Part shown: one piece after another, positions 1 through 64,000 of the stretch
Position numbering within the stretch: the stretch's first letter is position 1
Layout: the number at the start of each line of letters is the position of its first letter
DNA from: Longimicrobiales bacterium
Lineage (GTDB): Bacteria; Gemmatimonadota; Gemmatimonadetes; Longimicrobiales; RSA9
NCBI GenBank assembly: GCA_035461765.1
Contig: DATHUY010000037.1
Span: 1-64,000 of the forward strand
Length of the DNA stretch: 64,000 nucleotides
Reading direction: 5' to 3'
Position numbers and translations under genes: made by a program
The notes under the pieces: generated by a model
What the model saw: the letters and a program-made list of their open reading frames with translations, nothing else
The model's database searches: none
What the model was told of the DNA's origin: nothing

Positions 1-167
1 GCGATCGGCCACGACGAGCAGGTCGTGCCCGTGCTCCAGCGCTGCAACGCTCATTGTTGACGTGGAGAGGATAGTCGGCGATTCTGTGGCGACATCCTAG
101 GGGCGGGCGGCGTCGGACGCAAACGCGGGCGACGGGCCGGCAGGTCTTTTTCGGCCAGGGCAGTCCA

Positions 168-1289
168 ATGAAGTACATCACGGCGAACGACGAGGTGGAG
201 GAGCTGGCGGAGGCGCTGCAGGAGGCGCCGCTGTTCGCCGCCGACACCGAAGCGGCCGGCTACCATCGATATCACGATCGCATCTGCCTGCTGCAGATAT
301 CGACGCGGGATCAGACCTACCTGATCGACACTCTGACCATCAGCGACCTCTCCGCCCTCGCGCCCGTGTTTGCGGCAGCGACCCACGAAGTGGTGCTGCA
401 CGATGCGGATTACGATCTGCGCCTGCTCGCGCGCGACCACGACATGCGGATCGGCGGCCTGTTCGACACCAAGCTTGCCGCGCAGCTGCTGGGTGAGCCC
501 GCATTCGGGCTCGGCGCCCTGGTGGAGAAGTATCTCGGCACGCGTCTGGACAAGAAGCACCAGCGGGCGGACTGGGCACAGCGGCCGCTGCCGCCGGAAA
601 TGCTGTCGTACGCGGCGGAGGACACGCGCCACCTGCCGGAGCTGCGCGACCGCCTGAAGGCGGCGCTGGAAGACGCCGGTCGAAGCCACTGGGCGGAGGA
701 GGAATTCGGTCTGCGCGAGCACACGCGGTGGGACGCGACGGCGCCCGTCGAGGAAGGCTACCTGCGCATCAAGAACACGCGCGACCTCACACCGCGTCAG
801 ATGGCCGCGCTGCGCGAGCTGCACGAATGGCGTGAAGCCCTGGCCGAGCAGCGGGACGTGGCCACGTTCCGCGTCGTCGGCAATGATGTGCTGATCGCAG
901 CGGCGCGCGCGCTGCCGCGCAGCGTGCGCGAGCTGTCGCAGACGAAGGGCATCCCCGGGAGTATCGCGGAGCGGTACGGCAACGACATGATCGAGCGGAT
1001 CGGTCGCGCGCTGGATCTCGATGAGTCGGATCTGCCGCGCCGGCAGCGCGGCCCGCGCCGGCCGCCGCCCGACGCCGACTTCGACGAGCTGGTCGAGCGG
1101 CTCAAGCGGGTTCGCGACGCCGCCGCGGAGGAGCTCGGTCTGGACCGCGGATTCCTGATGCCGCGGCAGCAGCTGGAGGCGATCGCGCGGCAGCGGCCGC
1201 GCTCGGAATCGGATCTGATGGAAGTGCCGGACATCCGCCGCTGGCAGGTGGAGGCCCTCGGCGCGAGGCTGGTCGGGGCGCTGAAGTAG
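168..1289 (+). CDS. rnd: Ribonuclease D
   Basis: 373 aa, the usual length for RNase D, a cytoplasmic 3'-5' exoribonuclease that trims tRNA and other structured RNA 3' ends. The DEDDy exonuclease domain fills the first ~170 residues: Exo I has D26 and E28, Exo II has D83, and Exo III is the Y148-x3-D152 pair. An HRDC domain follows at about residues 205-285 and a second HRDC-like helical region at the C-terminus, as in the E. coli enzyme. The ATG at 168 is the first start in frame and gives an N-terminus of normal length. The gene is monocistronic by position, followed convergently by a minus-strand hypothetical gene 37 bases away. Confidence 0.95.
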   Translation: MKYITANDEVEELAEALQEAPLFAADTEAAGYHRYHDRICLLQISTRDQTYLIDTLTISDLSALAPVFAAATHEVVLHDADYDLRLLARDHDMRIGGLFDTKLAAQLLGEPAFGLGALVEKYLGTRLDKKHQRADWAQRPLPPEMLSYAAEDTRHLPELRDRLKAALEDAGRSHWAEEEFGLREHTRWDATAPVEEGYLRIKNTRDLTPRQMAALRELHEWREALAEQRDVATFRVVGNDVLIAAARALPRSVRELSQTKGIPGSIAERYGNDMIERIGRALDLDESDLPRRQRGPRRPPPDADFDELVERLKRVRDAAAEELGLDRGFLMPRQQLEAIARQRPRSESDLMEVPDIRRWQVEALGARLVGALK

Positions 1290-1326
1290 ACGGGGCGCGA
1301 GCGGCCGACAGCGTCACCTGCGGCGG

Positions 1327-1809
1327 TCAGCCCTCCCAGGGATCGAAGCCGAACGTCAGATAGTCGTTGGCCTTGCCCTCGATGCCCTCGATCGCCTTGT
1401 CCAGCTCGGCCAGCGTCTCGTCGTTCTCGCCGGCTCCCGCGGCCGCGGCCCGGATGGACTCCATGAGCGGGCGGATCTCCTTCGGCTTGAGCAGCACATA
1501 CGCCTTCGGCGCAGGCTCCTCGCCCCGCGGCAGGATCACGAGGTCGACGAGGTCCGTCTCCTGCGATATCTTCCACACGTCCGACGTCTTCTTGAGCAGC
1601 TTGTCGGCCGTCTTCACATCCGTGTGGAGGGTGCGGACCATGCGCTGGGCCTCGCGGTCGCCGGCGGCGGCGCGCTGACGAGAGAGGCGGCGGCCCAGGG
1701 CCTCGGCCGCGTCGTCCTCGCGCTTTTCGGCCGTGCGCGAGAGCAGCTCGCCCACGTAGGCGTAGATACCGAGGACGAGAGGAACCGGGTCGAGTACGAT
1801 CCGCGTCAA
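1327..1809 (-). CDS. Conserved hypothetical protein, helical N-terminus
   Basis: 160 aa if translation starts at the TTG at 1809, which has a GGAGG five bases upstream; no ATG gives a sensible N-terminus. The open frame continues upstream, but that part reads as low-complexity Arg/His/Pro sequence opposite the start of the next gene. The N-terminal ~20 residues are hydrophobic, the middle is a charged helical region that could be a coiled coil, and the C-terminus ends FGFDPWEG. No enzyme motif is recognised. It is divergently transcribed from the lipoprotein gene at 1897, with 87 bases between the starts. Confidence 0.6.
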   Translation of the reverse strand: MTRIVLDPVPLVLGIYAYVGELLSRTAEKREDDAAEALGRRLSRQRAAAGDREAQRMVRTLHTDVKTADKLLKKTSDVWKISQETDLVDLVILPRGEEPAPKAYVLLKPKEIRPLMESIRAAAAGAGENDETLAELDKAIEGIEGKANDYLTFGFDPWEG

Positions 1810-1896
1810 ATTGTGCCTCCGGACTGTGAGCGTTGAGCGCTGTACGGCGGCCAGAACAATGGAGAGAGGCAAACGGTGCGTCAATCGGAGGACGGC

Positions 1897-2256
1897 ATGA
1901 GGCGAGCGGGAGTCCCGATGCGGGCATGGGTGGTGGTGATCGCGTGTGCGGCCGGGTTGTCGGCCTGCCGGGACAACGGGCTGGCGGATCGGAATCTGCC
2001 GCTCGAGGAGGCGCAGAACCGCGAGTATGGCTACCAGGTCTACCAGGCGGCGCCCGCCACGCCCGCGATCGCGATGGGCGGCCGCCACTGGGTCGCCTCG
2101 CAGACGGTCGAGACCATTCCCGCTCATGTCCTGGTCCCGGTCGGTACCGCCGAGGGCACGCAGCTCTTCGCCCGCCGCGGCGAGGAGGCTCCCTACGGCC
2201 GCCTCTGGGCGCAGGTCTCACAGGACCGCTGGACGCCATACCTCCGTCTGAACTGA
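1897..2256 (+). CDS. Small lipoprotein of unknown function
   Basis: 119 aa from the ATG at 1897, chosen because GGAGG lies five bases upstream; a GTG at 1876 in the same frame lacks such a site. The N-terminus is a lipoprotein signal with lipobox LSAC near residue 23, so the mature protein is probably anchored in the envelope. The remainder is about 95 residues with a repeated V-P-V-G and W-A-Q-V pattern that could fold as an SH3-like or small beta domain; this is speculative. It lies upstream of the membrane electron carrier and TlpA-like genes on the same strand and could belong to their transcription unit. Confidence 0.65.
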   Translation: MRRAGVPMRAWVVVIACAAGLSACRDNGLADRNLPLEEAQNREYGYQVYQAAPATPAIAMGGRHWVASQTVETIPAHVLVPVGTAEGTQLFARRGEEAPYGRLWAQVSQDRWTPYLRLN

Positions 2257-2359
2257 CCGGCGTTCCGGTCCGGACCTCGGCAGGAGGAAGATCGCGGCTC
2301 CTCCTGCCTGCTCTGCGGGCCCCCGCGGCCGCGGAGCCCGCGACGCGTGCGAGCCGGCC

Positions 2360-3073
2360 ATGATCGCATTGCTGCAGTCGGGGCTCGGCAACATGCTCGA
2401 CCAGAGTCCGCTGCTCGCGATCGCCACCATGTTCGGTGCGGGCCTGGTCACCAGCCTCACGCCGTGCGTCTACCCGATGATCCCCATTACGGCGGGAGTC
2501 ATTGCGGGAACCGCGGGCGACGACGCACCGCGCCGCCGCGTCGTGCTCCTCACCCTGACCTACGTGCTCGGCCTCGCGCTGCTCTATGCCCTGCTCGGCC
2601 TGCTCGCGGGCATGAGCGGAACATTGTTCGGTACCGTCTCCGCCAGCCCCTGGGCCCGGTTCGCGATCGGTAACCTCCTGCTCATCTTCGGCCTGGCGAT
2701 GCTCGACGTCATCCCCGTTCGCGTGCCCCAGGGCCTCACCGCATGGGCCGGCAGCCTCGGCGGCGGCTCCTATCCCGCCGTCTTCGTGCTGGGCGCCACA
2801 TCCGGCATTGTCGCTGCGCCCTGCGGCGCACCCGCGTTCGCGGCCGTGCTCACATGGGTCGCCACCACCGGCAGTCCCGCTCTGGGCTTCACGTACCTCT
2901 TCATCTTCTCACTGGGCATGACCGCGCTCCTCGTCGTCGTCGGCATTTTCTCCGGCACGCTCGCGCGCCTGCCCCGATCGGGACGCTGGATGGTCTGGAT
3001 CAAACGGGCGGCCGGAGTGATCCTCATCGCCATGGCGGAGTATTACTTCATCCAGATGGGAATGGTCTTCTGA
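2360..3073 (+). CDS. DsbD/ScsB/CcdA-type membrane electron transporter
   Basis: 237 aa with six or more hydrophobic segments. It matches the transmembrane domain of DsbD/CcdA proteins, which carry electrons from cytoplasmic thioredoxin across the inner membrane. The two redox cysteines sit in the expected motifs: C36 in LTPCVYP near the start of the first helix, and C155 in APCGAPAF after the midpoint. No periplasmic alpha or gamma domain is fused, so a separate thioredoxin-like partner is needed, and the next gene on the strand is one (18 bases downstream). The ATG at 2360 is used. It differs from the second CcdA-like gene at 37575, so the genome has at least two such carriers. Confidence 0.88.
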   Translation: MIALLQSGLGNMLDQSPLLAIATMFGAGLVTSLTPCVYPMIPITAGVIAGTAGDDAPRRRVVLLTLTYVLGLALLYALLGLLAGMSGTLFGTVSASPWARFAIGNLLLIFGLAMLDVIPVRVPQGLTAWAGSLGGGSYPAVFVLGATSGIVAAPCGAPAFAAVLTWVATTGSPALGFTYLFIFSLGMTALLVVVGIFSGTLARLPRSGRWMVWIKRAAGVILIAMAEYYFIQMGMVF

Positions 3074-3091
3074 TTGTGCATGGAGTCACAC

Positions 3092-3631
3092 ATGAATGAT
3101 ATCCCGGCGTCTGTCCTGCGCCGTCTTCTCCTCGGAGCGGCCGTTTGGTTGATCGCCGTGCTGGCACCCATCGCCGCCGCGGCGCCGCTCGCCGCCCAGG
3201 ATGTCGGCCTCGCCGTCGGCCGTGTTCCGGACGCCGTCCAGCTGGAGGATATCGAGGGCAACGCGTTCGACTTCGCGAGCGTGGTCGGCAGGAAGCCCGT
3301 GCTGATCGAGTTCTGGGCGACGTGGTGTCCGCTGTGCGCTGCGCTCGAGCCGCGGATCCGGGCCGCGAAGCAGGAACACGGGGACGCGCTCGAGGTGATC
3401 ATCGTGGCCGTCGGGGTGAATCAGTCCCCGCGCAGCATTCGACGCCACATCGAGAAGCACCCTCAGCCGGGACGTCTCGTGTTCGACGCGCGCGGCCGCG
3501 CCTCGCGCGCATACATGGCGCCGTCGACGTCATACGTGGTTGCGCTCGATGCCCAGGGACGCGTGGTCTATACAGGGGTAGGTGAGGATCAGAACATCGC
3601 GGCCGCCGCCCGGAAGGCCGTCGGGCAGTAA
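3092..3631 (+). CDS. TlpA-like periplasmic thioredoxin
   Basis: 179 aa from the ATG at 3092, which has GGAG six bases upstream; an in-frame ATG at 3080 is less well placed. A Sec signal or anchor spans residues ~11-35 (cleavage probably after AAQ). The thioredoxin fold carries the redox motif W78-C79-P-L-C82 in FWATWCPLC. Proteins of this type pass electrons received from DsbD/CcdA-type membrane carriers to envelope targets. The membrane carrier gene ends 18 bases upstream, so the two are almost certainly co-transcribed. The convergent neighbour is an exported peroxiredoxin, which makes peroxide reduction a plausible use of the electrons. Confidence 0.88.
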   Translation: MNDIPASVLRRLLLGAAVWLIAVLAPIAAAAPLAAQDVGLAVGRVPDAVQLEDIEGNAFDFASVVGRKPVLIEFWATWCPLCAALEPRIRAAKQEHGDALEVIIVAVGVNQSPRSIRRHIEKHPQPGRLVFDARGRASRAYMAPSTSYVVALDAQGRVVYTGVGEDQNIAAAARKAVGQ

Positions 3632-3662
3632 GGCGGGTGAGCTGTTTCCGCTGTTAATGTGC

Positions 3663-3696
3663 GACCCGGCGGTGCGGCACACCCGACCGCCGGGTC
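3663..3696. terminator. Bidirectional hairpin terminator
   Basis: A perfect 11-bp inverted repeat (3663-3673 and 3686-3696) with a 12-base loop lies between the stop of the TlpA-like gene (3631) and the stop of the convergent peroxiredoxin gene (3708). There is no strong U tract on either side, so termination is inferred from position and stem strength. Confidence 0.65.
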
Positions 3697-3707
3697 GAAC
3701 TCCTGCT

Positions 3708-4283
3708 CTACTGCGCCGTGTCCGGCGGCAGCGTCAGCCGGATGGCCTCCGCCAGCTCTTCATACGCCGTCGGATCGATCTCCCGGAACGGTACTGCCCG
3801 ATATGCGATCCGGCCGTCCGGGCCGACCACGAACAGGTTCCGGTTCGTGGCTGAGCCGCGCGGCGAGAGTGCGCCATACGCACGGCCGACCGCCAGCGCG
3901 CTGTCGCTGGCCATCAGAAACTGGAACTGGTCGTCGCGCGCCCACTCGTACAGCTCCTGAATCGGATCAGCGCTGATGGCGATGAGGACGACGTCCTGTC
4001 CCACGTTGAAAGTCTGCGCGTACTGATCACGGTACGCGTGCATTTGGACTGTTCAGCCGCGTGTCCGTGCCCTGAAGAAGAAAGCGAGGACCACGGTCTT
4101 GCCGGCGTAATCGCGCAGGCTGATCTCCTCCTGCAGCACGCCATGCCGGGTGGCGCCCGGCAACGTGAAGTCGGGCGCGACGGCTCCCACTTCGAGCGGC
4201 GCGGGCATCTCGGTTTCCTGCGCCGCGAGTGCGGCCGGTGCGGCGAGTGCTGCCGCCAGTACGAGTGAGGAAACAATACGCAT
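3708..4283 (-). CDS. Exported peroxiredoxin, probable selenoprotein (TGA = Sec77)
   Basis: The frame opens at ATG 4283 and runs 76 codons to a TGA at 4055-4053. It then continues without any frame change for 114 more sense codons to the stop at 3708, giving 191 aa if TGA is read as selenocysteine. Residues 1-21 are a Sec signal peptide. Residues 30-190 are an AhpC/TSA peroxiredoxin fold (VAPDFTLP, VVLAFFF, later NRNLFVVGPDGRIAY). The TGA falls where the peroxidatic cysteine belongs: T74-R-G-U77-T-V-Q matches the family pattern TxxC. The predicted protein contains no cysteine at all, so Sec would be its only thiol-like redox residue. A SECIS-like hairpin follows the TGA. Alternatives are a recent TGC-to-TGA null mutation or a sequencing error. 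Sequence similarity on both sides of the TGA and intact flanking codons favour readthrough. Confidence 0.8.
4017..4038 (-). promoter_or_regulatory. Bacterial SECIS-like hairpin downstream of the in-frame TGA
   Basis: Reading the minus strand, a perfect 7-bp stem (4038-4032 with 4023-4017) closes an 8-base loop. The loop begins 22 bases after the TGA and its second and third bases are GU. Bacterial SECIS elements lie inside the coding region just after UGA, with the apical loop about 16-37 bases downstream and a G among the first two loop bases; this hairpin meets those rules. The stem was read by eye and not energy-scored. Confidence 0.65.
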
Positions 4284-4403
4284 GTGCGCTCATGCTCCTG
4301 CTGAAGGTTGTACGATCAAGATGACCGCAGCCCGCGGCCGCGGCAAGCGCGGCAAGGCCGCCTGCCGCGTGCAGCCTTCGGCCGGCGGCATTATTGTGGC
4401 CGG

Positions 4404-5555
4404 ATGAGTCACAACAGAACATCGGGAACAGGTCCGCTCCGGGGGTTGCGCGTGCTCGAGCTCGCCCAGAACCTCGCCGGGCCGTATTGCGGTCAGATCC
4501 TCGGGGATCTCGGCGCCGACGTCATCAAGGTCGAGCGCCCGGGCGGCGATGCCGCGCGTACCTGGGGTCCGCCATTTGTCGACGGCACCGGCTCCATCTT
4601 CGCCGCTGCGAACCGTGGCAAGCGGAGCATCGAGCTGGACCTCCGCGACGACGACGGCCGGCGGGTGCTGCGCGCACTGATCGAGCGCAGTGACATCCTG
4701 ATCGAGGCGTTCCGGCCGGGGACATTCGCGGCGATGGGATTCGACTACGAACGCGTCCGCGAGTGGAATGCCGGCCTCATCTACTGCTCCGTCCTCGCTT
4801 ACGGCGAGGAAGGGCCGCTGCGGGATCTGCCGGGTTACGACCCGCTGATGCAGGCGCACGGCGGCCTCATGTCGATCACGGGCGAGCCCGGCACCCGCGG
4901 CTCACGCGTCGGCACCTCGGTGATCGACATGGGCACCGGCATGTGGCTCGTGATCGCGATCATGGCCGCGCTTCGTGAACGCGACGCGACGGGCGCGGGG
5001 ACTCGCCTGAGTGCAGCATTGTATGATACCGCGCTCGCGTGGAATTCGTATCACATCGCCGGCTGTGTCGACACGGGATTCGTGCCGCGTCCCATGGGGT
5101 CGGAGCTGCCCATGATCGCGCCGTATGGAGCGTTCGCGTCCGCGGACGGTGAGATCATGATCGCGGCGGGCAACGACGGTCTGTTTGCCCGACTGTGTGA
5201 CGCGCTGTCACTCGCTGACATGAGCGCGGACGATCGTTTCGACAGCAACGCGGCGCGCGTGGCGCACCGGAAGGAAGTGAACGATGCGGTACGCGGCCGC
5301 ACGCGCACGCTGACGACGGCAGATCTGCTCGTGCGGCTGCGCGACCACGGCGTGCCGTGCGCACCGATACAGGATATCGCCGAAGTGTGTGCCGATGATC
5401 AGACGGGCGCGAGCGGCATGATCGCTCGCAGTGGTGGCGCCACCTCTGTCCGGTTGCCTGTCCGCTTCGACGGCGTACGGCCGGAAGCGGGGGCTCCGCC
5501 GCCGCGTGCGGGAGAGCACACGGCGGCGGTTCTGGCGGAGCTGAGACTCGACTAG
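4404..5555 (+). CDS. Family III CoA-transferase (CaiB/BaiF)
   Basis: 383 aa from the ATG at 4404; the open frame extends 96 bases further upstream, but that part lacks family similarity. Family III CoA-transferases move CoA between acyl-CoA and a free carboxylate. The family start pattern is clear (GLRVLELAQNLAGPYCGQILGDLGADVIKVE), shown here as residues ~15-45, and the likely catalytic aspartate is D175 in VIDMGTG. The substrate cannot be read from sequence. It is divergent from the peroxiredoxin gene (120 bases between starts), and its TAG stop overlaps the stop of the convergent gene at 5552 by three bases. Confidence 0.9.
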   Translation: MSHNRTSGTGPLRGLRVLELAQNLAGPYCGQILGDLGADVIKVERPGGDAARTWGPPFVDGTGSIFAAANRGKRSIELDLRDDDGRRVLRALIERSDILIEAFRPGTFAAMGFDYERVREWNAGLIYCSVLAYGEEGPLRDLPGYDPLMQAHGGLMSITGEPGTRGSRVGTSVIDMGTGMWLVIAIMAALRERDATGAGTRLSAALYDTALAWNSYHIAGCVDTGFVPRPMGSELPMIAPYGAFASADGEIMIAAGNDGLFARLCDALSLADMSADDRFDSNAARVAHRKEVNDAVRGRTRTLTTADLLVRLRDHGVPCAPIQDIAEVCADDQTGASGMIARSGGATSVRLPVRFDGVRPEAGAPPPRAGEHTAAVLAELRLD

Positions 5556-8500
5556 TTCGGGCCGAGCGCCTGCGCCACGGCCCCGACGCGGGTCAGCAGC
5601 GCCTCGGCTGCAGCACTCTGCCGCTCCAGATCCGCAGCGACCTCGTCGAGTGTCTCGAGCTGCTCCGGCGTAGGCGGGAAATGTGCCGTGCCGATGGCGG
5701 TGGCCACGCCGCTCGCGCGCGTGAGGAGTGGCTGCTCTTCCTGACCGCCCTGTCCTCCCCCGCCCTGTCCGCCCCCGCCGCCCCCGCCGCGGCGTGGTGC
5801 GGGGCGCAGTCGGTTCAACGCGGAATCCAGATTCGCCACGAGTGATCGCGCATCGGCCACGCCAGGGGCGTCGTCGGCCTTCCCTTCGACGGCGGCTTCG
5901 AGCCGGCCCTTCGCTTCGTCCAGCCTGCCGACGAGCTGCTGAATGGCGAGCTGCTGACCGTACGCGCGCATGCGTGTGTCATACAGCGTCTGCAGGTCCG
6001 CGGCTGCAACGGACACGTCGGGATCAATGCGCACCTGGAGCCGCGACTCGCCAGCCACCCGCGGCTGGGCCGCAGCGTTGTCCGCTATGCGCAGCTGCAC
6101 CGTATACGTGCCGGGCGCCACGCGCGGTCCGGTCGGTCCGCCGCGCCCGAAGCGCGGCCCTTCATCCTCTTCCTCTTCCTCCTCGCCCCCACGGCGTGCT
6201 GCCGCCGGCGCGGGCGCCGCAGGCGGGGCATGACGCAGGTCCCACACGGCACGCTGGACACCTGCATCCGTCTCGGCAGGAAGCTCGCGCACGATCCGGC
6301 CGGCTCCGTCGAGGATCGCGATCGTCGCCTGTGCGTCCGACGATATAGCCGATCCGATGAAATACGTGAGGGAGGCTCCCGCCGGCGGGTTCTCCGCAAC
6401 GTAGTTGCGGTGTCCCGGAATGGATGGCGTCGCTCGGGGATTGAACAGCATCGTGGCGCGCGGCTCGAACAGAGCCGCGACCGATCCGCGCGCAGCCGCC
6501 AGCTGCTCGAGCGCCGTGATGTCATCCATGACGTAGATGCCGCGGCCGTGAGTTCCGACCACGATATCGTTATCGCGCGGATGGATCACAATGTCATGGA
6601 CGGGCGCCGGTGCGATCCCGTTGCGGAGCTGAGTCCATGACTCGCCGCCATCGATGGACACGAACACACCATACTCCGCCCCGACAACGAGGAGATCCGG
6701 ATTGCGATGATGCTCGCGGATCACGTAGACGCTGCCCGCATCATCGAGCCCGTTCGCGATCGACCGGAACGTACGCCCGTAGTCCGTGCTTTTCAGGACA
6801 TAGGCGTTGAAGTCGTTGTCGCGATGGTTGTCGAACGTGACATATACCGTGCCTTCGTCGTGAGCGGACGCAACGACACGGCTGACGTATGCGAGCTCAG
6901 GCACACCCGGGAAGCTCTCGATCTTCGTCCACGTCTGTCCGCCATCGCGCGTGACCTGGACGAGGCCGTCATCCGTGCCGACGTAAATGAGGCCGCGGCG
7001 TATGCGTGACTCGTCGATCGTGGACAGGTTCCCGAAATCCGCAGTCCCCTCGTGGCGACCGAAGCCGCCGGGCCCGTTCAGACCCATGATCGGCAGACTG
7101 TCGCGATCGAGCTGCCGGCTCAGGTCACCGCTGACACGCTCCCAGCTGTCACCCCGGTCGGTGCTACGGAACAGGACGTTGGCCCCGAAGTACAGCGTAC
7201 GGTTGTCGTGCGGCGACATCAGCACCGGCGCGCTCCAGTTGTAGCGCAACGTCTCACCCGGCTCGGCGGTGGGGCGGATGGACTTGCTCTCCTGGGTCGC
7301 GAAATCGAAGCGGCGCAACGCACCGTTCTGCGACTCGAGATAAACGACGTTGTGATCGGTCGGATCGATTGCCGCATAGAAGCCGTCACCGCCACCCGCC
7401 CGCACCCAGTCACTGTTCGTGGCGCCGCCGCGACCGAGTGTGCGTGCGGGCGCGCCCCACGTGCCATTGTCCTGTGTGCCGCCATAGACCCAGTACGGGT
7501 CGCGCATGTCCACACCGATCGCGTAGAACGTGGATACGGGCAGATTCAGCGAGAAGTCCCACGTGCTGCCGCGATCGTCGGAGAAGTAGAGACCGCCATC
7601 GTTGCCGTCGATGATGTGGTCGGAATCCATTGGATCGATCCACATCGCGTGATGATCCGCGTGCGTGTTCTGACCCGTGTTGCGGAACGTCTTCCCGCCG
7701 TCGTCGGACACCGACAGCTGTACGCCCAGGTGATAGACGCGTTCCGGGTCGAGCGGATCGACGCGGATCTGGCCGAAGAACCACGGTATCGACTGCAGCT
7801 CGCTCGTGCGTGTCCATGTGGCACCTGCATCATCAGAGCGGAAGATCCCGCCGTCCTCCGCGGATACCGTCGCGTAGAGTATGTTCGGCTGCGATCGTGC
7901 GATGTCGATACCGATCCGCCCCCTGTCGCCCTCGGGCAGGCCCGCCGTCAGCCGCGTCCAGCTGTCGCCGGCATCAGTGCTCTTCCAGATCCCGCTCTCC
8001 GGGCCGCCGGCCACGAAGCTGTACGCCTTGCGCTCGCGCTGGTACGAAGTCGCATAGACGATGTCCGGGTCGCGTGGGTCCAGGATGACATCAGTGACGC
8101 CGGTGAATGGGCCGAATGATGTCTTCAGCTCCCACGTGCGGCCGCCATCGGACGTGCGATACAGGCCGCGCTCGCCTGCGCTGTCCCAGAGCGGCCCCAT
8201 AGCCGCGACATACACGATATCGGCGTTTGTGGGATGTACGACGATGCGGGCGATGTGCTGCGACTCGCTCAGCCCCATGTGCGTCCACGTTGCACCGCCA
8301 TTGGTTGAGCGGTAGACGCCTTCTCCCCAGGAGGAGCTGCGCAGGTTGTTCGACTCGCCGGTGCCCACCCACACCTGCTCGGGCGCCGATGGTGCGACCG
8401 CGACGGCACCGATGGACGAGACGCGCTGATCGTCGAAGATCGGCGTCCACGTGACACCGGCGTTCGTCGTCTTCCAGACGCCGCCCGCGGCGGATGCGAC

Positions 8501-8755
8501 GTATACCGTCTTGCCGAGACGCTCGCCCGGCCGCTCGGCTGGCGGCACGGCGATGTCGGAGATCCGGCCGCTCATGAGTGCCGGTCCGATCGAGCGGAAC
8601 TCGAGCCCCGCCAGTGTGGCGGAGTCGGAGACACCGGGCACCAGGACCGCTGCACGCGCCGACTCGCTCGGGGCGCGGGTTCCCTGCGCCAGAACCGGCG
8701 CGGCCGTGAGCAGCAGCGCGAGGCCGCAGACGATCGAAGATCGGAAGTATCGCAC
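5552..8755 (-). CDS. Giant secreted Asp-box (BNR/VPS10-like) beta-propeller protein
   Basis: 1067 aa with a Sec signal peptide (cleavage after VLAQ, ~24). Residues ~50-740 hold many Asp-box repeats of the type S-x-D-x-G-x-T-W (STNGGATW, TSDGGRTW, STDAGDSW, SDDAGATW, SDDRGSTW, SVDGGESW), which form sialidase/sortilin-like propellers. The C-terminal third has a beta-sandwich-like region and two low-complexity stretches: an acidic EEEEEEDE run and a Gly/Gln-rich run near the end. Proteins of this size and build are often annotated as glycosyl hydrolases in environmental phyla, but no catalytic residues are identifiable, so a binding or scaffold role is equally possible. It overlaps the convergent CoA-transferase stop. 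Confidence 0.88.
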   Translation of the reverse strand: MRYFRSSIVCGLALLLTAAPVLAQGTRAPSESARAAVLVPGVSDSATLAGLEFRSIGPALMSGRISDIAVPPAERPGERLGKTVYVASAAGGVWKTTNAGVTWTPIFDDQRVSSIGAVAVAPSAPEQVWVGTGESNNLRSSSWGEGVYRSTNGGATWTHMGLSESQHIARIVVHPTNADIVYVAAMGPLWDSAGERGLYRTSDGGRTWELKTSFGPFTGVTDVILDPRDPDIVYATSYQRERKAYSFVAGGPESGIWKSTDAGDSWTRLTAGLPEGDRGRIGIDIARSQPNILYATVSAEDGGIFRSDDAGATWTRTSELQSIPWFFGQIRVDPLDPERVYHLGVQLSVSDDGGKTFRNTGQNTHADHHAMWIDPMDSDHIIDGNDGGLYFSDDRGSTWDFSLNLPVSTFYAIGVDMRDPYWVYGGTQDNGTWGAPARTLGRGGATNSDWVRAGGGDGFYAAIDPTDHNVVYLESQNGALRRFDFATQESKSIRPTAEPGETLRYNWSAPVLMSPHDNRTLYFGANVLFRSTDRGDSWERVSGDLSRQLDRDSLPIMGLNGPGGFGRHEGTADFGNLSTIDESRIRRGLIYVGTDDGLVQVTRDGGQTWTKIESFPGVPELAYVSRVVASAHDEGTVYVTFDNHRDNDFNAYVLKSTDYGRTFRSIANGLDDAGSVYVIREHHRNPDLLVVGAEYGVFVSIDGGESWTQLRNGIAPAPVHDIVIHPRDNDIVVGTHGRGIYVMDDITALEQLAAARGSVAALFEPRATMLFNPRATPSIPGHRNYVAENPPAGASLTYFIGSAISSDAQATIAILDGAGRIVRELPAETDAGVQRAVWDLRHAPPAAPAPAAARRGGEEEEEEDEGPRFGRGGPTGPRVAPGTYTVQLRIADNAAAQPRVAGESRLQVRIDPDVSVAAADLQTLYDTRMRAYGQQLAIQQLVGRLDEAKGRLEAAVEGKADDAPGVADARSLVANLDSALNRLRPAPRRGGGGGGGQGGGGQGGQEEQPLLTRASGVATAIGTAHFPPTPEQLETLDEVAADLERQSAAAEALLTRVGAVAQALGPN

Positions 8756-8875
8756 GGTGATTCGGAGTGCGGGTGGCGCCGGACGCGGGAGTCATCCCGG
8801 CGGTTTTTTCAGGGGACGGCTGAACATAGGACCGGCCGCGGGTGCTGACAATGGAACACTGTCGGCGAGCCCGCC

Positions 8876-9337
8876 TCAATCACCGAGCGCATGGTAACGC
8901 CGGTCGTAGCGGATCAGCGGCGCGCCGGACGCCCCGCCGGTCGCGTCTTTCACCGCACCGATCACAATCGCATGGTCGCCGCCGTCGTCCACGCGCTCCA
9001 CGACACATGAGAGGCCCAGCAGGCAGCCGTCGATCAGCGGGTCGCCCTCGGGCGGGAAAGGGTCGGGGCCGACCGGAAACGGATCGGCGAAGACCATCGC
9101 CAGCCGGCGCTGTCCGGCGCCCAGGATGCTCACGCCGAACGGCTCGCCCGGCTGGAGGAACGGCCGGACGGTGGCATTGGGGCCGACGGCGATGAGGATC
9201 ATTGGTGGATCGAGAGAGAGGGAAATGAACGCGGAGACCGTCGTCGCCACCACGCGTCGCTCGGTGCGACAGGCGACCACGGTCACGCCGCTCGCCCACG
9301 CGGACAGCGCCTCACGAAACCGGTCGCGCTCGATCAT
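8876..9337 (-). CDS. Flavin reductase-domain protein
   Basis: 153 aa from the ATG at 9337; a GTG at 9352 is also in frame. It fits the small FMN-binding split-barrel flavin reductase family, with ALSAWASGVTVV at the start, the VSAFISLSLDPPMI core, the F-G-V-S-I-L strand and a C-terminal RYDRRYHALGD ending. Such enzymes reduce FMN or FAD with NAD(P)H, often for a partner monooxygenase. No monooxygenase is adjacent, so the partner is unknown. The Asp-box gene lies 120 bases downstream on the same strand. Confidence 0.85.
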   Translation of the reverse strand: MIERDRFREALSAWASGVTVVACRTERRVVATTVSAFISLSLDPPMILIAVGPNATVRPFLQPGEPFGVSILGAGQRRLAMVFADPFPVGPDPFPPEGDPLIDGCLLGLSCVVERVDDGGDHAIVIGAVKDATGGASGAPLIRYDRRYHALGD

Positions 9338-9413
9338 GGCTGCACACTCCACTGGCGGCTGGGGGCGTTCACGGCGATCGTTCCCGTTGAGTTCGTGAAC
9401 AACAGGAGGCCAC

Positions 9414-9839
9414 TTGAAAACATTTCCGGTCCTGCTGGCGGTCGCTCTCTCCGCTGTGTCCTGCGGCAGAACGACCGAACCTGTCAGTCACGGGTCAGAG
9501 CTCCGGGTGGTGGAGGCGGGTGACACGCTCACCCTGCAGTATGGCGATTCGGCCCTGCTCGGCAGAAGCGGGCCCTCCATCACGTTCAGCGCGATCGAAG
9601 CGGACAGCCGCTGTCCGGTCGACGTCACGTGCGTCTGGGCCGGCGACGCCCATGTCCGCCTCGACGGCAGCCGCGGCGCCGGCCGCGAACCGCTCGAGCT
9701 GCATACCGGGATAGAGCCGACGGAGGCCGAATTCGCCGGTTATCGCATCCGGCTGCTCGATGTATCACCACCGCGCCGCGAAGGTGATGACGTGCGCCCG
9801 GCGGACTACTCCGTGCGGCTCGCGATCTCCCGCGGATAG
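9414..9839 (+). CDS. Lipoprotein with SRCP...CxWAG motif
   Basis: 141 aa starting at a TTG (9414) with AGGAGG four bases upstream, a site strong enough to decide the start. Lipoprotein signal with a cysteine at residue 17 (VSCG). The mature part is a predicted beta-rich domain with two cysteines in SRCPVDVTCVWAG, a pattern I have seen in small uncharacterised lipoproteins. Its function is unknown. Its 3' end overlaps the convergent NFACT-R gene by 34 bases. Confidence 0.75.
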   Translation: MKTFPVLLAVALSAVSCGRTTEPVSHGSELRVVEAGDTLTLQYGDSALLGRSGPSITFSAIEADSRCPVDVTCVWAGDAHVRLDGSRGAGREPLELHTGIEPTEAEFAGYRIRLLDVSPPRREGDDVRPADYSVRLAISRG

Positions 9840-10195
9840 ACCCGCACGACGTCATACCGGCGCAGCTCCACCGTACCGGCAGGCACGCCGCGGGGTTTGC
9901 GCACGTCCGCCGCGCGGCACACGTGCACCTCCACCTTGCCGCGTGCGTTGCGTGCCTTCGAGTGCCACGCTGCGTACGCCGCGGCCCGCTCGATCACCTC
10001 ACGCGGTACGTCCCCCGCCGTCTCCGATACGCGGATCACGACGTGACTGCCCGCGTGGCCGGCGGCGTGCAGCCACAGATCGCGCGGCCGCGCCACCCCG
10101 AACGTCAGCTCATCATTGTCGCGCGCGCTCCGGCCGACGAGTACCTCGTAGCCGTTCACATCGACCTGCTGCCAGCCCTGGCCCTTGCTCGCCAT
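9806..10195 (-). CDS. Stand-alone NFACT-R domain protein
   Basis: 129 aa from ATG 10195 (a GTG lies immediately upstream). The whole protein matches the NFACT-R (DUF814) domain of RqcH/NEMF proteins: YEVLVGRSARDNDELTF, DLWLHAAGHAGSHVVIR, then the helical AAAYAAWHSKARN and KVEVHVCRAADVRKPRG blocks. In full-length RqcH this domain binds RNA and helps recruit tRNA-Ala during ribosome-associated quality control. Here the N-terminal NFACT-N and coiled-coil parts are absent and there is no sign of a truncated neighbour. It could be an accessory rRNA or tRNA binder. The role is inferred from the domain only. Confidence 0.85.
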   Translation of the reverse strand: MASKGQGWQQVDVNGYEVLVGRSARDNDELTFGVARPRDLWLHAAGHAGSHVVIRVSETAGDVPREVIERAAAYAAWHSKARNARGKVEVHVCRAADVRKPRGVPAGTVELRRYDVVRVYPREIASRTE

Positions 10196-10370
10196 CACGT
10201 GCTCATCCGATCCATGGAAGTCCGGAGGATGGCGAGTTCTTCCGTTGCGCGCCAGAAAGGTACGGATTCCCGGAATGATGTCGCACCGCGCAGCAGCCCT
10301 GTGCGGCCTCGCGCCGGCCGTCGTATCTTCCCCTCCGCCCCTCGAGAACTCTCACACCGGAGGTAAGCAG

Positions 10371-11861
10371 ATGCTTGCAGGCGCACGCCGCACGGCGGCG
10401 ACGCTCGTCGTGCTCATGAGCGCGGCCACAGGGCTGCCGGCGCAGAATCTCACTGCGCCGCTGGACACCGTGGTGACATCGGAGCACTCGGTGACCATCA
10501 ACGGCCAGCGCGTGCCCTACCGCGCAAGCGCTGGACACCAGCCGGTGTTCGACGCCGCCGGCGAACCCATTGCATCGCTGTTCTACGTGTACTACCAGCG
10601 CAGCGATGTGCGGGACGGCACGCAGCGCCCGCTCGTGATCTCGTTCAACGGCGGGCCGGGCTCCGCATCGGTGTGGATGCACATCGGCTACACGGGGCCA
10701 CGGTTCCTGAATATCGACCCCGAAGGCTACCCCGTGCAGCCGTACGGTGTACGCGAGAACCCGCACAGCATCCTCGATGTCGCGGACATCGTGTATGTCG
10801 ATCCGGTGAACACGGGCTTTTCGCGGATCGTGGGCGATGCGAACCGGAACCAGTTCTTCGGCGTGAACGAGGATATTGAGTACCTGGCGCGCTGGATCGA
10901 CATGTTCGTGTCGCGCCACGAGCGCTGGACATCGCCGAAGTTCCTGATCGGTGAGAGCTACGGCACCAACCGGGTGTCGGGGCTGGCGGAACGTCTGCAG
11001 GGCTCGCACTGGATGTATCTGAACGGCGTAGTGCTGGTGTCGCCGACGGTGCTCGGAGTTTCCCGGGAAGGACCGGTCGGCGATGCGCTCACCCTGCCCT
11101 ACTACGCCGCGACGGCGTGGTATCATCGTGCGCTCGCGCCGGAGCTGCAGGCGCGTGACCTCGAGGAGCTGTTGCCGGAGGTCGAGCAGTTCACCATCAA
11201 CGAGCTGATGCCCGCGCTCGCGCGCGGCGGCTCGCTCGACCCGGCACGTCGCAGTGAGCTCGCTCAGCGCGTCGCCCGCTATTCCGGGCTCTCCGAACGC
11301 GCCGTGCTGAATCACAGCCTCGCGGTACCGACAGGATTCTTCTGGAAGGAGCTGCTGCGAGATCGCGGTCTGACCGTGGGCCGGCTCGATTCGCGTTACC
11401 GTGGCGTGGATCGCGCCGATGCGGGCGAGCGCTACGACTATGATCCAGCTCTGACCGCCTGGAACCACGCATTCACGCCGGCCATCAACCATTACGTGCG
11501 CGACGTGCTCGGCTACGACACCGACCTCCAGTACTGGATGTTCGGACCCGTCAATCCATGGAACCGGTCGGGTGACAACACGGGGGAGAATCTGCGCTCC
11601 GCCATGGCGGAGAATCCGTTCCTGCACCTCTTCGTACAGTCAGGCTACTTCGACGGCGGGACGGATTACTTCGGTGCCAAGTACACGATGTGGAACATGG
11701 ATCCTGCGGGCCGGCTGCGCGATCGCATGCGCTTCCAGGCATACCGCAGCGGCCACATGATGTATCTGCGCCAGGAGGACCTCGCGGCGTCCAATCAGCA
11801 CATCCGCGAGTTCATCCGCAGTGCCGTGGCCGCGGCCGCGAACGCACCGGCGCGGTTCTGA
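10371..11861 (+). CDS. Peptidase S10 (serine carboxypeptidase-like)
   Basis: 496 aa from the ATG at 10371, preceded by GGAGG; the frame is open further upstream but without signal or similarity. Residues 1-24 are a Sec signal (cleavage after LPAQ). Serine carboxypeptidase motifs are present: NGGPGSAS oxyanion region, DPVNTGFS, the nucleophile S196 in GESYG, and H462 in SGHMMYL near the C-terminus. The catalytic Asp is probably one of those in GYFDGGTDYF. The enzyme would remove C-terminal amino acids from peptides outside the cytoplasm. Confidence 0.92.
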   Translation: MLAGARRTAATLVVLMSAATGLPAQNLTAPLDTVVTSEHSVTINGQRVPYRASAGHQPVFDAAGEPIASLFYVYYQRSDVRDGTQRPLVISFNGGPGSASVWMHIGYTGPRFLNIDPEGYPVQPYGVRENPHSILDVADIVYVDPVNTGFSRIVGDANRNQFFGVNEDIEYLARWIDMFVSRHERWTSPKFLIGESYGTNRVSGLAERLQGSHWMYLNGVVLVSPTVLGVSREGPVGDALTLPYYAATAWYHRALAPELQARDLEELLPEVEQFTINELMPALARGGSLDPARRSELAQRVARYSGLSERAVLNHSLAVPTGFFWKELLRDRGLTVGRLDSRYRGVDRADAGERYDYDPALTAWNHAFTPAINHYVRDVLGYDTDLQYWMFGPVNPWNRSGDNTGENLRSAMAENPFLHLFVQSGYFDGGTDYFGAKYTMWNMDPAGRLRDRMRFQAYRSGHMMYLRQEDLAASNQHIREFIRSAVAAAANAPARF

Positions 11862-11921
11862 GCGGACCTGCCAGTCGAACGCTTCTTCGTCCCAGGGCGG
11901 CGAGCGGGCGCGGTGGAGCGG

Positions 11922-13172
11922 TCAATCGGGATCCGGTGTCGTGCCGCGCGCGGCACCGAGTCCCGCCAGCCGGCCGGTCGCCCAGGCCCACGCAAAGTTG
12001 TAACCGCCGATCGGGCCGAACGCGTCCAGCGCTTCGCCGCACACGAACAGCCCGTGATGCTTCCGTGACTCCAGCGTGCGCGGGTCGAGCTCACCGAGGG
12101 CCACGCCACCGCCGGTGACTTCCGCCTTGCGATAGCCCTCATCGCCGGTCCAGGGGAGCGGATACCGGGCAAGCGTGGTAACCAGGCTCGAACGCTCCTC
12201 CTTGCGCAGCTCCGCAAGCGTGCGCTGCGAATCGACACCGGCTTCGTTGATCAGCACGTCCGCCAGACGTACCGGAAGGTGTCGCCGCACCAGCGTCCCG
12301 ATCTGGCCGGCACCGCCCTCACGCAGCAGTGCGTCCCACGCATCCGCGTTCAGCTCCGTCCACTGTACGAGGATCTGACGCGGCTGGCCGGCGAGGCGTG
12401 AACGGACGGCAATATGGGAGATGTCCAGCACCGCCGGTCCGCTGTAGCCGCGATGCGTGAACAGAAAACCGCCCTCCGTCTCGAACACCCCCTTCGCCTG
12501 CCGGGCACTCAGCGTCACGTTGAGCGAGACACCCGCCAGCGCGGCGTGTCGGGGCGGCTCGGAGGTCAACGGTGTCAGTGCAGGATACGTCTCGTGGATG
12601 GAATGGCCGAGCCGCTCCAGTATGCGCAGCCCCGCACCGTCGCTTCCCGTGGCGGGCACGGACAGGCCGCCCGTGGCCACGATGACGGATGTCGCCTGGA
12701 CCAGCGCACCGTCTTCCATCACGATGCGCCACTGGTGAAGTCCGGTCGTCGCGATGTCGCGCACGATGCTGTCGAAGCGGATGTCGACACCCCGTCGCCG
12801 GGCCTCGCCCACGAGGGCATCGCGCACATCCCTGGCCCGGTTCGATGCGGGGAACAGCTTGCCCGACGCCTGCTCCAGCACGAGCGGCACGCGCAGATCA
12901 TGCTCGAAGAAACGCTGCTGTGATGGCAGCGGCCACGACAGGAGCATGTTGCGCATCGTGTTCGGAGACGACGCCGTCGTGAACTGCCTGGGTGAGAGTC
13001 GTGACGGCAGAACGTTGCAGCGGCCGCCGCCGCTGATGATGATCTTCCGCCCGCCATCGCGCGTACGTTCGAGCAGCACCACGCGGCGCTCGGACGTCGC
13101 GGCGAAGATCGCCGCCATGAGTCCCGCCGCACCGGCACCGATCACCACGATCGGACCTTCAGGACGGCTCAT
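11922..13172 (-). CDS. BaiN/HI0933-family FAD-dependent oxidoreductase
   Basis: 416 aa from the ATG at 13172. The N-terminal Rossmann motif GAGAAG (about residues 11-16) binds FAD, followed by the family-specific GGRKIIISGGGRCN block. The C-terminal GGYNFAWAWATG motif is the second FAD contact typical of this family. These flavoproteins are widespread, but their substrates are mostly unassigned; BaiN acts on bile-acid intermediates, which need not apply here. The gene is convergent with the S10 peptidase, 60 bases apart. Confidence 0.88.
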   Translation of the reverse strand: MSRPEGPIVVIGAGAAGLMAAIFAATSERRVVLLERTRDGGRKIIISGGGRCNVLPSRLSPRQFTTASSPNTMRNMLLSWPLPSQQRFFEHDLRVPLVLEQASGKLFPASNRARDVRDALVGEARRRGVDIRFDSIVRDIATTGLHQWRIVMEDGALVQATSVIVATGGLSVPATGSDGAGLRILERLGHSIHETYPALTPLTSEPPRHAALAGVSLNVTLSARQAKGVFETEGGFLFTHRGYSGPAVLDISHIAVRSRLAGQPRQILVQWTELNADAWDALLREGGAGQIGTLVRRHLPVRLADVLINEAGVDSQRTLAELRKEERSSLVTTLARYPLPWTGDEGYRKAEVTGGGVALGELDPRTLESRKHHGLFVCGEALDAFGPIGGYNFAWAWATGRLAGLGAARGTTPDPD

Positions 13173-13377
13173 GACCACACCTCTGGGCTGAAGAGCGATA
13201 ACGGCTGGCGTGCCGGTCGCACATGACGGGAAGAGGCAGCCGCGCCCTCACGACTGCCTCCTCCGTTCCGGGGGGTACGCCGGCATCACGTACCCGACTG
13301 CACCGCACGCTGCGTCGTCATCGCCGTGAGCCCGGCCGGCCGCGTCGCCGGTCGATGTCGACGACGTCAGCGCCCGG

Positions 13378-15930
13378 TCAACCGCACTCGCTGTATCCGC
13401 AGGCGAGGCACTTCACGCAGCCCTCCATGAACTGCAGACCGGAGGAGCACTCGGGACATGTCCCGATGAACGTCTCGCCCGGATCGTACCCGAAGTCGAG
13501 CTTCGCCTGCGGCTGCGCTGATCCCGCTGCCGGAGTCGGCAGCGCGGCCTCGACCGGCTGCGCACCCGTCATCGGCAGAAGCTCCTGCTGCACGCCCAGC
13601 TTGTCCTGCATGTGCTGCGCGAGCGCCTGCGCGATGCCGTCCGGCACGGACAGCACCTTGTTCGGTCCGAGTCCGACCGCACGATCGCATGCAATGCCGC
13701 GCAGCTGCTGAATCACGTCCGCCATTGGCACGCCGCTGCGCAGTGCGAGCGAGATCAGCCGGCCAATGCCTTCGACGTCCGCCATGGCCGCGCCGCCGGC
13801 CTTGCCGAGCGTCGCAAACACCTCGAACGGCTTGCCGCCCTCGTCCTCGTTCACTGTCACGTACAGGTCACCGAGCGGCGATGGCATGCGCCGGGTCGAA
13901 CCCTTCAGGGCGGCTGGCCGCGTGCGCTTGTGCCTGCGGGTCTGGAGCCGCGCCTCGGCATCCTCCAGCTGCAGCCGCATCTCTTCGATGCGATGCTCGT
14001 AGCGATGCAGCCGCTCGCGCGCATCAGCCAGCTGTGCTTCGAGGTCGGTCACGGCCGAGGTGCCGGCCGAGGCGCTGCTCCCTTCCTTCGTCGTCTTCCC
14101 CGTCGACAGCACCTGCTGCGGCCGCGACGCATCCCGATAGACCGTCACGCCCTTGCAGTTCAGGTCATACGCCATCAGATAGATCTGGCGCACCTGCTCC
14201 TCGTTCGCCTCGCGCGGGAAGTTGCACGTCTTCGAGATCGCACTGTCCACGAACTCCTGATACGCCGCCTGGGTCAGGATATGCCACTCCGGCGTGATGT
14301 CGTGCGCCGTCACGAACACGCGCTGCACTTCCTTCGGCACTTCCTCGAAATGGATGTGGCCTTCCTCCGCGATCCGCTTCATCAGATCCTCGGAGTACCA
14401 CCCCTGCTTCTTCGCCATCGCCACGAAGTCACGGTTCACGTCCGGCATCATGGCCCCCGCCTGGTTGCGCATGAACGCAACCGCAAACAACGGTTCGATG
14501 CCGCCCGAGCAGTCCGCGAAGATCGAGATCGTGCCGGTCGGAGCAACCGTGTTCACATTGCAGTTGCGCAGCCGCCGCATCGGCCGGACGCGCTCGCCGT
14601 CAGGGCCGCGCGCAGCCGTCTCGTCCGGACCCCAGATGCTCCGCTCCCACTCGGGGAACACGCCGCGCGACTCCGCCAGCCGCTCGCTTGCACGCTTGCT
14701 CTCTTCGTCGACGAAGCGCATCAGCTCGCGCGCAACCTCGATGCCCTCCTCGCTGTTGTACTGCACGCCCACACGCACCAGCAGGTCCGCGTAGCCCATC
14801 ACGCCCAGACCGATGCGCCGGATACGCTCTGCCAGGTCCGTGATCTCCGGCAGCGGGTAGTTGTTCGCGTCGATGACGTTGTCCAGGAAATGCACCGCCA
14901 GGTGCACCACCTGCCGCAGATCGTCCCAGTGCACACGATCCTGCCACGGCGCGTTCTCCGGCACATCGCTGCGCACGAACATGCCCAGGTTCACCGAGCC
15001 CAGATTGCACACGTCATACGGCAGCAGCGGCTGCTCACCGCACGGGTTCGTCGCCTCATAGCTGCCCAGATGCGGCACGGGGTTGTACTGATTGGCCCTG
15101 TCCACGAAGAACACGCCCGGCTCACCCGTCGCCCACGCCCCATGAACGATCAGGTCGAAGATTTCCTGCGCGTTCTCCTGCCCGATCACCTCGCCGCTCC
15201 GCGGGCTGATCAGGTCGTACGTCGTACCCGACTTCACCGCCTCCATGAACGCATCGGTGACGGCGACCGAGATATTGAAGTTCGTGATCTGTGATACGTC
15301 CAGCTTGCACGTAACGAACTCGCGGATGTCAGGATGGTCGACGCGCAGAATGCCCATGTTCGCGCCGCGCCGTGTCCCGCCCTGCTTCACCACTTCCGTG
15401 GATGCATCGTACAGACGCATGAACGACACAGGCCCGCTCGCCACGCCCATCGTCGACTTCACCACGTCGTTCGTCGGACGCAGACGGCTGAAGGCAAAGC
15501 CCGTCCCACCACCCGACTGATGCACCAGTGCCATCGACCGGAGCGTGTCATAGATCCCGTTCTTCCCGTTCGACAGCGCATCTTCGACCGGCAGCACGAA
15601 GCACGCGGACAACTGCCCCAGCGGACGGCCCGCGTTCATCAGCGTCGGCGAGTTCGGCTCGAAGAGGCGCCGCGTCATCAACCGGTAGAATTCCCGCGCC
15701 AGCGTCTCCACCGCACCCGCGCTCGCGCCGTATTTCCGGTCCTCCTCCGCGATCACCCGCGCCACCCGCCAGAACATCTGCTCCGGCTCCTCGATCGGAC
15801 GACCCTTGTCGTCCTTCTTCAGGTACCGCCGCGCGAGCACAATGCGCGCGTTGTCCGACAGGTCGGCGGCAGGCAGGTCGTCCGGCAGTACGTCGGCCGG
15901 CGCAGCGGCATGCGGAGGGTGTGCGCTCAT
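13378..15930 (-). CDS. nrdJ: Class II (adenosylcobalamin-dependent) ribonucleotide reductase
   Basis: 850 aa from the ATG at 15930 with GAAGGAG upstream. It reduces ribonucleotides to deoxyribonucleotides using a B12-generated thiyl radical, in one polypeptide. The redox and radical cysteines are visible in SACFVLP, NPCGEQ and VCNLGSVNLG, and the nucleotide-binding core in PTGTISIFADCSGGIEP. The C-terminus carries a zinc-ribbon with CPEC and CVKCLACGYSEC, used to re-reduce the active site. No N-terminal ATP-cone is seen. Around residues 620-660 there is a strongly charged heptad-like segment predicted to be a coiled coil between the barrel and the conserved C-terminal region. The gene stands alone behind a promoter with two NrdR boxes and DnaA boxes. 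Confidence 0.96.
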   Translation of the reverse strand: MSAHPPHAAAPADVLPDDLPAADLSDNARIVLARRYLKKDDKGRPIEEPEQMFWRVARVIAEEDRKYGASAGAVETLAREFYRLMTRRLFEPNSPTLMNAGRPLGQLSACFVLPVEDALSNGKNGIYDTLRSMALVHQSGGGTGFAFSRLRPTNDVVKSTMGVASGPVSFMRLYDASTEVVKQGGTRRGANMGILRVDHPDIREFVTCKLDVSQITNFNISVAVTDAFMEAVKSGTTYDLISPRSGEVIGQENAQEIFDLIVHGAWATGEPGVFFVDRANQYNPVPHLGSYEATNPCGEQPLLPYDVCNLGSVNLGMFVRSDVPENAPWQDRVHWDDLRQVVHLAVHFLDNVIDANNYPLPEITDLAERIRRIGLGVMGYADLLVRVGVQYNSEEGIEVARELMRFVDEESKRASERLAESRGVFPEWERSIWGPDETAARGPDGERVRPMRRLRNCNVNTVAPTGTISIFADCSGGIEPLFAVAFMRNQAGAMMPDVNRDFVAMAKKQGWYSEDLMKRIAEEGHIHFEEVPKEVQRVFVTAHDITPEWHILTQAAYQEFVDSAISKTCNFPREANEEQVRQIYLMAYDLNCKGVTVYRDASRPQQVLSTGKTTKEGSSASAGTSAVTDLEAQLADARERLHRYEHRIEEMRLQLEDAEARLQTRRHKRTRPAALKGSTRRMPSPLGDLYVTVNEDEGGKPFEVFATLGKAGGAAMADVEGIGRLISLALRSGVPMADVIQQLRGIACDRAVGLGPNKVLSVPDGIAQALAQHMQDKLGVQQELLPMTGAQPVEAALPTPAAGSAQPQAKLDFGYDPGETFIGTCPECSSGLQFMEGCVKCLACGYSECG

Positions 15931-16046
15931 GGAGTCTCCTTCGAAGCAGCTAAGAACATGGAAAGGCCGGCCCGCGCAGGGTCGTCGCGATAACTCGTGG
16001 TACCAAAGGAACAACGCCAGTTCCCGTAGGAACATCACCGGCGGAC

Positions 16047-16062
16047 ACCCAATATGTCGTGG
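16047..16062 (-). promoter_or_regulatory. NrdR box, nrdJ-proximal
   Basis: The 16-base site matches every strongly conserved position of the NrdR consensus aCaCwAtATaTwGtGt (C2, C4, A6, A8, T9, T11, G13, G15). It lies over the predicted transcription start of nrdJ and is 32 bp, three helical turns, from the second box, the classical NrdR arrangement. Confidence 0.75.
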
Positions 16063-16069
16063 GGCGTCT

Positions 16070-16098
16070 ACGATACAACCCCCAGATATGGGGGTCAA
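16070..16098 (-). promoter_or_regulatory. Predicted sigma-70 type promoter of nrdJ
   Basis: On the minus strand TTGACC (16098-16093) is followed by a 17-base spacer and TATCGT (16075-16070), four of six matches to the -10 consensus. The start point would be near 16062, leaving a leader of about 130 bases before the ATG at 15930. Confidence 0.6.
16079..16094 (-). promoter_or_regulatory. NrdR box, nrdJ-distal
   Basis: A near-perfect palindrome (CCCCCAGATATGGGGG) matching the conserved C2, C4, A6, A8, T9, A10, T11, G13 and G15 of the NrdR consensus. It sits inside the -35/-10 spacer of the predicted nrdJ promoter, so binding would block RNA polymerase. Confidence 0.78.
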
Positions 16099-16107
16099 GG
16101 GGGTCGG

Positions 16108-16205
16108 TTATCCACTGCTGTGGATACCCCGGCACAGCCGCTTTGCTCCGCGATTTTTCGCAGATGTCCACGCGTTATCCACCGCTTATCCACGCGTTTT
16201 CCACC
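16108..16205. promoter_or_regulatory. DnaA-box cluster upstream of nrdJ
   Basis: Six sites resemble the DnaA box TTATCCACA. TTATCCACT (16108-16116) faces an inverted GTATCCACA (16127-16119, minus strand). Then four units repeat every 11 bp at 16164, 16175, 16186 and 16197: ATGTCCACG, TTATCCACC, TTATCCACG, TTTTCCACC. Four of the six differ from consensus at only one base. The exact 11-bp period puts the sites on one face of the helix, favouring cooperative DnaA binding. No dnaA gene or clearly AT-rich unwinding element is nearby, so regulation of nrdJ is more likely than an origin. Confidence 0.72.
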
Positions 16206-16346
16206 ACCGCTCCCGGTCGTTCGACGGGCCAGTGGCGAGCTGAGGCTGGAGGCTGAGCGCGGTTGGTTGGTCCGGGCGGGCGGGAACAAGCGGGGCGCGG
16301 AGACGGGTGCGCGGATTCAGTTCCGCACACCCGGGATCAGGCCGCG

Positions 16347-16568
16347 TCAGTCCTTCGAGTGACTGTCTTCATTCGAGCGCTGCTCTTCCGTGCTGCCGGT
16401 CGAGTCATCGGGACGTGGCACGTGCTGATCGGACCATGGCAGATCCTTCGCCTTAGGCTTGTTTTTCTGTGCCTTCAGATCGCGCGGCTCGTTGGGGAGA
16501 TTCTTGTAATCGGTCGCGCCGGCCTCGTCGGGGGCGATGTTGTGCTGATCGGGACGCTTGCCGCCCAT
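16347..16568 (-). CDS. Small hydrophilic hypothetical protein
   Basis: 73 aa from the ATG at 16568, chosen because AGGAG lies six bases upstream; a longer reading from 16610 lacks a site. It is rich in Lys, Asp, Gln, Asn and Pro, with no hydrophobic core, signal or cysteine, and is probably intrinsically disordered. No family is recognised. It lies between the DnaA-box region and the large metalloprotease gene. Confidence 0.6.
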
Positions 16569-16700
16569 GATCCGCTCCTTGTCCAGAGGAATGAGAACAC
16601 CGCCCATCATTCATTAAAGAAGCGTGCCGTCCTGGCGACGCGAGGTTGTGCGTGCCTTCGCGGCGCGCAGGGGAAAGTGGAATGGCGGGATCGACAGTGC

Positions 16701-19700
16701 TCAGAAGGACGGCCCGCTCATGATATGGAATCGCGGCGAGGAATCGCTGCCGCGCAGCGGGAAACCGACCCCGGCGCGCACCGGCAGGTTGAGGCCGAGG
16801 ATGCCGATGAGTGCGGTCATCTCCGCACCTGCGGCCAGGAGGGGTGAATCCGTTGCGGATGTGGACGTGCACGCGCTGAAGCGCGCCGCCAGCCGGTCGC
16901 TGCACCAGGCGTGGCCGGCATCGGCAAAGGCGGACGCGCTGATGCGGTCGAAGAAGAACGGGCGGAGCGGCGCATCGATGAGCGCGACAGGCAGTCGGTA
17001 CTCGAGCGACGCCGTCCAGGCATTACTGCCGACACGCACGCCGCGCGCGAAGCCGCGGATGGGCAGCAGACCGGAGGATCCGCCGAAATCCCAGGTGGTG
17101 CCGGGCACGGCGATGCGGGTGCCGCCGGCGCCGCCGATCCGGCTGATCGACGCGCCGGGACCGTCGCGCAGCAGACCGCTCACGCGCGCCGCGATGACGT
17201 GGCGAGCGAAGCCCGGCAGTGGCAGAGCGAGATAGCCGGCATTCCAGGACGTGAGCTCGCGATATGACGCGTCGTAGGTGATCGTCCCCTGATCTGTGTC
17301 ACGGGTCCTGATGTCGCTCTCCCATCGACGGCGGGCGGCCACCTGGAGTGTGTACCCGTCCTCCCGGCTGATGGAGAGCGGCGGCGTGACATAGCGAGCC
17401 GTGAACGCGGCGGCGCGCACACCCCACATGTCGTCGTCCGGATCCACGAGTTCCAGGCCGTCGGGGGCATCGAAGAGATAGCGCGAACGCCGCAGCCGCT
17501 CGCCGGCGATGCCGGCCCCGGAGGTCGACCGCCAGCGTGCGCGGGTGAGATCGAGCAGGAGCGCGGCGACATCTTCGCGTTCATCGATATAGGGCTCGCC
17601 GGGCTCCGTGCGCGGGACATACTCATCCCAGTCGCGTTCGAGGATCGCGCTCAGGGTCGGGTGCAGACCGATGCCGGCGATCGTGTGCAGGCCGCGGAAC
17701 GTGTAGCTCAGCCAGCCCTGGTTGCGCCCATCACCCGGTGCGACGGCGAGCGACGCCTGCCAGGAGTGTCGATTGATGAGATCCTGCCCGTAGAGCCAGA
17801 ACCCGATGAAGGTCGCATCCTCCACCGCACCGGTCTCCAGGACCGGGAGCCAGAACTGTGGACGGAGAGAACGCAGCGCGCTGTAGTCACGCGGCTCGCC
17901 CGCCATCGTGTCGGCGTTCTGAAAGGCGATGGCCGCCGAGTCGCCGATCACGTTGTCCGGTGCATACTCCGGACGCGGCGCGAGGGTGTGCGTCAGGCCT
18001 GTGGGCGACGGTGTGCGCCACCGTGCGGTATCGAACGGCATCCGCTCGATGCGGAACCCATCATCGGTATAGGCCGCGTACGCGATCCAGCGGCCGTCGG
18101 GCGATACATCCGGATGGAACGCGCCGGTCAGAACGTTCGTCACCTGGCGCAGCACCGGCGGCGTTCGAGTTCCAGCCGCAGCGTCGCGCGTTAGACGCGC
18201 AACATCGGCCGCGTAGAGGTTGGCGATGCCCGTACGATCTGACGAGAACAGGATCCAGCGACCGTCCGGCGACCAGGCCGGGCCGGCATTGATGCCGAAA
18301 CCATCGGTGATGGTCAGCGCGACTCCGGCCGTGTCGAGTACGACGATGTCGTAGACGCCGCCCGTGCTCCAGCGTGCCACCGCGATGCGCCCACCGGCGG
18401 GATCGAAGCGCGGCAGGCCCCAGTGCGTATCGGGGTCGTAGGCGGTGAGCGGAAGCACGTCGCCGTCTGCCGTGTCCACGAAGACGACCCGGTTCGTGCC
18501 ACCGTCGTTCTGCACTGCCACGACCCGCCCCGCACGTGATACGTCGACATCCTGGAGCCGCGCGCCGTTCGTGATGCGGCGTTCGCTTCCGCCGATGATG
18601 CGAAGGTCGCCGAACACGCGGAACCGGTCGATGAAGTCGATCTCGGACGTAACGAGACGATCACCCGTGAGCCACGCAGCGGACGCCGGCTGGTTGAGCC
18701 GCTCCGACAGGGATTCCGCGCCACTGCCGGCATCGATCACGCGGATGCGCGGAGGCGTGCGCCAGTCGTGCGCGCTATAGGCGATGCGGCTGCCGTCGGG
18801 CGAGAACCGGGGATGGAGGGCGACGGCACGATGCCCGGTCAGTGCGGTCCCTGCAGTCAGTCCCTGCGCACTGAGAACGGCGGCGATGGAATCGCTTCTT
18901 GCCATCACCTCATCCTCCCAGTCACGATACGCATCGCGGAACGTGATGCCGAGGGCATTGCTGCCGACACGGCCGAACCACAGCGACGGGGGGATCACTG
19001 CGCCCGCTGTGGCCCGCACGACGCGCGCGGCGGCATCCGCGCCGTATCTGCGCGCCACGTAGTCCATGAACAGCGAGCCATAAACGTATACGCGCGCGCC
19101 GCCCGGCCAGCGTGCCGAGGTGGACCCGAGCCGGTCGTACTCGTCCATCCGCCCCGCCAGCGCGGCGGTACGAACGATCATCTCGTTGTAGCTGCCATGC
19201 ACGCGGCCCAGTCCGGTCACGGCCGACTCGACCGCTACGGCGAGCCCCTCGACGTTCCAGGCGGGGACACCCACGGCGGGGAACACCGGCCACGGGAGCG
19301 GCGCGCGCCCGAATATCGTCCGGATCAGCCGTCCGAAACCGCTCGTGACGTCCAGGTGGAAGATGTGGGCGAGCTCATGCGTGACGACCAGCTCGATCCA
19401 GTCCCGGGTGTACTGCAGCTCGAACAGATCGACCGGCGGCTTCGCATAGACGACGATGCGGTTGGATGGGAACGGCGTCGCGTAGCCGTTGCTCTGGTCG
19501 ACGTTGTCGGCAACGACGATGTCGATGACTCCGCGCGGCGCGTCCGCAACGAGTGCGGTCAGCGCCGCGTGCGCGCGCTCCGCACTCGCCGCGGCGTGCC
19601 GCGCCAGCGGCTCGAGACCGGCCTCGTACGTGACACGAAAGTGGGAGGATGACAGGGTGCGCCAGGACGCGTCCGCGGCGAGCTGCGCATCGAGCACGGA

Positions 19701-19775
19701 TGGCGTGCCCGCGAGTGCGACGATCGCCGCACCCGCAATGGCCAGCCGCTTCGCCACGACCGTGCGCACGTCCAT
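16701..19775 (-). CDS. Exported metalloprotease - beta-propeller - outer-membrane barrel protein
   Basis: 1024 aa with a Sec signal (cleavage after LDAQ, ~31). Residues ~40-280 form an MA-clan metallopeptidase-like domain with the zinc motif H133-E-L-A-H137 and a downstream glutamate in NVEGLAVAVES. Residues ~310-640 hold WD40/TolB-type propeller repeats (HPRFSPDGSRIAYSA, SPDGRWILFSSDRTG, SPDGRWIAYAAYTDD). The last ~350 residues are beta-strand-rich and end in Phe, as in Omp85/surface-antigen barrels. The protein would sit in the outer membrane with its protease and propeller in the periplasm. Its start lies five bases after the amidase stop, implying co-transcription. Its substrate is unknown. 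Confidence 0.82.
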   Translation of the reverse strand: MDVRTVVAKRLAIAGAAIVALAGTPSVLDAQLAADASWRTLSSSHFRVTYEAGLEPLARHAAASAERAHAALTALVADAPRGVIDIVVADNVDQSNGYATPFPSNRIVVYAKPPVDLFELQYTRDWIELVVTHELAHIFHLDVTSGFGRLIRTIFGRAPLPWPVFPAVGVPAWNVEGLAVAVESAVTGLGRVHGSYNEMIVRTAALAGRMDEYDRLGSTSARWPGGARVYVYGSLFMDYVARRYGADAAARVVRATAGAVIPPSLWFGRVGSNALGITFRDAYRDWEDEVMARSDSIAAVLSAQGLTAGTALTGHRAVALHPRFSPDGSRIAYSAHDWRTPPRIRVIDAGSGAESLSERLNQPASAAWLTGDRLVTSEIDFIDRFRVFGDLRIIGGSERRITNGARLQDVDVSRAGRVVAVQNDGGTNRVVFVDTADGDVLPLTAYDPDTHWGLPRFDPAGGRIAVARWSTGGVYDIVVLDTAGVALTITDGFGINAGPAWSPDGRWILFSSDRTGIANLYAADVARLTRDAAAGTRTPPVLRQVTNVLTGAFHPDVSPDGRWIAYAAYTDDGFRIERMPFDTARWRTPSPTGLTHTLAPRPEYAPDNVIGDSAAIAFQNADTMAGEPRDYSALRSLRPQFWLPVLETGAVEDATFIGFWLYGQDLINRHSWQASLAVAPGDGRNQGWLSYTFRGLHTIAGIGLHPTLSAILERDWDEYVPRTEPGEPYIDEREDVAALLLDLTRARWRSTSGAGIAGERLRRSRYLFDAPDGLELVDPDDDMWGVRAAAFTARYVTPPLSISREDGYTLQVAARRRWESDIRTRDTDQGTITYDASYRELTSWNAGYLALPLPGFARHVIAARVSGLLRDGPGASISRIGGAGGTRIAVPGTTWDFGGSSGLLPIRGFARGVRVGSNAWTASLEYRLPVALIDAPLRPFFFDRISASAFADAGHAWCSDRLAARFSACTSTSATDSPLLAAGAEMTALIGILGLNLPVRAGVGFPLRGSDSSPRFHIMSGPSF

Positions 19776-19780
19776 GCGCG

Positions 19781-21856
19781 TCAGTTCTGCGCGCGTGAGC
19801 GGAGGAACGCCTCGAGCGCGCGCACGTGCGCTGCCGCGATCCGGCGCTGCACTGCCGGGTCACGCAACGCCGCTTCCTGCTCGGGTATCATCATGAACGC
19901 GGTCTCGGTGAGCACGGCGGGCATCCATGTCGGGCGCGCCAGCGCGAGATCGGCACGGCCGAAACCGATGTCGCGCAGACCCAGCTCCTCGAGCAGCTCA
20001 CGCTGGAGCAGCCGCGCCAGTTGCAGCGAATGCGGATGGTAGTAGTACGTGCTCGTGCCGTTGTTCGTCCAGGGGTTCACGCCGTCGGGAAATGCGTTGT
20101 TGTGAACGGACAGCAGTACGTGCACGCCCGAGTCGGCCGCAATCCGCGGGCGATCGCCCAGCGGCACCGTCGTGTCCGTCGTGCGCGTCATGAGGACACG
20201 CGCACCCGCCTCCTGCAACAGATCGCGCAACTGCAGAGCAATGTAGAGATTCGCATCCGCCTCGCGCAGGTCCGTCGGCCCGCGCGTGGACCGGTCTTCA
20301 CCGCCATGCCCCGGATCGACAGCGATGTACATCCCCCGGAGCGGTGCCGCGGGATCGATGACGGGCGGCCGCCGGATGCGAAGCACCAGGGCGCCGCCTG
20401 CATCGAAGAACGTGTCGTAGCCCCACACCGGTTCGGACAGGTGCACGCTGACGCGCAGCACATCCTCCGCCGGCTGACTCCAGGCCGCGCCCTCGATCAG
20501 CGGATCGAGACGCCCGTACTGGAAGAAGTTGATGCGCGACACGGCACCGAACACGTCGATGTGCATGCCATCGCCGTCCTCGACTACCTGGAACGGCAGC
20601 CTGGCCGGTACCGGGATGCGCAGGTCCACGTGCCGGGGTTCCGGCGAGAACCGCACGGCAGCGACGGCGCCGCCCGGATACGTTGCGCCTGGCGGCAGGA
20701 CACGCACGTCCCCGGCCGGCACCCACGCAACCCGGTCATCCGTGAGGCGCACGCGATACATGCCGCCGCGCTGGCCGGTGATGACCAGGTGCGTGCCTGC
20801 CGGCCAGAAGAAATGGAACGGACCGGAAGTATCGACGCGACCGCGCACGCTCCAGTCCGAAGGTGCATTCGCTGGAGCGGTGACGATGCCGACACGCGGC
20901 ATGCCCGTCTCCAGCACGCCAACGTTGAGCCGCAGCGGCTGACGTATCGTATCCGTGCCGGCAATCAGCTCGAGGATCGCGCCCTCGGCCGGGACTGCAG
21001 CTCGCGCCTCGGGACCCACGGCGCGATCCCCTGCCGGCGTGCCGAGCGGCCGATCTCCCTCGGCGCTGTCCACCGGCAGCCGTGCGCCGGCTTGCAGCGA
21101 GCCGATTACCGGACGGGCGACGGCGGTGTCCGGAGTGACGATCGCGCCCTCGACTCTCACGAGTCCCGCGTATCGTACGCTGGCGGCCGCCCGCTGCTGC
21201 GTCGTCAGATCGGCGCGGAATTCATCGCCCGGTGCAGCCATGGTCATCCCGCCCTGCTCCGTCAGTTGCACCCGCCGTCCGTCCGGCAGCACCACGAATG
21301 CGCGGGCGCCCGGCGGCGCACGGAACCCGATCTCGATCACCTCACCGCGTTCCACGGCGAGCGACCCGGACGGATAGACGCCGGTGATGCCGGGCGCGGG
21401 CCCATCGGCAGCGCCCGGCACATTGACGCGCCGCTCGAACGTCGCCGTCTGGGCGTCCCTGGTGGCGTTCAGCCGATACACGCCATCCGCAGGTACGGGG
21501 ATGAACGCGAGGAATCCGCCGTTGGGCGCGACCTGGACTGCCTGGCCGTTGATCGTGAGCTGCGCGCGACCGGAGCCGGTAGAGCCGAAGATGAAGTTGG
21601 AATCGCTCGCCGCGATGGTGGACCCTTCGGGCGGATAGCCGACCTCCAGGCTGAGCGACCCGTCCACGGCGGGAATCGGAGGCAGCTCAGGCGTGCGCCG
21701 CGCTTCCTCCGTGCCGGGCACCGGAATGTCGACGTCAGGCGTGGCCCCCGTCGGCACGGTGGCACAGGCACTCGTGAGAAGCAGTGCGGTGACGGCTCCG
21801 AGCGACAGCGCTCGCGTCGTGGCATTGAAGCGAACGTTGTCGGACACGGCTTTCAT
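19781..21856 (-). CDS. N-acetylmuramoyl-L-alanine amidase, lipoprotein, multidomain
   Basis: 691 aa from ATG 21856 with GGAGG upstream. The N-terminus is a lipoprotein signal with SAC at about residue 32. Residues ~60-420 contain several beta-sandwich and SH3-like segments, probably wall-binding. Residues ~480-690 are an Amidase_3 domain that cleaves the bond between MurNAc and the stem peptide. The zinc ligands are visible: His in DPGHGGEDRS, Glu in LREADANLYI, His in LSVHNNAF, and a catalytic Glu in VLTETAFMM. The next gene, the metalloprotease-barrel protein, begins five bases later, suggesting a two-gene envelope unit. Confidence 0.92.
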   Translation of the reverse strand: MKAVSDNVRFNATTRALSLGAVTALLLTSACATVPTGATPDVDIPVPGTEEARRTPELPPIPAVDGSLSLEVGYPPEGSTIAASDSNFIFGSTGSGRAQLTINGQAVQVAPNGGFLAFIPVPADGVYRLNATRDAQTATFERRVNVPGAADGPAPGITGVYPSGSLAVERGEVIEIGFRAPPGARAFVVLPDGRRVQLTEQGGMTMAAPGDEFRADLTTQQRAAASVRYAGLVRVEGAIVTPDTAVARPVIGSLQAGARLPVDSAEGDRPLGTPAGDRAVGPEARAAVPAEGAILELIAGTDTIRQPLRLNVGVLETGMPRVGIVTAPANAPSDWSVRGRVDTSGPFHFFWPAGTHLVITGQRGGMYRVRLTDDRVAWVPAGDVRVLPPGATYPGGAVAAVRFSPEPRHVDLRIPVPARLPFQVVEDGDGMHIDVFGAVSRINFFQYGRLDPLIEGAAWSQPAEDVLRVSVHLSEPVWGYDTFFDAGGALVLRIRRPPVIDPAAPLRGMYIAVDPGHGGEDRSTRGPTDLREADANLYIALQLRDLLQEAGARVLMTRTTDTTVPLGDRPRIAADSGVHVLLSVHNNAFPDGVNPWTNNGTSTYYYHPHSLQLARLLQRELLEELGLRDIGFGRADLALARPTWMPAVLTETAFMMIPEQEAALRDPAVQRRIAAAHVRALEAFLRSRAQN

Positions 21857-22012
21857 GGCGGACCCTCCACGGGACTGGTTGCGTCGTTGATCCGGCCGCG
21901 CGCTGCCAGAATCTGAAGCGGCTCGCGCACTCCGGTGTCGACTGTCGACGGTGGAGCGCTCGCTCGCCCGGCCGTCTCGGCCTCAGGGCACGTCAAGCAC
22001 CATGCCGCAGCG

Positions 22013-23755
22013 TCAGCTGCCCCCCAGGTTCTGCATTGCGGCGGGGCTGCGCCAGTAGCTCTCATCGCAGAACGAGAACGACGGCGCGTAGGCGGCCGCG
22101 CCGGCGGGCGGTAGCGCTGCGTGATCGGGGCGGATGCCGAAGAGGACCGTGCCCGTCGCCGGCGTCACGCGCATGATGCAGAACGCCTGTGGCTTGCTCA
22201 GCAGCGCCGGTCGCAGATAGGCGTCTGCCGTGCCACCCAGCTGATCGAAGATCACGTAGCGCGCCCCCACCGAGTCGGCTGTGGCGAAGAACGCAGCCGG
22301 ATCCTCGGTGAACGGATAGATGCTGCTGCGGGTGCCCGCCAGCGCGTAGAAGAGCCGCGGCTTGCGCGACAGCACGACGGCATCGTCGGGAAGCATCTGC
22401 GGCGCAAGCTCCGCCAGCTCGAAGAAATCGTCCCATACGGGGCCGACACACGGGTATCGGTCACCGGCTCGGTACAGGTCCGTGCAGGCGCGGCCGGTGC
22501 GCGTCGCCTCCGCGATACCGGGCAGCGCCATGGCCAGCAGCAGCGCGAGCGCCGCCGCGCCCGTCGCAAACGCATAACCGGGCGCGACACGACGCATCGC
22601 CACGAGAAGCATGTCGGCCGCGTAGTACAGGATCAGCGGCAGAACCGGCAGCAGGAACCGCTCACCGGACCACACGTCCGGCCACACGAAGATGAGTCCG
22701 ATATAGAGCGGCAGGAAGAGGTCCGCCGCGCGCGGTGCCCGTATGCGCCGTGCCCACCCCGCCAGCGCGAGCAGGAACGTGGCTACACTGAACAGTATGA
22801 CTGCGGCCGCCGTCCCTCCCGTCAGGAGGATCGGCAGATGGACCGACATGTACTTCCAGTCGTTCTGCACGATGCGACGCAACAGGTCGCCTGCGCCGAT
22901 GCGGCCGAGCCCGGGATCGTACGGATTGATCAGCCAGAACTCCGACACGTAGCCCGCCGGGCCGTAGGTACGCGCGCGCAGCCACCACAGCAGTGCCGGC
23001 ACCCCGACTATCACGAGCAGAACGGCGAGCTGTTTCCAGTGCCTGCGCCATGCGAGCCAGGCGAGCGCAGCCAGCAGCAGCGGCAGCCCCGCCGAGCGCG
23101 TGAAGTACGCGATCGCGACGGCAGCAGCGGCGATTGCGAACCGCTTCCAGTCGTCCGGACGGAGGCGCTCCAGCGCCCAGAGGGCAATCATGGTGAACGC
23201 CCAGAACGGAACGTCGGAAAGGATCCAGCGGCCTTCCTGCAGCACACCCGGAGCGACGGCGAGCGCGACGCCGATGCCGAGCGCGAGCACCGCCCGGCGG
23301 CGGGCGCGGATCCAGAGGAAGCTGAATGCGACAGCAGCAGCAGAGAGCGCGATCACAACCAGCTTGAGCTGCACCCAGGGCTTCAGACCGAGCGCGATAG
23401 CGATTGCGAGTATGGCCGGGAATGCGGGCGGATACTTCGTGTGCGGCGGCAGCGCCGGATCCCACAGCTCCGTGTAGGTGCCGTTCTGAAGCAGTGACTG
23501 TGCGAGCGTGATGTACGCCGCGTTGTCGCCGCCGGTGTGCGGCTGCGGCGCGAACGTGATGAGCGCGAGCACGATGTGCAGGCCCACGAGCGCACACGCG
23601 ATCAGCAGCGGCCGCCGCCGCACGAGGCGGCGGATACTGTGCTCGACCCGGGATCGCGGACGGCTCGCGGTCGACGCCAACTTCTGGCGCGCGCGCGCGG
23701 CGCGTCTGGCCTGGCGCGTCGGCGCGGCACTGCGGCTGGTGCGTTTGCGCGCCAT
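22013..23755 (-). CDS. GT39/ArnT-like membrane glycosyltransferase
   Basis: 580 aa. A positively charged N-terminus of ~45 residues is followed by about ten transmembrane segments to residue ~420 and a C-terminal extracytoplasmic domain. The first periplasmic loop has the acidic pair typical of PMT/ArnT enzymes (PHTGGDNAAYITLAQSL) and the Y-P-P-A-F-P motif. Such enzymes move sugars from polyprenyl-phosphate donors to proteins or lipids on the outer face of the inner membrane. It starts five bases after the stop of the HEAT-repeat lipoprotein gene, so they form an operon. Donor and acceptor cannot be told. Confidence 0.85.
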   Translation of the reverse strand: MARKRTSRSAAPTRQARRAARARQKLASTASRPRSRVEHSIRRLVRRRPLLIACALVGLHIVLALITFAPQPHTGGDNAAYITLAQSLLQNGTYTELWDPALPPHTKYPPAFPAILAIAIALGLKPWVQLKLVVIALSAAAVAFSFLWIRARRRAVLALGIGVALAVAPGVLQEGRWILSDVPFWAFTMIALWALERLRPDDWKRFAIAAAAVAIAYFTRSAGLPLLLAALAWLAWRRHWKQLAVLLVIVGVPALLWWLRARTYGPAGYVSEFWLINPYDPGLGRIGAGDLLRRIVQNDWKYMSVHLPILLTGGTAAAVILFSVATFLLALAGWARRIRAPRAADLFLPLYIGLIFVWPDVWSGERFLLPVLPLILYYAADMLLVAMRRVAPGYAFATGAAALALLLAMALPGIAEATRTGRACTDLYRAGDRYPCVGPVWDDFFELAELAPQMLPDDAVVLSRKPRLFYALAGTRSSIYPFTEDPAAFFATADSVGARYVIFDQLGGTADAYLRPALLSKPQAFCIMRVTPATGTVLFGIRPDHAALPPAGAAAYAPSFSFCDESYWRSPAAMQNLGGS

Positions 23756-23760
23756 TGGCC

Positions 23761-24933
23761 TCAGCCGAACGGGTCGGGCAGCGAGACGGTCTCCATGTTC
23801 GAAGCAGTCAGATAGAAGCTGCCGGAGCGCTCCTCGACCTTCATCCAGCGCACCGGCGAATAGGCACCGTTGCTGCCGAAGCTCACGGTTGCAGTCGTGC
23901 TTCCCAGAAGCCTGGGCTCGATCGCGCCGGGCGGATCGAACGGGGCACCGAATATGTCGTACGTCAGCCGCGTGTCCTGGCGCTGCCGCTCTGCGGAGCC
24001 GGGCCGCTCGCGCAGGAACACGAACCCATCGGTGAACGGGCGCGGCCGCGGCGCGATACCGTCGCCGGCTACGCGTTCGGCTCCATCAGCCAGCGCGCGC
24101 ACGACGATCGTGCGGTCCCGCTCGAACACCACATGCCGCGAGTCCGGCGAGAGAAAGACGGGAATCACGCCCCCGACGGCCTCGATGCGCTCGAGCGTCT
24201 GCAGCACGGTGCCGTCCTTCTCGATACGTACGGTCCCGAAACCCGCATTCCACTGCGGCCAGTATCGCTCCGGGGTGAACGTGATGCGGAAGCCGTCAGT
24301 CGTCTCGCGCACGATCACGCCCGTCGCCGAATCCACATCCAGCGGCGCGCCGCGCTGCTCCGCCAGCTGCACCAGATCCTCGGCGATCGCGCGCAGCTCC
24401 GCATTGGCGGCCCGCGGCATGTACGAGCGCAGCAGCTCGATGTCGCCGTCACCGAGCACCTGCAGCGCCTGGGCCTGTACCTCCGGCGCAGAGTCGGCGA
24501 GCGCCATGCGTGCGACGCCTGCTGCCTCGCGCGGATGCGTCGTGGCGAACTGCCGCATCGCCGACACTGCGGTAGCACGTATACGGACATCCTCCGCATC
24601 GAGCGCGTTGCGGAACACCCGCACGTGTGTGTCCGCGCGTCGCTGCGCCAGAAGGAAAAGCGCGTTCACCCGCACGACCACCGGCGCATTCACGTCCTCC
24701 GCCGCTTCCGCGAGCAGATAGTTCGTGGCTGTACCATGCAGCCGTGCGTAAGCCTGCACGGAGTCCTGCTGTGCGTCCGTGATCGGATAGGGGATCAGCA
24801 TGCGGTAGAGCCGCGCATCGCCGCGCCAGCGGGTTTCATCCAGGTTGGGGTCCACAGGCTCGCGCGCGCCGCCCGTGGCGCAGGCACCGAGGAGTACGGC
24901 CATCAGAATCGCAGCACCGAGACTTCGCTTCAT
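23761..24933 (-). CDS. HEAT-repeat lipoprotein
   Basis: 390 aa from ATG 24933 (a TTG lies just upstream). Lipoprotein signal with LGAC near residue 18. Residues ~60-195 are alpha-helical repeats resembling HEAT/PBS-lyase repeats (VNALFLLAQRR, IRATAVSAMRQFA, VQAQALQVLGDG). Residues ~210-385 look like a beta-propeller or beta-sandwich (FLSPDSRHVVFERD). It is probably a protein-binding scaffold in the envelope. It lies between anmK (37 bases upstream) and the glycosyltransferase (5 bases downstream), suggesting a role in wall or surface-glycan handling; function unknown. Confidence 0.75.
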   Translation of the reverse strand: MKRSLGAAILMAVLLGACATGGAREPVDPNLDETRWRGDARLYRMLIPYPITDAQQDSVQAYARLHGTATNYLLAEAAEDVNAPVVVRVNALFLLAQRRADTHVRVFRNALDAEDVRIRATAVSAMRQFATTHPREAAGVARMALADSAPEVQAQALQVLGDGDIELLRSYMPRAANAELRAIAEDLVQLAEQRGAPLDVDSATGVIVRETTDGFRITFTPERYWPQWNAGFGTVRIEKDGTVLQTLERIEAVGGVIPVFLSPDSRHVVFERDRTIVVRALADGAERVAGDGIAPRPRPFTDGFVFLRERPGSAERQRQDTRLTYDIFGAPFDPPGAIEPRLLGSTTATVSFGSNGAYSPVRWMKVEERSGSFYLTASNMETVSLPDPFG

Positions 24934-24970
24934 CAATCTGTCAGCTCATTATTCAGGATGACGTGGCGGC

Positions 24971-26125
24971 TCACGCGCCACCGCGTCCAGGAGTATAGCT
25001 GCCGAGCACGCGCGGACCGCTCGCGCCCGTCGCCTCAGGCACATTACCCGTCGCGCCCTGGAGGTGTGCCCACGCAAGTGCAGCGAACGCGAGGGCTTCC
25101 TTTGCCGCCGGATCGATACCCAGCGCGTCAGCGCCGGCCGTGACGTCCACGCCGGGCAGCCGCTGGCGGATGCGACTCACGAGCTCGGCGTTCAGTGCGC
25201 CGCCGCCCGTGATGATGACCTCATCGACGCCGCGCGGCAGTGCCCAGCGCTCGATGGCGCCCGCAATGCTGCGCGCCGACATTTCCGTGAGCGTGCAGAT
25301 GAAGGACGCCCACTCCGTCCGGCTCTGCGGGGCTACGCGCTCCGCGAGGCGCTGCACGAATGGACGGCCGAACACTTCCCTGCCCGTGGACTTCGGCGGG
25401 GTGCGCTCGAGGAACGGATGCGCCAGCAGCTCTTCCACGAGCGACTCGTCGGGAGTGCCCGCTGCCGCCCACTGGCCGTCCCGGTCGAACGTGTGCGTAC
25501 CTGATGAGGCCAGCTCGACAGCGGCGTCGATCAGTGCGTTGCCGGGCCCTGTGTCAAACGCGAGGATCGGCTCCGTCGATCCGCGCGGAGGCAGCCACGT
25601 GAGGTTGCCCATGCCGCCGATGTTCTGCAGCACACGGCTGCGGACCGGATGCGAGAACAGCAGACGATCGACCCACGGCACCAGCGGTGCACCCTCGCCG
25701 CCCGCGGCCATGTCGCGCGACCGGAAATCACTGACCACGCCGATGCCGGTGCGCTCGGCGAGCGTCGCCGCACATCCCAGCTGAAGTGTGGCGCCGCGCC
25801 GGCCCTCGCGCGGCGGCTCGTGCCATACCGTCTGTCCGTGCGAGCCGATGACGGCGATCGATTCCGCCGCCACACCCGCGTCCTCGAGGAGGCGAAGGGC
25901 AGCCGCGGAGAACCATTCGCCCAGGTCGGTATTCAGCCGGCACAGGAGTGCTGCACTGCCGTCGACGATGCCATCATGGATCGCGGTGCGCTGTGCAGCC
26001 GTGTACGGCACATCCAGGAATGCGCGCAGCTGCCACGTCGGAGCGTCGATCGCGCCTTCGATCTCGACGAGCGCCGCATCGATGCCATCCAGCGATGTTC
26101 CCGACATCAGCCCGATGACGAGCAC
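24971..26125 (-). CDS. anmK: Anhydro-N-acetylmuramic acid kinase
   Basis: 384 aa starting at GTG 26125, which shares its first base with the murQ TAG stop (TAGTG), so the two are translationally coupled; the longer open frame upstream lies inside murQ. The enzyme hydrolyses and phosphorylates anhydro-MurNAc to MurNAc-6-phosphate. The phosphate-binding motif GLMSGTSLDGIDA opens the protein, followed by GSHGQTVWHEP, NIGGMGNLTWLP, DTGPGNALIDA and ITGGGALN, all characteristic of AnmK. Its product is the substrate of MurQ next door. Confidence 0.95.
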   Translation of the reverse strand: MLVIGLMSGTSLDGIDAALVEIEGAIDAPTWQLRAFLDVPYTAAQRTAIHDGIVDGSAALLCRLNTDLGEWFSAAALRLLEDAGVAAESIAVIGSHGQTVWHEPPREGRRGATLQLGCAATLAERTGIGVVSDFRSRDMAAGGEGAPLVPWVDRLLFSHPVRSRVLQNIGGMGNLTWLPPRGSTEPILAFDTGPGNALIDAAVELASSGTHTFDRDGQWAAAGTPDESLVEELLAHPFLERTPPKSTGREVFGRPFVQRLAERVAPQSRTEWASFICTLTEMSARSIAGAIERWALPRGVDEVIITGGGALNAELVSRIRQRLPGVDVTAGADALGIDPAAKEALAFAALAWAHLQGATGNVPEATGASGPRVLGSYTPGRGGA

Positions 26126-27045
26126 TACAGCGCTCCCAGATCGGGGATGAGCCGCCCGATGAGTCCGCCCTGCGCCTCCAGACGTGCGCGCGCCGTTTCG
26201 GCGTCGATATCCAGACGCCCCATCACGATCGCCGTCTTCACATGGCCGCCCGACTTCTCGAGCAGTGCGGTGGCTGTCGCGCGGTCCACGCCGATTGTCT
26301 CCATGAGGATGCGCTCGCCGCGATCGCGCAGCTTCTCGCACGTGACCTGGAGATCGACCATCAGGTTGCCGTAAACCTTGCCCAGCCTGACCATCGACGC
26401 GGTGGTAATGGTGTTGAGCACCATCTTCGTCGCGGTGCCGGCCTTCATCCGTGTCGAGCCCGTGATCACCTCGGGTCCGACCAGCGGCGCGATCACCACG
26501 TCGTGTGTATCGGTGAGCTCCTGTGACGGATAGGTGCAGAGCAGGAAGCCGGTGCGCGCGCCCATCTCGCGTGCCCGGGCGAGGGCGCCGTGCACGTAGG
26601 GAGTGGTGCCGGAGCTGGCGATGCCGAGCACGAAGTCATCCGGCCCGACGCCGCGCTGTGCGATGTCGCGGGCGCCATCCTCCGGATGGTCCTCCGCGCC
26701 CTCCTGCGCGCGCACGAGCGCTTCGTATCCGCCCGCAATCAGCCCCTGCACCATGAGCGGATCGGTGCCATATGTCGGAGGCATTTCCGATGCATCGAGC
26801 ACGCCCAGACGACCGGACGTGCCTGCACCGACGTAGAAGAGCCGACCGCCGCGCTGGAAGCAATCCACGACGATATCGATCGCGTGCGCGATCTCCTCGC
26901 GCTCCTCCTGCACTGCTTCCGCGACCATCCGGTCCTCCGCACTGATCAGATCGACGATATCCTGCGTCGACAGCTGATCGATGCGCATGCTGCGCGGATT
27001 GCGCTGCTCGGTGAGACGGGTATCCTGAGAGGGTCTATTTTCCAT
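26125..27045 (-). CDS. murQ: N-acetylmuramic acid 6-phosphate etherase
   Basis: 306 aa; cleaves the lactyl ether of MurNAc-6-phosphate to give GlcNAc-6-phosphate and D-lactate in cell-wall recycling. The SIS fold is clear: GAGTSGRLGVLDASE near residue 75, the IASSGTTPYV loop, the ITGSTRMKAGTATKMVLN block, and a C-terminal helical UBA-like segment (GVDRATATALLEKSGGHVKTAI). It heads the block murQ-anmK-HEAT lipoprotein-glycosyltransferase. The divergent M20 gene starts 72 bases away, and the space between must hold both promoters. Confidence 0.96.
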   Translation of the reverse strand: MENRPSQDTRLTEQRNPRSMRIDQLSTQDIVDLISAEDRMVAEAVQEEREEIAHAIDIVVDCFQRGGRLFYVGAGTSGRLGVLDASEMPPTYGTDPLMVQGLIAGGYEALVRAQEGAEDHPEDGARDIAQRGVGPDDFVLGIASSGTTPYVHGALARAREMGARTGFLLCTYPSQELTDTHDVVIAPLVGPEVITGSTRMKAGTATKMVLNTITTASMVRLGKVYGNLMVDLQVTCEKLRDRGERILMETIGVDRATATALLEKSGGHVKTAIVMGRLDIDAETARARLEAQGGLIGRLIPDLGAL

Positions 27046-27117
27046 TGTTGCCGCAACTTGCCACGACTTTCACGTGCCCGGTAGATTGGCGCGGTAAGGT
27101 ACCCCGAACGCGACGCC

Positions 27118-28299
27118 ATGACCAGTCTGCTCGACCGTGCGACCGACTTCCGGAACGATCTGATCGATCTGCGGAGGGACCTGCACCGCCATCCGGAGCT
27201 CGCGTTCTGCGAGACCCGTACGGCGGAGGCCGCGGCCCGCGCGGTCGAGGCGCTCGGCTGGCGCGTCCGTCGCGGCATCGGCCGCACCGGCGTCGTCGCC
27301 GAGATCGGAGCCGGGCGCCCGCTCGTTGCACTCCGCGCGGACATGGACGCGCTGCCGATCCAGGAGGCCGGCACCGCCGAATACCGGTCGACGGTGGACG
27401 GGGTCATGCACGCGTGTGGCCATGACGCTCACGTCGCCATGCTCGTCGGCGCCGCACGGCTTCTGGCCGAAGCGTACCGCGCCGGCGATCTCCACGGCAC
27501 CGTCCGCCTGCTTTTCCAGCCCTCCGAAGAGGCGTCGGACGACGAGGGGAGGAGCGGCGCCACGCGCATGATCGAAGACGGTGCCATGGAGGGCGTCGAT
27601 GCCGTGTTCGGCCTGCACATCGGCGCGCACCTGAAACTCGGCCACGCCTACATCTCGCCGGGCCCCATCATGGCCGGCTCTGACCTTTTTGCCGCCACCG
27701 TTCACGGCCGCAGCTCGCACGCCGGCCGGCCGCACGAGGGCATCGACGCCATCGTGCTCGCGGCACACGCCGTTCTCGCATGTCAGATGGGCACCGCCCG
27801 ACGCCTGTCGCCGCATGATGAAGGCACGCTCGCCATCGGCACGATCCGCGGCGGCTTCGCCGAGAACGTGCTCGCCGAACAGGTCGATCTCCGCGGAACG
27901 ATACGCTATTACAACGATGATGTGCGCGAGGTTCTCGGCGATGCACTGCGCAGGGGGCTGGCCGTCGTGGAGACGCTCGGCGGCAGCTTCGATCTGTCGC
28001 TCAAGGCGGGCTATCCGCCCGTGGTCAACGATCCGGCCATGACTGCCGTCACGACCGGTGCCGTCTCCGACCTGATCGGCGCCGACGCGGTGGTGCCGTT
28101 CGAGCGCATGATGGGCGCAGAGGATTTCGCCATTCTCGCGCGCGAAGCGCCCGGCTGTTTCTTCTGGCTGGGGGCCGCGCTCGAGCCGGCGAGGGAACAT
28201 CATCACCCCGCTTTCGATATCGATGAGCGCGCGCTGCCGATCGGTGCCGCCGCAATGGCCGCCTGCGCGCTGCGCGCGCTTCACGAACTCGAGAGGTAA
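27118..28299 (+). CDS. M20D amidohydrolase (hippurate/IAA-amino-acid hydrolase-like)
   Basis: 393 aa. A zinc- or manganese-dependent amidohydrolase that releases amino acids from N-acyl conjugates. The metal-binding motifs are DMDALPIQE, HACGHDAHVAM (near residue 102), FQPSEEA and the C-terminal GAEDFAIL. A dimerisation domain sits in the middle (residues ~185-300). The substrate could be an N-acyl amino acid or an N-acetyl-diaminopimelate-type compound; proximity to wall-recycling genes is only suggestive. The barrel protein gene follows six bases later on the same strand, so they are probably co-transcribed. Confidence 0.92.
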   Translation: MTSLLDRATDFRNDLIDLRRDLHRHPELAFCETRTAEAAARAVEALGWRVRRGIGRTGVVAEIGAGRPLVALRADMDALPIQEAGTAEYRSTVDGVMHACGHDAHVAMLVGAARLLAEAYRAGDLHGTVRLLFQPSEEASDDEGRSGATRMIEDGAMEGVDAVFGLHIGAHLKLGHAYISPGPIMAGSDLFAATVHGRSSHAGRPHEGIDAIVLAAHAVLACQMGTARRLSPHDEGTLAIGTIRGGFAENVLAEQVDLRGTIRYYNDDVREVLGDALRRGLAVVETLGGSFDLSLKAGYPPVVNDPAMTAVTTGAVSDLIGADAVVPFERMMGAEDFAILAREAPGCFFWLGAALEPAREHHHPAFDIDERALPIGAAAMAACALRALHELER

Positions 28300-28305
28300 T
28301 TCAGC

Positions 28306-28935
28306 ATGACCAGAAGGATGTCCGTTCTCATTGCCGGCTTCGTTGTGACGGCCGCCGGAACAGCGCTCGCACCGGGTGATGCGCAAGCGCAGCGCCAGTT
28401 CGGTGTCCAGCCGCCGGACACCTGGGTGTCCATCTACGGCATCATGTACACGAACGTCTCCAGTCTGAACGATCCCGGAAGTGATTCCAAATGGGTGTTC
28501 GATGACAATGCGTTCGGCATTGGCGCGACGCTCCAGCGGCAGGTCGGCCAGAGCCTGATGCTCGGCATCGACGGCTCCTATGCACGGCCGAAGTATGAGA
28601 CTTATGACCTCGACACCAGCGTTCTCGAGGAGAACGGCACAGCCGCCATCGCCACGGCAATGGCGAGCGGGCGGTACGGCTACTCAGGCGGCGGCGACAT
28701 CGGGTTCTATCTGCAGGGCGGCATTGGCACGGTGGCGTACGACCTGGAGCACCTGGACGGCTGGAACGCCGACTTCGCGCTCCAGGCCGGCACGGGTCTG
28801 GAATACCGGTTCGGAGGCAACAAGGCCGCAGCGCTGGAGTGGGGTCGCACGTGGGGTTATCACGAGAAGGAGGACCTCAGCGGTGGCAACCAGACCCACT
28901 CCGCTTTGAAGCTCGCCCTGAGAATGGGCTTCTAG
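28306..28935 (+). CDS. Small outer-membrane beta-barrel protein
   Basis: 209 aa with a Sec signal (cleavage after AQAQ, ~29). The mature part alternates hydrophobic and polar residues in strand-length blocks with Tyr/Trp girdles and ends LALRMGF; a C-terminal Phe is the hallmark of barrels inserted by BamA. About eight strands fit the length, as in OmpA/OmpW-type porin-like proteins. Function unknown. It starts six bases after the M20 amidohydrolase stop. Confidence 0.75.
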   Translation: MTRRMSVLIAGFVVTAAGTALAPGDAQAQRQFGVQPPDTWVSIYGIMYTNVSSLNDPGSDSKWVFDDNAFGIGATLQRQVGQSLMLGIDGSYARPKYETYDLDTSVLEENGTAAIATAMASGRYGYSGGGDIGFYLQGGIGTVAYDLEHLDGWNADFALQAGTGLEYRFGGNKAAALEWGRTWGYHEKEDLSGGNQTHSALKLALRMGF

Positions 28936-28949
28936 CGGCTGTCGATCAA

Positions 28950-28971
28950 ACCGGGGCCCTCGGGTCCCGGT
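28950..28971. terminator. Bidirectional hairpin terminator
   Basis: A 9-bp stem including one G-U pair, closed by the loop CTCG, lies between the convergent barrel gene (stop 28935) and the ABC permease gene (stop 29030). There is no U tract. Confidence 0.55.
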
Positions 28972-29029
28972 ACTCCGCTGTACGGCTTCCCCTCGCATGG
29001 GCACCCAACCTGCGCGTCCCGCCGCGCAT

Positions 29030-30442
29030 CTACATGCGAACGGTCAACCCGTCGGCAAGGCTGTTCCGATAGGCCCTGAGCGCCGGCACGACCCCGATCA
29101 GGAACGACGCCGCGATTACCGCAACCAGGTAGAGGTACGCCGTGCGCGTCGGTGCCTGGATCGGCAGGTACAGCCCGAAGTTGCTCTCGATGAATCCCTT
29201 CAGCAGCACCAGCAGCGCGTAGATGAGGGCTACACCTGTCAACGCGCCGACGAGACCGAGCAGTCCGGACTCCAGGACGAGCAGCGCGAAAATGCGCGGT
29301 GCACCCGCACCGACCGCACGCAGGATCGCCATCTCGCGCCGCCGCGCCTCGAGCGATGAGTAGAGCGACAGCAGCATGCCGATCAGTCCGACTGCGACGA
29401 CGAAGAACGTCACGACGAGCAGGGCATCCTCCGCATAGCCGACGCCGCGCCACATCTCGGCGAGGGCGACGCCGGGAAGGATCGCCATCGTCGCCTCCGC
29501 CTCATACGTGTTGATCTCGCGCTGCAGCTGTAATGTCGCGATGCGGGTGCGCGCGCCCAGGAAGAACGCCGTGATCTGCTCCGGCGGCGCGTCGGCGCTG
29601 TGCGCGTGAGCCGCGTCCGCAGCACCACGCTCCGGAGCATCCGGATCCGCCAGCGGCGGCGCAGATGCGATGCCTGCCGCTGTATCCGCCGAGGTCGCTG
29701 GCGCCGTGTCAGCCGCCGCTGAGAAGTCGGGCGCGGCGAAGTTCGGCGGCGGCGCGAAGCTCGGCGGACCGCCCGGTCCGGCCGCGCCGGGCATCTCCAT
29801 GAAGCCCTCGTGCACGGCGTCGATCCCCTGCAGCGTCACGTAGAGTGACCGGTCCACCGGCGTGAACGTGCGCTCGAGGATCCCGACGACGCGGAACGGC
29901 TGCTCGTCGTGATCCATGATGCCCGAGCCGTAGAGGCCGTGCGTGATGACGACATCGGAGCCGACGGTGTATTCCAGCTCACGCGCGACCTGATCGCCCA
30001 GCACCACCTCGTGATCCGTCTGCGGCATGCGACCCTCCGCAAACTCGATCGAGCGGCCGCCGCCGTAATGGAACTGCTGGTAGAACGAGCTGTCCGTCCC
30101 GACGACGCGAAAGCCGCGATGACTGTCACCGAGAGAGATCGGGATGGTCCACGCGACCGCCGGGTGGTCACGGAAGTGCTCGTACGTGTCCCAGCTCACG
30201 TTGTTGGTCGGCGATCCGATCCCGAACACGGAGTAGAGCAGCAGCTGAAGTGAGCCGCCGCGCGCGCCGACGATCAGGTCGGTGCGGCTGATGGTGTTGG
30301 AGAAGCTTTCCCGCATGCCGGCCCGCACGTTCTCGATGCCGAGCAGGAGCGCGACGCTCAGGGCGATCGATGCGAGCGTGAGCGACGTCGCGAGCAGCCG
30401 GTTCGCGAGTGACTTCCGCACGAGTGTCAGCAGGAACATCAT
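29030..30442 (-). CDS. FtsX/MacB-type ABC transporter permease
   Basis: 470 aa from the first ATG of an ATGATG at 30442-30437; its start overlaps the ATPase stop (ATGA). One transmembrane helix at residues ~17-40, a large extracytoplasmic domain (residues ~45-340), then three helices ending near residue 460: the FtsX/MacB plan. The outside domain has a Pro/Ala-rich linker followed by an Ala/His/Asp stretch (AAHAHSADAP) at about residue 300, which could bind metal. Such permeases usually use ATP to move lipoproteins, peptides or other envelope cargo rather than small solutes. It works with the ATPase and the DUF3299 protein encoded just upstream. Confidence 0.88.
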   Translation of the reverse strand: MMFLLTLVRKSLANRLLATSLTLASIALSVALLLGIENVRAGMRESFSNTISRTDLIVGARGGSLQLLLYSVFGIGSPTNNVSWDTYEHFRDHPAVAWTIPISLGDSHRGFRVVGTDSSFYQQFHYGGGRSIEFAEGRMPQTDHEVVLGDQVARELEYTVGSDVVITHGLYGSGIMDHDEQPFRVVGILERTFTPVDRSLYVTLQGIDAVHEGFMEMPGAAGPGGPPSFAPPPNFAAPDFSAAADTAPATSADTAAGIASAPPLADPDAPERGAADAAHAHSADAPPEQITAFFLGARTRIATLQLQREINTYEAEATMAILPGVALAEMWRGVGYAEDALLVVTFFVVAVGLIGMLLSLYSSLEARRREMAILRAVGAGAPRIFALLVLESGLLGLVGALTGVALIYALLVLLKGFIESNFGLYLPIQAPTRTAYLYLVAVIAASFLIGVVPALRAYRNSLADGLTVRM

Positions 30443-31128
30443 CGCTGCGCCACCGTGTTCAGGTCCTCCAGGGAAACGGCGCGGTCGAACATGTGCTCGA
30501 GCTGACGGTCGTGGCTCACGAATACGAGCGTCGCATCCGCCGCCGCGCAACGCTCGAACAGCAGCTCGAGAAACTGCTCGCGACGATCCGAGTCGAGCGC
30601 CGAGGTCGGCTCATCCGCCACGATCAGCTCCGGTGCCCCGATCAGCGCGCGCGCAGCCGCCACGCGCTGCTGCTGTCCCACACTCAGCCGTGTCACCCGC
30701 TCACCGATCAGGCCGCCGATGTGCAGCGCGTCGGCGAGCGTGCGTGCGGCCTGTTCGGGGGAAACATTCCCGAGGCGCACGCGCCGCTCCGCGGAGAGAC
30801 GGCACGGCAGCACGATGTTCTCCTGCACTGACAGATATGGGATGAGATTGAACATCTGGAAGATGTAGCCGATGTGGGCAGCACGAAGCGCGTCGCGACG
30901 TCGGCTGGACAGCGTGCCCAGATCGATGCCGAGCACGCGGACCGTACCGGCGTTGGCACGCAGTACGCCGGCCAGCAGCCCGAGCAGCGTCGTCTTGCCA
31001 CTGCCGCTCGGACCGAATATGAACACCTTCTCGCCGCGCTCGATGCGCAACTCAGGTACGCGCAGCACGGCGGGACCGGCGCCGTAGGCGAACTCGGCGT
31101 TCTCAAGGACAACGGCCGGGACGCGCAT
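30439..31128 (-). CDS. ABC transporter ATP-binding protein (LolD/MacB-type)
   Basis: 229 aa from the ATG at 31128; the open frame extends upstream, but only as low-complexity sequence over the DUF3299 gene. Walker A GPSGSGKTTL (about residue 34), signature RLSVGQQQRVAAARA, Walker B LIVADEPTSALD, and the H-loop His in VSHD. The protein would bind the cytoplasmic face of the FtsX-type permease, whose start codon overlaps its stop by four bases. Confidence 0.93.
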   Translation of the reverse strand: MRVPAVVLENAEFAYGAGPAVLRVPELRIERGEKVFIFGPSGSGKTTLLGLLAGVLRANAGTVRVLGIDLGTLSSRRRDALRAAHIGYIFQMFNLIPYLSVQENIVLPCRLSAERRVRLGNVSPEQAARTLADALHIGGLIGERVTRLSVGQQQRVAAARALIGAPELIVADEPTSALDSDRREQFLELLFERCAAADATLVFVSHDRQLEHMFDRAVSLEDLNTVAQR

Positions 31129-31178
31129 GCTCTCGCGCGCGTCCCGGCCGTTCACCGATGACAATGGCGTCAACGCCG

Positions 31179-31706
31179 TCAGCCGTCGTACGGCAGGATG
31201 CGCTCGCCGGTCACCTGGAAGCCGACCATGCCGTACGGACTCTCCACGCTCTCGATCGTGAGTTTGCCGATGATCCAGATCGGATCCCACAGGTTCACCT
31301 CGATGACCTGGTTGCGCTGCATCAGGACATGGGCCATCTGGTTCGGCGGGGGCGGCGGCGTGTGGATGCACGCGCCGAAGTACGGCACGAGCAGAAACTC
31401 CGTGACGCGCGTCTCGGTGTCCTCGAGCGGGACCATGAAGCCCGGAATCCGCACCACGACTCCGTTCAGCTTGCGCAGCGCTTCCGGCATCTCGCCGGTC
31501 TTGTAGTTCAGCGCAGCCATGGCCTTCCAGTCGAGCGTGACCGGGTCACCGGCGGCGATCGCTCTCTCGATCTCCGCGAGAACACTGTCGGCCGCCACAT
31601 CCGCGGGCGCTACGGCGGGGCGCATGCCCGTGAGCACGACCGCGAGCGTACTCAGCGCAAGGGCCCGCACACTGCGGCGCATCACCCGACTGTCGATCCG
31701 TTTCAT
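31179..31706 (-). CDS. DUF3299 exported protein
   Basis: 175 aa from ATG 31706 with GGAG eight bases upstream. Signal peptide in residues ~10-33. The core carries the DUF3299 features: VRIPGFMVPLED, VTEFLLVPYFGACIHTPPPPPNQ, and a C-terminal LTIES...YGMVGFQVTG. The conserved Cys and His in GACIHTPPPPPNQ suggest metal or haem contact, but no activity is established. Genes of this family are found next to ABC ATPase/FtsX-permease pairs, as here (50 bases before the ATPase), so it probably serves the transporter in the periplasm. Confidence 0.85.
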   Translation of the reverse strand: MKRIDSRVMRRSVRALALSTLAVVLTGMRPAVAPADVAADSVLAEIERAIAAGDPVTLDWKAMAALNYKTGEMPEALRKLNGVVVRIPGFMVPLEDTETRVTEFLLVPYFGACIHTPPPPPNQMAHVLMQRNQVIEVNLWDPIWIIGKLTIESVESPYGMVGFQVTGERILPYDG

Positions 31707-31916
31707 GGCGTGGTCTCCGTCATTGTCAGTACGCGGCCGCCGGCTGAGAGGAGTGCGGCGCCAGCACCGGTCGCGGACCTGCGAGACTAATTCTCCCGGC
31801 GGTCTCCGTCAAACTGCCGTGGCGCGGACCGCGCGCACGACCGTACTTTGCCGGGGTGCCATTCTTATAGGCTCGTCTGCTGCCACGGTTCCACTCATCG
31901 AGGACGATATTCAGAC

Positions 31917-33656
31917 ATGCGCAAGCTGATCACCCTCGCGTTCCTCGCGCTCGCGGCGTGCTCCACATCGCCGCAGGCCGGCACGCTGGCGCAGGACCAC
32001 AGTGCCAGCGTCCCCGGGTCCTGGCCGTTTCCGCTCCAGGTCACACCCACCGTCGCGCCGAGCGCGATGGTCGCCACCGACGCGCCCCTGGCCACACAGG
32101 TGGGTGTGCAGGTCATGCGAAACGGCGGCAATGCCGTCGATGCTGCCGTTGCCACCGCCTTCGCGCTCGCGGTCGTGTATCCCGAGGCGGGCAACATCGG
32201 GGGCGGCGGCTTCATGGTGACGCGCATGGCTGACGGCACGTCGGCTGCCCTCGACTTCCGCGAGAAGGCCCCCCTCGCCGCCACGCGCGACATGTACCTC
32301 GACGCCGCCGGTGAGCTCACCGACGCTTCCGTCATCGGTCATCTCGCGTCGGGTGTGCCGGGCGCCGTGATGGGTCTCTGGGAGGCGCACCGCCGCTTCG
32401 GCACGAAGCCGTGGACGGATCTGCTCGCGCCGGCCATCGCACTGGCCCGCGACGGCTTCGTTGTCGATTCCGCGCTGGCAGGGTCCGTCCGTGGTGCGGC
32501 GGACCGGCTCGGCCGCTTCACGGGCTCCGCCGCACTGTTCCTGCCCGGCGGTCAGCCGCTGCAGCAGGGATCGCGCTGGAGCAATCCGGATCTCGCCGCC
32601 GTGCTCGAGCGCATCGCGGAGGAGGGGCCCGCCGGATTCTACGCCGGCGCGACAGCCGACCTCATCGTCGCCGAAATGGAACGCGGTGGCGGCATCATCT
32701 CGCATGAGGACCTGCGACGCTATCGCGCCGAATGGCGCGATCCTGTGGAGTTCGAGTATCGCGGTCGTCGCATCATCTCCATGCCGCCAGCGTCGTCGGG
32801 AGGGATCACGCTCGCCATCATGGCGAACATCATGGACGGCTATGACGTGGATGAGATGGGCTGGCACTCCGCATCCGCGCTGCATCTGACCGGCGAGGCG
32901 ATGCGGCGCGCGTTCGCGGACCGCAATCACTTCCTCGGTGACCCGGCATTCGTCCAGTTCCCGCGCGAGCTGCTCGTGTCGCAGGAGTACGCCGACCGCC
33001 TGCGCGCAACGATCGACACCGACCGCGCGACCCGCTCACTCGACGTGCGACCCGGTCTCATGGAACAGCCCGAGCCGGCGAACACGACGCATTTCTCCAT
33101 CGTGGATCCGGCCGGCAATGCCGTCGCCCTCACGACCACGATCAACGAGCTGTACGGCTCAGCCGTCACAGTCAGCGGCGCGGGTTTCATGCTCAATGAC
33201 GAGATGGACGACTTCGCCGCAAAGCCCGGCTCACCGAACATGTTCGGACTCGTGCAGGGCGAAGCGAACGCCATCCAGCCGGAGAAGCGCATGCTCTCCG
33301 CCATGACGCCCACCATCGTCCTCGACGCGGACGGCAGCGTCCTGCTCGTGACCGGAGCGCGCGGCGGGCCGCGCATCATTACCGCCGTGTTCCAGGTCAT
33401 CTCCAACATCATCGATCACGACATGGACGTCGGCAGCGCCGTCCACACGCCGCGGATCCATCATCAGCATCTGCCCGATGTGCTCTACTTCGAGCGCGAG
33501 GGGCTGACGGCGGAGGTCATCGCCGAGCTGGAGGCCATGGGCCATACTGTCGAGCCGCGCGGAGGCATCGGTACGGCGCCCACGATCCTTCGACGCGACG
33601 GCGTCTGGACGGCCGTGCCGGATCCACGAACCGGCGGACTGGCTGCCGGCTTCTAG
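31917..33656 (+). CDS. ggt: Gamma-glutamyltransferase
   Basis: 579 aa from ATG 31917. Lipoprotein signal with LAAC at about residue 14, so it is anchored in the envelope. The enzyme cleaves gamma-glutamyl bonds of glutathione and similar compounds. The proenzyme self-cleaves before T391 in the conserved NTTHFSIVD motif, giving large and small subunits; T391 is then the nucleophile. Other family blocks are present: MRNGGNAVDAAVATAFAL, GNIGGGGFMVTR, PPASSGGITLA, and a substrate loop in MLSAMTPTIV. It is divergent from the DUF3299 operon, with about 210 bases between the starts. Confidence 0.96.
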   Translation: MRKLITLAFLALAACSTSPQAGTLAQDHSASVPGSWPFPLQVTPTVAPSAMVATDAPLATQVGVQVMRNGGNAVDAAVATAFALAVVYPEAGNIGGGGFMVTRMADGTSAALDFREKAPLAATRDMYLDAAGELTDASVIGHLASGVPGAVMGLWEAHRRFGTKPWTDLLAPAIALARDGFVVDSALAGSVRGAADRLGRFTGSAALFLPGGQPLQQGSRWSNPDLAAVLERIAEEGPAGFYAGATADLIVAEMERGGGIISHEDLRRYRAEWRDPVEFEYRGRRIISMPPASSGGITLAIMANIMDGYDVDEMGWHSASALHLTGEAMRRAFADRNHFLGDPAFVQFPRELLVSQEYADRLRATIDTDRATRSLDVRPGLMEQPEPANTTHFSIVDPAGNAVALTTTINELYGSAVTVSGAGFMLNDEMDDFAAKPGSPNMFGLVQGEANAIQPEKRMLSAMTPTIVLDADGSVLLVTGARGGPRIITAVFQVISNIIDHDMDVGSAVHTPRIHHQHLPDVLYFEREGLTAEVIAELEAMGHTVEPRGGIGTAPTILRRDGVWTAVPDPRTGGLAAGF

Positions 33657-33676
33657 AGACCGTCCGCTCGGTCTCT
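33655..33676 (+). terminator. Hairpin terminator after ggt
   Basis: A perfect 8-bp stem (33655-33662 with 33669-33676) and 6-base loop begin on the stop codon of ggt. There is no U tract. Confidence 0.55.
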
Positions 33677-34130
33677 GCGGCGGCGGCAGGGGGGCGGCGG
33701 CGGCAGCGGCGGCAACGACGGCCGTGGCGGCGGGGGCGGACGGGCGGACTGGCTGCCAGGCCTCGATGCGGTCGTCTGCTCGCTCCTGCGGCGGCAGGCG
33801 GGCATCAGCGGCGGGGGCGGTGGCAGGCAGGTCTGCCCGTCCCGGCGCCCGGGTTCATGGGCGAGCGACGCAGCGCGACTCACAATCGCCCATTCACCGC
33901 GAGTTCGCATTGCGAATGGACGATTCCAGGCGCACGCTGCCCTCAACCTTCCAGCGGCCACAGTCGCGGCTGCATCCCGGGAAGGTTGAGGGCTCCTGAC
34001 GCGGTGAATCCTCCAATGGCGGCGAAGAGCAGCGGCGAATGGTCGATTCGCGGCCTGGTGGCGTCTCCAACCGCCGTCCAGCCGCCCTGTGATCGCCTCC
34101 CATATCCTCGCCCGCCTCCACCACGCCCCG
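33677..34130. other. Gene-free stretch with low-complexity GC-rich sequence
   Basis: Several long open frames cross this region but all translate to Arg/Pro/Ser-rich low-complexity sequence with no motif, signal or ribosome site. The first ~100 bases are GGC-rich, and the word GGCAG/GCGGC recurs. I see no RNA gene or promoter I could defend. Confidence 0.5.
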
Positions 34131-34196
34131 ACCGCCCTCCAACCGCCCTCGAACCGACCTCGAACCGACCTGCAACCGACCTCCAACCGGCCCACG
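34131..34196. repeat. Six tandem 11-bp repeats (ACCGMCCTCSA)
   Basis: Six consecutive units of 11 bp start at 34131, 34142, 34153, 34164, 34175 and 34186. They are close to ACCGACCTCGA; the last unit is diverged. The array ends 33 bases before the poly-A run of a minus-strand terminator. It lies in a gene-free region and its role is unknown; slippage or a protein-binding array are possible. Confidence 0.8.
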
Positions 34197-34229
34197 ATCA
34201 CCGTTCGATCGCCCTGCCCTCTGCCTGAC

Positions 34230-34271
34230 AAAAAAGAAGAGGGCCGGAAGCACGATGGCTCGACCCTCTTC
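34230..34271 (-). terminator. Rho-independent terminator of the Gly-zipper lipoprotein gene
   Basis: On the minus strand an 8-bp perfect stem (34271-34264 with 34243-34236) and 20-base loop are followed directly by six T residues (34235-34230). It lies 31 bases past the stop codon at 34302. Confidence 0.8.
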
Positions 34272-34301
34272 TCGACGCCGGCGCTCGGGGCGCTGGCAGA
34301 T

Positions 34302-35189
34302 TCAGTCCGTCGTTCTGCGAATCTCGATTGGTGAATCGAGACGAATGTCCATCGCCGACCCTGCCGGCAGGACCACGTCGACATCGGCGGTCCCCATCGC
34401 GATCGCGGTGCCAGCGGCAGCGCCGATGATGGCGCCCTTGACGGTCGACTTCGTGTCCTTGCCTATGACGCGGCCGAGGATCGCGCCGGCAGCCGCACCC
34501 GCGGCAGCCTTGCCGACCTGCGAGCTCGCGGACGTGCGGTTCGAGCGCTGCGGATTGGCGCGCACGACCGTGCCGTCCATCGCGTAGCTGCGGCCGCCGA
34601 AGGAAACCGCTTCGAACGCGAGCTTCAGGACGCCTGTCTCGCCGACGTGCCCGCTTTTGTTGACGCCCGTCAGCCGGCCGCGCACCGTTGCGCCCGCCGG
34701 GATCAGCACGTTGCCGCTACCATCACGCACCGCACTCTGCAGCGTAGCCGTGAACGAATCGCCGACACGGTTGGTCTCGGTCGAGAGCGTCTCATTCAGC
34801 GTGAGCGACATGTTCGTGCCCATGGGCACCGTCGATGTCACCACGCGCGGCTGGGGCGCAGGTGCCGGCGTCGGCTCCTCTCGCCGTGGCGCCGGCCGCG
34901 GTGCCGGCGTGGGCGTGCGCTCCGGCTGGCGCGGCGCGGTTGCGCGCGGCGGCGGCTCGGGGTCCGGGATCCGCTCGGGAGCCGGCTCCGGGCCGGGGTC
35001 TGCCGCCAGCACCGTGTCCTGGAAGGTGACCGGGGCTGAATCGGACTGCAGCGCGAGATCCAGCTCGCGCGCCAGCTCGTCGTCTCTCAACGCGGTACGG
35101 TGATCGGCGTCATCGCCGCCACACGCAGCTGTAATCATCGACAGCGGCATCGCGAGCAGCAGAGCCGCCCGTAGTTTCCGTTTCGCCAT
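34302..35189 (-). CDS. Lipoprotein with Pro-rich linker and glycine-zipper
   Basis: 295 aa from ATG 35189 with GGAGG five bases upstream. Lipoprotein signal with TAAC near residue 23. Residues ~60-125 are a Pro/Ala/Arg-rich linker. Residues ~130-225 are a beta-rich domain (MGTNMSLTLNETLST, GATVRGRLTGV) resembling the C-terminal domain of TrbI/VirB10-like or capsid-like small beta proteins; this is weak. Residues ~235-275 are a glycine-zipper helix (GKAAAGAAAGAILGRVIG, AIIGAAAGTAIAMG), probably embedded in or against the outer membrane. Function unknown. Confidence 0.8.
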   Translation of the reverse strand: MAKRKLRAALLLAMPLSMITAACGGDDADHRTALRDDELARELDLALQSDSAPVTFQDTVLAADPGPEPAPERIPDPEPPPRATAPRQPERTPTPAPRPAPRREEPTPAPAPQPRVVTSTVPMGTNMSLTLNETLSTETNRVGDSFTATLQSAVRDGSGNVLIPAGATVRGRLTGVNKSGHVGETGVLKLAFEAVSFGGRSYAMDGTVVRANPQRSNRTSASSQVGKAAAGAAAGAILGRVIGKDTKSTVKGAIIGAAAGTAIAMGTADVDVVLPAGSAMDIRLDSPIEIRRTTD

Positions 35190-35379
35190 CACTGCCTCCA
35201 GGCATTCACCAGCTTGAACCGTGCGGCCGCGCATCCTACGTTGCAGCGGGACGCCGTTCCGCGCGACCTGTAAGTGCAACGCACATGCCGTCTTGCACGA
35301 ACGGTTTTTTCCGCGTAATGGCGCTGATAAATTGACTCTTACGCGACACGGCGTACCGCCGGTGTCCTGATTAGCGGTC

Positions 35380-37158
35380 GTGTCTGAACTGCGCAGTGTC
35401 CTCCCATACGTACGCCCCTACGCGGCCGGGATAACGGCCGGGCTGGCGCTCATCGTCGTGTCCAACGGTTTCGGCATCCTGGTACCGTGGCTGATCGGGC
35501 GCGCCATCGACGCCCTTTACGTTCCCGAAACGACGCGCACGGAGCTCCTGCGTTTTGCCGCGTTCGTCATCGGTGCCGCACTGCTGTCGGGCGCCGCCCG
35601 CTTCGGCATGCGGCAGCTGCTGAATGCGATCAGCCGGCGTATCGAGGCGGATCTGCGCGACGCATTCTTTGCCCACCTCATCCGGCTCGACGCGACGTTT
35701 TTCGGCGCCACGCGCACCGGCGATCTCATGAGCCGGGCGACGAATGATCTGCAGGCCGTGCGGCAGGCTGTCGGGCCGGGGATCATGTATCTGACGAACA
35801 CGATCGTCGGCACGGCCGCGGCGCTCGTGTTCATGCTGAGCTACAGCACGTCGCTCACGCTCATCGCGCTCGTGCCGCTCGCGATCCTGCCATTCGTCAT
35901 GAAGTACTTCGGCCGCGTCATTCACCAGAAGGCCGAGCGCATCCAGGACCATCTCGGTGTCCTGTCGAGCATGGTGCAGGAGAACCTGACGGGTGTGCGC
36001 ATCGTGCGCGCGTACAATCAGGAGGAGGCGCAGAAGGCGGAGTTCGACGAATTGAACCGCGAGTACCTGGAGCGTAACATGGCGCTCGCGCGCACATCGG
36101 CCGTGTTCCATCCGAGCCTCAGCATCCTCACCGGACTGGGTCTCCTGGCCGTGCTCTGGTTCGGCGGGCAGCAGGCCATTGCAGGTCAAATATCGAGCGG
36201 CGACTTCGTCGCGTTCATCTTCTACCTGGCCATGCTCACGTGGCCCATGATCGCGCTCGGGTGGGTGATCAATCTGTTCCAGCGCGGTGCGGCTTCGATG
36301 GGCCGTATCAACCGCATCATGACCACTGCACCGACCGTAACCGAGCCCGCGCGTCCGGCGACAATGCCGGCGATCAGGGGTGAGATCGAGTTCCGCGGTG
36401 TGTCCTTCCGCTATCCCGGCACGGAGCGCTGGGTACTGCGCGACGTTTCGTTCCGCATACCCGCCGGACAGACCGTGGCGCTCGTCGGGCCCACGGGCTC
36501 GGGCAAGTCGACGGTGATCGCATTGCTCACGCGTCGCTATGACGTGACGGAAGGCAGCGTGCTGATCGACGACGTGCCGATCGACCGCATCGGGCTCGAC
36601 CAGTTGCGCGCCGCGATCGGCGTGGTGCCGCAGGACGCCTTCGTGTTCTCCGACACGATCGAGAACAACATCGCTCTCAGCGTGCCGGACGGCGCCGGCC
36701 GTTCGGACCGCGTCCGCTGGGCCAGCGATGTCGCGCAACTCACCGACACCATCGCCGGCTTCCCGCTCGGCTTTGCCACGCGCCTCGGTGAGCGCGGCGT
36801 CAACCTGTCAGGCGGTCAGCGCCAGCGGGCGACGCTCGCCCGGGCACTCGCGCGCGATCCCGTGATCCTGGTGCTCGATGATGCGCTGAGCGCTGTCGAT
36901 ACACACACGGAGAAGAGGATTCTTGCCGGGTTGCGGGATGTGATGCGTGAGCGTACGGCCGTGGTGGTGAGTCACCGCGTCAGCGCGGTGATGGGCGCAG
37001 ATCAGATCCTGGTTCTGGACGAGGGCAGAATCGCGGAGCGGGGCACTCACAGCGAGCTGCTGCGGGCGGATGGCGTCTACGCGCGCCTGCTCGAACGCCA
37101 GCTGCTGGAGGAAGGCCTGGAGGCGGAGCCGCTTGCCGCGGATAAGGGGGGCATCTAG
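35380..37158 (+). CDS. ABC exporter, fused permease-ATPase (MsbA/MdlB-like)
   Basis: 592 aa from GTG 35380. Six transmembrane helices in residues ~15-310 are followed by an ATPase domain: Walker A GPTGSGKSTV (about residue 375), Q-loop VVPQDAFVF, signature LSGGQRQRATLARAL, Walker B VILVLDDALSAVD and the H-loop in VSHRVSAV. It acts as a dimer to export lipids, drugs or peptides; the substrate is not evident. The N-terminus lacks a clear ribosome site. A response-regulator gene follows 13 bases after its stop. Confidence 0.92.
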   Translation: MSELRSVLPYVRPYAAGITAGLALIVVSNGFGILVPWLIGRAIDALYVPETTRTELLRFAAFVIGAALLSGAARFGMRQLLNAISRRIEADLRDAFFAHLIRLDATFFGATRTGDLMSRATNDLQAVRQAVGPGIMYLTNTIVGTAAALVFMLSYSTSLTLIALVPLAILPFVMKYFGRVIHQKAERIQDHLGVLSSMVQENLTGVRIVRAYNQEEAQKAEFDELNREYLERNMALARTSAVFHPSLSILTGLGLLAVLWFGGQQAIAGQISSGDFVAFIFYLAMLTWPMIALGWVINLFQRGAASMGRINRIMTTAPTVTEPARPATMPAIRGEIEFRGVSFRYPGTERWVLRDVSFRIPAGQTVALVGPTGSGKSTVIALLTRRYDVTEGSVLIDDVPIDRIGLDQLRAAIGVVPQDAFVFSDTIENNIALSVPDGAGRSDRVRWASDVAQLTDTIAGFPLGFATRLGERGVNLSGGQRQRATLARALARDPVILVLDDALSAVDTHTEKRILAGLRDVMRERTAVVVSHRVSAVMGADQILVLDEGRIAERGTHSELLRADGVYARLLERQLLEEGLEAEPLAADKGGI

Positions 37159-37171
37159 GTTAACGACCAGC

Positions 37172-37552
37172 ATGACCACTCTCGCCAACACCATTCTGCT
37201 CGTCGAAGACGACCCCCTCCTCCGCCATGCGTTTCGGCTGCTGCTCGAAGACGCAGGTTACGAGGTGACCGAGGCCGGGACGGCAGCTCAGGCGCTCGAT
37301 GAAGCGGCGGCTCGCAAGCCTGCGCTCGTCCTGCTCGACCTCGGATTGCCTGACCGACCCGGGCTGGAGGTCGCCCGCCACATTACGTCCCAGCCGGAGA
37401 CAGCCGGGGTGCGCGTCGTCGCGCTGACCGGCCGAGTCGGCGCGCATGAGCGAGACGCCTGTTTCGAGGCTGGCTGCACCCACTTCTTCACGAAGCCCAT
37501 CGAACCGCGCGAGCTGCTGCGTCGGCTGCCCGAGCTGCTCGAACAGGCCTGA
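37172..37552 (+). CDS. Single-domain response regulator (receiver only)
   Basis: 126 aa from ATG 37172. A complete CheY-like receiver with acidic pocket D13/D14, phospho-acceptor D56 in LVLLDLGLPD, T86 in VALTG and K108 in FFTKPI. There is no output domain, so it must act by binding a partner or within a phosphorelay. No histidine kinase is in the window. It lies 13 bases downstream of the ABC exporter. Confidence 0.92.
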   Translation: MTTLANTILLVEDDPLLRHAFRLLLEDAGYEVTEAGTAAQALDEAAARKPALVLLDLGLPDRPGLEVARHITSQPETAGVRVVALTGRVGAHERDACFEAGCTHFFTKPIEPRELLRRLPELLEQA

Positions 37553-37574
37553 TCCTCGCGCAGACGCCGGTCGT

Positions 37575-38303
37575 TCAGAGGCGGTCCAGGATGAACGACG
37601 GCGTCATCTGCGTCAGCCAGCCGGACAGCACGGTGAACGTGCCGCTCACGAGCAGCAGACCGATCGCGACCAGCATCGCGCCGGAGACCTTCTCGATGAT
37701 GGGGATCGCACGGCGCATGCGGTGCGAGGCGCGCAGGAACGCGCCGGTCGCCAGTGCGGCCAGCAGGAACGGCAGCGCCAGCCCGAGCGAATAGCTGCCG
37801 AGCAGTGCCATCCCCTGGCCGAGCGTGGCCCGGGCGGACGCGTAGGTCAGCAGGCCGCCCAGGATCGGGCCAAGGCACGGAGTCCAGCCGGCACCAAATG
37901 CGAAACCGGCGACCGTCGCCCCTGCGTAACCTGCGGGTGTGCGGCTCAGCTGGACCCGTCGTTCCCGCATGAGTGAGCCGATGCGGAACACGCCGAGCAG
38001 GTGCAGGCCGAACACGATGATGAGCAGGCCTCCTATGCGCGCGATCCAGTCCTGATATACCTTCAGGACCTGCCCGATGAGCGTGGCCGACGCGCCGAGG
38101 AGCAGAAAGATGAGAGTGAAGCCGGCAACGAAGAACAGCGCCGGCACCAGCACGGCGCGCCTCGATGTCCCCTCGCGCATCTCATCCAGTGACATGCCGG
38201 TGATGAAACCAAGGTAGCCGGGTACGATCGGCAGTACGCACGGCGAGAGGAATGAAAGCACGCCTGCGGCAAAGGCCGCGGCGAATGTTATGGAACCGTC
38301 CAT
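37575..38303 (-). CDS. ccdA: CcdA-type cytochrome c biogenesis / thiol electron carrier
   Basis: 242 aa, six transmembrane helices, with the two redox cysteines C22 (FLSPCVLP) and C143 (GWTPCLGP). It moves reducing equivalents from thioredoxin to the periplasm, usually for cytochrome c maturation. GGAG lies upstream of ATG 38303. Its start codon overlaps the start of the divergent gene at 38302, so there is no non-coding space between them. It is closer to classical CcdA than the carrier encoded at 2360. Confidence 0.93.
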   Translation of the reverse strand: MDGSITFAAAFAAGVLSFLSPCVLPIVPGYLGFITGMSLDEMREGTSRRAVLVPALFFVAGFTLIFLLLGASATLIGQVLKVYQDWIARIGGLLIIVFGLHLLGVFRIGSLMRERRVQLSRTPAGYAGATVAGFAFGAGWTPCLGPILGGLLTYASARATLGQGMALLGSYSLGLALPFLLAALATGAFLRASHRMRRAIPIIEKVSGAMLVAIGLLLVSGTFTVLSGWLTQMTPSFILDRL

Positions 38304-40077
38304 GTCGACTCCGGGCAGATTGAAGCGGCTTCGACGCTCGCTTTATCGCTTCTATTACCGTCTGAAGTACTTTCCGTTCACCGGCGAGCGTCGCCGACGC
38401 CTCGAACGCGAGGAGCGGGGGTTCGTCGTCATCCAGATCGACGCCCTCGCACACCAGGACCTGCTCCGCGCCATCGAGGGCGGCTACGCCCCGCGCCTCC
38501 GCCGCCTGATCGAGCGCGACGGCTGGGAGCTGCGCCGCTTCCCGGCCGGTCTGCCGAGCGCCACGCCCGCCGCTCAGGCCGCCATTTTCTTCGGCACCAA
38601 GCAGGATATTCCAGCTTTCCGCTTCTACGAGAAGAAGGAACGGCGCCTCATCATAGGCTCCAAACCTGCCGACGTACAGCACATCCGTGACCGCCTCCCC
38701 GAATCCGGCATCCTCGATGGCGGCTCCGGCTACGTGAATATCTACGATGGCGGGGCCGACCGCGCCATTTTCACTCTCGCCGCCAAGAAGCCGCAGCCGT
38801 TTCTGCAGAAGATGGGCGGCGGCCGCGTGGCGCTGCTGATGCTGCTCCATCCGGTCCGCATGCTGCGCATGGTGTTCGACAGTGCGGTCGAGTACCTGCG
38901 CGAGGAGGTCGTGCGCTTCTGGGGTCAGATGCGCGGCGAGTACACGTACTACTGGTGGTATCTCCCGTTTCTCCACATCGGCACGAATGTCGTCCTGCGC
39001 GAGCTCCAGACTCTCGCCGTCCTGCTGGATATCTACACGGGCGTGCCGGCGATCTACACCACCTACAACGTGTACGACGAATTCGCCCACCATTTTGGCC
39101 CCGGCTCGCGCACCGCGTTCAGCAGTGTGCGCGCGCTCGACCGCCGCATCGCGCACATCCTCCGCATGCTGCGACGTGCCCCGGGCCGGCCGTACGATCT
39201 CTACATACTCAGCGACCACGGCCAGACGCCCTCGGTGCCCTACCGTGTCCGCTTCGGTGAGACACTCGGCGAGACCATCGAGAACGCCGCACGCCACGGC
39301 GTGCTCGTGATGGCGGGCACGGGTGATTACTCGCTCGAGCATCAGGACGTCATGGACTTCCTGGTGCAGGAGCTCGAGCACGTATCGGGCGAGTCGAGCC
39401 TGCCCGCGCGCACGGCCGGGCTCGGCCTGGGCCGCTGGATCCGCCAGCACTACAACCTGTTCCCGCTGGTCGCGGAAACCGTGCGTGAGGCGGAGGAATC
39501 GCAGGTGGTCGTCACCTACTCATCGTCTCTCGCGCACGTCTACTGGACGCAGCCTGAGCGTTCGCTATCCTTCGACGAGATCCGCAACGATCCGGACCGG
39601 CGCGCGCTCTACTACTTTCTCGTCGCACACACCGGCATCGGCTGCGTCATCACGCGCATGCTCGATGGCGCGCACGTCGAGACGCTGCGCGGCCGCGCGC
39701 TCGTGATGCCCGACGGCAGCATGGAACTGCTCTCGGGCGTGGATCCGCTGCGCGATTACGCGTCCACCGATGTCGAACGCAAGGCGATAGCCGACCTCGC
39801 CGCCATGCGCAATTCCGGCGACCTCATGCTGTTCGGTGCCTATGATGCGGAGCAGGATTTCTGCATCTGCTTCGACGACCAGATCGGTGCGCACGGCGCC
39901 ATGGGCGGGCGTCAGTCATGGCCGTTCCTGCTGACTCCGCGCGGACTGGTGCCCGAGGATTACACGATCGACGATCCGCTCGATCTGCACCCTCTCTTCG
40001 CCCGTTACTCCGGCCGCTCCCATGGCAAGGCGCCGCCACGACACCCCGACGAGCAGCGCACCGCGTTCACCGGCTGA
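38302..40077 (+). CDS. Alkaline-phosphatase superfamily protein (phosphodiesterase-like)
   Basis: 591 aa if it starts at ATG 38302; an in-frame ATG at 38290 would add four residues. Metal-binding features of the nucleotide pyrophosphatase/phosphodiesterase fold are present: IQIDALAH near residue 45, YDEFAHHFGP in the middle, LSDHGQTPSVPY, and GAHGAMGGRQSWPF near the end. The usual Ser/Thr nucleophile is probably in GLPSATPAAQ. A hydrophobic segment around residues ~170-240 could be membrane-associated. It may hydrolyse phosphodiesters or transfer phosphoglycerol or phosphoethanolamine groups; the substrate is unknown. Confidence 0.82.
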   Translation: MSTPGRLKRLRRSLYRFYYRLKYFPFTGERRRRLEREERGFVVIQIDALAHQDLLRAIEGGYAPRLRRLIERDGWELRRFPAGLPSATPAAQAAIFFGTKQDIPAFRFYEKKERRLIIGSKPADVQHIRDRLPESGILDGGSGYVNIYDGGADRAIFTLAAKKPQPFLQKMGGGRVALLMLLHPVRMLRMVFDSAVEYLREEVVRFWGQMRGEYTYYWWYLPFLHIGTNVVLRELQTLAVLLDIYTGVPAIYTTYNVYDEFAHHFGPGSRTAFSSVRALDRRIAHILRMLRRAPGRPYDLYILSDHGQTPSVPYRVRFGETLGETIENAARHGVLVMAGTGDYSLEHQDVMDFLVQELEHVSGESSLPARTAGLGLGRWIRQHYNLFPLVAETVREAEESQVVVTYSSSLAHVYWTQPERSLSFDEIRNDPDRRALYYFLVAHTGIGCVITRMLDGAHVETLRGRALVMPDGSMELLSGVDPLRDYASTDVERKAIADLAAMRNSGDLMLFGAYDAEQDFCICFDDQIGAHGAMGGRQSWPFLLTPRGLVPEDYTIDDPLDLHPLFARYSGRSHGKAPPRHPDEQRTAFTG

Positions 40078-40098
40078 TCACCGACTGCACCGGGGCGG

Positions 40099-42195
40099 CT
40101 ATTCGGCAGTGATGTCGAAAAGCCGGTCGCGGCGCACGCTCGCACCCGTCTCCGGATCCGAGATCTCCACCTGAAGCCGGTATCTCCCAGGCCGCAGCGT
40201 GGCGGTGCCGATCGTCCGCAGCTCCTGCGTACCATAGATCTCGTGCGGCTCGCCGGTGCGACCATCGAACTCGAGCGTGAGCACGTCCGGCTCGCGGCCC
40301 GTGAGCTGGCGCGCCGCACGCCACAGTGCCGACGCCTCCGGCGCTACCACGATGCGCGTGCGGTAGGGCGCGTCCGCCGGCAGGCCGTAAACCTCGTAGT
40401 AGAGCTCGAATGTTTCGCCGACGCGGTATCGACGGCCCGCCGCCAGCGCGAGACCGACGTCACCGCGCCGCAGCCGATCGGCAGATCCCTGCGGCGCGAT
40501 CACAACGTCGCTGAGCTGCAGTGCAGCGCCGGAGAAATCGGGTACCGTGTGTGTGAGAGCCACCACCGCGCCGAGACGGCGTGCAACATCGGCAACCGTA
40601 ATCCGCACATCCAGCCGACCATGCAGCGGCGTGGCAGCAGACCGCGCCAGGAGCACACGCGTGCTGGTGCTGTCCGGCAGGAGGAACCGCAACGGCTGCT
40701 CCGAGCGCGTGGCTCTGTGTGCAACGGTGTCGATGAAGGCGAGCGCGGACGTCAGTGATACCTGACCGGCAGTATCCGCCAGACGCAGCGCCTGCGCTCG
40801 CGTCAGGGTGATGCCGCTGATGATCTCGGCGCCGTCGGCTGCACGGAACGCGTACAGCTCCGCCTCCACATTCAAACGGGCATCGAATGACGGACGGTAC
40901 CTTTCGCCCTGGACGAAATCCGATACGAAGCGGCGTAGCGCCACCGGATTGTCGCAGTCGACGGCACGCATGCTCCGGGAATCCTCGTGCAGCATGATGT
41001 CAGTCTCGTCGACGGGCCGATAGGCGGCAGGAGGCAGGAACGCGTCCAGCGGTTTCGCCATCGACAGCGTGTCCTCAGGCAGGAACGGGACGTAACCGCA
41101 CATACCGACCCACCGGAACCAGCTGGCATCGCCAAAGCGTGTCAGCATGAGGCCGGGCGGCGCGAGGCCGTGCCGGCGGAGGTCCTCACCCATCAGGACG
41201 GCCATGCCGGCCATGTTCGCCGCATCCCGCAGTGGCGCGTACAGCGGGAACTCGCGGTAGGCCTCGTACAGGCGGCGATAATGCACACCCAGTCGCTCCG
41301 CCAGCGACACGCCGCTCAGGGCCGCGCGGATCTCCCAGCGTTCGCTCAGCCAGCCTGGACGTGCTGCGGTCACGAGCGTGTCCCACACCGCCGCTTCAGC
41401 CAGTGTGAACGTCGGCGCTGACGCGGCGTGGTATTCTGTGATGGCAGCTTCGCCGGCGGACTCCAGTCCCGCGAGGTATGCCGCTGCCCCCATCTGCTCG
41501 GTCGCGGGGGACAACAGGAGTGCGACAGCGCGCACGTACGCGACACGCCCCGGATCAGCGCCGGCCTGTGCTGCTTGAACTGCAAGGGTGAGCGCGCGTG
41601 TCGCGTCGTTCTGCTCGACTGCGATGAACGCTCGCTGAAGCAGTACTTCCCCACTCGCGTTCGCGGCCGCGAGAGCAGCATCCGCTTCGACCAGCAGTTC
41701 GGCGTCGTGGCGCTCGCGTGCAAACCGCGCAAGCTCCACCGCAGCCAGCTCCAGGCCGGGGTGCAGCTCGAGTGCGGTGCGCAGTGCGCGCAGAGCATGC
41801 GCGGAGGCGAGGCTGCGCGGATCAATGAAGCTGCCGGAGTCCGAGTCGTCCAGGCGCACTCTGGCGTCCGGGCCTCGGCGCAGCAGCAGCGCGAGGGCGA
41901 GGTGATGGTCGGGACTGTCAGGATTGCGGGCCAGTGCGCGCTCCAGATCCCACCGCGCGCGGTACGCCGTGCCTCGCCGCGGCTCCAGCTCGTACTCGCG
42001 CAGACGCCGGAGTGATGAGACAACGCGCGTGTCCAGCCCCGACGGCGCACGCGTCGCGGCGACCTGCCCCGCCGTACCGGCGCGCTCCAGCGCATCCCAG
42101 AAGGCTGGCACCGATTGCGACTGCGCCGCACCGGGCGCAGCCGCGGCACACATGACCATCAGGAAGGTGGTGCCCATCATCTCGCGCGGCGCCAT
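40099..42195 (-). CDS. Large exported protein with GWxTD-like C-terminal region
   Basis: 698 aa from ATG 42195. Sec signal in residues ~5-25 (cleavage after GAAQ). Residues ~60-300 are alpha-helical and TPR-like, counting experience-type repeats (ALARNPDSPDHHLALALLLR, LRALRTALELHPG). The rest is beta-rich and resembles the C-terminal region of proteins annotated GWxTD-domain in Acidobacteria and Bacteroidota (LAAGRRYRVGETFELYYEVYGL, LRPGRYRLQVEISDPETGA). Function unknown. It is convergent with the phosphodiesterase-like gene, 22 bases apart. Confidence 0.7.
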   Translation of the reverse strand: MAPREMMGTTFLMVMCAAAAPGAAQSQSVPAFWDALERAGTAGQVAATRAPSGLDTRVVSSLRRLREYELEPRRGTAYRARWDLERALARNPDSPDHHLALALLLRRGPDARVRLDDSDSGSFIDPRSLASAHALRALRTALELHPGLELAAVELARFARERHDAELLVEADAALAAANASGEVLLQRAFIAVEQNDATRALTLAVQAAQAGADPGRVAYVRAVALLLSPATEQMGAAAYLAGLESAGEAAITEYHAASAPTFTLAEAAVWDTLVTAARPGWLSERWEIRAALSGVSLAERLGVHYRRLYEAYREFPLYAPLRDAANMAGMAVLMGEDLRRHGLAPPGLMLTRFGDASWFRWVGMCGYVPFLPEDTLSMAKPLDAFLPPAAYRPVDETDIMLHEDSRSMRAVDCDNPVALRRFVSDFVQGERYRPSFDARLNVEAELYAFRAADGAEIISGITLTRAQALRLADTAGQVSLTSALAFIDTVAHRATRSEQPLRFLLPDSTSTRVLLARSAATPLHGRLDVRITVADVARRLGAVVALTHTVPDFSGAALQLSDVVIAPQGSADRLRRGDVGLALAAGRRYRVGETFELYYEVYGLPADAPYRTRIVVAPEASALWRAARQLTGREPDVLTLEFDGRTGEPHEIYGTQELRTIGTATLRPGRYRLQVEISDPETGASVRRDRLFDITAE

Positions 42196-42276
42196 GGTTC
42201 CCCCTGCTTTTGCAGCGACGGGCAGGATCATTTGCCCCGACAGCATCCGCCCGGCCGCCGATCCGCTGCTGCGTGA

Positions 42277-43224
42277 CTACTCGTCGCGGCGCTCGCTCCC
42301 GGCTGCGCCGTCCGCAAAGCGGTAGCCGATCATCTTGTACGCCAGCTTCGCCACCAGGAAGTCCGGCGCTGACAGGCCGGCGATGGGCGCAAGTTCCACG
42401 ATATCCACCGCGTGCACGGTCCGCTCCGCGAACACCCGTCGCAGCAGCTTCATCACCGGATACCACTGCAGACCGCCGGGCTCCGGTGTGCCCGTCGACG
42501 GCACCAGGGATGGATCGAAGCCGTCCACGTCGAACGTGATGTACACATCCTCACCCAGACGTGACATCACATCATCCATCCACTCCTCGCCCGTGTGTAT
42601 GTCGTCGGCGAGGAATACATGGATGTTGTCCGACTTCCGGACCAGACGCATCTCGTCCGACGTGATCGCACGGATACCGACCGCAACGATCTCGACCCGG
42701 TCCTGCGTCCTGCTCATCACCGAGGCGTGCGAGTACTCGGAGCCTTCATACTCCGGACGCAGATCCGTGTGCGCGTCGAACTGCAACACCGTCAGCCGGC
42801 GACCCTCCTCCTGGAGCCGGTCCGCCCACGCCAGAATCGGAGCACTCGATATCGAATGTTCGCCCCCCAGCGTGATCACAAAGCGACCGGGAGCAGCATC
42901 GAGCACCCGGTCGTACGCAGCACGCAGCTCCGCAATCGCTTCCTGCGGACCGGCTCCCGTCAGCATCAGGGACGGCAGCGTCGCGATCCCGACATCGGCC
43001 GGCTCCCCGTCCAGCTCCTGGTCGTACAGCTCGATGTAGCGCGAAGCATCGATGATCGCCGCTGGACCGTTGCCCGTGCCGCCCCCGAAGCTCGTCGTCG
43101 CCTCGTACGGCACCGGCAGAATCACGACCTTCGCGTTCCCCAGATCGCTCGCCTCTTCGTCCAGCCCCATGAAACTGTGCGGCAGCTCCCACTCCAGCGA
43201 CCGCAGCGATTCCGGCATCCGCAT
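42277..43224 (-). CDS. speB: Agmatinase/arginase-family ureohydrolase
   Basis: 315 aa from ATG 43224, chosen because GGGAGG lies just upstream. Ureohydrolase metal ligands are all visible: GGEHSIS, FDAHTDLR, and FDVDGFDPS with the family end motif VVELAPI-like VDIVELAPIAG. It removes urea from agmatine or arginine (or a related guanidino compound) using two manganese ions; agmatinase is the closest look, but the substrate cannot be fixed from sequence. An ornithine-cyclodeaminase-like gene lies 1.4 kb away on the same strand, which would fit arginine catabolism to proline. Confidence 0.9.
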   Translation of the reverse strand: MRMPESLRSLEWELPHSFMGLDEEASDLGNAKVVILPVPYEATTSFGGGTGNGPAAIIDASRYIELYDQELDGEPADVGIATLPSLMLTGAGPQEAIAELRAAYDRVLDAAPGRFVITLGGEHSISSAPILAWADRLQEEGRRLTVLQFDAHTDLRPEYEGSEYSHASVMSRTQDRVEIVAVGIRAITSDEMRLVRKSDNIHVFLADDIHTGEEWMDDVMSRLGEDVYITFDVDGFDPSLVPSTGTPEPGGLQWYPVMKLLRRVFAERTVHAVDIVELAPIAGLSAPDFLVAKLAYKMIGYRFADGAAGSERRDE

Positions 43225-43408
43225 GACCCCTCCCGATACCTCATTCACCCGCAGCGGACCGCGACCCGGCGCTGCAGCATCTCTCCTGTTCGGCATGGCG
43301 GCAACATGCAAAGACGATGGGGACGGCGCCAGACAGTGACGCGTCGACGTGCGGGTGCTGCGGGGGAATTGATTCGCGAACTCGATGTGCCTGGTGTTCC
43401 GGTTCTGG

Positions 43409-43442
43409 AATCCCGTTCACATTCGAGTGCGAAAACGGGATT
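43409..43442. terminator. Hairpin downstream of fur
   Basis: A perfect 9-bp inverted repeat (43409-43417 and 43434-43442) with a 16-base loop lies 15 bases beyond the fur stop codon. No U tract follows on either strand, so it may terminate weakly or stabilise the 3' end. Confidence 0.5.
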
Positions 43443-43456
43443 TCTGAATCACGACA

Positions 43457-43936
43457 CTAGATGGATTCGATCGGACAGCTCAGGCCTTCCCACCTCAGTT
43501 CCGCACCGGCCGCCTGGCAATCCGCGCACAGTCCATAGATCTGGAGTCTGTACCGCGACGGCTGGAAGCCTTGTCGCCGCGCCGCCTCCTCCTGCATCCG
43601 CACGAGCTCCGTGCTGTGTATCTCTGCCACCTTGCCGCATTCCGTGCAGATCAGGTGCTCGCGCACCGGCTTCTGCCCGAACAGATGCTCATATCGCTTG
43701 AACCCCTCGCCGAAGTCGTGCTCTTCCACCAGCCCGCTCTTCACAAGCATCTCGAGCGTGCGGTAGATCGTCGCCTTCCCGATCCGCTCACCCCGCTCCC
43801 GCAGCAGGTTCTCCAGCTCTTCCACGGACAGGTGCTCCGACGACGCGAACACCACCTCAGCGATCGCTTCGCGCTGTTGCGTTACCGGCAGACCCTGCTC
43901 ACGAAGATATCGGCGGAACAGATGTACGAAGCTCAT
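43457..43936 (-). CDS. fur: Fur-family metal-dependent repressor
   Basis: 159 aa with AAGGAG upstream of ATG 43936. Winged-helix N-terminal domain with the recognition helix in ATIYRTLEMLV (residues ~55-65), a dimerisation domain with metal-site His in REHLIC, and two CxxC zinc pairs, C97/C100 and C137/C140. Whether it senses iron (Fur), peroxide (PerR) or zinc (Zur) cannot be decided; the HIS/Glu layout and the AT-rich Fur-like operator upstream lean to Fur. The operator suggests autoregulation. Confidence 0.88.
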   Translation of the reverse strand: MSFVHLFRRYLREQGLPVTQQREAIAEVVFASSEHLSVEELENLLRERGERIGKATIYRTLEMLVKSGLVEEHDFGEGFKRYEHLFGQKPVREHLICTECGKVAEIHSTELVRMQEEAARRQGFQPSRYRLQIYGLCADCQAAGAELRWEGLSCPIESI

Positions 43937-43959
43937 CTACACTCCTTCGGCGGCCAATC

Positions 43960-43972
43960 AACAATGATTATT
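43960..43972 (-). promoter_or_regulatory. Fur-like box in the fur promoter
   Basis: The 13 bases form a 6-1-6 inverted repeat (AATAAT-C-ATTGTT on the minus strand) with one mismatch, in an AT-rich patch of ~24 bases. It is 24 bases upstream of the fur start and resembles half of the classical GATAATGATAATCATTATC sequence. Confidence 0.5.
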
Positions 43973-44007
43973 AATAGCTGACCGCCACTCGCGCGACAAC
44001 CCGCGGC

Positions 44008-44649
44008 CTACCCCTCACGCCGCGGCTCCCCATCCGTAGCGGCTTCGGTCGGCCCGGGCTCCCACCGGGCTTGCGCCGGCTCCGTCGACCCGGGGTCATC
44101 CGGAGGCTCGAGCTCCGATACCGCGGCATCGGCCGGCTGCGACGCTGGCGCGGGGGCAGTGGGCGCGGATCCGGCGCCGGCAACCGCATCCCCATCCTCA
44201 TCGGTGCCGCCGTCGGCGGGCGGCTCCGTGCGAGGCTGACCGCCCAGCTCGACGATGAGAGCGTCCCAGCGGTCCTGCCCGCCGTCGATCTGCTCCTCGC
44301 GCGGCGATGCCTCGGTGTCCTCGCCGAGGCGACGGAGCACGCCCTGAACGATGCGCGGCACGGCGGCCACGGGTGCGGAGCCGTGCTCATCGAAGCGGGC
44401 GTTGACGGTGGCGGCGCCCTTCCTGTCTCGCGAGACGGTGAAATGCGCCGTGCTGACGCGGCGTCGCTCAGCATCCTCGTCGAACGCGCCGATGACGACG
44501 ACGATACTCTCGCCGATGGCGATGCGTCGTGCCGGGAAGAGCCAGAGATAGTCGATGGCCGGAACCGGCACATGCTCGGGGATGCGCTCGATGAGAGCGT
44601 GGAGCGCGCCGGGGTCGTCGCCGATGTTGAGCCACTGTGCAGTGCTCAT
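44008..44649 (-). CDS. Hypothetical protein with Pro/Glu-rich tail
   Basis: 213 aa. Residues 1-130 form a compact alpha/beta domain (SIVVVIGAFDED, VSTAHFTVSRDRKG) of no recognised family; residues ~130-213 are acidic, Pro/Ala/Glu-rich and probably disordered. No signal peptide. Its ATG overlaps the stop of the ornithine-cyclodeaminase-like gene by four bases (ATGA), so it is the last gene of the operon that starts with the VTT protein. Confidence 0.75.
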   Translation of the reverse strand: MSTAQWLNIGDDPGALHALIERIPEHVPVPAIDYLWLFPARRIAIGESIVVVIGAFDEDAERRRVSTAHFTVSRDRKGAATVNARFDEHGSAPVAAVPRIVQGVLRRLGEDTEASPREEQIDGGQDRWDALIVELGGQPRTEPPADGGTDEDGDAVAGAGSAPTAPAPASQPADAAVSELEPPDDPGSTEPAQARWEPGPTEAATDGEPRREG

Positions 44650-45770
44650 GCTCCGACTCCCGGACGAGCGAAATCGGGCTGAGCGGCCTCGACGGGATTG
44701 TGCTCCACAAAGTACCGCAGCACGTGCAGGAAGTCCTGTGCGTTGGTGATGACACCAAAGGCCTGGTGTGTGCCGCGATCCTTGAGCTTGCTGACGACGA
44801 ACTCGGATGTGTCGACGGCGATGGTGGTGAGCGGACGCGGCGTGCCGTCGTTGTCGACGACGTATGCCGGCAGCATGTTGCCGAACGCGATGGAGTGGAG
44901 CGCTGTGGCGATCATGATGGTCATCGTCGCGCGCGTTGCGTGCTCGCGCATTAGTTCCTGAGCGCGCACGGTGTCCGTGACCGTGTCCGGCAGGGGTCCA
45001 TCATCGCGAATGGAGCCGGCGAGCACGAATGGCACGTCGTGAGTCACGCACGCATGCATGATGCCCTGCGTGAGGACGCCCTGGTCTACGGCCTCGCGAA
45101 TGGATCCGGCGCGTGCGATGCGGTTGATGGCGCGCATGTGGAACGCATGGCCGCCTGTGACGGGACGGCCGCTTCTGTCCATGCCGAGCGTGGTGCCGAG
45201 CAGGGCCTGCTCGATGTCGTGCACGGCGACGGCGTTGCCGCCGAGGAGCGCGCCCACGTAACCGTTCTCGATGAACCACGTGACCACGTCGCGGCCGCGA
45301 CTGTGGAGCACGGCGGGCCCGACGACCCAGACAATGTGACCGCCGCGCTCCCTCTCGGCGCGCAGCATGTCGGCCATGAGCGCGTAGTCGACGGGTTTCT
45401 CGCGCGAGACCTCGCTGCTCATGAACTGGAACTCGCCCGTGGCCCTGGCGGAGCCGAGGAAGCCTGTGAAGTTGACGTAGATACCTTCGGTGCCATCCTC
45501 GGCATAGCCGACGGCGACGGGCTGCCCTGCGCGCACATACCGACCTTCGGTCACGCGCAGGCCGTCGGGTTCCTGCACGATGACACCGTCCATGCGCGGG
45601 ACGCGCGGGAGACGCCACTGTCCGCCGATCTTCACGTAGATCGGCAGGTTCGATGTCGCAAAGAAGTCGTCCGGCAGAATGCCATCGCCCGGCGCCGGAA
45701 CGAAGCGGGCGTCCGGTGCCTCCTGAAAGCGCGCCTCGGAAAAATCGGGCGGCGTATATCCCTGCTGCAT
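44646..45770 (-). CDS. Ornithine cyclodeaminase-like (TIGR00300/LOR-SDH region) protein
   Basis: 374 aa from ATG 45770; a GTG at 45776 is also in frame. It matches the TIGR00300 family, known from archaeal ornithine cyclodeaminases and the C-terminal half of cyanobacterial AgrE/ArgZ: LLGGNAVAVHDIEQALLGT, VTGGHAFHMRAINRI, GSIREAVDQGVLTQGIMHACV, PFVLAGSIRDDGPLPDT and ATALHSIAFGNMLP. The expected reaction is L-ornithine to L-proline plus ammonia with NAD as cofactor. The gene starts 31 bases after nrnA stops, on the same strand. Confidence 0.85.
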   Translation of the reverse strand: MQQGYTPPDFSEARFQEAPDARFVPAPGDGILPDDFFATSNLPIYVKIGGQWRLPRVPRMDGVIVQEPDGLRVTEGRYVRAGQPVAVGYAEDGTEGIYVNFTGFLGSARATGEFQFMSSEVSREKPVDYALMADMLRAERERGGHIVWVVGPAVLHSRGRDVVTWFIENGYVGALLGGNAVAVHDIEQALLGTTLGMDRSGRPVTGGHAFHMRAINRIARAGSIREAVDQGVLTQGIMHACVTHDVPFVLAGSIRDDGPLPDTVTDTVRAQELMREHATRATMTIMIATALHSIAFGNMLPAYVVDNDGTPRPLTTIAVDTSEFVVSKLKDRGTHQAFGVITNAQDFLHVLRYFVEHNPVEAAQPDFARPGVGA

Positions 45771-45800
45771 GCGCACCTGAGTTGAAAAGACAGCGGAAAT

Positions 45801-46874
45801 CTAACCGGGTGAGATCGGGGGGCGAAAGGTGAGGCCGGCGTCGCGCAGCGCCGTGCGCGCGGCGTCGAGAACGCGCGCCCTGGCGACATCGATCCGGTCC
45901 GACATGAGAGCGCCCGCAGCCTTGACGTGACCACCCCCGCCGAACTGCCGCGCGATGGCGTTCACGTCGACCGCGCCGGCGGAGCGGAGCGAGATCTTGG
46001 TGGCGCCATCGGCGGTTTCGCGGAACAATATCGCCAGTTCGGTGCCCTCGATGCTGCGCGCGTGATCGACCACACCCTCGAGGTCTTCCGTGCCGGTGCC
46101 GAGCTCCTCCATGATGCCGCGGTGAATCGTGATCCACGTGATGGGATAGTCGGGATCGACCTCGAGCTGCTGGAGCGCGTGGCGCAGCAGCTCCACGCGT
46201 CGCAGCGGCACAGTCGCGTAGATGCGACGGTACATCAGCTCGGGGTCGACACCCTGCGCGATCAGCTCGCCGGCCACCTGATGCGCGCGCGGTGTCGTGT
46301 TCGAGAAGCGGAAGGACCCCGTATCCGTCACGACGGCCGTGTAGAGTCCCTCCAGAACCACCTGCGGCCAGGGAGTGGGCAGCTCCGCTGCTTCGAGCAG
46401 GTCGAACACCAGCTCACCCGTCGCGCACGCCGTGACGTCCTGGAGCATCAGGCCGTCGAGCATGCTGTCGGAATGGACGTGATGATCGATGACCACCACC
46501 GTCTTCTGTGCGGCGGCCTTCGCGACCTTGCCGATCCGCCCCGGCTCCGCCGTGTCCAGGACGATCAGCAGATCCGCTTCCGCAATCGCCCGGTCCGCTG
46601 CCGGACTGCCGGCCGTCGCCAGAATGGTCGGGTCCTCGATAAGGAACTGGAACATCGCCGGAAACGGAGTGGGGTTCACGATCGTGACGATCTTCCCCGC
46701 CCCGATCAGCCAGTGTGCCATGGCGACTTCGGAGCCGGCACCATCGCCGTCGGCATTGACGTGCGTGGTGAGCACGATGCGATCCGCCTCCTCGATCCTC
46801 TCGACGATTCGCCGCGCTGCCGCCCGCCTGATGGGGAGAACCCCGTTCGTCCCTGTCATCCTGTCCCTGTTCAT
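45801..46874 (-). CDS. nrnA: DHH-family phosphoesterase, NrnA-like
   Basis: 357 aa. Nano-RNase/pAp-phosphatase type enzyme that degrades very short RNAs and 3'-phosphoadenosine 5'-phosphate with manganese. DHH motifs: THVNADGDGAGSE near residue 38, LLIVLDTAEP, VVIDHHVHSD, and the C-terminal DHHA1 motif FGGGGHVKAAGA. The ATG overlaps the PHP-gene stop by four bases. It gives the cell an oligoribonuclease activity; a second DHH protein is encoded at 55058. Confidence 0.92.
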   Translation of the reverse strand: MNRDRMTGTNGVLPIRRAAARRIVERIEEADRIVLTTHVNADGDGAGSEVAMAHWLIGAGKIVTIVNPTPFPAMFQFLIEDPTILATAGSPAADRAIAEADLLIVLDTAEPGRIGKVAKAAAQKTVVVIDHHVHSDSMLDGLMLQDVTACATGELVFDLLEAAELPTPWPQVVLEGLYTAVVTDTGSFRFSNTTPRAHQVAGELIAQGVDPELMYRRIYATVPLRRVELLRHALQQLEVDPDYPITWITIHRGIMEELGTGTEDLEGVVDHARSIEGTELAILFRETADGATKISLRSAGAVDVNAIARQFGGGGHVKAAGALMSDRIDVARARVLDAARTALRDAGLTFRPPISPG

Positions 46875-47518
46875 CTGCCTGCAATCCGTTTGTGCACCTT
46901 GGCCCAGGTCGACGCGACGTGCACCATGCGCGATGACGACGAGCCATGGATCGTTCCGCTGCGCAGCGCGGCCTTGAAGCCGGCGGCGTCTTCGAACGCG
47001 GGCACATCTGCCCAGGCGCGGCCAACCTCACGCAGGGTGTGCGCATCCGAGCCGGCGCCAAGCGGAATGTCGCGCGCGCGTGCCCATGCCACCGCCCGCT
47101 CGTTCAGCGCGGGATCGTGAATGCGCGCGTTGAAACCCTCCAAAGCATCGATCAGGTCCTCAATGGATTCGAGAATGGCGCCGCCACCGCCCTTGCCGCC
47201 CGCGAACGGGTGCGGCACGTAAACGATACCGCCCTGCGCCCGGATCCGCTCGCACGTCTCGCGCGCGGGAGTCCCCTTCGGTATGACATCGGTGAGGAAC
47301 AGGCCAATGATGTCGACGCGCTCCGCTGTCTTCACTTCCTCACCCACGATGACCCGGTCCGGCCAGACGCGCTGGAGCTCCAGCGCGACCCGGATCTCGT
47401 TGTGGTCCGTCACGCAGATCCGGTCCATGCCGCGTGCGAGCGCGCACTCCACTACCGCCTGCGGATCGCTGAGGCAGTCGAAGGAGCCGCGCGTGTGCAG
47501 GTGCATGTCGATATTCAT
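46871..47518 (-). CDS. PHP-domain phosphoesterase
   Basis: 215 aa from ATG 47518, the start coupled to the coaE stop (ATGA). PHP metal motifs: MHLHTRGSFD at the start, VTDHNEI, EEVKT, VYVPHPF and GSDAH near the C-terminus, giving a trinuclear metal site. Relatives hydrolyse nucleoside 3',5'-bisphosphates or small RNA ends (YciV/Trp-H type), which would fit its neighbour NrnA. The exact substrate is not certain. Confidence 0.88.
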   Translation of the reverse strand: MNIDMHLHTRGSFDCLSDPQAVVECALARGMDRICVTDHNEIRVALELQRVWPDRVIVGEEVKTAERVDIIGLFLTDVIPKGTPARETCERIRAQGGIVYVPHPFAGGKGGGGAILESIEDLIDALEGFNARIHDPALNERAVAWARARDIPLGAGSDAHTLREVGRAWADVPAFEDAAGFKAALRSGTIHGSSSSRMVHVASTWAKVHKRIAGR

Positions 47519-48114
47519 GCCGCCGCAGCCCGGATCTCCCGCCATACCTCGCGGGCGCGGCGCGCCAGATCCTCCAGCGTGCCGTTGTTGTCAATGATGA
47601 AATCGGCACGCGCCCGCTTCGGGCCGGCCGGCGCCTGCGCCGCGATCATGGCCCGCGCATCCTGCTCGCTGAGCCCGCGCTTCGTCACCAGGCGCTCGCG
47701 CCGGGTGTTCTCGTCCGCGTCCACCAGAACCACCGTATCCACGCTCGCGTCCAGCCCCGTCTCGAACAGGAGCGGTATCGCGTGCACGACTATCGACTCG
47801 CCGCGCTGCGCTGCCATGGCCTCTTCCTCCGTGCGCAGCCGCTCCACTTCGGGGTGGACGATCGCCTCCAGCTCGCGTCGTCGCGCCGCATCGCCGAACA
47901 CCACGCGGCCGAGCGCCGCGCGATCGAGCGCGCCGTTCACGATCACGGCATCGCCGAACACCTGCGCAATCCGGGCCAGCCCGGCGCTGCCTGGCTCGAC
48001 CGCGCGCCGCGCCAGCACATCCGCGTCGATGACGCACGCGCCCAGGCCGCGCCATTCCTCGGCGACCGCGGACTTGCCGCTCGCGATGTTACCCGTCAGC
48101 GCGACGCGATACAT
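47515..48114 (-). CDS. coaE: Dephospho-CoA kinase
   Basis: 199 aa; catalyses the last step of coenzyme A synthesis, phosphorylating dephospho-CoA. P-loop GNIASGKS at residues ~8-15, then VIDADVLARRAV and the lid/CoA region HPEVERL and IPLLFETG. Its start overlaps the VTT gene by 26 bases and its stop overlaps the PHP gene by four. Confidence 0.95.
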   Translation of the reverse strand: MYRVALTGNIASGKSAVAEEWRGLGACVIDADVLARRAVEPGSAGLARIAQVFGDAVIVNGALDRAALGRVVFGDAARRRELEAIVHPEVERLRTEEEAMAAQRGESIVVHAIPLLFETGLDASVDTVVLVDADENTRRERLVTKRGLSEQDARAMIAAQAPAGPKRARADFIIDNNGTLEDLARRAREVWREIRAAAA

Positions 48115-48724
48115 CGACCCGCCTGTTCCTGTTCCGCGTCCAGAGCCACCACACCAGGCCGGCGAAAAAGAGTGCGCCCAGAATGGAGACCGCGTCCGTG
48201 ACCCCTACGAACTCGGCGAGAGTGGAGCCGACGGCTGCGACGATGGCCGTGTAGACGATGTAGCCTGTCAATGCGATGAGAAAGAAGCGGCGCGGCCGCA
48301 TGTTCGAGAGGCCCGCAAGGACGCTCAGCACGTCCACCGGAACAACGGGGATCGCATAGACGAACCAGAGCAGAACCGGATGAGAGTCGAGCAGCCGATT
48401 GTACCGGTCGCGCGTCTTCTGCGCCACCTGCTCCTCGAACACCGGTGCGCCGTACCTGCGCGCGAGAAAGAAGACGAGAACCGTGCCGATGACATTGCCG
48501 ATGTAGAGCAGCGGCCACGCCTGCCAGAAGCCGAACCGCGCCGCGCCCAGGTAGCCCACGGCACCGCCGGGGATCGGTGCCACCACAACTTCGATGACGA
48601 CGACCAGCAGGAAGAGCGGAGCCGATACCTCCTCGGGGAGCTGGCGGAACATGAGCGCGCCGGCGACCGCCACCACGAGGACGACCGCGAGGACGAGCAG
48701 CAGCTTCTGCGTGCGCGGGCTCAT
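48089..48724 (-). CDS. VTT/DedA-family membrane protein
   Basis: 211 aa with five or six hydrophobic segments. The VTT (SNARE-associated) core is visible in VVAPIPGGAVGYLGAARFG and the later YAIPVVPVDVLSVLAGLS with re-entrant-loop prolines. Members include flippase-like lipid transporters such as DedA proteins and undecaprenyl-phosphate recyclers. It is the first clear gene of the overlapped operon with coaE, PHP, nrnA, and the cyclodeaminase-like gene. Confidence 0.85.
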   Translation of the reverse strand: MSPRTQKLLLVLAVVLVVAVAGALMFRQLPEEVSAPLFLLVVVIEVVVAPIPGGAVGYLGAARFGFWQAWPLLYIGNVIGTVLVFFLARRYGAPVFEEQVAQKTRDRYNRLLDSHPVLLWFVYAIPVVPVDVLSVLAGLSNMRPRRFFLIALTGYIVYTAIVAAVGSTLAEFVGVTDAVSILGALFFAGLVWWLWTRNRNRRVDVSRRADG

Positions 48725-48770
48725 CGCAGATCCCGCCCACCGGTCTTGTCAGAAAGGAAGTGCACGGGGA

Positions 48771-49166
48771 CTAGAAGGTCTCCGTCACAGTCACGTCGTC
48801 GGCAGTGTCGCGCTGGCGATCAGGTCCGCTCGACCCGACGGTGAATGTGGTACCTCTGCGGCGCAGCCAGTAGTCACTGCCCCACGGATCCACGCCCGTC
48901 TCCTCCGGCATGCGCCGCAGCACCCAGTCCTTGAACAGGCGCTCCTCGGGCAGCGGCCGGGCCTCGGCGCGATCGTCGTTGATGATGCGCAGGAAAAACT
49001 CGGACTCGTTGCGGGCTTTCCACCGGCGGAATGGGTTGGCGGCCCGCTCCCCGACGGGTCCCAGTCGCTCGAGCAGCGGCAGCGCTGCCACGCCGATGCG
49101 GTTGCGCGCCTCGGGAATGGCCCAGATCACGGCCAGCACCACGATGAACACGATGAATCTCTTCAT
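48771..49166 (-). CDS. Exported protein with GspG-like C-terminal motif
   Basis: 131 aa. One N-terminal transmembrane helix (residues ~3-20), then a soluble domain ending DPWGSDYWLRRRG...VGSSGPDRQRDTADDV. That pattern resembles the C-terminal part of type II secretion pseudopilin GspG, where Asp residues bind calcium. It lacks the normal prepilin cleavage motif and long hydrophobic helix, so it is not an ordinary pseudopilin. It lies 46 bases upstream of the VTT gene and may share its promoter. Confidence 0.7.
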   Translation of the reverse strand: MKRFIVFIVVLAVIWAIPEARNRIGVAALPLLERLGPVGERAANPFRRWKARNESEFFLRIINDDRAEARPLPEERLFKDWVLRRMPEETGVDPWGSDYWLRRRGTTFTVGSSGPDRQRDTADDVTVTETF

Positions 49167-49230
49167 GGGCGCTCAGCCGCCAGCCGTCGTCGGAATCGAT
49201 ATCCGGAGAACATGGTGTCTACCTACGGAC

Positions 49231-49494
49231 TCAGGGCCGCTGTTGTTTCTTCATGCGCGCAGACCACCGCAGATAGCGGGCGATCTCACCCGGCTGCGGG
49301 CCGGCATCTCCGGCACCGTAGGCGGTATACAGCCGCCACTCCACATACTCGGCCGGTGGCAGCGGCAGGAAGGGCGCGCGCCGGTACCAGTTCCTCGCGC
49401 GGAAACGCCAGGCGGCGCCGAGCAGCAGTGGCACGAGCCTGGGGTCACGCAGGGCGAGGCCGGCGATCTGCCGGAGAAGTTTCGAGTAGCGCAA
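49231..49494 (-). CDS. Small basic hypothetical protein
   Basis: 87 aa from TTG 49494; the frame is open further upstream, but into the opposite strand of the E1 gene. The sequence is compact and amphipathic (KLLRQIAGLALRDPRLVPLLLGAAWRFRARNWYRR, given here in part) with Trp/Tyr/Pro clusters, rather than the low-complexity product expected from an antisense frame. No family is recognised. The start is uncertain because no ribosome site is clear. Confidence 0.5.
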   Translation of the reverse strand: MRYSKLLRQIAGLALRDPRLVPLLLGAAWRFRARNWYRRAPFLPLPPAEYVEWRLYTAYGAGDAGPQPGEIARYLRWSARMKKQQRP

Positions 49495-49692
49495 TCGTCT
49501 CTGGCCGGAATGAACGCGAACGCGCCAAGATAGCGCTGCAGCGGCAGCGCTGTAAACGGCGCTGGCGCCGGGGGTGGCCGCTGCCCGGCGAGCGGGGTAA
49601 ATTACGATTCCGCGGTCGCTCCAGCCGAGCAACTGCCTGTCGCGGCGCACGTTCGCTCTGCGCCGCCTTCGATTCACGCGCGTTACGGGTCC

Positions 49693-51822
49693 ATGGCCAC
49701 GAAGACGAAGAGGGCCGCCGCGAAGCGCGGCAAGGCACCGCTCAGCGGACAGCAGCTCGTCGCAATGTATCGGACGATGGTCGCGGCGCGGCGCACGGAT
49801 GATCAGGAGATCCTGCTCAAGCGGCAGAACAAGATCTTCTTCCAGATCTCCGGCGCAGGCCACGAAGCGGTACAGGTCGCCATTGCAGACCATCTCCGCC
49901 CCGGCTCCGACTGGTTCTATTTCTACTATCGCGATCGCGCGCTCAGTCAGGCGCTCGGGATGACTCCCTACGAGCACCTGCTCCAGGCCGTCGGCGCCGC
50001 CATAGACCCCGCCAGCGGCGGCCGCCAGATGCCGTCGCACTGGGGTCACCGCGAGCTGCACATCGTCTCCACGTCGTCGCCGACCGGGACCCAGTACCTG
50101 CAGGCCGTCGGCTGCGCCGAGGCCGGCATGCGCGCCGGCCGCGATGACGCCATGCGCGCCGCGATCGACGAGTTCGAGAACGACGAGGTCGTGCTCTGCA
50201 CCACCGGCGAGGGCCAGACGTCGCAGGGCGAGTTCTGGGAGGCGCTGAACTCCGCCGCCAACATGAAGCTGCCCGTCGTCTTCCTGGTCGAGGACAACGG
50301 CTACGCCATCTCGGTTCCCGTCGAGGTCAACACCGCCGGCGGGAGCATCAGCAAGCTCGTGAGCGGCTTCCCGGATCTGCACATCGAGGAGTTCGACGGC
50401 ACGAATCTGGTCGAGAGCCACGACGCGTGCGGCCGCGCCATCGAGCATGCACGCAAGCGCCGCGGCCCCGTCCTGCTCCACGCGCACGTCGTTCGGCCGT
50501 ACTCGCACTCGATGTCCGATGATGAGCGTCTTTATCGGACGGAAGCGGAGCGTGAGGAAGATGCTCGCCGCGACCCGCTCGTCCTCACACGACACTTCCT
50601 GATCGACAAGGGGCATGCGACGGCCGCCGATCTCGACGCACTCGAGCAGGAGGTCGAGCAGGAAGTGAAAGCTGCGTCCGATCGCGCGCTCGAGCAGCCG
50701 CAGCCCGATCCCGGCACGGCGCTGAAGTGGCTGTTCTCGCCTGATGTCGACCCCACCGCAGAGCAGTTCGATACGGAGGACGACCCGCAGTTCCAGGGCG
50801 GCGAGACGACCATGGTCGATCTCATCAACGCGGCGCTGCGCGACGAGATGAAGCGCGACCCGCGCATTGTCCTGTTCGGCCAGGACATCGCGGACGTCAG
50901 TCGCGAAGACGCGCTCGAGCACGTGAAGGGCAAGGGCGGCGTGTTCAAGTGCACGTTCGGACTCCAGCGGAAATTCGGGTCCAACCGTGTGTTCAACTCG
51001 CCGCTCGCGGAAGCCAACATCGTCGGCCGCGCCATCGGCATGGCGACGCGCGGGCTCAAGCCGGTCGTCGAGATCCAGTTCTTCGATTACATCTGGACCG
51101 CGATGATGCAGATCCGCGACGAGCTTGCCACCATGCGCTACCGCTCAGGCGGCAACTGGTCGAGCCCGGTCGTGATCCGCGTCGCCTATGGCGGGTATCT
51201 GAAGGGCGGCGCGATCTATCATTCGCAGACGGGTGAGACGCTGTTCACGCACACGCCCGGGCTGCACGTCGTCCTGCCCTCCACCGCAGTCGATGCCAAC
51301 GGGCTGCTGCGGACAGCGATCCGCTCCGAGGACCCCGTTATCTTCCTCGAGCACAAGCATCTCTACCGCCAGGTATACAACAAGGGTCGCGACCCCGGCC
51401 CGAACTTCATGATCCCGCTCGGCAAGGCGAACGTCGTCCGCGAGGGAAGCGACGTCACGGTCGTGGCGTGCGGCGCACTGGTCAAGCGCTCGCTCGACGC
51501 CGCCCGCATCGCGGAGGAGCGTGGCATCAGCACCGAGGTCATCGACCTGCGCTCGCTGAACCCGCTCGACATGGAGACCATCGCCGAATCGGTGAAGAAG
51601 ACGAACCGCGTCATCGTCGCACACGAGGACTCACTGTCGTGGGGCATCGGCTCGGAGATCGCGGCGCGCATTGCGGACGACCTCTTCTCCTGGCTCGATG
51701 CGCCGGTCCGCCGCGTCGCGTCGCTCGACACGTGGGTGGCCTACGCGCCGCAGCTCGAGGACGTGATCCTGCCCCAGACCGCCAACGTCCTCGAGGCCAT
51801 TGAAGCGATCGCTGCCTGGTAG
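49693..51822 (+). CDS. 2-oxoacid dehydrogenase E1, alpha-beta fusion
   Basis: 709 aa. Residues ~20-340 are an E1-alpha domain with the thiamine-diphosphate motif [15 protein letters not shown] and EDNGYAIS (about residues 175-200); residues ~375-705 are an E1-beta domain ([42 protein letters not shown]). Most bacteria make these as two chains; the fusion resembles branched-chain 2-oxoacid dehydrogenase E1 of Bacteroidota and other phyla. It would decarboxylate branched-chain oxoacids or pyruvate and pass the acyl group to a lipoyl E2, which is not in the window. Confidence 0.9.
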
Positions 51823-52095
51823 GCGCGGTCGGCGTGAGCCCGGCGCCGTCCGTGGGATCAGGTCCAGAGAACCCCTGAGCCGCGGTCGGCGATCGGTGGC
51901 AGGATTGCGGCGCAAGTACGGAGGGACCTGCGGGAGAGGCCGGCGCGAGAGTTTCGTTGCGTAGCAAGGAAGAGGGCTGAAAAGCGTTCCGCCGACTGGG
52001 GCCGTTTTGCACCGCTACAAGTTTGCGCGGGAGAAGCGTGGCGCTCTCCGGATTTCGCTGCACCGCAAAATCGTCCACGGCCGGGCCAACGCCGA

Positions 52096-53319
52096 TCAGC
52101 GCGCTGGAGCTCCGGCGATCATCTCGACCACGGCGTGGATCTCCGATTCCGCCGTGTAGATATGCGGTGACAACCGCATCCATCCATAGCCGTACTCGCT
52201 CACGACACGGGTCCGTACGTTCTTCTCGCCGAGTCGGCGCTGCAGCTCCAGCGGCTCGATCCCGTCCATGGTGAACGAGATGAGGCCGACACCGAGCGTC
52301 GGATCGGTCGGAGACACGACCCGCACGCGCGGCAGCTCGGCCAGCCCTGCCAGCAGAAGCGCGTCCAGCTCACGGACGCGCGCTTCGATGGCGTCCGTCC
52401 CGATCGTCTCGTGCAGGCGCAGCGCGGCATCCAGGCCCGCGAGTCGCGACTCGTCCATGGTTCCCAGGTGATTGAATCGGTGTGCACCGAGGGCGGTGTC
52501 GTTCCAGCCGCCTGATGCGAGTGTGGGCCACAGTCGCGTGCGCCAGTCCTCGCGCATGTACAGGAGCCCGGTGCCCTGCGGTGCACAGAGCCACTTGTGC
52601 GGCGATGAGGCGTAGAAGTCGGCGTCGATGGCACGGAGATCCACGCGCATCATTCCGGGTGGATGCGCGCCGTCGATCACGCAGATGATGCCGCGCTGGC
52701 GGCACATTGCGGCGATCTCCCGGACGGGCATGATCGTGCCGTTCGTGAACGTGACGTGCGATACGGAGATAACGCGCGTCCGCGGCGTGATCGCGCGCCG
52801 GAATACCTCCACAAGCTGCTCGCTCGAGGCAGCAGGCACGGGCAGATCGAGCTGCCGCAGCTGCACTCCTCTGCGCGCGGCGAGCAGCTCCCAGCAGCAC
52901 AGGCCGCCGATGTGCTCGTGCAGTGTCGTGAGCACCTCATCCCCGGCATTAAGCTCGAGCCCGTTTGCGACGAAGTTCATCGCTTCTGTCGTGTTGCGCG
53001 GAAACACGAAGCCCTCCGGATCCCCGTTCAGTGCAGCGCCGACGCGTGCCTTGAGCGCGTCCCAGTCCGTGGCCGGCGGGAACGTGGTTGCGACTCGCCG
53101 CGTGTGCTCGATGACGGCATCGACCACCACGCGCGGCTGCGGCCCGAGCGTGCCCACGTTCAGGTAGATGCGGTCGTCGGGGATCAGGAACGCGGCGCGG
53201 ACCACATCCCAGGGTCCGCCGGAGGTGTGCAGTTCCTGCGCGAGACCGTCCAGGTGGCGCGGCCATACCAGTGCACCTGCGGTCGCTGCGCTGCGCTGCA
53301 GGAAGTCTCGTCGTTTCAC
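52096..53319 (-). CDS. Tat-exported class V aminotransferase-fold protein
   Basis: 407 aa from GTG 53319 with AGAGG upstream. A twin-arginine signal KRRDFLQRSAATAGALV opens the protein, so it is folded in the cytoplasm with cofactor and exported. Class V PLP motifs: the Schiff-base lysine K242 in SSPHKWLCAP, the aspartate in CVIDGAHPPG, and the phosphate-binding NTTEAMNF. Relatives include cysteine-desulfurase-like and isopenicillin-epimerase-like enzymes, several of which are Tat-exported. The substrate is unknown. It shares a divergent region of ~150 bases with the alpha/beta hydrolase gene. Confidence 0.88.
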   Translation of the reverse strand: MKRRDFLQRSAATAGALVWPRHLDGLAQELHTSGGPWDVVRAAFLIPDDRIYLNVGTLGPQPRVVVDAVIEHTRRVATTFPPATDWDALKARVGAALNGDPEGFVFPRNTTEAMNFVANGLELNAGDEVLTTLHEHIGGLCCWELLAARRGVQLRQLDLPVPAASSEQLVEVFRRAITPRTRVISVSHVTFTNGTIMPVREIAAMCRQRGIICVIDGAHPPGMMRVDLRAIDADFYASSPHKWLCAPQGTGLLYMREDWRTRLWPTLASGGWNDTALGAHRFNHLGTMDESRLAGLDAALRLHETIGTDAIEARVRELDALLLAGLAELPRVRVVSPTDPTLGVGLISFTMDGIEPLELQRRLGEKNVRTRVVSEYGYGWMRLSPHIYTAESEIHAVVEMIAGAPAR

Positions 53320-53467
53320 GGCGCCTCTGCTCGCTCGGGGGGACAGGCGAACATGCGGCGCGCCGGCATCACCCCGCAACCCGCCTGAGCCGTCCAGGCC
53401 CACTGTGGTGCTTCGCCAACCCCCGCGGCCTCGCTGCGCCGCCATGCGCGATGTACCTTCTGCCGCC

Positions 53468-54565
53468 ATGCCATCGACGATTCGATTCCTCAGGCAGTAC
53501 CTGCGCCCGTCAGACCACGCCGCGGTCGCGACGGAGACCGTGTATACACGCGGTGATGAGGAGCTGCCCGCAACGGTGTTTCGGCCCGCGCGGGGTCCCA
53601 GGCACCTCCCCGGCTGGGTCGTGCTGCACGGTCTCACGCGACCGGGCCGCGCGCACCCTTCGCTGCAGCGCTTCGCCAGCGCAGTGGCCAGTGCGGGGAA
53701 CATTGTGCTCGTGCCCGAGATCCCGGAATGGCGCGACCTGCAGGTCGCGCCGGCCGTTGCCATCGGGACGATCCGGGAGGCAGTGCGCGCGCTGCAGGAG
53801 CGTGACGACGTGCGACATGAGCACGTGGGCCTGTTCGGCTTCTCGTTTGGCGCGACGCAGGCGCTCATTGCTGCAGCGGACGAGGAGACGTCACGCCTGC
53901 TCGCGGGTGTCGCGGCGTGGGGGGGCTACAGTGATCTGCGACGGCTGTTCCGCTTCGGACTGACCGGCGAGCACGAGATCGATGGCGTCAGGTATCAGAC
54001 AGAGCCGGATCCGTACGGCCCCTGGATCATGGCCGGAAACTATCTCGCGCGTGTGCCGGGTTATGAGGGCGCCGACGACGTGGCGCGTGCCCTGCACGAT
54101 CTCGCGCTCGAGGCTGGTGAGCTCCGGATGTACGCGTGGGATCCCATCTTCGATGAGTCGAAGCGCAGGCTTCGTGAAGGGTTGTCCCGCGATGGCCGGG
54201 AGCTCTTCGACATGATCGCTCCTGCTACGACGGCGCCGCGCGCCGATCACGACCGGGTGCTCGCTCTCGCGGAGGCCCTGGCGAGCACGGCTCTCGAGGC
54301 CGACCCGCTTCTCGATCCGCAGCCCTACCTGCAACACGTGCGCGTTCCGATCCTGTTCTCCCACGGCCGCGACGACCGGCTCATCCCCTTCACCGAGACG
54401 ATACGTCTCAGCCGCGCGGTGCCGGACCATCTCGTCCGGAGCACCATGATCACGGCTCTGTTCCAGCATTCCGGCGGCACGCAGAGCGGCCTCGGGCGCC
54501 TGGGTGTCGCGCGCGAGGGTGCACGCTTTGCCCTCCTGCTGCGGCGCGTCCTGTCCCTCGTCTGA
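53468..54565 (+). CDS. Alpha/beta hydrolase, dienelactone-hydrolase-like
   Basis: 365 aa from ATG 53468; an ATG at 53444 is an alternative. No signal peptide. The nucleophile elbow G-F-S-F-G is in HVGLFGFSFGATQ, the acid is probably D in SHGRDDRLIP and the base H in ALFQHSGG. An extra helical segment (residues ~195-265) covers the active site. It could be an esterase, thioesterase or peptidase; nothing narrows the choice. Confidence 0.85.
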   Translation: MPSTIRFLRQYLRPSDHAAVATETVYTRGDEELPATVFRPARGPRHLPGWVVLHGLTRPGRAHPSLQRFASAVASAGNIVLVPEIPEWRDLQVAPAVAIGTIREAVRALQERDDVRHEHVGLFGFSFGATQALIAAADEETSRLLAGVAAWGGYSDLRRLFRFGLTGEHEIDGVRYQTEPDPYGPWIMAGNYLARVPGYEGADDVARALHDLALEAGELRMYAWDPIFDESKRRLREGLSRDGRELFDMIAPATTAPRADHDRVLALAEALASTALEADPLLDPQPYLQHVRVPILFSHGRDDRLIPFTETIRLSRAVPDHLVRSTMITALFQHSGGTQSGLGRLGVAREGARFALLLRRVLSLV

Positions 54566-54663
54566 GCGCGCGCAGGATCTATTTTACAGGTTCGTGGTAC
54601 TCTTTCGAAGGACGGCCGGTCGGGCCGGCTCCCTTGTAAACCGGCGCTTCTGGAGTTTGGAGA

Positions 54664-55095
54664 ATGGACTCGTCGGCGATCCCGATCTTTCAGGCGGGAC
54701 CCTTTCCGGTGGTGTATTCGTCAGAGGTAGACGAGATGGAAGGCGAGGTTCAGCTCGATGTGGCGTTGCTGATCCAGGGGCAGCCGAACATCGTCGCTTC
54801 CACCGCGTTTCCTCATGACGAGACATGGGAACGCATCCGTGCAGCACTCGACAGCGGTGACGCCAGACTGGAGGTCGCCGGGGTGCTGCACGAGGAGGAA
54901 TCCGCTGCGGGCGCCGTGCACACGTATCCGTCCGCGTATGTAGGGCTGGAGTGTGCCAACGGCGAGCGGCTGGTGCTCTCCCACATCCGCGGGCTCTATC
55001 CCGACTCGTCGGCCGAGACCTATGCGCGCGAGGTCCTCGACTCGATTCAGAACGGGCTCACACCGGATGAGCTGGGCGTAAATCTCGACGATTAG
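54664..55095 (+). CDS. Hypothetical protein, conserved-looking small domain
   Basis: 143 aa with GGAG and GGAGA just upstream of ATG 54664. The sequence is mixed alpha/beta and acidic (pI low), with no signal, membrane helix or motif recognised. Composition is normal for a coding gene, and the strong ribosome site supports translation. Its 3' end overlaps the convergent DHH gene by 38 bases. Confidence 0.7.
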   Translation: MDSSAIPIFQAGPFPVVYSSEVDEMEGEVQLDVALLIQGQPNIVASTAFPHDETWERIRAALDSGDARLEVAGVLHEEESAAGAVHTYPSAYVGLECANGERLVLSHIRGLYPDSSAETYAREVLDSIQNGLTPDELGVNLDD

Positions 55096-56557
55096 TCCCC
55101 GCGCCGCTCTCGCTCATGACGCGCCGGACGAGTCTCTGGACCGCCGGCGCGTCTGCATCCCCGCCCAGTAGACCGTCCGCGACATCCAGCGACAGCACTG
55201 CACGCGCCATGGTGGCGTGACCGCCGCCATCACCGCCGAGGTCGGCGATCGCGCGTGCGAGCGTCCCCGCACCGGCACCCGTGCCGGTATGCCGGATCGT
55301 GAGGATCAGCTCGCCATCGATCACGGCGGAAACGACGACCCACGTGACGTTCTCGATGGTTAGGCAGAAATCCGCCAGGTCGGCGAGCACATGCGACTCA
55401 TCGTCGCTCAGGTCACCGAGATGACTGACGACCAGCTCATCGTCGTATTCCGCGCCGCCGAGTGCGTCACCAAATGCCGCCGCCGCATGATAGCTGTAGC
55501 TCGGCCGCTCGAACCTGCGAACGAGCTGCACGTCCGCGCGCGACTGCAACCATGCGTACGCGGCGACATCTGCCGCCGTGACGCCGCGCGTGAGTGTGTC
55601 CGTATCGGTACGGATACCGAAGAGCAGCGCCGTCGCCAGACTCCTGTTGATCAGTCTCTCGTCCGCCGCGCGCAGGTACTCCGTCATCATCGTTGCCGTG
55701 GCACCATACTCCGGCCGGATATCCGAGAGCTCCGCCGTGTAGTCATCTTCCGGCGGGTGATGGTCAATGACCGCGAAACGGGGTCTGCCATTCTCCTGCA
55801 GACCATCCGGCTGTGTATCGACCGTGATCACGCGGTCGAAGCGCATCAGCTCATCCCGCGTGATCTGTGTCACGCTAATCCGGAGCAGTTCCGCCATGCG
55901 CCGGTTCTCGGGCCGCGTGATCGGATCCAGTGTGACGATCGGCGTGCGGTCCGGTGACCCGTCGAGCAGCTTCATCACCGCGAGTGCGCTCGACACCGCG
56001 TCCGGATCGGGATCGTTGTGGATCAGGATCGGCACGAGGTCATCGCCCGCTGCGAACTGCCTCAGGCAGTAGCCGCGCCGCTCCGCCTCCAGACGCTCCA
56101 GCTCTTCCTCCACGTCGACACGCAGCACGTCACGCAGCCGGCCACCGCGCGCCAGCGTACCGTCCGCCGGACCGTCGACGTCCGACAGCTCGGACGACAG
56201 CAGCATGACCGCCGCATCGGGCCGCACTTTCCGCAACGCGTCCAGCACGTCACGCGCACGGTCCACGGGCTGCATGTCGATTACGGCCGTTACGGCGGGG
56301 GCACCGCGGATCCAGGCGTAGGTTTCCGGATCCGTCGGATCGCCGCCGAACGCGTCCGGCCCGCCGCGCGCACGCCAGCGCCGCACGTCGCGAAGGGATG
56401 AGCGGAGCTCAGCTGGCACCGTCCTGGAATTGCTGATGAGGAGGAGCAGAGGTCTGCGGCTGGATCTCGGTTCTGTCGATTCGGACGGCAATCGGGGCTC
56501 CCGGGTTACGGAATCAGCTCTGGCCCCGGCAGTTGCAACGACTGTTCCCTGAGGCAC
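55058..56557 (-). CDS. DHH/DHHA1 phosphoesterase with N-terminal nucleotide-binding-like domain
   Basis: 499 aa from GTG 56557. Residues ~35-150 look like a TrkA-N/RCK-type Rossmann domain (LLLLISNSRTVPAEL, VTAVIDMQPVD, VMLLSSELSD). Residues ~170-350 hold the DHH motifs: IHNDPDPDAVSSAL, VITVDTQPDG, FAVIDHHPPED and TALLFGIRTDTDTLT. A DHHA1 domain ends the protein with LGGDGGGHATMARA. It probably hydrolyses short oligonucleotides or cyclic dinucleotide products, with the N-terminal domain perhaps sensing a nucleotide. The family is distinct from the NrnA-like gene at 45801. Confidence 0.85.
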   Translation of the reverse strand: MPQGTVVATAGARADSVTREPRLPSESTEPRSSRRPLLLLISNSRTVPAELRSSLRDVRRWRARGGPDAFGGDPTDPETYAWIRGAPAVTAVIDMQPVDRARDVLDALRKVRPDAAVMLLSSELSDVDGPADGTLARGGRLRDVLRVDVEEELERLEAERRGYCLRQFAAGDDLVPILIHNDPDPDAVSSALAVMKLLDGSPDRTPIVTLDPITRPENRRMAELLRISVTQITRDELMRFDRVITVDTQPDGLQENGRPRFAVIDHHPPEDDYTAELSDIRPEYGATATMMTEYLRAADERLINRSLATALLFGIRTDTDTLTRGVTAADVAAYAWLQSRADVQLVRRFERPSYSYHAAAAFGDALGGAEYDDELVVSHLGDLSDDESHVLADLADFCLTIENVTWVVVSAVIDGELILTIRHTGTGAGAGTLARAIADLGGDGGGHATMARAVLSLDVADGLLGGDADAPAVQRLVRRVMSESGAGTNRRDLRPAHPV

Positions 56558-56633
56558 CCGCCCCGCCGGTTCCGACCCACCTGCCGGCCGGGCGCGCCGT
56601 CACACGTTCGTTCGCCGACATGGAGTCCGACGG

Positions 56634-57566
56634 TCAGGATGGTTCCGGCCCGCTGGGGGGTGCGAGCGTGCGGTCCTCCTGTGCCCGGTCGAAGAAGCGC
56701 CGGGTGGGATAGGCCAGGTCGATGTCGGGGTGGCCGGCGAAGGAGTCGAGGGCCGCCTCCCAGATGGCCTGCTCCGAGTCCCGCCGGGCACGTGGATCGC
56801 AGACATAGCGAACGGCGAACGCAATGCCGCGCTCGCTGACACGGGTGTACACGGTCGGGGCGAGCGTGGAATAGAAGATCATGAAGCGGCGGCCCAGGGC
56901 CAGCACTTCAGCCTCAGCTTCGTCGTTCAGCGAGTGCCCGTGCCGCTCCGCGGCGTCCAGAAGCAACTGCTTGGCGGCGCGCCAGTTGCTCTCGAATGTG
57001 ACGACGATTTCCAGTTCGTTCCAGATATAGGGGAAGCCGCGCGTGTAGTTCGCCACAGGCTGGGTGAAGACGAGGCCATTGGGCACGTGGATGACGCGGC
57101 CCGTGCTCTGGTCCGCGCCGATCCAGTTGCCGACTTCGAGCAACGAGAACTGAAATATGCGGATGTCGATCACATCGCCGATGTGGTCGTTTACCTGAAT
57201 GCGGTCACCGACCACGAACGGGCGCCGCCAGATCAGGAAGAACCACGCGGCCACGCTCGAGAGCGGCTCCTTGAGTGCGATGACGAGACCCGCAGCAGCA
57301 ATGCCGAGGAATGTGGCGATGGAACGGAACCCATCGAACCATATGCGGCCCGCCACGAACAGCCCGATGACGCCGAGCGCATAGGTGATGCCCTTTCGCC
57401 AGTGGTAGCGCGTGCGGTCATCGGCAATCTGCCGGCGCAGGATGAGCACTATGAGGGTGCGCACGACCAGCAGCGCCAGGAGCAGCAGCGCCGTCTCGAT
57501 CAGGCGCATTTCCACCCTGGTCAGGTCGCTCAGGTAGGCGAACCACGATTCGATCTGCGAACGCAT
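56634..57566 (-). CDS. MscS-family mechanosensitive channel
   Basis: 310 aa. Three to four transmembrane helices in residues ~20-115, with the pore-lining TM3 pattern LGIAAAGLVIALKEPLSSVAAWFFL and the conserved beta-domain start PFVVGDRIQV. A cytoplasmic cage region follows. It would release solutes on hypo-osmotic shock. The C-terminal tail is Pro-rich and variable. Confidence 0.92.
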   Translation of the reverse strand: MRSQIESWFAYLSDLTRVEMRLIETALLLLALLVVRTLIVLILRRQIADDRTRYHWRKGITYALGVIGLFVAGRIWFDGFRSIATFLGIAAAGLVIALKEPLSSVAAWFFLIWRRPFVVGDRIQVNDHIGDVIDIRIFQFSLLEVGNWIGADQSTGRVIHVPNGLVFTQPVANYTRGFPYIWNELEIVVTFESNWRAAKQLLLDAAERHGHSLNDEAEAEVLALGRRFMIFYSTLAPTVYTRVSERGIAFAVRYVCDPRARRDSEQAIWEAALDSFAGHPDIDLAYPTRRFFDRAQEDRTLAPPSGPEPS

Positions 57567-57761
57567 TGAGCCGGCCCATCCGATTGTGACGATAGCAAGG
57601 CCCCAAGGTAAACACGGACATCCTCCCGCGAAACCTGCGACGGGCCGCGACGCAACCGTGCAATCCGTTGACCCGACCGTGCTTTTCCGGCTAGTATTGA
57701 TGGGCCGCCGTTTCGCCGGCCCGGCCTCTTCCCATCATCGCAGAACTGCGACGCACGCACG

Positions 57762-59747
57762 ATGACCAGGCGCTCTGAGCTCGTCCTCCTTGTCAGTCTC
57801 ACCGCGCTGGTCGCGTGCAGCGATCCCGTCGATCCGCCCGCACCCGCCGGCGCCGTGGCGGCCAGTGCCGTGTCGCAGCAGGTTGCGGCTGGAAGCCCCG
57901 TCGCCGAGCCGCCAGCCGTGCTCGTTACGAGCGCACAGGGGCAGCCGCTCGCCGGCGTACCGGTCCGCTTCATGGTGGAGTCCGGCGGCGGCACGCTCAC
58001 GGCTGCGGAGCCCGTCACCGACGACGAAGGCATCGCGCGCACGGGCGCGTGGACGCTGGGCAGCGAACCGGGGCGCAACACTGTGCGCGCCACGATCGAC
58101 GGCATGAGCGGCGTCGAGCTCGTTTTCGAGGCGATGGCTCTGCCCGACGGCTGTACGGGACTCGTGCTCCTGGATCTCGGGCTCGGCGACTTCGTGCGCT
58201 TGAAGGACTCGGCCGCCGTCACGTACCCGTGCCTTCTCTTCGACGCAGGTGTGTCGGCGGGCAGCGAGTACCTGCTGCTGTTCGAGAACATGGCGCCGAG
58301 GGGCGGCTTCGCAGCGGCACTGTTTGCCGGGGCCGCGACGTCCGATACCGCGCTCTCATTCACGCTCAGCTTCACACCCCTCGCAGCCGCTGCCAGTCAA
58401 CCGCAGAGCAGCGTCCAGGTCGCCACTGCCCACGCGCAGATCGCGTCGAGTGAGTATTCGTGGGACTTCGGAGCGGGCCGCATCCGCGAACTCACGCCCG
58501 AGCCCCGCTCGACGACACCGCGCGCAGGGCTGGTGCGTGGAAGCAGCATCATCGACCTGAACAGCGCGGTCGCGAACCCGATGCCGGGTGACACGATCCA
58601 GGTCCAGATGGAACCGATACCGCGGCTCGGCATCACCAGCGGCAGTCAGAAGGCCGTGATACGCTTCATCAACGATGACCTCATCATCGCCGAGGACGTG
58701 CGCCTCACGACGACGCTCATGCGCGAGGACGGTGGCTTCAACACGCCGCTGACGGACGCCGACATGCAGGCGATTGCGGCGGAATATGCGGCGGTCGCGC
58801 GCGTCCAGGGCGATCTGTTCTTCCAGGGCAGACACAACAACACGGTCGAATCGGCCATACCGGCCCGCATCACCGCCGTCCACTCGATCATGCCGGCAGA
58901 CGACATCTGGGGCTACACGTATTCCGTGACGAACTACTTCGTATGGGACTTCTGGGTGGCGACCGATGGCTCCACGAAGGGAATCAACCAGCATCCACAG
59001 CGTGTGACGGACAATCTGTTCATGCATGAGATCGCGCACATGCGCCACATGGGCATGTTGCAGCGCAGCGGCCTCGGCGTGGCCGGACGCGGAAATCGCT
59101 GGCTGGTCGAGGGCTTCGCCCGTTTCAGTGAACGCCTGCCCGTCGCGGCCCGCATACTCGGCACGACTGCGCCATCTCGCACAGACAACCTGGTGCTGCC
59201 GCGCAATCCTGCATTCAACAACCTGTACTTTCTCGACGATGTGCCCACGTACCTCGAAGCCTCATCATCGATGTACTTCGGGTATCACACGTCGTCGTTC
59301 GTGTTCGACTATTTTGCCGATCAGGTCGCGCTCGGCAGCGGCGACTGGCAGGCGGCACTTCGCGAGCTGCTCCTGGCCGGCGCATCGCCCGCCTCGCTCG
59401 ACGAGGTGGTGCAGCGGTGGATTCCGGGAACCACGTTCTCCGCGTTGTTCACGCAGTCACGCATGGCTCTCTACATCGATGACATCGGGACGCCCGGCCT
59501 GCCGCCGTGGACGCAGTACCACCAGTACCAGCTGCGCGCGAGCCGCCCCGCTCCCGAACGGCTGGCAGGGCAGGATCCCCGGATGCAGTGGCCTCGCATC
59601 ACTCCCGCCGCCGGCACAGTCGCGGGCGCAGTCGCCGGCGGTGGGGCCTCGGGTTTCCTCATCGAGGGCGGCGAGACGCCGGCTGTCGTCCGTTTCAGCG
59701 CACCCACGGGCCCCCACGCGCTCCTGTCGATCGCCCGGATCCGCTGA
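57762..59747 (+). CDS. Lipoprotein with Ig-like domain and zinc metalloprotease domain
   Basis: 661 aa. Lipoprotein signal with VAC near residue 19. Residues ~35-125 are a bacterial Ig-like (Big_1-type) domain (AGVPVRFMVESGGGTLT...TDDEGIARTGAW). The middle is a linker with a beta-rich region, and residues ~350-560 are a metallopeptidase domain with zinc motif H422-E-I-A-H426 (MHEIAHMRH) and a likely third ligand in WLVEGFARFSE. A final Ig-like or jelly-roll segment closes it. It is anchored outside the cytoplasm and probably degrades proteins or matrix. Confidence 0.82.
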   Translation: MTRRSELVLLVSLTALVACSDPVDPPAPAGAVAASAVSQQVAAGSPVAEPPAVLVTSAQGQPLAGVPVRFMVESGGGTLTAAEPVTDDEGIARTGAWTLGSEPGRNTVRATIDGMSGVELVFEAMALPDGCTGLVLLDLGLGDFVRLKDSAAVTYPCLLFDAGVSAGSEYLLLFENMAPRGGFAAALFAGAATSDTALSFTLSFTPLAAAASQPQSSVQVATAHAQIASSEYSWDFGAGRIRELTPEPRSTTPRAGLVRGSSIIDLNSAVANPMPGDTIQVQMEPIPRLGITSGSQKAVIRFINDDLIIAEDVRLTTTLMREDGGFNTPLTDADMQAIAAEYAAVARVQGDLFFQGRHNNTVESAIPARITAVHSIMPADDIWGYTYSVTNYFVWDFWVATDGSTKGINQHPQRVTDNLFMHEIAHMRHMGMLQRSGLGVAGRGNRWLVEGFARFSERLPVAARILGTTAPSRTDNLVLPRNPAFNNLYFLDDVPTYLEASSSMYFGYHTSSFVFDYFADQVALGSGDWQAALRELLLAGASPASLDEVVQRWIPGTTFSALFTQSRMALYIDDIGTPGLPPWTQYHQYQLRASRPAPERLAGQDPRMQWPRITPAAGTVAGAVAGGGASGFLIEGGETPAVVRFSAPTGPHALLSIARIR

Positions 59748-59810
59748 AACCTGCAGCCATCTGTCACGTAGTGTGACACAGGCGGGACGAGAAACGAGCG
59801 GGAGGATGGC

Positions 59811-60104
59811 ATGTTCGAGATGATGGCGGGACTGATAGGCATGGGCGCTGCGGCCGGCGCCGCCGGATTCGGGTATCTGCGTTCGAAGAGCTTCGTCGCG
59901 CGGCGCCTGCGCTACGTCGAGGCGGTACAGTCGCCCGCTGCGCCGTTCGTCGCCGGCGCCGCTGCGACCGCGCTCGCGACGCCCGTCGTCTGGGCGCTGC
60001 CAATCGTCGGGGCCGGCACCGCGATCGTGTTCGGCATTGCGACGGCCGTCGGCACCCGCGCCGGTGTGAAGCAGATCCGCAGATTGATCTCACCCGGGTA
60101 CTGA
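59811..60104 (+). CDS. Small membrane protein of unknown function
   Basis: 97 aa with a glycine- and alanine-rich first helix (residues ~4-22) and a second hydrophobic segment (~62-82). Two basic patches flank the helices. No family is recognised. The gene is preceded by a 6-bp inverted repeat (59762-59778) after the metalloprotease stop and followed by a bidirectional terminator. Confidence 0.65.
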   Translation: MFEMMAGLIGMGAAAGAAGFGYLRSKSFVARRLRYVEAVQSPAAPFVAGAAATALATPVVWALPIVGAGTAIVFGIATAVGTRAGVKQIRRLISPGY

Positions 60105-60108
60105 CCCC

Positions 60109-60130
60109 GCGGGAGGCACCGGCCTCCCGC
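60109..60130. terminator. Bidirectional hairpin terminator
   Basis: A perfect 9-bp stem (60109-60117 and 60122-60130) with a 4-base ACCG loop sits between the stop codons of the 97-aa membrane protein (60104) and the convergent glgX gene (60134). There is no U tract. Confidence 0.7.
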
Positions 60131-60133
60131 CGT

Positions 60134-62260
60134 TCAGTTCACCGCCCGGAGCAACAGCAGCGACCGGTCCGGCAGTGACAGGGCCGATCCCGGCACGTGA
60201 ATCTCTCCCGTCTCGACACCGCCCGCCCTGGACGTATCGATCAGCATTTCCCACTGCCCTCCATTGTGCGCCGGCAGCCGGAACTCGATCGGCTCCGTGT
60301 GCGCGTTCAGCATGAGCAGCAGCGTGTCGTCCACGACCAGGTCCCCGGTCTCATCCACCTCGCCCAGCGCGTCACCCGCCAGCATGACCCCGAGTGTACG
60401 ATTCCAGCCGGCCTCCCACTCCTCGTCCGTCATCTGCCGGCCATCGGGACTCAGCCACGTCAGATCTCTCACGTCCGACCCACGGATCTGCCGGCCCTGA
60501 TAGAACTTCCTGCGCCGCAGCACCGGATGTCTCGCGCGTAGCGCGATCAGCCGGCGCGTGAACTCGAGCTGCGCCTGTCGCCGGTCATCCAGATCCCAGT
60601 CCAGCCAGCTGATCTCGTTGTCCTGCGCATACGCATTGTTATTGCCGCCCTGCGTCTTCCCGATCTCGTCGCCGGCAGCGAGCATCGGCACGCCCTGCGA
60701 CAGAAGCAGCGTGGCAAGCATGTTCCGCTTCTGACGCTCGCGTATTTCGATGATCCCGGGATCCTCCGTCGGACCCTCGGCGCCATAGTTCGCCGACAGG
60801 TTGTGGTCGCTGCCGTCCCGGCCTTCCTCACCGTTCGCCTCGTTGTGCTTGCGCTCGTAGCTCACCAGGTCGTGCAGCGTGAAGCCGTCGTGGGCAGCGA
60901 TGAAATTCACGCTCGCGTACGGATGCCGCCCGTCATCCTGATACAGGTCACTGCTCCCCATGAGCCTGTACCCGAGCTCGGCCATGCTGCCCGTATCACC
61001 GCGCCAGTAACGACGCACCGTATCACGGTATTTGTCGTTCCACTCCGCCCACAGGATCGGGAACCTGCCGACCTGGTACCCGCCTTCGCCGATATCCCAC
61101 GGCTCGGCGATCAGCTTCACGCGCGACAGCACCGGGTCCTGGTGGATGGCGTCGAAGAACGATGACAGGCGGGTGACGTGGTGCTGTTCGCGCGCGAGCG
61201 TGGAGGCCAGATCGAAACGGAATCCGTCGACGTGCATCTCCGTGACCCAGTACCGCAGGCTGTCCATGATCAGCCTGAGCACCTGCGGATGCTGCGCATT
61301 CAGGCTGTTGCCCGTGCCCGTGTAGTTCATGTAGTAGCGCGGCTGGTCCGGCACCAGCTTGTAGTACGTCGTGTTGTCGAGCCCGCGCAGGCTCAGCGTC
61401 GGACCGAGCTCGCTGCCCTCGGCCGTGTGGTTGTACACCACGTCCAGGATGACTTCGATGCCCGCATGATGCAGCGCCTTCACCATGCGCTTGAACTCGC
61501 GCACCTGCTCGCACGGATCCGCCGCAGCGGCATAGCGACCCGCCGGCGCAAAGAAACTGAGCGTATTATAGCCCCAGTAATTGACCAGACCCATGCCGAT
61601 CAGATGGCCCTCATCCACGAACTCGTGCACGGGGAGCAACTCGACCGCGGTCACACCGAGCTGCTGCAGGTGCTCGATGGCCGCCGGATGCGCCATGCCC
61701 GCATACGTCCCGCGCAGTTCCTCCGGAACGCCGGGGTGCCGCTTCGTGAAGCCCTTCACGTGAACCTCGTAGATCACCGACTCGTGCAGCGGCCGGTCCG
61801 GCTGTACGTCCCCGTCCCAGTCGAACGCGTCATCGACGACGACGCCCTTCGGCACTGCGTACGCATCGTCTTCTTCCGAGTACGAGAGGTCCGCTTCCTC
61901 GTCTCCGATCCGGTAGCCGAAGATCGGTCCCGACCAGTCCACGTCTCCCTCCACAGCCCGCGCATACGGGTCCAGCAGCAGTTTCGTGGAATTGAACCGC
62001 AACCCCTTCTGCGGCTCGTATGGTCCGGCGACCCGGAGACCGTAGATCTGGCCGGGCTTCAGCTCCGGAACGTACCCGTGTCGGACGAGCGCCGTCAGCT
62101 CACGCAGCCGGATCCGCTCGCACTCATGACCGTCCACACTGTCGAACAGGCACAGCTCGACTTCCCGGGCCTCCTCCGAATACACTGCGAAGTTCACACC
62201 CCGGCCGTCATACGTCGCACCGAGCGGATACGGCCGACCCGGCAACACTTTCCGCGACAA
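60134..62260 (-). CDS. glgX: Glycogen debranching enzyme
   Basis: 708 aa starting at TTG 62260 with AGGAG eight bases upstream. Family GH13 isoamylase type that cuts alpha-1,6 branches of glycogen. An N-terminal CBM48 domain (residues ~10-100) precedes the catalytic barrel with conserved regions [19 protein letters not shown] (nucleophile Asp), LIAEPWD (acid Glu) and FIAAHDGFT (transition-state Asp). The length is typical. No other glycogen gene is in the window. Confidence 0.95.
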
Positions 62261-62353
62261 TCGATTTTCTCCTGTGAACGCTCCGGCGCAGGACGCGCCG
62301 CAGCAGACGGAAAGTGCAATGTTGGTGCCGGGACCAGGCCCTCACGCGGCGCA

Positions 62354-62746
62354 TCAACGCGGCAGCGCAACCTCCGACATCAGTCCGACCGTGTTGCCCT
62401 CACCGTCGCGCAGGAATGCCAGCCACAGCTCCCGGTCGCCCAGGTCCGCCACCTTGTGCGGGGCGGCCTCGAACGTCACACCGCGCGTGACCAGCGCTTC
62501 GTGCGCCGCACGCAGATCGGCAACATCGAAATACAGTATCGTCCCCGACGCATTCGCGCCGCCCGGTGACTCCGGCTCGCCGAGCAGCAGCCGGACACCG
62601 CCACAGTCGAAAAAAGACATCTTCGGCGGAGCATCGAACAGATGCTCCAGCCCCAGCACGTCGCCATAGAATGCGCGCGCGCGTTCGACGTCGCGCACGG
62701 TCACGGCGATCTGGCCGATCCGTCGAATCCCCGGGTTTCCCGTCAT
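62354..62746 (-). CDS. VOC/glyoxalase-fold metal-dependent protein
   Basis: 130 aa. A single beta-alpha-beta-beta-beta module pair: GQIAVTVRDVERARAFYGDVLGLEH at the start, LYFDVADLRAAHEALVTRGVTFE in the middle and WLAFLRDGEGNTVGLMSEV at the end, with a terminal Glu-type metal ligand position. Candidates are glyoxalase-like, dioxygenase or antibiotic-resistance roles. It is divergent from a MarR-family regulator, which suggests MarR controls it. Confidence 0.88.
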   Translation of the reverse strand: MTGNPGIRRIGQIAVTVRDVERARAFYGDVLGLEHLFDAPPKMSFFDCGGVRLLLGEPESPGGANASGTILYFDVADLRAAHEALVTRGVTFEAAPHKVADLGDRELWLAFLRDGEGNTVGLMSEVALPR

Positions 62747-62783
62747 CGCAGCCCCTCAGTCTTGTACCGGTACGGGTATTTAT

Positions 62784-62800
62784 TTAGCTTAGCTAACTAA
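62784..62800. promoter_or_regulatory. AT-rich palindromic operator between VOC and MarR genes
   Basis: The site contains the perfect 8-bp palindrome TTAGCTAA (62789-62796) flanked by TTAG and CTAA. It is the only AT-rich stretch in the 86-base divergent region, which must hold both promoters; MarR proteins bind such inverted repeats. Confidence 0.5.
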
Positions 62801-62832
62801 TTACACGCGCGCTTCCATCAGGCAAGGTTCAT

Positions 62833-63285
62833 GTGACGGACGGGCAGCCGCCGGACAGGTCGCTCGCTGACCGGCTGCATTCTGTGGCGATCCACGTGCT
62901 GCGACACGCCCGCACCGCGGACATTACGGCTGGCATGAGCGCGGCGCGGCTGTCCGTGCTGTCCGTCCTCGTGTTCGCGGGATCGCGGACCGTGACGGAG
63001 CTGGCGGAGGCGGAGCAGGTGGCTGCGCCGACGATGACGCGTCTGTTGCACGGTCTGGAGCGCGATGGATACGTACGGCGACGGCGGTCGGAGGCGGACG
63101 GACGAGTTGTGCGTGTGACGGTCACACCGAAGGGCAGGCGCGCGCTGGACGCGGGGCGCAGGAACAGGGTGCGGCGCATCGAGGAGGTGGCGGCTGCCCT
63201 GAGTGGTCCTGGCGTGGCGGCGGTGGATGCGGCAGTGACAGCGCTCGAGGCGGCGCTGGCCTCCGTCAGATCGCAGCAGGCGTAG
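62833..63285 (+). CDS. MarR-family transcriptional regulator
   Basis: 150 aa from GTG 62833. Winged helix-turn-helix with recognition helix in APTMTRLLHGLERDGYV and the wing RRRSEADGRVVRVTVTPKG (around residues 50-95), flanked by dimerisation helices. It likely represses itself and the divergent VOC gene in response to a small phenolic or oxidised ligand. Its 3' end overlaps the convergent PAP2 gene by 20 bases. Confidence 0.88.
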   Translation: MTDGQPPDRSLADRLHSVAIHVLRHARTADITAGMSAARLSVLSVLVFAGSRTVTELAEAEQVAAPTMTRLLHGLERDGYVRRRRSEADGRVVRVTVTPKGRRALDAGRRNRVRRIEEVAAALSGPGVAAVDAAVTALEAALASVRSQQA

Positions 63286-63916
63286 GCGTGCGGGAGCCGG
63301 ACACCGCGGACGGCTGGATGTCCGGCGCGCGCCAGCGCCAGACGAGCGCACCGACGACCCAGCCGATGATGGCGGCGCCAACGACGTCGCTCAGGAAGTG
63401 TGCGCCAGCGGCGACTCGCGACAGGCCGCAACCCCAGGCGAGACCCCACCACACAATCCGGGCGCGCGGGAACAGGCGGGCGAGCACGGCCGCGGCGCCG
63501 AACGCGACGAGCGCGTGGCTGCTCGGCATACCGAGCCCGCCCGTGGAGAACGTGCGCTCCGTGAACGGCCGGAACAGATACTCACCCAACTCCCCGGGCC
63601 GGCGCCTGCGCACGACGAGTTTCGCGAGCTCCGCCGCGATGCCCCCAACGATCGACCCGGCGATGACGAGGCCTCCCCGGGACCGGACCAAGCGACGCCA
63701 GGGAGTGCGGTCCTCGAGCATCAGCGCTGCACCACCGGCAATCCACAGCGGCACGAATCCCATCACCCGCAGCATCCGCCCCCAGTCCTCACCGTAAACG
63801 TCATCGATGCGCAGGTAGCGGAACGCAACCGGATCGAGGAGGTGCGCGAGCACGATGCTCACGATGGCGAGCACCCAGAAGCGGGCAGGGATCAGCGGCT
63901 GAGCGGTCTGTGTCAT
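63266..63916 (-). CDS. PAP2-family membrane phosphatase
   Basis: 216 aa from ATG 63916; a GTG at 63928 would add four residues. Six hydrophobic segments. The acid phosphatase signature is complete: KLVVRRRRPGE (Kx6RP), MPSSHALVAFG and SRVAAGAHFLSDVVG (SRx5Hx3D). It dephosphorylates lipid phosphates such as undecaprenyl pyrophosphate or phosphatidic acid, fitting the envelope theme of the window. It is the last confident gene before the window ends. Confidence 0.9.
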   Translation of the reverse strand: MTQTAQPLIPARFWVLAIVSIVLAHLLDPVAFRYLRIDDVYGEDWGRMLRVMGFVPLWIAGGAALMLEDRTPWRRLVRSRGGLVIAGSIVGGIAAELAKLVVRRRRPGELGEYLFRPFTERTFSTGGLGMPSSHALVAFGAAAVLARLFPRARIVWWGLAWGCGLSRVAAGAHFLSDVVGAAIIGWVVGALVWRWRAPDIQPSAVSGSRTPTPAAI

Positions 63917-64000
63917 TCTCGTGGTCACATTTTCCGAGCGCGAGGAACAACAGTATGCGCCGGCCTCGCTGCGGGCAAACCGCCACCGGCAATCTCACGA

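Follow-up and report, generated by a model that had tools for sequence, protein, structure and literature searches.

We found that a frame in a 64,000-nucleotide stretch of DNA from a Longimicrobiales bacterium (the whole stretch is referred to below as the window) very probably encodes a genuine selenoprotein, a predicted exported peroxiredoxin with a single selenocysteine (Sec). The case is built on the frame itself, the conservation of its in-frame TGA, a SECIS hairpin (bSECIS) that is conserved and covaries, Sec machinery in the source genome, the co-occurrence of the TGA with that machinery across genomes, and linkage to genes for a thioredoxin and a membrane electron carrier (Table 1).

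Table 1. Features of the window discussed in the text
Feature	Position	Strand	Basis or detail
Putative Sec-peroxiredoxin gene	3708..4283	-	191 aa with U77, TAG stop; AhpC-TSA and Redoxin Pfam matches
UGA for probable selenocysteine 77, in place of the peroxidatic Cys of TxxC	4053..4055	-	Orthologue codon comparison
bSECIS hairpin	4017..4038	-	Arm CGCGUAC 4038-4032, loop CGUGAUCA 4031-4024, arm GUACGCG 4023-4017
N-terminal segment (about residues 1-21, MRIVSSLVLAAALAAPAALAA), a probable Sec-type signal peptide	4221..4283	-	Hydrophobic N-terminus, AxA-like end
TlpA/ResA-like thioredoxin, WCPLC motif, likely start ATG 3092	3074..3631	+	Redoxin and Thioredoxin Pfam
Transmembrane electron carrier of CcdA/DsbD type, preceding the TlpA-like gene	2360..3073	+	DsbD_TM 157 bits

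An in-frame TGA at the peroxidatic position

The original prediction described a frame that continues through one TGA without an indel. Indeed, the TGA of codon 77 is the single internal stop, and the AhpC-TSA homology (Pfam score 92.4 bits, cut-off 26; residues 32-161, with U read as C) lies on both sides of it with no frame shift; the Redoxin Pfam score is 62 bits. The context T74-R-G-U77-T puts the TGA at the cysteine of TxxC, as had been proposed, and codon 77 in 79 distinct Gemmatimonadota orthologues is TGA in 61, TGC in 17 and TGT in 1. The gene has no cysteine codon elsewhere, which bears out the claim that residue 77 would be the sole redox residue. Because the window is 67% G+C, and 82 of its 1537 TGA triplets are flanked by equally long open frame on both sides, an open frame alone is weak evidence; it is the homology on both sides, together with the TGA kept in 61 distinct orthologues, that excludes chance. 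TGA serves as a regular stop codon in the window, terminating 26 of 37 long open frames. Automatic annotation would yield two fragments of 76 and 111 aa, much as anticipated, and the Sec peroxiredoxin gene would be split or dropped.

Close relatives keep the TGA and do not show random stops, and more distant or reverted ones have TGC or TGT. Within the same family, exactly one TGA was found in eight of nine genomes with a close orthologue (at least 67% identity), and none in the ninth, G008. In the TGA orthologues, which come from many independent assemblies, the domain is free of further stops and of frameshifts. The mature chains of these orthologues also lack other cysteines, except for L087 and L090, where both C-termini are uncertain; a few orthologues have a cysteine within the signal-like segment. 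Of 249 Gemmatimonadota genomes, 202 have a match with an E-value no higher than 1e-25. A scan of a genome collection gave 42 loci with titles nearly all from Gemmatimonadota, a number that does not establish confinement to the phylum, as the scan detects close relatives only.

The SECIS hairpin and the selenocysteine machinery

The hairpin downstream of the UGA has a 7 bp stem, an 8-nt loop whose second position is G, a folding energy of -10.5 kcal/mol, and a loop start 21 nt after the UGA. These values fall within the bSECIS limits published in PMC13188914 (a loop of 3-9 nt with G within its first two positions, a distance of 16-37 nt from the UGA, an MFE no higher than -7.5). Folded by itself, the single sequence from the window was uninformative (z -0.71), and an Rfam scan of 3500-4500 gave sub-threshold matches only; the element emerges clearly only when TGA genes are compared with Cys genes and covariation is considered. 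Codons +6 to +11 of the TGA genes read GCG TAC CGT GAT CAG TAC and are fixed at their silent sites, unlike the freely varying codons next to them; in Cys genes the corresponding codons differ and the hairpin is degraded. The exact GCGUAC-CGUGAUCA-GUACGC was found in 58 of 61 TGA genes and 0 of 18 Cys genes. The outer pair, formed by the third positions of codons +5 and +12, is UA in 23, CG in 14, GC in 5, AU in 1 and unpaired in 11 of 54 distinct sequences. Both of its sides changed in 20 of 54 cells, against a shuffled mean of 5.3, and slid registers were all far lower; the five inner pairs are invariant and thus contribute no covariation evidence. Synonymous-recoding z-scores, although individually weak, averaged -1.2 per gene for TGA genes and -0.1 for Cys genes (p 4e-5).

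A search for the Sec machinery, suggested with the original prediction, recovered all four components from the source genome (4.68 Mb in 171 contigs, 99.3% complete): tRNA-Sec with a UCA (tca) anticodon on contig C137 (68.7 bits) and, each above its curated cut-off, selA on C155 (530 bits), selB on C68 (333 bits) and selD on C24 (388 bits). Against the selenoprotein reading, the sel genes are not on the contig of the window, and the estimated contamination of the assembly is 4.86%. Two of eight matches to the tRNA-Sec model passed the gathering score, and the second candidate is a tRNA-Ser according to ARAGORN. The source genome yielded one Sec peroxiredoxin, in a scan for internal TGA that covered two families; seven other AhpC-TSA matches and four molybdopterin-family matches have no internal TGA. 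No second copy turned up when the genome was searched with the SECIS model, though other selenoproteins with a differing SECIS could escape such a search.

Across genomes the TGA codon tracks the machinery. Among the 146 genomes in the matches listed with a codon class, selA was present in 129 of 135 TGA genomes versus 1 of 11 Cys-only genomes (Fisher p ~1e-10). SelB is present in all six TGA genomes that lack selA, above the cut-off in five and at 209 bits in one where the match is truncated at a contig end, whereas no SelB-grade match was found in the seven selA-less Cys-only genomes searched. G008, however, has a Cys-form peroxiredoxin and yet retains SelA and SelB, which counts against the selenoprotein reading; there the machinery has outlasted this Sec codon and presumably serves something else.

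We considered two ways in which the TGA might have nothing to do with selenium. It could be a decayed or miscalled TGC or TGT, in a pseudogene or through sequencing error, leaving no product or a fragment; the two expected annotation fragments and the broken-up assembly would suit this reading. A base-call error or decay, however, would hardly recur as the same TGA in 61 orthologues with otherwise intact domains, nor would silent sites be constrained only where the TGA is present, and we reject this explanation as extremely improbable. General readthrough, or a reassigned code in which UGA means Cys or Trp, draws on nothing besides the in-frame TGA itself. It is at odds with the use of TGA as a terminator in the window, with the uninterrupted AhpC-TSA and molybdopterin-family matches of the genome, with the co-occurrence of TGA and selA/selB, and with the SECIS; we reject it too, as very improbable. 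Decoding of the UGA as Sec is thus the reading that we retain, and Sec would be inserted at residue 77.

A 1-Cys-type layout without the active-site proline

In an AlphaFold model of the window peroxiredoxin (pLDDT 88), helix 77-91 begins with U77, which places this residue at a normal helix N-terminus. The nearest solved structure by both sequence and fold is AhpE of Mycobacterium tuberculosis, a 1-Cys peroxiredoxin with ~31% identity, which differs in having Cys in place of Sec and an aligned chain without a signal-like N-terminus. Of the 79 orthologues, 78 have Thr or Ser at position -3 (T74), and R148, which we take to be the catalytic-type Arg of peroxiredoxins, is invariant in 23 aligned orthologues. 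Position +5 is H, E, N or others, and is Cys in 0 of 79 orthologues; a resolving cysteine is thus absent, and the layout is that of 1-Cys-type peroxiredoxins. BCP/PrxQ thiol peroxidases share the domain (57 bits against NCBIfam PRK09437), but BCP paralogues, which the source genome also has (for example, L002 on contig C165), carry Cys at +5, which every tabulated orthologue of the Sec peroxiredoxin lacks. Export, the other part of the original prediction of a secreted one-Sec enzyme, is likewise supported: judged by hydrophobicity and inspection, nearly all orthologues have a signal-like N-terminus, weak in L127, although these segments are unrelated in sequence, and the peroxiredoxin is probably exported. 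The original prediction did not include the SECIS hairpin, the spread through the phylum, the proline change described below or the linked TlpA-CcdA genes.

Sec-containing peroxiredoxins of other bacteria, mentioned already in the original prediction, are well established as TxxU forms (PMC13188914, PMC5029168, PMC2398784): these papers count 91 selenoproteins in 78 organisms (PMC5029168) and 253 sequences in an ocean survey (PMC2398784), and describe PxxxTxxU as highly conserved (PMC13188914). The prototype, PrxU of Eubacterium acidaminophilum, resembles the window protein in its AhpC/TSA fold and in Sec at TxxC. The window protein, however, scores 51.4 bits against the PrxU equivalog (NCBIfam NF040737, peroxi_PrxU), below the cut-off of 270, and differs from PrxU in its predicted export, in F/YxxxTxxU instead of PxxxTxxU, and in having no other Cys. 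What appears new, as judged from sequence, is a putatively exported, single-Sec, mostly Pro-less clade linked to TlpA and CcdA genes and lying outside the PrxU equivalog.

The window protein has Phe at -7, the Pro of PxxxTxxC. Among Sec forms this residue is F in 40, Y in 18 and P in 3, whereas it is Pro in 18 of 18 Cys forms. The missing proline is a departure within the peroxiredoxin family, membership of which rests on domain and fold. Mapped onto a maximum-likelihood tree, Sec and Cys require six changes. Three Cys genes, L028 (of G008), L063 and L106 (of G104), are nested among the 56 Sec genes of a supported clade (100/97) and are apparent Sec-to-Cys reversions, though the direction of the changes hinges on the root and the bootstrap of the tree is not fully settled. 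Each of the three has a degraded hairpin and Pro at -7, a residue found in 1 of the 56 Sec genes of the clade (L083); the association has p ~1e-4 in a hand calculation that assumes independent rows, which the rows are not. We give about even chances to the idea that Sec relaxes a near-universal active-site constraint, such that Pro gives way to Phe or Tyr and is regained upon reversion; the two positions would then be coupled and switch together between sulfur and selenium chemistry, in an exported enzyme with a dedicated TlpA-CcdA relay. Locus L129 (contig C46 of G100, reverse strand 1970-3115) has tandem Cys-form and Sec-form copies with a 4-nt overlap; the Cys copy is first, and both copies have Pro at -7.

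Linked TlpA-CcdA genes and the proposed reaction

The TlpA-like and peroxiredoxin genes are tail to tail, with 76 nt between their ends. We counted neighbours at 55 Sec and 17 Cys loci, all distinct and with no less than 1.4 kb of downstream sequence. A convergent TlpA-like gene lies within 300 nt at 37 of the 55 Sec loci and a CcdA/DsbD gene within 1500 nt at 38, versus none of the 17 Cys loci for either. This contrast partly reflects shared descent: linkage and Sec are inherited along the same tree, and the Cys loci are mostly from other branches. More telling is that the TlpA-CcdA arrangement persists in several families. The window's CcdA/DsbD protein scores 173 bits against the transmembrane part of the model for TsoB, a rhodanese/DsbD fusion selenoprotein (cut-off 805), better than against DsbD; it is not TsoB.

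In the mechanism that we propose, SelB and Sec-tRNA-Sec would decode UGA 77, guided by the hairpin, which starts in codon +5, and the peroxiredoxin would then be exported. The Sec77 selenolate would reduce peroxide and become a selenenic acid. Since the chain has no resolving cysteine, the selenenic acid would most likely be reduced by an external thiol, probably that of the adjoining TlpA-like thioredoxin, the best candidate; this thioredoxin would in turn receive electrons through the membrane from the CcdA/DsbD protein. The arrangement resembles ScsB-TlpA-PprX of Caulobacter, an electron relay to a periplasmic peroxiredoxin (PMC5403849), in combining a membrane electron carrier, a periplasmic thioredoxin and an exported peroxiredoxin. 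It differs in the single Sec of the peroxiredoxin and in the convergent genes, and the likeness is one of TlpA/carrier gene linkage and homology.

We somewhat favour the linked TlpA-CcdA pair as the reductant of the Sec peroxiredoxin. A selenoprotein reduced instead by a low-molecular-weight thiol or by another periplasmic protein is a less probable but substantial alternative, given that the TlpA-CcdA genes are convergent with the peroxiredoxin gene and not co-transcribed with it as a single operon, that a near TlpA gene is missing at 18 of 55 Sec loci (about a third), and that AhpE, the closest fold, was crystallised after mycothiol exposure according to the title of entry 5id2. The tail-to-tail linkage in several families, with its absence from Cys loci, and the Caulobacter precedent argue for the linked pair. 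A different question is whether the active site reduces peroxide at all, or whether it has a thiol-disulfide, sensor or chaperone role. The loss of the conserved proline, replaced by Phe or Tyr in 58 of 61 Sec forms, speaks for such a role and against simply assuming activity, as the motif alone is insufficient. The retention of T74 and R148, the modelled position of U77 and the absence of a second cysteine for disulfide exchange, however, make it unlikely, and the Sec form would act as a peroxidase.

No description of Gemmatimonadota selenoproteins was found in the literature searched, which included selenoprotein papers and excluded subscription journals. The gene adds a widespread candidate selenoprotein to this phylum of soil and water. 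Natural exchanges between Sec and Cys have recurred at a single active site alongside a linked change of the proline, and they offer a direct test of what selenium permits in a peroxiredoxin. The results also suggest that the peroxide defence of the cell envelope in Gemmatimonadota may depend on selenium supply.
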